DNA of 32,274 bases, taken from Thiotrichaceae bacterium. GTDB lineage: Bacteria > Pseudomonadota > Gammaproteobacteria > Thiotrichales > Thiotrichaceae. The notes under the pieces were generated by a model, which had not been told where the DNA came from, made no database searches, and saw only the letters and a program-made list of their open reading frames with translations. Shown one piece after another: positions 1-32,274 of this stretch (the stretch's first letter is position 1; each line of letters opens with the position of its first letter). Position numbers and translations under genes: made by a program. The DNA lies in contig JALWMR010000225.1 of the NCBI GenBank assembly GCA_027083815.1, positions 1-32,274 of the forward strand. Direction: 5' to 3'.

Positions 1-22
1 CTGAAAACAGTTTAAGCTTCAT

Positions 23-124
23 TAAAAAAAGTACACCCCCCACCTTTTTTACGGTTTTGTCGCCCTACGGGTTGTCGCGCAAGCTCCGACATTGTCTCGC
101 TTCGCTCGGCTTGCCCTTTTCTCC
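23..124 (+). repeat. GTACACCCCCC/CCCTTTTCTC repeat, copy 1 (long form)
   Basis: TAAAAAAAGTACACCCCCCACCTTTTTTACGGTTTTGTCGCCCTACGGGTTGTCG...ACATTGTCTCGCTTCGCTCGGCTTGCCCTTTTCTCC. Confidence 0.85.
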
Positions 125-126
125 AA

Positions 127-831
127 TCATTTCAAAAAGCGCCTTAAAACCACAAATAGCAAGCTAGTAATAGCCATGGAAAGCAAGGCAAGAAGAGCCG
201 CGATATAGGCAAATAAATCGGGGGCTTTCATCATAGTGCTCATTAAAGAATCTTCATAATAGAAAAACCACTGATGATTATCAGGGAAAACCCAGCGGTG
301 CAACTGATTAAATACAATTTCGGGGCCTATGGATAAGACCAGGGCGCTGAGGATCAATAGTATCAAGGCGCTTAACAATAACTGTTTAACACCTGGCAGT
401 GTTTTCTTTAAACGCCACAGAATAATGACAATCACCAACCAAAGCGCCATTAAAAATAGAACCAGCACTTTTAGCAGATCCAGCAAATTGGCAACATCCT
501 GTAAATGAGTGATTTCAGCCTGGGTAAACAGCGGTATGTTTTTAGCACTTGTCTTGTCAGTGTAGGCTAATTGCCTTAGCCCGGTGCCATGATTTTGAAT
601 AGCTTCAACAACCCCATGAAATAAGCCCAGACGTTGCTCTTTTGAGGTGAGTTCAAAGTGCTTTTTGCCTTGTTTATTTTTAGGGGCATAGTTTGCAATG
701 TGTTGTTCAATCGCCAGCGTGTCATACAGAAAAGGGTAGCCAAAATCAAAACGGGCAAGCATCCACCAGCTTAGTGGCAAGCTAATGACAAAGGTCAGGA
801 TCAGAAAAAAACCCCAATAAAGCCTGGTCAT
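127..831 (-). CDS. DUF1461-like integral membrane protein
   Basis: 234-aa ORF with N-terminal TM segment, several further hydrophobic segments and a soluble loop, resembling the DUF1461/TIGR01906 family; start overlaps the stop of the upstream ORF. Confidence 0.7.
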   Translation of the reverse strand: MTRLYWGFFLILTFVISLPLSWWMLARFDFGYPFLYDTLAIEQHIANYAPKNKQGKKHFELTSKEQRLGLFHGVVEAIQNHGTGLRQLAYTDKTSAKNIPLFTQAEITHLQDVANLLDLLKVLVLFLMALWLVIVIILWRLKKTLPGVKQLLLSALILLILSALVLSIGPEIVFNQLHRWVFPDNHQWFFYYEDSLMSTMMKAPDLFAYIAALLALLSMAITSLLFVVLRRFLK

Positions 832-1622
832 TTTATGGCACTCAACAGGTAATCCTTCCAGGCAACAAACAAGGTTTCATCCGGTGAAATTAACACCGAG
901 CGCGGTGCCATTGCCGGCCTGAAAACGTTCTCGCCTTCCAGAGTGCATGCGTAACCACCAGCCTCTGAAAGAATCAAGGTGCCAGCAGCCAAATCCCACA
1001 ATTTCATGCCTCCATGTAAATAGAGGTGACCACGATTAGACGCCATCCATGCCCATTCCAAAACACAACTACCCAAATTACGTTGTGATTTATAGGGCGC
1101 ATCGCTAAGTAAATGCTGAACCAACGCGGGTTTAAGGCGTTTAAAATCAATAATGGCGATGGTTTTATTTAAAGGGAAATTGCTGGGCATACATTTTAAG
1201 GGCTTACCATTTAACCATGCGCCCCGCCCCTTGAGCGCGCTAAACATTTCATCTCTTACCGGGTCGTAAGTAATGCCAATTTGCACCTCACCTTTCACAA
1301 ATAAAGCCAGTGATGTGGCAAATAGAGGGATTCCTGCAGCAAAATTACTGGTGCCATCAAGCGGATCAAGACACCAAAGGCGTTCACTTTGGAGTAATAA
1401 GGTTTCCTGCTCCTGCTGACTCATTTCCTCGCTAAGAAATGCGATATCCGGGTAGCTCTGCGCCAGGGCCTGGCAAATTCGTTTATCGGCAGATAAATCA
1501 GCCTCGGTTAACAAGCTGCCATCGGCTTTTACGTGATAGCCAACTTGATTAAAACGTGGCAGTATCTCTTCTTTTGCAACACGTCGGATCAGGCTTTCTA
1601 ATTGTTTTATATCGGGAAGCAT
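828..1622 (-). CDS. Inositol monophosphatase family protein
   Basis: Motifs FLSEE and WCLDPLDGTSNF, plus C-terminal LWDLAAGTLILSEAGG typical of the family; ORF is open to 1658 but MLPDIKQL (start 1622) is the likely start. Confidence 0.9.
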   Translation of the reverse strand: MLPDIKQLESLIRRVAKEEILPRFNQVGYHVKADGSLLTEADLSADKRICQALAQSYPDIAFLSEEMSQQEQETLLLQSERLWCLDPLDGTSNFAAGIPLFATSLALFVKGEVQIGITYDPVRDEMFSALKGRGAWLNGKPLKCMPSNFPLNKTIAIIDFKRLKPALVQHLLSDAPYKSQRNLGSCVLEWAWMASNRGHLYLHGGMKLWDLAAGTLILSEAGGYACTLEGENVFRPAMAPRSVLISPDETLFVAWKDYLLSAIK

Positions 1623-1657
1623 GTTTATTTCTGTTTTATAACCCCTATAGTGTACCA

Positions 1658-1975
1658 ATGGCTAGCATTTTAATCATACTCTTTTTAGCCCTGCTTGCAT
1701 GGTTTTGGATGGCTTCTGTTCGCGCCAAGGAAATCGCTATGCAATCATCGGCACAGGCCTGCCAACAAATTCAGGCGCAGTTTCTGGATCAAACCGCCTC
1801 ATTAATAAAAATTCGTCCAATACGTGGCAGCAACGGTCGACTTGCGCTAGAACGCATCTACACCTTTGAATTTAGCCGCGATCGAGAAAAGCGCTTGCAA
1901 GGCCAGGTGACCATTATCGGTAATCATGTCAGCCAGGTATTACTGGATGAAGATGGCGGCGCGACAATCTTGTAA
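1658..1975 (+). CDS. DUF3301-like small membrane-anchored protein
   Basis: ORF 1556..1975; in-frame ATG at 1658 (MASILIILFLALLAWFW) gives an N-terminal TM followed by a domain with RIYTFEFSRD, typical of DUF3301. Confidence 0.65.
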   Translation: MASILIILFLALLAWFWMASVRAKEIAMQSSAQACQQIQAQFLDQTASLIKIRPIRGSNGRLALERIYTFEFSRDREKRLQGQVTIIGNHVSQVLLDEDGGATIL

Positions 1976-2048
1976 TTTTCACTGTAATTAGGTCTATACT
2001 CCCTTGTGTTAACACTACATTTGTAACCAACTTATAAAGGAGAAAACC

Positions 2049-2249
2049 ATGTCTGTTGCAAAAATTACTGAAATCACTTCTACCTCAACTAAAAGCTTCG
2101 AAGATGCCGTTGAGAATGGCATAGAGAGAGCCAACAAAACCTTAAAAAACATCAGTGGCGCATGGGTGGCTGACCAAAGTGTTACGGTGAAAGGTGGCAA
2201 GATTACTGGCTACCAGGTTCGCATGAAAATCACCTTTGTGCTTGAGTGA
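2049..2249 (+). CDS. Dodecin family flavin-binding protein
   Basis: 66 aa, ITEITSTSTKSFEDAVENGIERANKTLKNISGAWV...GGKITGYQVRMKITFVLE; RBS AAAGGAG just upstream. Confidence 0.92.
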   Translation: MSVAKITEITSTSTKSFEDAVENGIERANKTLKNISGAWVADQSVTVKGGKITGYQVRMKITFVLE

Positions 2250-2268
2250 GTTATTCTTGCTAACACAC

Positions 2269-2319
2269 GCCCTTAATCATTAAACTCTATTTTTAATGAT
2301 TAAGGGCATTTTGTTTTTA
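2269..2319 (+). terminator. Putative Rho-independent terminator after dodecin gene
   Basis: 13-bp perfect inverted repeat GCCCTTAATCATT...AATGATTAAGGGC followed by ATTTTGTTTTT. Confidence 0.75.
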
Positions 2320-2322
2320 TAT

Positions 2323-2399
2323 GAGACCTTTGCACAAGAGGATGGCGAGAGGGAAATTTAAGCAATTTTTATCCGTTATATCTTTTGTGCAAAGGTCTC
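2323..2399. mobile_element. 77-bp MITE-like element with IS5-type terminal inverted repeats
   Basis: Perfect 15-bp TIRs GAGACCTTTGCACAA...TTGTGCAAAGGTCTC flanked by TAT on both sides; no ORF inside. Confidence 0.7.
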
Positions 2400-2490
2400 T
2401 ATACATATAATCCTGTAAAGATTATTGTAAAGCCTCCCTCCTCTCCGTATTATTCTGGTCAATACAAACAAACAGCAAAAGGATTTTAAT

Positions 2491-3294
2491 ATGGGTTTTA
2501 TGACAGGCAAACGTGTCTTGATTGCGGGCATCGCCAGCAACCGTTCAATTGCTTATGGCATTGCCAAGGCCATGTATCGTGAAGGTGCCGAAATTGCACT
2601 GACTTACCAGGGTGAACGTCTTAAAGGGCGTGTCGAGAAATTTGCCCAGGAACTAGGCTCTGGCCCAGTTTTTGAGCTGGATGCTGGCAGTGATGAATCT
2701 ATCCAGAAATGTTTTTCTGATCTTGGTAAGGTATGGGATGGCCTTGATGTAGCGGTGCATTCAATCGGCTTTGCACCCAAAGAAGAGCTGGATGGCAGCA
2801 TTGTTGAAAATACCACACGGGAAGGCTCCAGCATTGCCCACGACATTAGTTCGTATAGCTTTTTGGCGATGGCAAAATATGCCAGGCCGTTAATGCAGGG
2901 GCGCGAAAATCCATCCATGCTAACCTTAAGTTATTTAGGCGCGGTGGCCTCGATTCCTAATTATAATGTTATGGGAATGGCTAAAGCCTCTTTGGAGTCT
3001 GCAGTGCGTTTTATGGCAGCCGATCTCGGCCAGGACGGTATTCGTGTCAACTGTATCTCAGCCGGGCCCATTCGCACCCTTGCTGCCATGGGTATTAAAG
3101 GCTTTAGAAAAATGCTCGATCAATTTGCTGCTGCAGCCCCCCTGCATCGCAATGTCACCATTGAAGAAGTTGGCAATGCGGCTGCCTTTTTATGTTCAGA
3201 TCTGGCAAGCGGCATCACGGCAGAAATTATGTATGTTGATGGTGGTTTTAACACCGTTGGCATGGTCATCTGCCCTGAAGACGACGCTGAATGA
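2491..3294 (+). CDS. fabI: Enoyl-[acyl-carrier-protein] reductase (NADH)
   Basis: [49 protein letters not shown] (Y-x6-K) and [11 protein letters not shown]; alternative start at 2500. Confidence 0.96.
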
Positions 3295-3305
3295 GATAGT
3301 CCGTT

Positions 3306-3809
3306 ATGGATACCCGAATAGATACCCGACAATTTCTTTTAACCGCCGACGATATCAAGGGCCTTGATGGAAAGATTATCAGCCACTTTCTTAACCCTAA
3401 TGCGATTCGTTTTAATCAATCCCTTGGGGATGCGGTGGGCATGAATAATATGGGGGTACATATTATTCATGTAGAGCCGGGGCATGATTCAACCGAATTC
3501 CACAAGCATCTTTATGAAGAAGAATGCATCTATATCCTGTCCGGCACCGGCAAGCTGACGCTGGATGAAGACATTTATCAAGTCAACAAGGGTGATTTTA
3601 TTGGCCTGCCCGCCAATCAGGTGGCACACCAGCTATCCAATAACGGAGAAGAAACACTCACTTGTCTGGTTATGGGGCAACGTTTAAAGCATGATGTGGC
3701 GGACTACCCCGACAAAAAGAAGCGCATTTATCGTCACAACGGCGAGGCCGAAGTGATTAAGCATGATGCTATTGAATACCCTAATATCCATACCGGGCGA
3801 AAAAAATAA
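3306..3809 (+). CDS. Cupin domain-containing protein
   Basis: Cupin motifs PGHDSTEFHKHLYEEECIYILSGTGKLTLDED and GDFIGLPANQVAHQLSNNGEE. Confidence 0.85.
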   Translation: MDTRIDTRQFLLTADDIKGLDGKIISHFLNPNAIRFNQSLGDAVGMNNMGVHIIHVEPGHDSTEFHKHLYEEECIYILSGTGKLTLDEDIYQVNKGDFIGLPANQVAHQLSNNGEETLTCLVMGQRLKHDVADYPDKKKRIYRHNGEAEVIKHDAIEYPNIHTGRKK

Positions 3810-3812
3810 GGC

Positions 3813-4079
3813 ATGCCTTATCAACCCATTGATTGTCGACTTTACGACTATATTGAAATTGCCTGTATGCGGCATTATGACCTGCAAATCAAACTATTAT
3901 CGGGTGAAAACATAATTGGACAAGCGCAAACAACACGAGTGGCCCAAAAAGAAGAGTTTTTACTAATAAAGGTTAATTCTACTATTCAGGAAATACGTCT
4001 GGATAAGATTTCTACACTTAAAGCCCTGAATAATGGCGCTGAGTTTGAAAAAGTTACGATTGCCAGCCTCCCTGAATAA
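3813..4079 (+). CDS. Rof/YaeO-like Rho-binding antiterminator family protein
   Basis: YQPIDCRLYDYIEIACMRHYDLQIKLLSGENIIGQA...IQEIRLDKISTLKAL resembles E. coli Rof (YQPINCDDYDNLELACQHH...RELRLDKI). Confidence 0.75.
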   Translation: MPYQPIDCRLYDYIEIACMRHYDLQIKLLSGENIIGQAQTTRVAQKEEFLLIKVNSTIQEIRLDKISTLKALNNGAEFEKVTIASLPE

Positions 4080-4082
4080 CAA

Positions 4083-4260
4083 TAAAGTACACCCCCCAAT
4101 GCCAGTAAGTTAAGAGATAAGCCGTCATACTGGCGAAGGCCAGTATCTATTCTAAACGACGGCACATAGCTTCTAACATGGATTCTGGCCTACGCCAGAA
4201 TGACGAGATTTTTTCGGCTGCCCCACCTCTGGGTAGTAGTCGCCCGTCTGCCCTTTTCTC
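4083..4260 (+). repeat. GTACACCCCCC/CCCTTTTCTC repeat, copy 2 (interrupted)
   Basis: AAAGTACACCCCCCA at left, TTTTTTCGG...CCCTTTTCTC at right, separated by an inserted hairpin element; fills the convergent intergenic gap. Confidence 0.75.
4123..4205. mobile_element. MITE-like element with hairpin-forming terminal inverted repeats
   Basis: Ends CGTCATACTGGCGAAGGCCAGTATC and (reverse complement) CGTCATTCTGGCGTAGGCCAGAATC; each end is itself an 8-bp-stem hairpin (4127-4146, 4182-4201). Confidence 0.65.
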
Positions 4261-4273
4261 GGCTACGCGCTTA

Positions 4274-5164
4274 TTATCTAAATGGATTAAACTGAGATGC
4301 ACCTAAGAAATTTCCAACCATAGGAGAGCCTTGTCCTAGCAATGGAGATAAGGGTGCTCTTGGCGCTGTAGGAAAACGGGGTGCCAGAGGTCTACGCGGT
4401 GCTCCTGGGAATCTATATGCCAGCGGTGAGGTAAACCCTGTGCTTCTTCCTATTGATGGCAGTGTACCCAGCGATGACATAGGTGATAGTCCCATGCCCG
4501 GTACGCCTCCCATCCCTAGTGGCGACATAGGCGAGATTGGTGACAACGGTGACATCGGTGAAAACGGCGAGCCAAGCCCGCTCATGCCACCCAGTCCAGA
4601 TAATCCTCCCAAACCCATTGGCGAGGTCATCGATGTCATTGGCGAACTAAAGGGTGAACTAAAAGGCGAAGAAAAAGCGGAGGACGAGAAAGGTGATCCA
4701 AATTGATTAAACGACGCCCCCCCCATTGAAGAAAAGGATGTAAATGGCGAGCCACCAAAGCCGTTAGAAAAAGGGGATAATCCGCTGCCAAATGATCGAG
4801 TTTGCGGATAAGCCAGGCCGGGATAGCGACCATAAGCCGAATAAGCATTAGTACGTGCAGACGGATAGCCCGCATAAGCCCCTGCATAAGGGCTAACACC
4901 ACGACCATAATAAGAATAAGGTGAAGGATAAGCCGAACCATAGCGTGACCCGTAAATACCCCCGTTATAACCATTATTATAACAGTCGTTATTACCTGCC
5001 ATTTCTTCCATCCAGTACATTGGCGTCCACTCGGGCCAGTCGTTGCAGTTGTTGTTATTATTACCAAAAAAACTATTGCCGCCAAACCAGTCCTTAGCCT
5101 GCGTCGTACTCGCCATTGCTAATAGGACGGTTAAGAGCGCGATTTTTAAATGTGGCCTATTCAT
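4274..5164 (-). CDS. Low-complexity secreted protein, possibly sulfur-globule-protein-like
   Basis: Signal peptide MNRPHLKIALLTVLLAMASTTQA, Asn-rich stretch, WPEWTPMYWMEEM motif, then Tyr/Gly- and Ser/Pro/Met/Gly/Phe-rich repeats (SPFSSPFSSPFSSPM). Confidence 0.6.
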   Translation of the reverse strand: MNRPHLKIALLTVLLAMASTTQAKDWFGGNSFFGNNNNNCNDWPEWTPMYWMEEMAGNNDCYNNGYNGGIYGSRYGSAYPSPYSYYGRGVSPYAGAYAGYPSARTNAYSAYGRYPGLAYPQTRSFGSGLSPFSNGFGGSPFTSFSSMGGASFNQFGSPFSSSAFSSPFSSPFSSPMTSMTSPMGLGGLSGLGGMSGLGSPFSPMSPLSPISPMSPLGMGGVPGMGLSPMSSLGTLPSIGRSTGFTSPLAYRFPGAPRRPLAPRFPTAPRAPLSPLLGQGSPMVGNFLGASQFNPFR

Positions 5165-5265
5165 ATACTTATCCCTAAATATGATATTTTAAACAGTATA
5201 AATCTAAACACCTTAACTTAAGCTTAGCAGTAGAATGGCTTATGCGGGTGAAAAAGGCTGAAATT

Positions 5266-5295
5266 CTTAAGAGACCTAATCATAGGGCTCTTAAG
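5266..5295 (-). terminator. Hairpin downstream of mutT, possible weak terminator
   Basis: CTTAAGAG...CTCTTAAG 8-bp perfect inverted repeat just after the mutT stop; no strong U-tract. Confidence 0.35.
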
Positions 5296-5311
5296 GAGAC
5301 ACTGATTAAGC

Positions 5312-5713
5312 TTATGAGAAATAGGCAAGGATAGGCTTATTGGCATCTGGAAAAGTGTAGTTTTCTAAATCCTGCTTATCTATCCAGCGGATTATCTGAC
5401 CTTCATTACCGCTCACTTCACCGCTCCAGCGATCTACCTGATAGATATGTAGCACAAGCTGTTTGGCCGGGTGATGGGCGCTGGCAGGATAACAATGCGT
5501 AATATCAAAAAGAAACTTTGCCGAAGAAACTGAAATACCCAGCTCTTCTTTAAGCTCACGAAAAAGGGCTATTTGTGAGTCCTCGCCCTGCTCTATCTTG
5601 CCTCCGGGAAATTCCCACTTATCTCCCTGATGTTGATGCGATGCGCGTCGTGCTATCAAGATTTGATTTTCTGTATTGATGATAACGCCAACGGCTACAT
5701 GCACTGTGTGCAT
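5312..5713 (-). CDS. mutT: 8-oxo-dGTP diphosphatase, Nudix hydrolase
   Basis: Nudix box GGKIEQGEDSQIALFRELKEELGI; close to argJ-secA as in many Gammaproteobacteria. Confidence 0.92.
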   Translation of the reverse strand: MHTVHVAVGVIINTENQILIARRASHQHQGDKWEFPGGKIEQGEDSQIALFRELKEELGISVSSAKFLFDITHCYPASAHHPAKQLVLHIYQVDRWSGEVSGNEGQIIRWIDKQDLENYTFPDANKPILAYFS

Positions 5714-5715
5714 TT

Positions 5716-6546
5716 TTATTTCCTATTAAACTGACGACCTTTGACACGTAAAAGAGGCACAAAGTCAGCAGCACAACGCATTTGAGGTATCCAGCGCGCC
5801 AAATTATTCGCCGTGAAAACACGTCCTTCGTGTTCATTTTCAAAAACACCATCATGGAATAACACCACACCATCACGACCTTTGCCACCACACATCTGTT
5901 TCATCACATTGTCCAGAATCTGGTCACCATGTTGGTATTTTTCATTCCAGTCGTAGGCTGTCATTTCCCAACCAAGGTGTTCAAAGCCATTGCGTTTAAG
6001 CGCCTGCATTACCTGCGGGGCCTGTTTTTGATTGAACCAGCCATCACCATAGGGCAATCGAAATATGGCTGGCTGGGTAGTGAAGTAAGGTTCCAGGAGT
6101 TGATGCGAATGAGCAATGGTTTGCTGTAACTGTGCTGGCGTTAGTTTTGAATGATGATAATGTTCATAACTATGCGAGCCAATCTCATGACCTTCACGCT
6201 TGATTCGCTTTAAAGTGGCAAGACGCTGCTGACAAAGTTTATAAGACTTTGTGCCGACTTGATATTTTCCACAATCAATTTTGTTCCCTAAAATCAGAAA
6301 AGTTGCTTTAATGTGCTCGCGCTTTAAAATATCCAGGATTTTTGGTGTAACACTGCCCACACCGTCATCAAAACTCAAATGCAGTTTATGTTTTTTAACC
6401 GGACAATGGTACTTGGCACGAACCGCATTACAATCAACCGCATAGGCCGTTGAAAGACTGAACAACAGCAAAAAAACAGCGATTAACAGAGAAAAGGCGG
6501 GCCAAGCGAAGCGAAACAATGCCAGAGCATGGCGACGACAACCCAT
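5716..6546 (-). CDS. Polysaccharide deacetylase family protein, secreted
   Basis: HLSFDDGVGSVTPKILDILKREHIKATFLILGN and GHEIGSHSYEHYHHS; signal peptide core FSLLIAVFLLLFSLSTAYA; ORF open to 6594, internal ATG at 6546 is an alternative start. Confidence 0.88.
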   Translation of the reverse strand: MGCRRHALALFRFAWPAFSLLIAVFLLLFSLSTAYAVDCNAVRAKYHCPVKKHKLHLSFDDGVGSVTPKILDILKREHIKATFLILGNKIDCGKYQVGTKSYKLCQQRLATLKRIKREGHEIGSHSYEHYHHSKLTPAQLQQTIAHSHQLLEPYFTTQPAIFRLPYGDGWFNQKQAPQVMQALKRNGFEHLGWEMTAYDWNEKYQHGDQILDNVMKQMCGGKGRDGVVLFHDGVFENEHEGRVFTANNLARWIPQMRCAADFVPLLRVKGRQFNRK

Positions 6547-6593
6547 AGGGCGACAAAACCGTAAAAAAGTGGGGGGGTGTACTTTTTTAATCA
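6489..6593 (-). repeat. GTACACCCCCC/CCCTTTTCTC repeat, copy 3 (long form)
   Basis: Reverse strand AAAAAAGTACACCCCCCCACTTTTTTACGGTTTTGTCGCCCTATGGGTTGTCG...CATTGTTTCGCTTCGCTTGGCCCGCCTTTTCTC, closely matching copy 1. Confidence 0.85.
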
Positions 6594-6661
6594 TTTATTA
6601 GCCCTTACAAAGATATAAATGAATGCTCAATATCGTGCATTGCAAACAGGAAATGACTGTT

Positions 6662-7873
6662 TTAACTACGATATTCAGCGTTTATCGTAACATATTCATG
6701 CGATAAATCGGATGTCCAGACGGTAGCTTCCGATTCTCCCGCATTTAACTCGACACGAACAGTGATTTCATCCTTGTTCATCTCTTTTTGACCTTGTTCT
6801 TCGCGGTAAGTTTCCAGCGGTTCGCCGGATTCAAGTAATTGGGTGTCACCTAACCACAATGCAACTTTAGTGACATCCAGATTTTTTACTGGCGCTTTGC
6901 CAATTGCCATTAACAGCCGCCCCCAGTTAGGATCACTGGCAAAAAAGGCTGTTTTAACCAGGGGTGATCGCGCCACAGAATAGGCAATTTGTTTGGCATA
7001 ATTATAATCAGGTGCTGAGCCAACGTGAATAGTTACAAATTTGGTAGCACCTTCGGCATCACGAATAATAGCTTGAGAAAGCTCCTGGCAGACCTCATTG
7101 ATGGCAGCGACAATAATGCTACGATTGCTGTTATCCAGATCAACGCCTGATTGTCCCGTTGCCATTAAGATGAGTGAATCATTGGTTGAGGTATCACTAT
7201 CCACCGTAATACTATTAAAGGAATCACGCACCGCATCATTTAAAATGACTTGCAAGGTATCATTATCAATACCTGCATCTGTGGCAACATAGGCAAGCAT
7301 GGTAGCCATATTAGGCTCTATCATGCCAGCACCTTTTGTTATGCCAGTAATATTTACTGTTTTACCGTTTAATTCCAGTGACTTGCTACAGGCTTTTACA
7401 GTAGTATCTGTGGTCATAATCGCCTTGGCAGCCCGCAACCAGTTATCTTCCTGGAGGCTTTCCATTAAGGCAGGTATTTGCTCTACAATCTTCCAGTAAG
7501 GCAACTGCTCACCAATAACGCCGGTCGAAAAAGGTAAAACGCTATCCAGCGCCGTCATACCTTCTTCAGCAATTTCAGCACAGATCATGCGAGCCGAAGT
7601 TAGACCTTCTTCACCCGTTCCAGCATTGGCATTGCCTGCATTGATGACCAAATATCGAATACCATCAGTGCATTGCAAGTGTTCGCGACAAACAATCACG
7701 GGTGCCGCACAAAAGGCATTTTGGGTGAAAACTCCGGCGATACTGCTTCCCTCAGCCAACTCAATCAGGGTTAAATCATCGCGCCCCTGATAGCGTAAAT
7801 TAGCTTCAAGGCAGCCCAGACGTACGCCTTTAATTGGCGTTAAGGATTTTGGCGCCTGGTAATTAACTGGCAT
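6662..7873 (-). CDS. argJ: Bifunctional glutamate N-acetyltransferase/ornithine acetyltransferase
   Basis: Conserved ITKGAGMIEPNMATMLAYVATDA, DSDTSTNDS and DPNWGRLLMAIG. Confidence 0.95.
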   Translation of the reverse strand: MPVNYQAPKSLTPIKGVRLGCLEANLRYQGRDDLTLIELAEGSSIAGVFTQNAFCAAPVIVCREHLQCTDGIRYLVINAGNANAGTGEEGLTSARMICAEIAEEGMTALDSVLPFSTGVIGEQLPYWKIVEQIPALMESLQEDNWLRAAKAIMTTDTTVKACSKSLELNGKTVNITGITKGAGMIEPNMATMLAYVATDAGIDNDTLQVILNDAVRDSFNSITVDSDTSTNDSLILMATGQSGVDLDNSNRSIIVAAINEVCQELSQAIIRDAEGATKFVTIHVGSAPDYNYAKQIAYSVARSPLVKTAFFASDPNWGRLLMAIGKAPVKNLDVTKVALWLGDTQLLESGEPLETYREEQGQKEMNKDEITVRVELNAGESEATVWTSDLSHEYVTINAEYRS

Positions 7874-7882
7874 GACTAATTA

Positions 7883-10609
7883 TCACGACAATTTACCATG
7901 GCATTGCTTATACTTTTTACCCGAGCCACAAGGACACGGCTCATTACGCCCTACTTTCTGTATCTCGCGCTTAAACGGTTTCATGGCTTCTGGCTTTATT
8001 TCAGGCTCGGCAGGTTCCAGTGCGCCAGCACCTTTCTCATGTACAAAGTCAAGTTCGCCCTCTTGCTCAAGATGAAGCCCTTCTTCTATCTGTTCAACTT
8101 CATCAGGCATGGTGATTTCAAGTTTGGTAAAGAATGAAACAACATCGTGCTTGATTTTTTCAAGCAGATCTTCGAACATTTCATAGGCTTCACGCTTGTA
8201 TTCCTGCTTGGGATCTTTTTGAGCATAACCACGCAGACCAACCGACTGACGCAAATAATCCATTGAAGCAAGATGCTCTTTCCAGTGGGTATCCAGCACG
8301 TGCAGCATTACATCTCGCTCAAGACGACGCATTGCTTCATCACCAATGAGCTCTTCCTTGGCCTTGATGGTTTTACTGACTTCATCCTGTAGCTTTTCTC
8401 TAAGGGTTTCTTCATGCAATGATTCATCACTATCAAGCCAGCCTTGAATATCGAAATCCAGACCCATTTCTTCTTTAAAATGTTTGGTCAATCCTTCGAT
8501 ATCCCATATTTCATCAAGACTACCGCGTGGAATAAAGCGGTCTACCGTTGAGTCAACCACATCATAAACAAATGACTCTACATCCTCGGAAACGTCGGCA
8601 GATTCAAGCAAGGCGGAGCGTTGATCGTAAATGACTTTACGCTGGTCATTGGCGACATTATCGTATTCAAGCAGATTTTTACGAATATCAAAGTTGTGTC
8701 CTTCAACCTTTCGCTGTGCATTTTCAATCGACTTGGTGACCATTTTTGCTTCGATTGCCTGACCTTTTTCCATGCCTAAACGTTGCATAATCGCCTTAAC
8801 ACGATCAGAGGCAAAAATGCGCATCAGGTTATCTTCCAGTGACAGGAAGAAACGTGAAGAACCCGGATCACCCTGACGACCCGAACGCCCACGCAACTGA
8901 TTATCAATACGTCGTGATTCGTGTCGTTCTGTGCCGATAATATGTAAACCACCGGCTGCAATCACCGCATCATGACGCTTTTGCCAATCGGCCTTGACCC
9001 TGGCTATATCAGCTTCAGTAGCATCTTCACCTAGCGCTTTTAGTTCGGCATCCAAAGAACCACCCAGTACAATATCAGTACCACGACCTGCCATATTGGT
9101 GGCAATAGTCAAGGCACCGGGACGACCCGCATTTTCGATAATATGGGCTTCACGTTCATGTTGTTTGGCATTTAAAACCTCATGCTTAATACCTTTTTGA
9201 TTCAGCAGATTAGAGAGTATTTCTGAGGTTTCTATTGAGGCTGTACCAACCAGAACCGGCTGGCCTTTTTTCTGACAGTGCTCTATTTCATCGGCGATTG
9301 CCTGATATTTTTCTTCTTCTGACATATAAACCAGGTCGTTGGCATCGTTACGCGCCAATGGTTTATTGCCGGGAATAACGACCACTTCAAGACCATAAAT
9401 TTCCTGTAATTCAAAGGCTTCAGTATCAGCCGTACCCGTCATTCCGGATAACTTATTGTATAAGCGGAAATAGTTCTGGAAGGTAATGGATGCCATGGTT
9501 TGGTTTTCAGGGTTAATATCTAGCCCCTCTTTGGCTTCAATTGCCTGATGCAAGCCATCAGACCAACGCCTTCCCGGCATAGTTCTGCCGGTGAATTCAT
9601 CGACGATAACAACCTCACCATTACTGACGATATAATCGACATTTTTGTGAAAAAGATTATGCGCCCTTAATGCAGCATTGAAATGGTGCAGAATTGAGAT
9701 ACTGGCATTGTCATACAAACCCTGATCTTCGCCTAAAATACCCTCTTTGCGTAATAAATTTTCAGCTGTTTGGTGACCTGCATCGGTCAGGAAAATCTGT
9801 TTGCTTTTTTCATCGACGGTGAAATCACCGGGTACTGTTACCTCTTCCTCATCTTCACCTTCCTGACGCTTCAATGAAGGAACCACTTTATTAATAGCCG
9901 CATACAAATCAGAGGAGTCTTCTGCTGCACCTGAGATGATTAATGGTGTTCGCGCTTCATCAATAAGAATTGAGTCAACCTCATCAACAATGGCGTAGTT
10001 TAAGCCTCGCTGTACCCGCTCTTCCTGATTAAAAGCCATATTATCGCGCAGGTAATCAAAACCAAATTCATTATTGGTGCCGTAGGTAATATCAGCCGCA
10101 TAAGCAGCCTGTCGCTGCTCCTGGTCCAAACCATTAACAATAACACCGGTGCTTAAGCCCAAAAAGCTGTACAGCCTGGACATCCACTCGGCATCACGTT
10201 GCGCCAGATAATCATTCACCGTAATGACATGAACACCTTCACCAGGCAAGGCATTCAGGTAAGCAGCCAATGTTGCAACCAGTGTCTTACCTTCACCGGT
10301 ACGCATTTCAGCAATCTTGCCTTCATGCAGAACCATGCCACCAATCATTTGTACATCATAATGGCGCATACCCATGACGCGTTTACTGGCCTCACGGACA
10401 ACGGCAAAAGCCTCCGGTAAAATATCGTCAAGGGTACTGCCATCTTTTAAGCGCTGGCGAAATTCTTCAGTTTTAGCTTGAAGCTGCTGGTCTGACAGGC
10501 TTGAAAATGCCTCATCAAACTCGTTTATTTTTGTTGTTGTTTTTGTATATGCCTTTATGAGTCTTTCATTACGACTACCAAAAAGCTTTTTGGTAACTTT
10601 TCCAAACAT
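7883..10609 (-). CDS. secA: Preprotein translocase ATPase SecA
   Basis: 908 aa; [53 protein letters not shown] and C-terminal zinc motif [14 protein letters not shown]. Confidence 0.98.
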
Positions 10610-10658
10610 GTTGAATTTCCCCTGAATGTCCGGTGTTTTTATAAATGCCTATTCACTG

Positions 10659-10709
10659 AAGGAAGTCCTGATCAAGTCCAATTATTTTTAGCTTGCCAAA
10701 ACCGTCGCT
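10659..10709. repeat. Direct repeat unit A upstream of secA
   Basis: AAGGAAGTCCTGATCAAG...AATTAT...AGCTTGCCAAAACCGTCGCT; imperfect copy 160 bp further on. Confidence 0.65.
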
Positions 10710-10800
10710 ATTTTCCACGAAAATCGGCGCAATAGAATGACTATTACGTCTCTCTTCATGAAAAATAGCAACAATTTTTTCTGCGCTAAATTCTAATCAA

Positions 10801-10836
10801 CTTAATCAGGGCTTCCTTAAGGAAGTCCTGATCAAG
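10801..10836. repeat. 36-bp near-perfect palindrome upstream of secA
   Basis: CTTAATCAGGGCTTCCTTAAGGAAGTCCTGATCAAG; only two of 18 symmetric base pairs mismatch. Confidence 0.8.
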
Positions 10837-10868
10837 ATAATTATCATAAGCTTGCTAAAACTGTTGCT
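10819..10868. repeat. Direct repeat unit B upstream of secA
   Basis: AAGGAAGTCCTGATCAAGATAATTATCATAAGCTTGCTAAAACTGTTGCT; matches unit A. Confidence 0.65.
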
Positions 10869-11069
10869 TAATTCTAATCGACTCAATCAAACTCTTCTTC
10901 ACAAGTATCTCATATGACTTTAAAGACCCATTTGAGATAGCCAGAATAGAGCTGATAATGTGGGCGCGACGCATTAAAGCAAGCGACAAGCCCAAAAATA
11001 ACACGACATTATATTACAAGTTTGCTGATATGTACCTTAATGTCTTATTTTTATTGATTTAAAACACCT

Positions 11070-11912
11070 TTATTTTACGGCAAATTCACCCAATGCGAGA
11101 TTTAGGTAATTTTGTGGGTTTACCGCACTGCCATTTTTCCAGACTTCCAGATGCAGGTGCGGCCCTGTTACACGACCGGTAGCACCAAGTGTAGCAATTT
11201 TTTCACCTTGTCGAACCACACTGCCCTTTTTAACCAAAATCGTGTTTAAATGTGCATAGCGACTCTTGAGACTATCACTATGATGTATCTCAACTACATT
11301 ACCATACCCCCCCTTGTGCCCAGCAAAAGTAACAAAACCACTGGCAATCGTTTCAATGGACGACCCTTTTCTACCCGCAATATCAATACCTTTGTGGAAA
11401 CGATGACGACCATTAATCGGATCATTGCGCATACCGTATTTTGAAGAGATATAGCCAGTCTTAACCGGATTTAAATAGTGTGCATATTGCTGGGTAGAGC
11501 TTGATTTTGAATTGCTATTAAGACGCTTCTTCTGTTTCTTTAATCGTTGTTCCGAGTAGCGGATACTTTTTAGTAATTGTGCCTCCGTTAAACTTTTCGT
11601 GATGTGATCAGGATCCTCTGGCTCTAATGAGTCGCCCATAATACCGCCAACGGCTGGTAGCTGATTTAAACGAAAGGATCGTATATCCACCTTTGTCTGT
11701 GTGGCAATATATTCACCTAATTGAGATAATCGCTGTGTTTGTGCTTCTACCATTGCTACTCTACGAATTAGATTATTACTTGTTTCACGACTAACAAACC
11801 ATGAAAAAAATAATAAATTAGAAATAAGCAATACGAGCAATGCTAAATGCACCCATCCGACATGAAACTTCAGAGGCGCATATCCCTGACCTCTTAACAG
11901 TATGACTTTCAT
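11070..11912 (-). CDS. M23 family metallopeptidase (LytM domain), membrane-anchored
   Basis: N-terminal TM plus GRHRFHKGIDIAGRKGSSIETIASGFVTFAGHKGGYGNVVEIHH...GPHLHLEVWKNG. Confidence 0.92.
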   Translation of the reverse strand: MKVILLRGQGYAPLKFHVGWVHLALLVLLISNLLFFSWFVSRETSNNLIRRVAMVEAQTQRLSQLGEYIATQTKVDIRSFRLNQLPAVGGIMGDSLEPEDPDHITKSLTEAQLLKSIRYSEQRLKKQKKRLNSNSKSSSTQQYAHYLNPVKTGYISSKYGMRNDPINGRHRFHKGIDIAGRKGSSIETIASGFVTFAGHKGGYGNVVEIHHSDSLKSRYAHLNTILVKKGSVVRQGEKIATLGATGRVTGPHLHLEVWKNGSAVNPQNYLNLALGEFAVK

Positions 11913-11953
11913 GGTATCCTTACCAAATTTAAACCGAGTTTATCGTCTACACC

Positions 11954-12370
11954 ATGAAGAGATTAAACGACTTAGTTAATAACCAACTTGCCAAAAGCGT
12001 CAAAAGCTACGATAGACTGTCAAATTCTGTTTATAAACTGCTTCATCTGAATAAGAAAAAACACAATCTCTGGGTAGTGGTGCGGCAGCAGCAATTAACC
12101 CTGATGACTGATAATCCTTATTTGGGAACACAACTTCGCTACCAGCAAGATAATATAAGGGAGGCATTGAATCGTGAATATTTGCTGGAACTTAAAAAAA
12201 GCAAGGTCAAAATTGTTCCGCCTACGGCATCGAGAGAAATAATAAAAGAAGAGCGCTTTGTAATCTCGGAACAAACCGGCAAGACCCTGGAAAGCATTGC
12301 CAATATGATAGAAGATAAAGAACTAAGTGAATCTCTTAGGCAATTAGGGCAAAAAAACAGTAAATCATAA
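11954..12370 (+). CDS. DUF721/DciA-like protein
   Basis: Small basic protein, VVVRQQQLTLMTDNPYLGTQLRYQQDNIREALN, divergent from the M23-secA genes, typical context for DUF721 proteins. Confidence 0.65.
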   Translation: MKRLNDLVNNQLAKSVKSYDRLSNSVYKLLHLNKKKHNLWVVVRQQQLTLMTDNPYLGTQLRYQQDNIREALNREYLLELKKSKVKIVPPTASREIIKEERFVISEQTGKTLESIANMIEDKELSESLRQLGQKNSKS

Positions 12371-12428
12371 AGCCTTTTGGTAAAAAGCCATGAAAACTTG
12401 TCCAAATAAACCTGATATAGGTATTAAC

Positions 12429-12461
12429 AAGTACACCCCCCACCTTTTTGCCACTTTTCTC
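12429..12461 (+). repeat. GTACACCCCCC/CCCTTTTCTC repeat, copy 4 (short form)
   Basis: AAGTACACCCCCCACCTTTTTGCCACTTTTCTC. Confidence 0.85.
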
Positions 12462-12623
12462 TTGTTGTATGACTAAAGACTCCCCTAATAATATCTATAA
12501 GCAATTTTCATACCACTAATCATTTTTAATGAAGATTTAATCCTGCGTCATGCTACAATCATAAGAAATGTCGGGATAAACAAAAATCTATTTTCTTACG
12601 ATAACAATGGTCAATAACAAGAA

Positions 12624-14141
12624 ATGATAAAGCAGGGACTCAATATAAAACTTGGACAGTCAATGTCCATGACCCCTCAGTTGCAACAGGCTATTCGGCT
12701 TTTGCAGTTATCATCACTTGAACTGCAGCAGGAAATACAGGAAGTTCTCGAAACAAACCCGTTACTTGAAATAGCCGAAGATGACATCCAGCCAGCCCAG
12801 GAAACGCTTGAATCAGCTGATGCGTCCACGGAGCTTCCAGATACATTAAATGACAATATCCCGGAAGAAATGGGCATTGATGCCGACTGGGATGACATAT
12901 ACGACCCGACCTGGAAAACAGCAAACAATAATGCTGAGTCTACTTCCAGTGCATCAGATTTTCTTGAAACCATGCATTCTTCACCACAAGGTTTGCATGA
13001 ACATTTAAACTGGCAGATAGACATGTCTAATTTAAGCTTTCAAGATAAGGAAATTGCACGATTGATTATTGACTATATCAATGAAGATGGCTTTTTAACC
13101 GAACCACTGGATCAGATTTTTGAGTCCCTTGAAAATACGTTATTGATTGAGTTTGATGAAGTTGAAGCCATTTTGACCTATATTCAAAACCTTGGCCCGG
13201 CTGGTATAGGCGCAAGATCTTTGAGCGAATGTTTGCTTATTCAACTAAATCAGGAGCGAAATAAATCTCATCCTTATTTCAAAAAGGCTAACCGTCTTTT
13301 AGAAAAACATCTGGACTTAATTGAAAAAAGAGATTATACAGGTATAAAAAGAACATTAAGGCTAACTAATTCTGATTTGGATCAACTGCTTCAGTTAATA
13401 CGCTCATTTGATCCAAAACCGGGAAAAGCCTTTAGTACAGAAGCTACTGATTATATAACGCCCGATATTTACGTTCGTAAAATAAAAGGTAAATGGAGAA
13501 TCTCTTTAAATGGAGATACGCAACCAGAACTTAAAATCAACGACTACTATGCAAACATGCTAAAAACGGATTCGCAAACCACTAAAGATGATAAGAAGTC
13601 TGGTGTATTGAGTACAGCTTCATACCAGGATAATAAACAACAAAAACAGACCAACGCCTATATTAAAGATAACCTGCAACAAGCACGCTGGTTCATGAAA
13701 AGTTTGGAAAACCGAAACTCGACCATTGTAAACGTTGCCCATGCCATTGTTGAACGACAATTACCTTTCTTTCAATATGGCGACGAAGCCATGAAACCCA
13801 TGGTCTTAAAAGATCTGGCCGACCAGCTCGGGCTTCATGAATCAACCATCTCCCGTGTAACTACTCGCAAATATATGCACACACCTCGTGGCATATTTGA
13901 ATTTAAACATTTCTTCTCCAGCCATGTCAGTACTGACACGGGTGGGGAGTGCTCAGCAACGGCTATTCGCGCCATGATAAAAAAATTAATCGCCGAAGAA
14001 GACCCTGGCAAGCCATTGAGCGACAACAAATTGACAAACCTGCTTAAAGAGCGGGGAATCAATGTAGCGCGACGTACCGTCGCCAAGTACCGTGAAGCAT
14101 TAGCAATTCCTTCTTCACACGACCGAAAAGTTTTTGTTTGA
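12624..14141 (+). CDS. rpoN: RNA polymerase sigma-54 factor
   Basis: LGQSMSMTPQLQQAIRLLQLSSLELQQEIQ; C-terminal RpoN box ARRTVAKYREAL. Confidence 0.97.
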   Translation: MIKQGLNIKLGQSMSMTPQLQQAIRLLQLSSLELQQEIQEVLETNPLLEIAEDDIQPAQETLESADASTELPDTLNDNIPEEMGIDADWDDIYDPTWKTANNNAESTSSASDFLETMHSSPQGLHEHLNWQIDMSNLSFQDKEIARLIIDYINEDGFLTEPLDQIFESLENTLLIEFDEVEAILTYIQNLGPAGIGARSLSECLLIQLNQERNKSHPYFKKANRLLEKHLDLIEKRDYTGIKRTLRLTNSDLDQLLQLIRSFDPKPGKAFSTEATDYITPDIYVRKIKGKWRISLNGDTQPELKINDYYANMLKTDSQTTKDDKKSGVLSTASYQDNKQQKQTNAYIKDNLQQARWFMKSLENRNSTIVNVAHAIVERQLPFFQYGDEAMKPMVLKDLADQLGLHESTISRVTTRKYMHTPRGIFEFKHFFSSHVSTDTGGECSATAIRAMIKKLIAEEDPGKPLSDNKLTNLLKERGINVARRTVAKYREALAIPSSHDRKVFV

Positions 14142-14218
14142 GGTTTATCTAATATTCATATAGCCAGCAAAAAAATACAAAGGTAGTGCTTAGAATCAGT
14201 TGTAAACGCTTCATCTGC

Positions 14219-14251
14219 GATCATCCTGAAAGGGCTTTCAGGGGAATGATC
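14219..14251 (+). promoter_or_regulatory. Hairpin in rpoN-hpf intergenic region / hpf 5' UTR
   Basis: GATCAT-CCTGAAAG-GG-CTTTCAGG-GGA-ATGATC, 14 bp of stem with a 3-nt bulge. Confidence 0.45.
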
Positions 14252-14279
14252 TGCAATAACCAAAATAGGAGTGAATAAG

Positions 14280-14615
14280 ATGCAATTAGATATAACTGGT
14301 CACAATCTTGACGTAACCCCATTACTCAATAACTATATCAATGATAAGGTTACACGGTTAAAGCGTCATTTTGATCAAGTGCTCAATATACACATGATCC
14401 TTGAAGTACAAAAACATAATAACAAAGCCGAAGCCTCACTTAATGTGAGCGGCAATCATATTTTTGCAGATGCATCGGGGCATGATATGTATGCTGCAAT
14501 AGATGCCTTGGCCGACAAGCTAGACCGGCAAATACTCAAACATAAAGAAAAACTACGAAGTCATCACCGCAGAGAAGGTAACCACCGTAATATTGTGATG
14601 AACCAATTTGCTTAA
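14280..14615 (+). CDS. hpf: Ribosome hibernation promoting factor
   Basis: MQLDITGHNLDVTPLLNNYINDKVTRLKRHFDQVLNIHMILEV; AGGAG 8 nt upstream favours ATG 14280 over GTG 14271. Confidence 0.92.
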   Translation: MQLDITGHNLDVTPLLNNYINDKVTRLKRHFDQVLNIHMILEVQKHNNKAEASLNVSGNHIFADASGHDMYAAIDALADKLDRQILKHKEKLRSHHRREGNHRNIVMNQFA

Positions 14616-14696
14616 ACTTAATTAATGCATTAGCAAACAAAGTCAGGGACGCCTTATTCTGCTAGATTTTCCTAGCGTTTAAGGTATCCTTGGCTC

Positions 14697-15194
14697 ATGA
14701 ATGAAAACCATCCTCCCTTACTATCAATTGAGCGCATCAAGTTTCTTAAAAAGATCGAAAGTAAAAAATGTATCTTTGATACACTTACAGAATTACTTGT
14801 AAAAGGTCAAAGTGAAGTCACAAAAGACCAGGTTTTTGATGCACTTATTTCTCGAGAAAAACTTGGCAATACCACCCTTGGAAATGGAATAGCCATACCA
14901 AGAGCCCACCTTGATATAACCAGGCCAAGAGCTGCACTGTTAATATTAAAAAAAGGAATTAATTTAAGTTCAGCTGATAAAATTGACGTCCGTATTTTTC
15001 TTGCTATATTAGTTCCAAATAACAATAAAGCTTTCTATGAGAAATTAATTCATGAAATAAATAAACTGCTAATAATGGACAAACAATATAATTTCAAAAA
15101 CCTAGATGAAAAAATAAACACTAAAAATATTGAATTAGTCATGAACCTGTTTGAATCGTTGTTTGATAAAGCTTTTGTAGCATTGAACCCATAA
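14697..15194 (+). CDS. ptsN: PTS IIA-like nitrogen regulatory protein (EIIA-Ntr), atypical active site
   Basis: Locus position hpf-ptsN-rapZ; GNTTLGNGIAIPRAHLDITRPRAALLIL aligns with PtsN, but Arg is at the usual His position. Confidence 0.88.
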   Translation: MNENHPPLLSIERIKFLKKIESKKCIFDTLTELLVKGQSEVTKDQVFDALISREKLGNTTLGNGIAIPRAHLDITRPRAALLILKKGINLSSADKIDVRIFLAILVPNNNKAFYEKLIHEINKLLIMDKQYNFKNLDEKINTKNIELVMNLFESLFDKAFVALNP

Positions 15195-15212
15195 TTATTT
15201 TAAGAGAATCAC

Positions 15213-16061
15213 ATGCATATAGTCATTGTTAGCGGAATGTCAGGGGCGGGAAAATCCCAGGCGCTTCATACTTTGGAGGATCAGGGCTACTACTGTATTG
15301 ATAATCTTCCCCTTGAATTATTAGATAGAGCATTAGATACAGAAAGGGTGCTAAAACGGAAAAAAATAGCGATAGGCATTGATGTGCGTAGTGGCAAAAA
15401 GTATTTAGAAAAGCTACCTGAAAAAGTCACCCAGTTAAAACAACGCTTTAAGACTGACGTACTCTATCTTTATGCAGGTAAGTCAGTGCTCATAAAACGT
15501 TATGATGAAACACGTCGAAAGCATCCCTTATCTGAAAAAGAAATACCATTACGTGAGGCCATTCTTAAAGAATATGAATTACTCGAACCAATACGCGAAG
15601 CAGCAGATTTACAAATAGACACGAGCGCAACCGATATTTATGAACTGGCAAACCTAATCAAAACACGGGTATCAGGTAGCGACAACCGAGCGTTATCACT
15701 GATGTTCCAGTCTTTTGGCTTTAAATACGGCACACCGAGGGATTCTGATTTTCTATTTGATGTTCGTTGTTTACCAAATCCCTATTGGATACCAGAACTA
15801 CGTGGACACACCGGCTTAGAACCAGTCGTTACTGATTGGCTTAGCTCTCAACAACTTGTCAAAGAAATGAATGCTGATTTAATCAATTTTCTGGGCAATT
15901 GGATTCCACATTTCATAGAAAACCAGCGCGCTTATCTAACAGTCTCAATTGGCTGTACCGGCGGACACCACCGATCCGTCTACCTAACTGAGTCCCTGGC
16001 TGACCACTTTCGTAAAACTTATGGCAGTTCGGTCATTGTGATTCACCGAGAGTTAAATTAA
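15213..16061 (+). CDS. rapZ: RNase adapter protein RapZ
   Basis: Walker A GMSGAGKSQAL, GYYCIDNLPLELL, SFGFKYGTPRDSDFLFDVRCLPNPYW, IGCTGGHHRSVYL. Confidence 0.97.
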   Translation: MHIVIVSGMSGAGKSQALHTLEDQGYYCIDNLPLELLDRALDTERVLKRKKIAIGIDVRSGKKYLEKLPEKVTQLKQRFKTDVLYLYAGKSVLIKRYDETRRKHPLSEKEIPLREAILKEYELLEPIREAADLQIDTSATDIYELANLIKTRVSGSDNRALSLMFQSFGFKYGTPRDSDFLFDVRCLPNPYWIPELRGHTGLEPVVTDWLSSQQLVKEMNADLINFLGNWIPHFIENQRAYLTVSIGCTGGHHRSVYLTESLADHFRKTYGSSVIVIHRELN

Positions 16062-16166
16062 CACATTCGTATAAACCCAAAATAACAGAATAACATCCTG
16101 ATTCTCCAAATGATTACTGTTAGACTAACGCACCAGAACGACAACAATTATTAATCAAAACTCCGC

Positions 16167-17543
16167 ATGAGCAATCAATTACACATAAATACAGAAGAGC
16201 GACTCGAACAGTTAGCCAATACGATTGAGTCAGGCTCTTTATATCAGCTACAACGCATGATTAATGCCATGCACCCTGCTGAAATTGCTCATTTACTCGA
16301 ATCATCCCCCCCCTCACGAAGACGTCTGCTCTGGGAGCTTGTTGACCCCGAAAATGAAGGTGAAGTGCTTATCGAACTGGGTGATGAAGTCCGTGCCAGC
16401 CTTGTTGATGAAATGGAGACAGGTGATGTACTCGAAGCGGTAAAAGGTCTTGATATTGATGACATGGCAGACTTTCTACAAAGCCTGCCTGACAAGCTGA
16501 CAGAAGAAACCCTGGAAGGCATGAACCGCCAACAGCGAAGGCGTGTAGAACAGGTTCTTGCCTACGACGAAGATACGGCCGCCGGCATGATGGATACCGA
16601 GGTCATTACTATCCGTACTAATGTTCCAGTGGATGTCGTTTTACGTTACCTACGTCTTCAGGACGAACTTCCTTCACATACAGACAATTTGTTTGTTATT
16701 GATAAATATGAAAAATATCTGGGTATTTTACCCATCATAAAACTTCTGACCAGCCAGCCAGATGATCGCGTTGAAGATATTATGAATACCGACCATCCCG
16801 CTATACCTGCAGATATGTCGAGCACCGAGGTAGCTAGCTTATTTGAAGATAGAAACTTGATCTCAGCTCCTGTTGTGGATAATGATGGTAAGCTCATAGG
16901 CCGGATTACTGTGGATGATGTACTGGATGTTATTCGTGATGAGTCAGAACATTCCATGATGAGTATGGCCGGCTTGAATGAAGAGGAAGACTTATTCGCT
17001 CCGGTTGGCTCCAGTGTAAAAAGGCGTGCACTCTGGCTAGGCACAAACTTATTAACTGCATTTTTGGCAGCCTGGGTAATTGATCAGTTTTCAACAACCA
17101 TTGAATCTGCTATTGCACTTGCGGTGCTCATGGGCATTGTACCAAGCATGGGTGGGATTGCTGGCAGCCAAACTCTAACTCTGGTGATTCGGGGACTAGC
17201 TCTGGGTCAAATTGGCAAAGGCAATACAACATCACTGTTATTCAAAGAGGTTATGTTAGGCTTTATCAATGGTTTGATCTGGGCTGTGGTTGTCTTCGGC
17301 ATTTCAACCATAGCGTTTCACGATACCAGCATTGGTATTGTTATAGCCCTGGCCATGTTACTCAATTTATTAATCGCGCCTTTAACTGGTGTTTTATTAC
17401 CTATTTTATTACGGAAACTTAACATTGATCCAGCGCTTGCTGGTAGCGTCATTCTGACTACCGTTACAGATATCGTTGGTTATACGGCTGTTCTAGGCTT
17501 GGCGACCCTGCTGCTACCCTATATACGTTCATTGCTTGGTTAA
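16167..17543 (+). CDS. mgtE: Magnesium transporter MgtE
   Basis: MgtE N domain, CBS domains and TM domain GIVPSMGGIAGSQTLTLVIRGLALGQI. Confidence 0.95.
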   Translation: MSNQLHINTEERLEQLANTIESGSLYQLQRMINAMHPAEIAHLLESSPPSRRRLLWELVDPENEGEVLIELGDEVRASLVDEMETGDVLEAVKGLDIDDMADFLQSLPDKLTEETLEGMNRQQRRRVEQVLAYDEDTAAGMMDTEVITIRTNVPVDVVLRYLRLQDELPSHTDNLFVIDKYEKYLGILPIIKLLTSQPDDRVEDIMNTDHPAIPADMSSTEVASLFEDRNLISAPVVDNDGKLIGRITVDDVLDVIRDESEHSMMSMAGLNEEEDLFAPVGSSVKRRALWLGTNLLTAFLAAWVIDQFSTTIESAIALAVLMGIVPSMGGIAGSQTLTLVIRGLALGQIGKGNTTSLLFKEVMLGFINGLIWAVVVFGISTIAFHDTSIGIVIALAMLLNLLIAPLTGVLLPILLRKLNIDPALAGSVILTTVTDIVGYTAVLGLATLLLPYIRSLLG

Positions 17544-17636
17544 ATACAGATATTGTTTAGCATTGTAAAAGTTAAACAGCTAATATTTTCGATTATATTG
17601 GCGGTTAATTCCTCTAGCACTGCTAATAATAGACTT

Positions 17637-17680
17637 TAAAAGTACACCCCCCACCTTTTTGGCTTTTATTCCCTTTTCGT
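17637..17680 (+). repeat. GTACACCCCCC/CCCTTTTCTC repeat, copy 5 (divergent right end)
   Basis: AAAAGTACACCCCCCACCTTTTTGGCTTTTATTCCCTTTTCGT. Confidence 0.75.
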
Positions 17681-17749
17681 TCAACCTCAGGGCTCTTTGC
17701 TGTTTCGCTCCTATAAGTTTGGTTTGTATAAACACAATTAAGAGACCTT

Positions 17750-20700
17750 TTAAAAACCCGGGTAACTGCCGTCATATAGGTCTTCTTCTCTAAATGTCAA
17801 ACTTCTTAAATCATAAACATTCTGTCCATCAATCAGTTCAACCTCTAGACTTGTAACTGAATCTTCCAAGGTGTATCCATATTCATCAAATGGCATATCA
17901 ATGGGGAACGCGGCTACAATTAAAGAGCGGACATTTTCAAACCCTCCTGCATCCATAAAACTAACATCCAGAGTGTAATTACCTGTAAAGTAACTACCAG
18001 TAACGGGGTAGTCCGGATCTATTGTTCCATCATTTCTCCTGATAAAAATAACAACCTCAACCTCTGTACTATTTCGTACACGCTGATGCCCACCACTTGG
18101 CAGAGTAACAATCTTATAAATATTACCGCTTACACGAATTGAAGCATCCATAGACTGGCAAGAGAACGATGTACTTCCATCATCATTTGTAATCGTTGAT
18201 TCAAAATAGCCTGGTAGACATGCATCTGGTTTTGCCATATCAACAGTAACAATATTACTTATATCCCAGGATTCGGCCGGATCAAAGGCATTTAAAACGG
18301 TGTAATCTTTGGTCCATTTAAAACCTCCTTCCTCAATTTGTCTGGTTGCAAGACCTATGCCTATCAAGCCTTCTTTACCAACCTCTCCTGAGTTTTCTAC
18401 CAGCCCAGTAGCCAGGGCAAATTTTCTGTGTCCATAGCTACCACTGGTATCTGCTTTATCGGCATAAATCCATGCGTAAACAGCCTTGGCAACAGATTCA
18501 TACAGGGTCGGATACTGATTGCTTGCTCCACGACCTCGATAGGCCAAGTTCTCAGCATACTGGAAGAAGTCCGCATTACCACCATTTCCAACAGTAACTC
18601 CAGCTTTCGTAGCCAGTCGCTCACCGGGATTTGACCCATCTTCATAGTGCCCGAAGACATCATTGGCAGCTAGATAGTCAGCATAATACTGAGCCGGAGA
18701 AGTAACCACCTCGGGAGAAATACCTTCAAATGGGCGGATTCCTCTGGCACAGCGCTCGCTATTAAGAAGATAAAGGGCTTTTTGCGAATCAGTATAGCCA
18801 TCCCATACCGCTTGCTCTGGTAACTTTAATTGCTTTCCAGAAACAATCGAACTATCCGTGGCCCTAGCAGTATTAAATACAGATTCAATATCTGCCGTAG
18901 TCAGTGCAACACCATCCATATTAGATGGCCATGGTAAGTCATCGACACTTCCAGATATGAATGAATCCGCAAAGTTTGCCTCAGTCTGTTCGGTTGCTGG
19001 GCAAGTGTAAGCAGCTGCAACTGGTGCTTCTATAATCTGCACTTCACGGGTAACTTGCGTCGCAGCATTTCCAGAGGAATCATTAACATCATAAGTTATA
19101 ACAAACGTAGTCCCAACGTCAGCACTGGTATCTACTGTATCACCACCAATAACCACATCTCGCGATGAAATACGATCAACATTATCCTGAACAGTAACAC
19201 CCGGATCAACAAACTCACTGCCCTGTACAACCGTCATGGGAGAATCGCCAAGCAAGGTGATGACGGGAGCCGTAATATCTCTGACAACAACCGTTAAGGT
19301 AGCAGTGACAAGCCGTTCAAATTCATCAGTAAATGTGTATTCAAGTGCGTATTCACCGGGTGTTGTCAGATCAACACTCGCCTGGTTAGTAAATGTTGGC
19401 GTACCATCAACCGGATTATTATCAGCGTCAACTACCGATGCATTAAATGCAAGTTCTTCATAGAAGAACGTTCCAGGATCAACATCCTCATCAACATAAT
19501 AGGGGTTGGTTGCAAACACAATACGATATGGAGCTGGCAAAGCCACATTAACATCGACTGTATCAGTTGACGTTTTACCTTGGTTATCCCTAACCTTCAG
19601 GGTCAGGGTATGCGTACCAACTGAGTCAGGTGTATAAGAATAGCTAATACCTGTCGCAAGCAGTGCGCCATCAGCATCAAGCCACTGATACTCTACAATA
19701 TTACCATCCGGGTCATTTGAGGCGGAGCCATCCAGAGTAACAGTTTCACCCAATACGATATCTTTGTCAGCCCCGGCATTTGCAACAGGTGCGACATTTT
19801 GCTGAGGCGTTACTATCACATCTAAACGATCATCAACAAGACCATTACCGAACTGGTTGGTATATTGAATATCAATAAAGGCATTGCCAACCACATTGGG
19901 GTCAAAAGACTCTTCGCTAACTTCAAAATAACCTGAAAAGTCATACTGGTAGGCAGCATCATTATGCACATTGCCTGCATAGTCATAAACCACAATATTA
20001 GCTTTTAACCAATTATAAAAGTCCTGTCTATTAGCGTATGTGCCGGCTTCAATGGTCAATGGATTTCCAAAGGGAAAGGTCATCTGGGCTGGTTCGGTAA
20101 GTGCTGGTAGTATGGTGATTTTGACATCATCAATAGCTGTTGCGCCATCATTGTCCGTAACCGTCAGGCTCAGAATAACATCACCTAGATAATTGCTTGT
20201 ATCAAAATCAAATGATGCAGTGGTTGCATATTCATAATTATAGTTTGCACTTGTCCAGCGATAACTGGCTATAGTGCCGTCTGTGTCTGTACCCGTTCCT
20301 GTTAAGGTAACAATATCCCCCCTGCGAACGGTAATGTCCTCACCTGCATTGGCAGTTGGTGGTACATTTTCAATGCTTGACAGGAGCTGAATATCATCAA
20401 CTCGACCGCTACCACGAATTAAAAAGGCTTGCACGGCTAATACCGTATTATCAGGTTCAAACTCTTTTAGATCAGCTTCAAGGTCACGGGTGTATGTATG
20501 CCACAGCCCATCTTTTGAATTCACACCAAGACCATGATGGATATAGCGGCCCGACGCACCGCGAATACCCCTATCTGTATCACTGGCGGTATAATAGAGA
20601 TAACGTGGGCCAGTTGTCGTCGTTACACGAACAAACACGGTATAGGCTTCACTGTATTTCATACTCCAGCGAATATTCTTGTTTTGAGTATCATTCCAGG

Positions 20701-22483
20701 CACCTGAGTAATTTTCCCAATTACCTAAAATATAGCCATTTCGACTTGCATCCCCTTGAAGCTGAATAACCCTGCTTTCCCTGTCTGCATCAACCACATT
20801 GCTGATAGTGGCACCAGCGGGAGTTTTATCATAGACACGCCAGCCCAATGTATTGCCATCTTCAGCATCCTCATAAAGCATACTGCCATCTGCGGACAGC
20901 ACACGTACGGTACGTGAAACATTTGCAGAATTACCCATCTGGTCGATTGCTGTATAACTTATTACATAAAACCCCGATTTTGAGGTATCGACACTTCCTT
21001 CTATAGAAACGGTCACAGGACCATCAACATAATCAACCGCGTTAGCGCCTGCATCAACATAATTATCACCCACGGAAAGATCTATTTGAGACTCTCCATT
21101 CAGCGTTAATACTGGAGCCGTTGTATCAGGAATGGTTAATCCACTGAGTAACTCAATATCGTCAACACGCCCACTGCCTCGAATCAGGAATGCCTGAACT
21201 GCCAACAAATCATTCCCAGGCTCAAAATTCTTTAAATCAGCTTGAAGGTCACGCGTAAAAGTCCGCCATGTTCCATCTCGCGCATCACTGCCAAGACCAT
21301 AGTGGATATAAGTCCCATTGCTATGTAAACCTTTATCCGTATCGCTGGCAGTATAATAAATATAACGAGGCCCATTGGTAGTCGTAACACGAATATACAC
21401 CGTAAATGCTTCGCTGTATTTCATGCTCCAACGGATTTGATTATTTTGGCTGTCATTCCAGGCACCCGAGCGGTTTTCCCAATTACCCAAAATATAGCCA
21501 TTGCGGGTTGAGTCGCCTTGAAGCTCTATGACTTTACTGCTTTTTTCAGCATCGTCCACATTACTAATTGTGGCCCCGGCGGGAGTTTTATCATAGACAC
21601 GCCAGCCTAATGTATTTCCATCTTCGGCATCTTCATAAAGCATACTACCGTCTGCTGAGAGCACCCGGACGGTTCTGCTTGTGCTTGATGAGTTGCCGGC
21701 CTGGTCAGTCGCTGTATAGGTTAGAACATAAAAACCCGATTTTGAGGTATCGACACTTCCTTCTACAGAAACGGTTACAGGTCCATCAACATAATCAACC
21801 GCGTTAGCGCCCGCATCAATATAATTATCGCCTACAGAAACATCAAGTTGTGCGTCACCATTTAGGGTCAATAGCGGTGCTGTTGTGTCTGGTATCTCAA
21901 GACCATTTAGCAGCTCGATATCATCAACGCGCCCACTGCCGCGAATAAGAAAGGCCTGAACGGCTAATAACTCATTAGCAGGTTCAAAGTTCTTTAAATC
22001 AGCCTGTAAATCACGGGTAAACGTTTGCCATGCTCCGTTTCTTGCTCCTGCGCCAAGGCCATAGTGAATATAAGTCCCATTACTATTCAAGCCTCTATTA
22101 GTATCGCTAGCGGTATAATAAATATACCGAGGACCATTATTTGTAGTAACACGAATAAATACGGTGAACGCTTCAGTATATTTCATGCTCCAGCGAATTT
22201 GATTATTCTGGCTATCATTCCAGGCACCTGGTCGGTTTTCCCAACTCCCCAAAATATAACCATTATTTGTGCCGCTGCCTTGTAGCTCAATGACCTTGCT
22301 TCCCCTGTCAGCATCATCAACATTGTTGATATTAGCTCCAGCGGGGGATTTGTCATAAACACTCCAACCTGATACGGTGCCATCTTCAGCATCTTCATAG
22401 GTTTGCGCAAAACCGGTTGTCGTTGTGATAAGCAGAATAAAAAGGGATAGTAAAGTTGCTAACAAGCTTTTATTCACGGGCAT
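17750..22483 (-). CDS. Large secreted modular protein: three related N-terminal modules, Ig-like/PKD domains, CAP (SCP/PR1) domain
   Basis: Signal peptide; repeated EDAEDG...GW.VYDK.PAGA.I.NV...RGSGRVDDI..L; DUF5011-like LTLNGD...VSVGDNYIDAGA; PKD PVANAGADKDIVLGETVTLDGSAS; CAP region LYLLNSERCARG...FGHYEDGSNPGERL...YAENLAY...GSYGHRKFAL. Confidence 0.85.
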   Translation of the reverse strand: MPVNKSLLATLLSLFILLITTTTGFAQTYEDAEDGTVSGWSVYDKSPAGANINNVDDADRGSKVIELQGSGTNNGYILGSWENRPGAWNDSQNNQIRWSMKYTEAFTVFIRVTTNNGPRYIYYTASDTNRGLNSNGTYIHYGLGAGARNGAWQTFTRDLQADLKNFEPANELLAVQAFLIRGSGRVDDIELLNGLEIPDTTAPLLTLNGDAQLDVSVGDNYIDAGANAVDYVDGPVTVSVEGSVDTSKSGFYVLTYTATDQAGNSSSTSRTVRVLSADGSMLYEDAEDGNTLGWRVYDKTPAGATISNVDDAEKSSKVIELQGDSTRNGYILGNWENRSGAWNDSQNNQIRWSMKYSEAFTVYIRVTTTNGPRYIYYTASDTDKGLHSNGTYIHYGLGSDARDGTWRTFTRDLQADLKNFEPGNDLLAVQAFLIRGSGRVDDIELLSGLTIPDTTAPVLTLNGESQIDLSVGDNYVDAGANAVDYVDGPVTVSIEGSVDTSKSGFYVISYTAIDQMGNSANVSRTVRVLSADGSMLYEDAEDGNTLGWRVYDKTPAGATISNVVDADRESRVIQLQGDASRNGYILGNWENYSGAWNDTQNKNIRWSMKYSEAYTVFVRVTTTTGPRYLYYTASDTDRGIRGASGRYIHHGLGVNSKDGLWHTYTRDLEADLKEFEPDNTVLAVQAFLIRGSGRVDDIQLLSSIENVPPTANAGEDITVRRGDIVTLTGTGTDTDGTIASYRWTSANYNYEYATTASFDFDTSNYLGDVILSLTVTDNDGATAIDDVKITILPALTEPAQMTFPFGNPLTIEAGTYANRQDFYNWLKANIVVYDYAGNVHNDAAYQYDFSGYFEVSEESFDPNVVGNAFIDIQYTNQFGNGLVDDRLDVIVTPQQNVAPVANAGADKDIVLGETVTLDGSASNDPDGNIVEYQWLDADGALLATGISYSYTPDSVGTHTLTLKVRDNQGKTSTDTVDVNVALPAPYRIVFATNPYYVDEDVDPGTFFYEELAFNASVVDADNNPVDGTPTFTNQASVDLTTPGEYALEYTFTDEFERLVTATLTVVVRDITAPVITLLGDSPMTVVQGSEFVDPGVTVQDNVDRISSRDVVIGGDTVDTSADVGTTFVITYDVNDSSGNAATQVTREVQIIEAPVAAAYTCPATEQTEANFADSFISGSVDDLPWPSNMDGVALTTADIESVFNTARATDSSIVSGKQLKLPEQAVWDGYTDSQKALYLLNSERCARGIRPFEGISPEVVTSPAQYYADYLAANDVFGHYEDGSNPGERLATKAGVTVGNGGNADFFQYAENLAYRGRGASNQYPTLYESVAKAVYAWIYADKADTSGSYGHRKFALATGLVENSGEVGKEGLIGIGLATRQIEEGGFKWTKDYTVLNAFDPAESWDISNIVTVDMAKPDACLPGYFESTITNDDGSTSFSCQSMDASIRVSGNIYKIVTLPSGGHQRVRNSTEVEVVIFIRRNDGTIDPDYPVTGSYFTGNYTLDVSFMDAGGFENVRSLIVAAFPIDMPFDEYGYTLEDSVTSLEVELIDGQNVYDLRSLTFREEDLYDGSYPGF
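20376..20877 (-). repeat. Module repeat unit 3 (partial, lacks following Ig-like domain), approximate boundaries
   Basis: YEDAEDGNTLGWRVYDKTPAGATISNV...RGSGRVDDIQLL; DNA closely matches unit 2 at 762-bp offset. Confidence 0.75.
20878..21639 (-). repeat. Module + Ig-like repeat unit 2, approximate boundaries
   Basis: 762-bp (254-aa) period measured from CGCCAGCC... at 20838 and 21600. Confidence 0.8.
21640..22401 (-). repeat. Module + Ig-like repeat unit 1, approximate boundaries
   Basis: Corresponding position at 22362, again 762 bp from unit 2. Confidence 0.8.
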
Positions 22484-22633
22484 TTGTTGTCCTTGATCAG
22501 AGAAAATCCATAGGGTTTGACGTTGTTATTCAATATTAGATAAATAAGCGTTCTAATAAGGGATATTGATTTAACCTATATGAAATAGGTTTGTTTTTCA
22601 AGGATAATATTTGAGCAAAGAAAGATTATGATC

Positions 22634-23050
22634 TTATATTTTTTTACAAATAGGCGAATCATCCGGGTTTTCAACACTGCTTACAATCGTCTCAACAAAC
22701 TGATTAAATTCATCCATACTGATAACTTCAAGCATACGATTCATTACGTCGGGGTCAATTTGAGCGACTGTTTGATCACCGCCTGATAATTGAATATAGA
22801 TACCTGCCGCATTCGTTTCTGTTTCTGTATCCGCCAAACCTTCTTCAAGCAGCTTTTGATCCTCCAGGCCCAGTTCTTCATGATAATCATCCAGTTCATC
22901 CCAAAGATCATCAGCGATATCTTCAGATGTTTTTATCACAATAGAACCCAGCATTGGATCGTCATGCTGGCTCCATTGCAGTTCTTTTGATTTGAGAAAA
23001 GCAATAAACTTGTCAGCAATCGCCTGATTAAAAAAAAGATATTCAAGCAT
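22634..23050 (-). CDS. Conserved hypothetical acidic protein
   Basis: 138-aa ORF whose start overlaps the stop of the SDR gene (TAATG), consistent with translational coupling. Confidence 0.65.
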   Translation of the reverse strand: MLEYLFFNQAIADKFIAFLKSKELQWSQHDDPMLGSIVIKTSEDIADDLWDELDDYHEELGLEDQKLLEEGLADTETETNAAGIYIQLSGGDQTVAQIDPDVMNRMLEVISMDEFNQFVETIVSSVENPDDSPICKKI

Positions 23051-23889
23051 TATTTCATTTCTCCACCGGCAACTTTCATAATGAATTTATCCATCCATTT
23101 TGCTGGCAACAAGCGTTTTAGAGTGCCCATGATATAGGTAGGTTTAGTGACGTAATAATGGGCTTTTGGTGCATCGCTTTCTAGCGCATGGATAACTTTT
23201 TCGAAGACGGCTTCCGGTGAAAGGGTATAGGGGTCAACATTGCCCTCTTTTGCCAAACGGGAAAGGGTTCGCTTGTAACGATCCCGATGCACACTATCTT
23301 CCATATTAACATTATCTTTAAGAGCTTGAAGCGCATTGGGCCGGAAGCGACTTTCTATGGGGCCAGGCTCTATTAACGACACCTTTATATTGCTATCCGA
23401 AAGCTCCAGACGCAGTGTATCGGCAAAACCTTCTATGGCATATTTACTGGCATTATAGGCGCCGCGAAAAGGCAATGAAATTAAACCAAGTACTGAGCTA
23501 TTAAAGATAATACGACCGCGATTATTATGCCGCATTAGCACAATCAGGCGATTGTTTAACTCCATCCAGCCAAACACATTGGTAGCAAATTGCTTCTCAA
23601 TCGTTTCGCGGCTTAAATCCTCAACCGCGCCGGGCTGACCATAGGCACCATTATGAAACACAGCATATAAATTGGTACCCACCAATAACATCAGTTCATT
23701 GGCTAAATCCTGAACACTTTCCGAGTCAGAATAGTCCATTTTAAGGCATTTAAAGCCCTCTTCAATAAGACGCTGCACATCCTCATCTTTACGCGCAGTC
23801 GTATAGACATTATAACCTCTTTCTTTAAGCCTTTTGGCGACATGATAGCCAATTCCACTCGAACAACCTGTTACTAATACTGTTTCCAT
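23050..23889 (-). CDS. SDR family oxidoreductase
   Basis: [64 protein letters not shown] (Y-x3-K). Confidence 0.93.
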
Positions 23890-23913
23890 GCGCCATATCC
23901 TAACAACAATTAT

Positions 23914-23950
23914 TTAAAAGTACACCCCCCACCTTTTTTGCCCTTTTCTC
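23914..23950 (+). repeat. GTACACCCCCC/CCCTTTTCTC repeat, copy 6 (short form)
   Basis: TTAAAAGTACACCCCCCACCTTTTTTGCCCTTTTCTC. Confidence 0.9.
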
Positions 23951-24018
23951 ATAGACTCATCTCGCACAATCAAGGCCATGATGATACCCTTCACCTTTTG
24001 AATCAATTGATGTTTGCC

Positions 24019-25425
24019 ATGACTGTTAGAACACGTTTTGCCCCCAGCCCCACCGGTTATCTTCATATTGGTGGGGTACGCACTGCACTTTATTCCTGGT
24101 TGCATGCTCGCCAGAATGACGGCAAGTTTATTCTGCGTATCGAAGATACCGACCGCGAGCGATCCACCCAGGAATCAGTTGATGCCATTATAGAAGGTAT
24201 GGACTGGATCGGGCTGGACTATGATGAAGGCCCAATTTTTCAAACAGAGCGTTTTGATCGTTATGCCGAGGTGATACAGCAGCTTCTCGATCAAGGTGAT
24301 GCTTATCATTGCTATTGCACCAAAGAAGAGCTTGTTGAGGTTCGTGAACAACAACGCGCCAACAAAGAAAAGCCTCGTTACAATGGTAAATGTCGCGATC
24401 TTGATGAAGAACCTGATGGCAGGGAATCTGTGATTCGTTTTAAAAATCCACTCGAAGGTGATGTGGTAATTGATGACCTGATTAAAGGTAAGATAGTCAT
24501 TAATAATCGTGAGCTGGATGACCTGATTATTGCTCGTTCAGATGGTACGCCCACTTACAATTTTACCGTGGTTGTCGATGACATTGATATGGGAATAACC
24601 CATGTGATACGTGGTGACGACCATATCAATAACACACCCCGCCAGATTAATATGATGAAGGCGCTGGGCTATCAAATCCCAAAGTTTGCTCATGCCCCGA
24701 TGATTCTTGGTGATGATGGCAAGCGACTTTCCAAACGCCATGGTGCGGTTGGTGTTATGCAATATCGCGATGATGGTTTTATTCCTCAGGCTGTTTTAAA
24801 TTACCTGCTACGCCTGGGCTGGTCACATGAGGATCAGGAAATCTTTAGCCGTGAAGAAATGATAAAGCTTTTTAAGCTTGAAGAAGTCAATGGCGCACCT
24901 TCAACCTTTAATACCCAAAAGCTGATTTGGGTTAATGAGCAATATATTAAAACCCTGCCTGCCGATGAAATACTTCAACACTTACAATGGCATCTGGATC
25001 AACAAAAACTGGATACCAGTAACGGCCCGGCCATCAGGGATGTTATTGAAGCACACCGTGATCGCGCTAAAACTTTAAAAGAACTGGCTGCCAGCATTCG
25101 TTATTATTATGAAGATTTTAAAGAGTATGATGAGAAAGCAGCAAAAAAACACTTTAAAACAGCTACCCCCGGTATCTTACAAAAACTACTGGACAACTTG
25201 AGTGCCCTCCCCGAGTGGACCGCTGAAGCCATTGAGGCCAGCATAAAGAAAACCTGTGACGAACTGGAACTTGGCATGGGAAAGGTCGGCCCAGCCTTGC
25301 GTGTCGCTGTAACAGGTGCGGCAGTATCACCATCACTGGATACGACACTTGCCCTGATAGGTCGTGATAAAAGCCTCGAACGCTTGCAAAAAGCGATTCA
25401 CTTTGCAACAGAAAAATACGCATAG
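24019..25425 (+). CDS. gltX: Glutamate--tRNA ligase
   Basis: [31 protein letters not shown] and KRLSKRHGA; upstream 27 codons of the ORF (from 23938) are probably not translated. Confidence 0.96.
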
Positions 25426-25499
25426 TACTTATACATCCATTAGTACATCAATTAGAATGCGGTATAATTTTGATTAACACTCATTGAAGGTTATGGAAC

Positions 25500-26255
25500 A
25501 TGTTACGGACAACATCAATAGCAGGCATGCTACTGCTATTACTTTTATTTGTATCAGGATGCAGCAGTCACACTGTCAATGCTGGTTCAATCCAAACCAG
25601 AGACCCACTGGAAAAATACAACCGAGCTGTTTATCGAATGAATGTTGGCCTGGACAGGCGTATTCTTAAACCGGTCGCCAAAGCTTATAAAAGAATAACA
25701 CCCGAAGTAGTGGATAATGGCATCACCAACTTCTTTTTGAACCTGCAAGATATCAGGAATGCAGCCAATAGCCTGTTACAACTAAAACCCAGGCATACTC
25801 TGGTTAACACAGAGCGCTTTATCTTTAATTCAACCTTTGGCATAGCTGGCATTTTTGATATTGCCACTGAAATGGGCCTGCAAAAACATGATGAAGATTT
25901 CGGCCAAACCTTAGCCTATTGGGGGGTAAAATCTGGCCCTTATATTATGCTGCCTCTGTTTGGACCCTCTACGTTAAGAGATGCAAGTGGTAAGTTCACC
26001 CTGGACAGGTTAGCTGACCCAGTCACCTATGCAGATTCAAATCCGGCATTAGCTGCCTTTATTCTAAAGAATCTTGATAAACGAGCTGACTTGCTAGGCG
26101 TAGATGAGGCCCTAGAAGGCGTTACCGATGATCAATATCTTGCAGTACGTGACGCCTGGTTGCAACGTCGACAGTACCTGATTACAGATGGCAAGGTAGA
26201 TAGCAAAGCTGACTCTGATCTGATTGATGAGCTGGAATCACTGGATGACGAATAA
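25500..26255 (+). CDS. mlaA: MlaA/VacJ family outer-membrane lipoprotein
   Basis: Lipobox LLFVSGCSS; DPLEKYNRAVYRMNVGLDRRILKPVAKAY and FGQTLAYWGVKSGPYIMLPLFGPSTLRD. Confidence 0.93.
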   Translation: MLRTTSIAGMLLLLLLFVSGCSSHTVNAGSIQTRDPLEKYNRAVYRMNVGLDRRILKPVAKAYKRITPEVVDNGITNFFLNLQDIRNAANSLLQLKPRHTLVNTERFIFNSTFGIAGIFDIATEMGLQKHDEDFGQTLAYWGVKSGPYIMLPLFGPSTLRDASGKFTLDRLADPVTYADSNPALAAFILKNLDKRADLLGVDEALEGVTDDQYLAVRDAWLQRRQYLITDGKVDSKADSDLIDELESLDDE

Positions 26256-27657
26256 GATTCATATTTTGGGAATCTGCGGCACTTTTATGGGTGGCATTGC
26301 CCAGCTTGCCAAAGAGTCAGGTGTGACGGTGACTGGCTCAGATCAAAATGTTTACCCACCCATGAGTACTTTGCTTGAATCAAAGGGTATCGCAATACAA
26401 AAAGGCTTTAAGCCGCAATATCTGTCTGCACCCCTCTTCAATGAAGAGAAAGATACCGTGGTAGTTGGCAATGTTATGACCCGTGGTATGGACGTTGTTG
26501 AGAGCATGCTAAACAAGAGCCTTTCCTATACCTCAGGGCCGCAGTGGCTCTATGAAAATATCTTGAAAGATCGCTGGGTTCTGGCCGTTTCAGGCACGCA
26601 TGGCAAAACCACAACGGCTAGCATATTGGCATGGATTCTGGAATATGCCGGTTTGAATCCGGGCTTTTTAATTGGCGGCATACCACAAAACTTTGGCGTA
26701 TCCGCCCGCCTGGGTGACTCACCTTTTTTCGTTGTCGAAGCAGATGAATATGACACCGCTTTTTTTGATAAACGCTCCAAATTTGTGCATTACCATCCGC
26801 GCACCCTTATTTTGAATAATCTGGAATACGACCACGCCGATATTTTTCCTGATCTTGAAGCGATTAAAATTCAGTTTCATCATTTAATGCGAATGCTTCC
26901 CGAAGAAGGTTTGGCAGTGACCAACGCGGATGAACAAGATTTGCAGGATGTACTGGATCGTGGTTGCTGGACACCGGTAGAATATTTTAGTGGTAAAAGT
27001 AGCAACAACAATCAATCTTCAAGCGGTTGGCAATGCGATTACCTGGAAGCGGATGGCAGCAAGTTTGAGGTTTATTTTGATGGTGAATTGCAAGGCACAG
27101 TTCATTGGGCTTTACTAGGTCAGCATAATGTCAGTAATGCCCTGGCGGCTATCAGCGCGGCGCGTCATGCCGGTGTGCCTGTAAAACACGCCATAGCGGC
27201 CCTATCCACATTCAAGGGTATCAAACGTCGCATGGAGTTACGTGGCGAAGTTGATGGAGTACGCGTCTATGATGATTTTGCACATCACCCAACCGCCATT
27301 GAAACGACCTTAAAAGGCCTGCGCAAAAATGTAGGCAATCAAAAAATTATTGCCATATTAGAACCTCGCTCCAATACCATGCGTTTAGGCGTGCATAAAG
27401 ATGCCCTGGCTAGCGCTTTACAGCTTGCCGATCAGGTTATCCTGTATCAATCGCCTGATCTTGACTGGGATTTACACGATGTCCTAAACACGCTGGGAGA
27501 TAAGGCAAGTATCCATCAGGATATTAATGCGCTGGTCAATAATGTGGCCAGCAAGGCGCAATCATCGGATCAAATACTGGTTATGAGTAATGGTGGCTTC
27601 GCCGGAATACACGACAAGCTCATAAAGGGTCTCAAAGAAAAAGGTAATGCTCATTAA
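26245..27657 (+). CDS. mpl: UDP-N-acetylmuramate:L-alanyl-gamma-D-glutamyl-meso-diaminopimelate ligase
   Basis: IHILGICGTFMGGIAQLAKESGVTVTGSDQNVYPPMST; SGTHGKTTTAS; ATG 26245 preferred over the ORF start at 26224. Confidence 0.94.
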   Translation: MTNKIHILGICGTFMGGIAQLAKESGVTVTGSDQNVYPPMSTLLESKGIAIQKGFKPQYLSAPLFNEEKDTVVVGNVMTRGMDVVESMLNKSLSYTSGPQWLYENILKDRWVLAVSGTHGKTTTASILAWILEYAGLNPGFLIGGIPQNFGVSARLGDSPFFVVEADEYDTAFFDKRSKFVHYHPRTLILNNLEYDHADIFPDLEAIKIQFHHLMRMLPEEGLAVTNADEQDLQDVLDRGCWTPVEYFSGKSSNNNQSSSGWQCDYLEADGSKFEVYFDGELQGTVHWALLGQHNVSNALAAISAARHAGVPVKHAIAALSTFKGIKRRMELRGEVDGVRVYDDFAHHPTAIETTLKGLRKNVGNQKIIAILEPRSNTMRLGVHKDALASALQLADQVILYQSPDLDWDLHDVLNTLGDKASIHQDINALVNNVASKAQSSDQILVMSNGGFAGIHDKLIKGLKEKGNAH

Positions 27658-28285
27658 GCCCAAAACGCTAACATTGATTATGACAGGCGCATCAGGTGCC
27701 CAATATGGCTTGCGTCTGCTGCAAGAACTGGTCAGGGCAGATATTCATATACGCCTGTTAATCTCAAAACCCGGGCAGATTGTGATTAATACCGAAACAG
27801 ATCTGAAAATACCAAGTCGTGCTTCTGAAATGGAAGCTTTTTTCTCTCGACAATATGCAGCAAAACCAAATCAAATCAAAGTTTACGAACGTGAGCAATG
27901 GATAGCACCCATAGCCAGTGGTTCAGGTGTTTCCGATGCTACCGTGGTTTGCCCCTGTACTACCGGAACCTTATCATCCATAGCAGTTGGCAGTAGTCGT
28001 AACTTAATGGAACGCGCCGCCGATGTTGCCATCAAAGAGCGCAAGAAACTGATCCTGGTGGTTCGTGAAACTCCTTTTTCTGACGTTCATCTGGAGAATA
28101 TGCTCAAACTTTCGCGTATGGGCGTCATTATAATGCCCGCCAACCCAGGGTTTTATCATAAACCGCAAACCATAGAGGATATTATTGATTTCATTGTCGC
28201 CAGACTGCTTGACCACCTTGAAATTGAGCATCAATTAACACCTGTTTGGGGCAAACCGGATATTCCAACAAGTCAGGAATCTTAA
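27647..28285 (+). CDS. ubiX: Flavin prenyltransferase UbiX
   Basis: LIMTGASGAQYGLRLLQEL; PIASGSGVSDATVVCPCTTGTLSSIAVGSSRNLMERAADVAIKERKKLILVVRETPFS. Confidence 0.94.
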   Translation: MLIKPKTLTLIMTGASGAQYGLRLLQELVRADIHIRLLISKPGQIVINTETDLKIPSRASEMEAFFSRQYAAKPNQIKVYEREQWIAPIASGSGVSDATVVCPCTTGTLSSIAVGSSRNLMERAADVAIKERKKLILVVRETPFSDVHLENMLKLSRMGVIIMPANPGFYHKPQTIEDIIDFIVARLLDHLEIEHQLTPVWGKPDIPTSQES

Positions 28286-28293
28286 AACAAAGG

Positions 28294-28331
28294 TTTAAAA
28301 GTACACCCCCCCACTTTTTTACCCTTTTCTC
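28294..28331 (+). repeat. GTACACCCCCC/CCCTTTTCTC repeat, copy 7 (short form, C7 variant)
   Basis: TTTAAAAGTACACCCCCCCACTTTTTTACCCTTTTCTC. Confidence 0.9.
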
Positions 28332-28354
28332 CCTGTAGCCAGTTTTAACAATAA

Positions 28355-29359
28355 ATGTCTATCAAAATCGGAACCTATACATTTTCAGGAAAGCTATTTC
28401 TGGCACCCATGGCAGGTATCACCGATCTACCCTATCGACAAATATGTCGACACTATGGCGCGGCACATACCGTTTCCGAAATGCTAAGCAGCGATTCAAC
28501 GCTACAAAAAAGTCGTAAAACGCAACAACGTGCTATTAACCTGGATGAACCCGAACCGCGCGCCACTCAGCTGGTCGGCACTGAAGCTGACGTTATGGCA
28601 AAAGCTGCCCGCTTAAATGAAACAAATGGTGCAAATATTATTGATATTAATATGGGCTGCCCCGCCAAAAAAGTGTGCAACAAGGCGGCAGGATCAGCAT
28701 TGATGCGTGATACTAAACGGGTACAGGAAATACTAAGCGCCGTTGTTGCAGCTGTACAAATACCGGTAACACTAAAAATACGCAGTGGCTGGGCGCAAAA
28801 TCAACGCAATGCCTTAGAGATTGCAAAAATAGCAGAAGAGAGTGGTATCACCAGCCTGGCTATTCACGGTCGAACCCGCAATCAGGCCTATACTGGCTAT
28901 GCCGAATATGAAACGATTCGCCAAATTAAACACTCTATCAGCATTCCAGTTATTGCCAATGGTGATGTCTGTAACGCAGCTGATGCACAATTTATACTGG
29001 ATTACACGTCTGCTGATGCCCTGATGCTTGGTCGCATCACGCAGGGCCAACCATGGATTTTTAAACAAATAAATGATAATTTAGAAACCGGCTTGTCACC
29101 GCAGACTATTGATCCTAATGAGAAGATTGAAACACTTTTATGGCATATAGATGCCATTCATCGCCACTATGGAACAGATCAGGGAGTTCGGATTGCACGC
29201 AAGCACATCGGCTGGTATTTATTTAGGCTGATAGGTCAGAAACAAACATTGCTTCAGTTGCTTAAAAAGGAAATATTTACTATCTCACAGCCCGACGAGC
29301 AATTATCGGTACTTGAAAAGCATCTGCGTAAGTTATTAATGACCAGGGAATTGGACTAA
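28355..29359 (+). CDS. dusB: tRNA-dihydrouridine synthase B
   Basis: LAPMAGITDLPYRQICRHYGA; DINMGCPAKKVCNKAAGSALM; immediately upstream of fis as in many Gammaproteobacteria. Confidence 0.95.
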   Translation: MSIKIGTYTFSGKLFLAPMAGITDLPYRQICRHYGAAHTVSEMLSSDSTLQKSRKTQQRAINLDEPEPRATQLVGTEADVMAKAARLNETNGANIIDINMGCPAKKVCNKAAGSALMRDTKRVQEILSAVVAAVQIPVTLKIRSGWAQNQRNALEIAKIAEESGITSLAIHGRTRNQAYTGYAEYETIRQIKHSISIPVIANGDVCNAADAQFILDYTSADALMLGRITQGQPWIFKQINDNLETGLSPQTIDPNEKIETLLWHIDAIHRHYGTDQGVRIARKHIGWYLFRLIGQKQTLLQLLKKEIFTISQPDEQLSVLEKHLRKLLMTRELD

Positions 29360-29388
29360 ACAAATTATTAAAGGATTAGGTTAAAGGC

Positions 29389-29658
29389 ATGAACCACCCT
29401 ATGAAAACACTACCCATAACGACACCCAATGGTCATTCACTGGCTGAAACAACCAAAACAACGGTCAAAGAATACCTACAACTACTTGGCGATCAGGATG
29501 CAACCTATCTCTATCGACAGGTCATGGATGAAGTAGAACGCCCCTTGCTTGAAGTGCTGATGGAGTATACAGATGGCAATCAATCACGCACCGCCTCTTT
29601 TTTAGGCATTAACCGTGCTACTTTGCGCTCTAAATTAAAGCGCCATTCCCTCATATAA
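29389..29658 (+). CDS. fis: DNA-binding protein Fis
   Basis: C-terminal HTH GNQSRTASFLGINRATLRSKLKRH; downstream of dusB. Confidence 0.94.
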   Translation: MNHPMKTLPITTPNGHSLAETTKTTVKEYLQLLGDQDATYLYRQVMDEVERPLLEVLMEYTDGNQSRTASFLGINRATLRSKLKRHSLI

Positions 29659-29709
29659 AGTCAGACAAGAAAGTCTCTCTATAAGGCAATAATTTGTTAG
29701 ACTTAGGTA

Positions 29710-30267
29710 ATGAGCTCCTTACCCGATAAGCAACAACAAATACTTGATGTACATGCCAGCCTGATTAATATGGTGGTACACGCATCCCATGATCCTCAAC
29801 TTCGTCCACAACTGAGTCAAGTACTAAAGGCAAGTGCCGATAATGGTTGGCAAAACCTGGTACTTCGCATTTATAAAATCATGGACGGCGAGCGTTCTGA
29901 TGCGCTTCTAAAAGACCTTGATGAAGAAGATGAAATCATTATCAAGGCTATTTTAAGAGGTCTGCAAGACCCGAGCACCTTACCAGATCCCTCCCAGGCA
30001 AAAGCAAACCCGACCATGGCAGCGCCGGGAATCGCACATATGATTCACCAGGCCAGCTCAGGCAACACACAGGCTCTTACCCTACTCTCTCACATGGCTG
30101 AGCAAATGAGTCTGGCGGGTGGTGATATGACCTTGCTATCAGCAATCATAAAGAAAATGATTGATGGTGAACGTAATCCGGATGTGCTGTGCAAGGGCAT
30201 GGGCGCGCAGGGAGAAAGTCTTGTCAATTCCATTCTTGAAGAGCTTGCCAGGTTACAGCTTCATTAG
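29710..30267 (+). CDS. Conserved hypothetical protein with internal duplication
   Basis: 185 aa; IYKIMDGERSDALLKDL...IIIKAILRGL and IIKKMIDGERNPDVLCKGM...SLVNSILEEL look like two copies of one motif. Confidence 0.65.
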   Translation: MSSLPDKQQQILDVHASLINMVVHASHDPQLRPQLSQVLKASADNGWQNLVLRIYKIMDGERSDALLKDLDEEDEIIIKAILRGLQDPSTLPDPSQAKANPTMAAPGIAHMIHQASSGNTQALTLLSHMAEQMSLAGGDMTLLSAIIKKMIDGERNPDVLCKGMGAQGESLVNSILEELARLQLH

Positions 30268-30349
30268 TTCCCAATAGTTGCCCTGATTGGGTGAATCAAT
30301 AACAAATCAGTGTTAGAATCCGCACTTTAAAATACCCCTGTCTGATTAC

Positions 30350-31387
30350 ATGTCAAATAAAACGCCCCTGACCTATCGTGACTCTGGTGTCGATATTGAT
30401 ACTGGAAATGCCTTAATTGATCGCATAAAGCCACATACCAAACGCACATTGCGCCCCGAAGTCATGGGAGGACTTGGTGGTTTCGGTGGACTGATGGCTT
30501 TACCGCAAGGGTATAAAGAACCCATTTTAGTCTCTGGAACGGATGGCGTTGGCACCAAGCTAAAGCTCGCCATAGACGCCAATATTTATGACACCATCGG
30601 TATTGACCTGGTCGCCATGTGTGTTAATGACATTATTGTTACCGGCGCAGAACCACTCTTCTTTCTTGATTATTATGCAACGGCCAAGCTGGATAATAAT
30701 ATTGCTGAAGATGTTATTAAAGGCATAGCCGATGGTTGTGTAGAATCCGGCTGCGCCTTGATAGGTGGTGAAACTGCCGAGATGCCCGGCATGTATGCTC
30801 AGGGAGACTTTGATTTAGCAGGTTTCAGCGTTGGCGTGGTTGAGAAATCAAAGATACTTGACCCCAAAAATGTAAAGCCAGGGCAAGTACTGTTAGGGCT
30901 TGCCTCCAGCGGGCCTCATTCAAATGGCTATTCACTCATACGCAAAGTGATTGAAGTTAGTGGCGCCTCATTAGATGATTCATTCAATAGCACAAGCCTG
31001 GGTAAAGCCTTATTAGCCCCGACCAAACTGTATGTTAAGCCAATACTTAAAGCATTAAGCAAACACCCCATCCACGCGATTGCACATATCACTGGTGGAG
31101 GCTTGACTGAAAATCTACCCCGCGTTATGCCGGACAATAGCAAAGGCCTTATAAAATTAAATAGCTGGACTTGTAACCCTGTTTTTGAATGGTTACAAAA
31201 AGAAGGGAATATTGAAGATCAGGAAATGCTGCGCACATTCAACTGCGGGATCGGTATGGTCGTTGTTATTGATGAGTCTGATATTGATGCCGTCTCCGCA
31301 ACATTTAACGACATGAATATTGATAATTATGTGATTGGCCGCATAGAAAGCTCGAAGCAACGCGAGCCTTATATTGAATATCAATAA
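30350..31387 (+). CDS. purM: Phosphoribosylformylglycinamidine cyclo-ligase
   Basis: [64 protein letters not shown]. Confidence 0.97.
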
Positions 31388-31406
31388 GGCAAAGTAGATA
31401 ATCAAC

Positions 31407-32024
31407 ATGTTCAAACTCGTTGTATTAATCTCGGGTAACGGCTCTAATCTACAAAAAATAATTGAGCAGATCGAAACTGGCGCGATAAACGCAGAAATCA
31501 GTGCTGTTATCAGTAACCGACCCGATGCCTATGGGCTTAAACGTGCACAACAGGCTAATATTCCAACCGTTGTACTGGATCATACCCAATTCGCCGACCG
31601 TGAAGCGTTCGATCAGTCTCTTGCTCAAATCGTTGATAGCTACAATCCCAATTTGGTTGTTCTTGCGGGATTTATGCGTATTTTAAGCGACTCCTTTGTT
31701 GAGCAATTCTCTAACAGGCTGATAAATATACACCCTTCTCTTCTACCCAGGTATAAGGGCTTACATACCCATAAACGGGCGCTTGAGGATAAACAACAAG
31801 AACACGGCGCCAGTGTTCATTTTGTAATTCCGGAGCTTGATGCCGGCACTGTCATACTTCAAGGTGTTGTACCTGTTAAAGTAAACGATACAGAAGAAAC
31901 ACTGGCAGAGCGTGTTCATAAAATTGAACATATCATTTACCCTAAAGCCATTCAGTGGCTGGTTGAAGAGAGAGAATTAAGCCCTGAAAAACCTGTTAAA
32001 GTATTCCTTGAGGAAGAAAGTTGA
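31407..32024 (+). CDS. purN: Phosphoribosylglycinamide formyltransferase
   Basis: VVLISGNGSNLQKIIEQ; LVVLAGFMRILSDSFV; NIHPSLLPRYKGLHTHKRAL. Confidence 0.96.
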   Translation: MFKLVVLISGNGSNLQKIIEQIETGAINAEISAVISNRPDAYGLKRAQQANIPTVVLDHTQFADREAFDQSLAQIVDSYNPNLVVLAGFMRILSDSFVEQFSNRLINIHPSLLPRYKGLHTHKRALEDKQQEHGASVHFVIPELDAGTVILQGVVPVKVNDTEETLAERVHKIEHIIYPKAIQWLVEERELSPEKPVKVFLEEES

Positions 32025-32274
32025 AAAAATACTAGTCTATAAAGTTAAAGTACTAAAAAATAGTCATAAATGAAGAAAGGTAAGCCAAACAAAGTGAGAT
32101 AATGTTGGAACGAAAGCGACAGCTACCCAAGGGCGGATGAGCCGAGCCGCAGGCGAGACAACAGCTTTAGCTGACCCGCAGTAACTGTGTTCAAAGTCAA
32201 TATTATTCAGCATAATTTGGATCCCATCGAGTATTATTTTTCAACATGGAATTCAATATAGTCAGAAGTTTTCT

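Follow-up and report, generated by a model that had tools for sequence, protein, structure and literature searches.

The repeat that overlaps the start of a polysaccharide deacetylase gene in the 32,274-nt stretch of DNA analysed here (the window) appears, on balance, to be a coding-sequence copy of an uptake-sequence-like motif that is genus-wide in Cocleimonas, with a module added to this copy in frame. As judged by comparison of genomes, this repeat (copy 3) belongs to a DNA signature that is specific to the species and present in hundreds of copies. In the same comparison, the gene start reads as ancestral in most of the genus and the motif as long present there, the inner module being a later addition that is predicted to be translated. 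A preliminary description had proposed that the repeat supplied the gene with its N-terminus; the overlap of repeat and gene is real, but the proposed history runs in reverse. The features concerned are collected in Table 1.

Table 1. Deacetylase gene features and motif copies in the window
Feature	Position	Strand	Basis or remark
Polysaccharide deacetylase CDS with predicted signal peptide	5716..6594	-	ORF, Pfam, genus and family orthologs
Most likely start codon, ATG	6592..6594	-	Kept in orthologs; Shine-Dalgarno-like TAAGGG upstream
Predicted signal peptide region	6439..6594	-	Hydropathy scan and ortholog alignment
Uptake-sequence-like motif in CDS (A-tract, GTACACCCCCCCAC, T-tract, TTTT)	6555..6587	-	Encodes KVHPPTFLRF
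Inserted module and 3' CTTTTCTC end, boundaries approximate	6489..6558	-	About 63 nt extra, about 21 codons
Motif copy 1 with module, intergenic	26..123	+	Repeat comparison
Motif copy without module, intergenic	12426..12461	+	
Motif copy between convergent genes	17637..17672	+	
Motif copy without module, upstream of probable gltX start	23915..23950	+	
Motif copy without module, upstream of tRNA-dihydrouridine synthase gene	28296..28331	+	

Architecture and distribution of the motif

The source genome (2.78 Mb) falls in Cocleimonas according to named orthologs, and holds 277 forward and 274 reverse matches to AGTACACCCCCCNNNTTTTT (551 with one mismatch allowed), compared to none for the reversed control pattern. 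In the window, the core AAGTACACCCCCCACCTTTTT occurs six times with at most three mismatches, compared to zero in 100 shuffles; over 53 nt, copies 1 and 3 show 94% complementarity, and an Rfam search of the window gave no match. The motif extends over about 33 bp and comprises an A-tract, GTACACCCCCC, a T-tract and a second T-tract one helical turn further on. More precisely, the profile, built from an alignment of 94 copies from 356 kb of the genome, displays weak A-tracts near -14 and -3, AGTACACCCCCC, two variable bases and a C, TTTTT, five bases, TTTT and often CTC, after which the information drops to near zero. Elsewhere in the window, a 50-bp palindrome with overlapping arms (TTCCTTAAGGA centre) adjoins secA (10794-10843), and CCTTAAGGA words similar to it recur beside several motif copies. 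The window also encodes a surface-type protein of 1577 aa (17750-22483, minus strand), in which Ig-like and PKD domains occur and three tandem repeats of about 254 aa, spaced by 762 bp, are 75-79% identical.

The motif is carried by nine of the 12 Cocleimonas genomes searched, including that of C. flava DSM 24830 (G003), each in its own dialect, with spellings such as TATAGACCACCCCCCCTCTTTTTCGATGATTTGTA in G010, ACCCATCCCCCCCTTTTTTTAnATATTTT in G009 and G002, AAGTCACCCCCCTACTTTnAGGnnnTTTTT in C. flava and AAAnGACACCCCCCTACTTTTTGAnnnTTTT in G011. The nine dialects have in common the core, a T-tract at +11 to +15 and a second T-tract at +21 to +25, the latter lying outside the search pattern. 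The loose pattern CAYCCCCCNNNTTT finds 300-740 matches in each of these genomes, with at most six control matches, and 1-16 matches in the motif-poor G001, G005 and G006. In most motif-bearing genomes the top over-represented 10-mers derive from the motif, the top being shared with another repeat in G002, and the motif is absent from the top over-represented words of the other Thiotrichaceae sampled. Short tandem repeats of the CTGTCTTCTGTCCTCTG type adjoin many motif copies in G002 (L176, L221, L222), and one of the top over-represented 10-mers of that genome stems from them.

Intergenic positions predominate among the motif sites, which occupy both strands: 80 of 98 were outside ORFs in G000, though ORFs make up 87.5% of the DNA. 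Over seven genomes, divergent (promoter) gaps contain 23 sites where about 67 are expected, and convergent gaps 104 where about 53 are expected. Inverted pairs are clear in G010 (18 versus 1.6 expected), where the inward pairs have a near-uniform length of about 67 bp, and modest or lacking in the other genomes. A motif standing alone lacks a hairpin, and with respect to co-directional genes neither of its orientations prevails. An apparent strand asymmetry in C. flava (at least 477 versus at least 106, among the matches listed) was rejected, since directly read stretches of its large contigs contain further reverse-strand sites. Upstream of the tRNA-dihydrouridine synthase (Dus) gene, the motif is present in G000 and G009 and lacking in most other genomes; sites therefore turn over. 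Core sequence conservation between C. flava and its relative is 0.855, compared to 0.821 in intergenic controls, an excess so small that it was not used as proof of purifying selection and weighs against the uptake reading. Besides, the Dus gene regions of G001 (L246) and G010 (L248) are nearly identical and share the same in-frame TAG while the genomes are otherwise distinct, which possibly reflects recent transfer or binning contamination.

Modules within the motif

In some copies, among them copies 1 and 3 of the window, the interior is GC-rich and about 60-70 bp long. Matches to this interior were found at 75 places; of the 30 inspected, nearly all immediately follow a motif core, and a few are in tandem with other modules. 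From GTACACC to CTTTTCTC, copy 3 measures 94 nt and module-free copies 31 nt, the excess of 63 nt amounting to 21 codons, in frame and ahead of the hydrophobic core of the signal peptide. The deacetylase orthologs are devoid of the present genome's module, and a module-free precursor would approximately match their length. The G011 ortholog has a different, strongly hairpinned module at the equivalent place, also in an open frame, whose relatives are found after motif cores in G000 and G001, and without the motif in G010. C. flava and the about 87% identical G007 share motif sites that differ cleanly in whether they contain a module of about 53 bp, whereas for the whole motif the about 35 comparable sites of this pair include no clean empty/filled case and one ambiguous case. 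DNA folding predicts strong hairpins in two of four modules, and none in the deacetylase module. Comparison shows the motif to be a site of insertion, around its T-tracts, for short modules of about 53-70 bp, several of which are predicted to form strong hairpins. Among 35 scored copies, a few of them scored loosely, 11 have a length divisible by three and 23 are open in the deacetylase frame; in-frame modules are thus not rare by chance. A two-hairpin module family of about 66 bp (TTAGTGAGCTTGCCGTTTCG...CGACG) was encountered both inside motif copies and alone (L162 and L161 in G010, L092 and L134 in G000, L232 in G001, L039 in G011).

Candidate functions of the motif

The motif is uptake-sequence-like and closely resembles the DNA-uptake signals of Neisseria and Haemophilus relatives. 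The USS of Pasteurellaceae (Hin-USS AAGTGCGGT, Apl-USS ACAAGCGGT) have a core of about 9 nt and two AT-rich tracts at helical-turn spacing, within at most about 32 nt overall (PMC12616744, PMC3630211). Like them, the motif has hundreds of copies on both strands, inverted pairs and species types (PMC12616744, PMC3630211). Unlike USS, it has an unrelated core, CA[C/T]CCCCC, an extra upstream A-tract and a higher information content, is more intergenic, resides in another bacterial order and has modules inserted. With the DUS of Neisseriaceae, it shares genome-wide signature words, species dialects and inverted pairs near gene ends (PMC3630211). However, the DUS is a contiguous 10-12-mer with a CTG core and no phased T-tracts, and its receptor ComP is known in Neisseriaceae, while the Cocleimonas receptor is putative. 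The Cocleimonas motif also has fewer copies per kb than the USS of Haemophilus and is far more intergenic than expected of the intragenic DUS/USS.

As in DUS/USS systems, copies are over-represented by the hundreds on both strands, related species have dialects, the core is accompanied by two AT tracts at helical spacing, inverted pairs occur (clearly in G010), placement is permissive or at 3' ends, and competence genes are present. Genes for ComEC, DprA, PilQ and ComEA were found in G000, although these are not specific to users of uptake signals. In disfavour of an uptake role, competence genes also occur in the motif-poor Cocleimonas genomes and in many bacteria without such signals. The uptake reading is put forward because copy number, strand balance, dialects, phased tracts, placement, inverted pairs and competence genes match DUS/USS; caution is called for because the motif is strongly intergenic and, with 33-48 bits of information, long for an uptake signal. 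On this reading, DNA carrying the motif would be taken up preferentially.

Alternatively, the motif could be a MITE-, REP- or neisserial-intergenic-mosaic-like mobile element of miniature size, whose two ends would be the C-run core and CTTTTCTC and whose cargo would vary, the deacetylase copy then being an ancestral insertion. The high information content, the constant ends with variable and sometimes tandem interiors, the near-uniform inward pairs of about 67 bp in G010, and a site of the C. flava pair (position 55693) where about 40 nt including the motif are missing would fit such an element. Nevertheless, most copies are solo, conservation fades gradually on both sides with nothing shared past about 45 bp, and all copies in a genome, that of the deacetylase included, share a dialect differing from that of neighbour species, which speaks against an old insertion since one drifting alone would not share it. 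In addition, the signal peptide of the motif-free G005 ortholog has 28 residues versus 29 in G003, so that no block insertion is needed, and this alternative is regarded as unlikely. In the neisserial intergenic mosaic elements (dRS3, RS units), short repeats and variable modules of 50-150 bp are found between genes. Unlike dRS3/RS, the Cocleimonas motif is mostly solo and follows dialects, only the modules being insertion-like.

Somewhat less probable still is a site for an abundant DNA-binding protein, involved in chromosome organisation, regulation or termination, whose specificity would shift between species. Dialects and a bipartite, helically phased site would also suit this reading, and 3'-end enrichment and inverted pairs would suit terminators. 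However, several hundred to about 700 strand-balanced copies far exceed the numbers of matS-, parS- or SlmA-type sites, promoter regions are avoided, and the lack of a hairpin in the solo motif and its balanced orientation relative to co-directional genes also count against this reading.

The motif site at the deacetylase gene start

The deacetylase ORF (292 aa), which matches Pfam Polysacc_deac_1 with an E value of 8.9e-26 and has argJ on one side and a Nudix gene on the other, does run through copy 3, as the preliminary description held. Both in-frame ATGs that it pointed out, at 6594 and 6546, exist, and copy 1 indeed reads CCCTACGGG where copy 3 reads CCCTATGGG, the difference to which the 6546 ATG had been ascribed. 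A start at 6546 was rejected because no Shine-Dalgarno-like sequence was seen before it and the upstream start, which TAAGGG precedes, is conserved; the 6546 ATG is probably irrelevant. The predicted signal peptide has FSLLIAVFLLLF as its hydrophobic core and a predicted end at ...STAYA, followed by VDCN, and its n-region counts 33 residues with a charge of +7, compared to 3-11 residues in module-free orthologs. In the G011 and G008 orthologs (L039, L040), the signal peptide ends in LLSAC, a lipobox-like end suggesting that these two may be lipoproteins, unlike the others.

The start codon and the codons of M..HPPxF are common to all eight motif-bearing orthologs read, with an N-terminus M(x)2-4HPP; the G006 ortholog was cut off at a contig end and G004 yielded none. 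The M(x)2-4HPPxF shared by the orthologs makes the 6594 start a conserved one, and the 5' half of copy 3 a long-standing feature of the gene across the genus. Regarding the element-derived N-terminus of the preliminary description, what stands is that about 21 in-frame codons (the RFCRPMGCRRHALALFRFAWPAFS region) would be translated within the signal peptide. What falls is the proposal that the start codon came from the repeat or that the repeat gave rise to the N-terminus: orthologs of seven other Cocleimonas genomes, most of them with few or no copies of the present genome's dialect, begin in the same way. An identical N-terminus in orthologs from repeat-free genomes had been named as evidence against the proposal; the N-terminus is indeed the same, but each of these orthologs comes with its own genome's motif dialect, and the two from motif-poor genomes (G001 and G005) lack HPP. 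Insertion of the repeat at the gene start followed by co-option is thus very improbable: the module part does lie in frame inside the signal peptide, but the start and HPP codons are common to eight orthologs and the start-codon part is already refuted.

The prolines of HPP are encoded by CCC in 15 of 16 cases, compared to a usage of 8-26%, and the single exception, CCT in G011, is what its dialect CCCCCCTAC predicts. The choice between CAC and CAT for the histidine also tracks dialect, CAT being used in G009 and G002, whose dialect is CATCCC. A probability calculated for this codon bias is only indicative, since it took 16 of 16 as the count and treated the genomes as independent. When the sites were scored against the profiles of their own genomes, only 4 of 40,320 permutations were as good, in a test that is confounded by shared ancestry and in which the own profile scores highest at only 4 of 8 sites. 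As the HPP codons track each dialect and the motif-poor orthologs lack HPP, it is a DNA motif that has been kept over the first dozen codons, and a constraint at the DNA level is the simplest reading. That HPPxF is instead a protein feature of the signal peptide, its repeat likeness being a coincidence, is barely credible, for although eight orthologs conserve HPP, codon choice follows each genome's dialect and HPP is missing from the two motif-poor-genome orthologs and the seven orthologs of other genera compared.

Coming back to the uptake reading, the chances seem about even that Cocleimonas represents a third, independently evolved case of self-specific DNA uptake, with a C-run core, species dialects and parasitic modules landing on its motif, one of which would be read into a signal peptide. 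In this model, a putative receptor on the type IV pilus/ComEA/ComEC machinery would prefer motif-carrying DNA, whose recombination would maintain and update copies in tolerant places, mostly intergenic and at 3' ends, and here in a signal peptide. As a second layer, which the genome comparison shows, the in-frame module of the deacetylase lengthens the predicted n-region by about 21 residues. A literature search, mostly without subscription journals, returned uptake-signal repeats in Neisseriaceae and Pasteurellaceae only and no third lineage, no paper joining Cocleimonas with 'uptake sequence' was found, and a text search for the core sequence gave unrelated papers only. The origin and the shift of uptake specificity are debated in the literature. 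If true, nine congeneric genomes whose dialects are graded, that of the cultured C. flava DSM 24830 among them, would provide an independent replicate of such systems in environmental sulfur bacteria, to which a coding site tracking the dialect codon by codon would add. Finally, the modules would show how a mobile insert in such a motif can join a protein with the reading frame unbroken.
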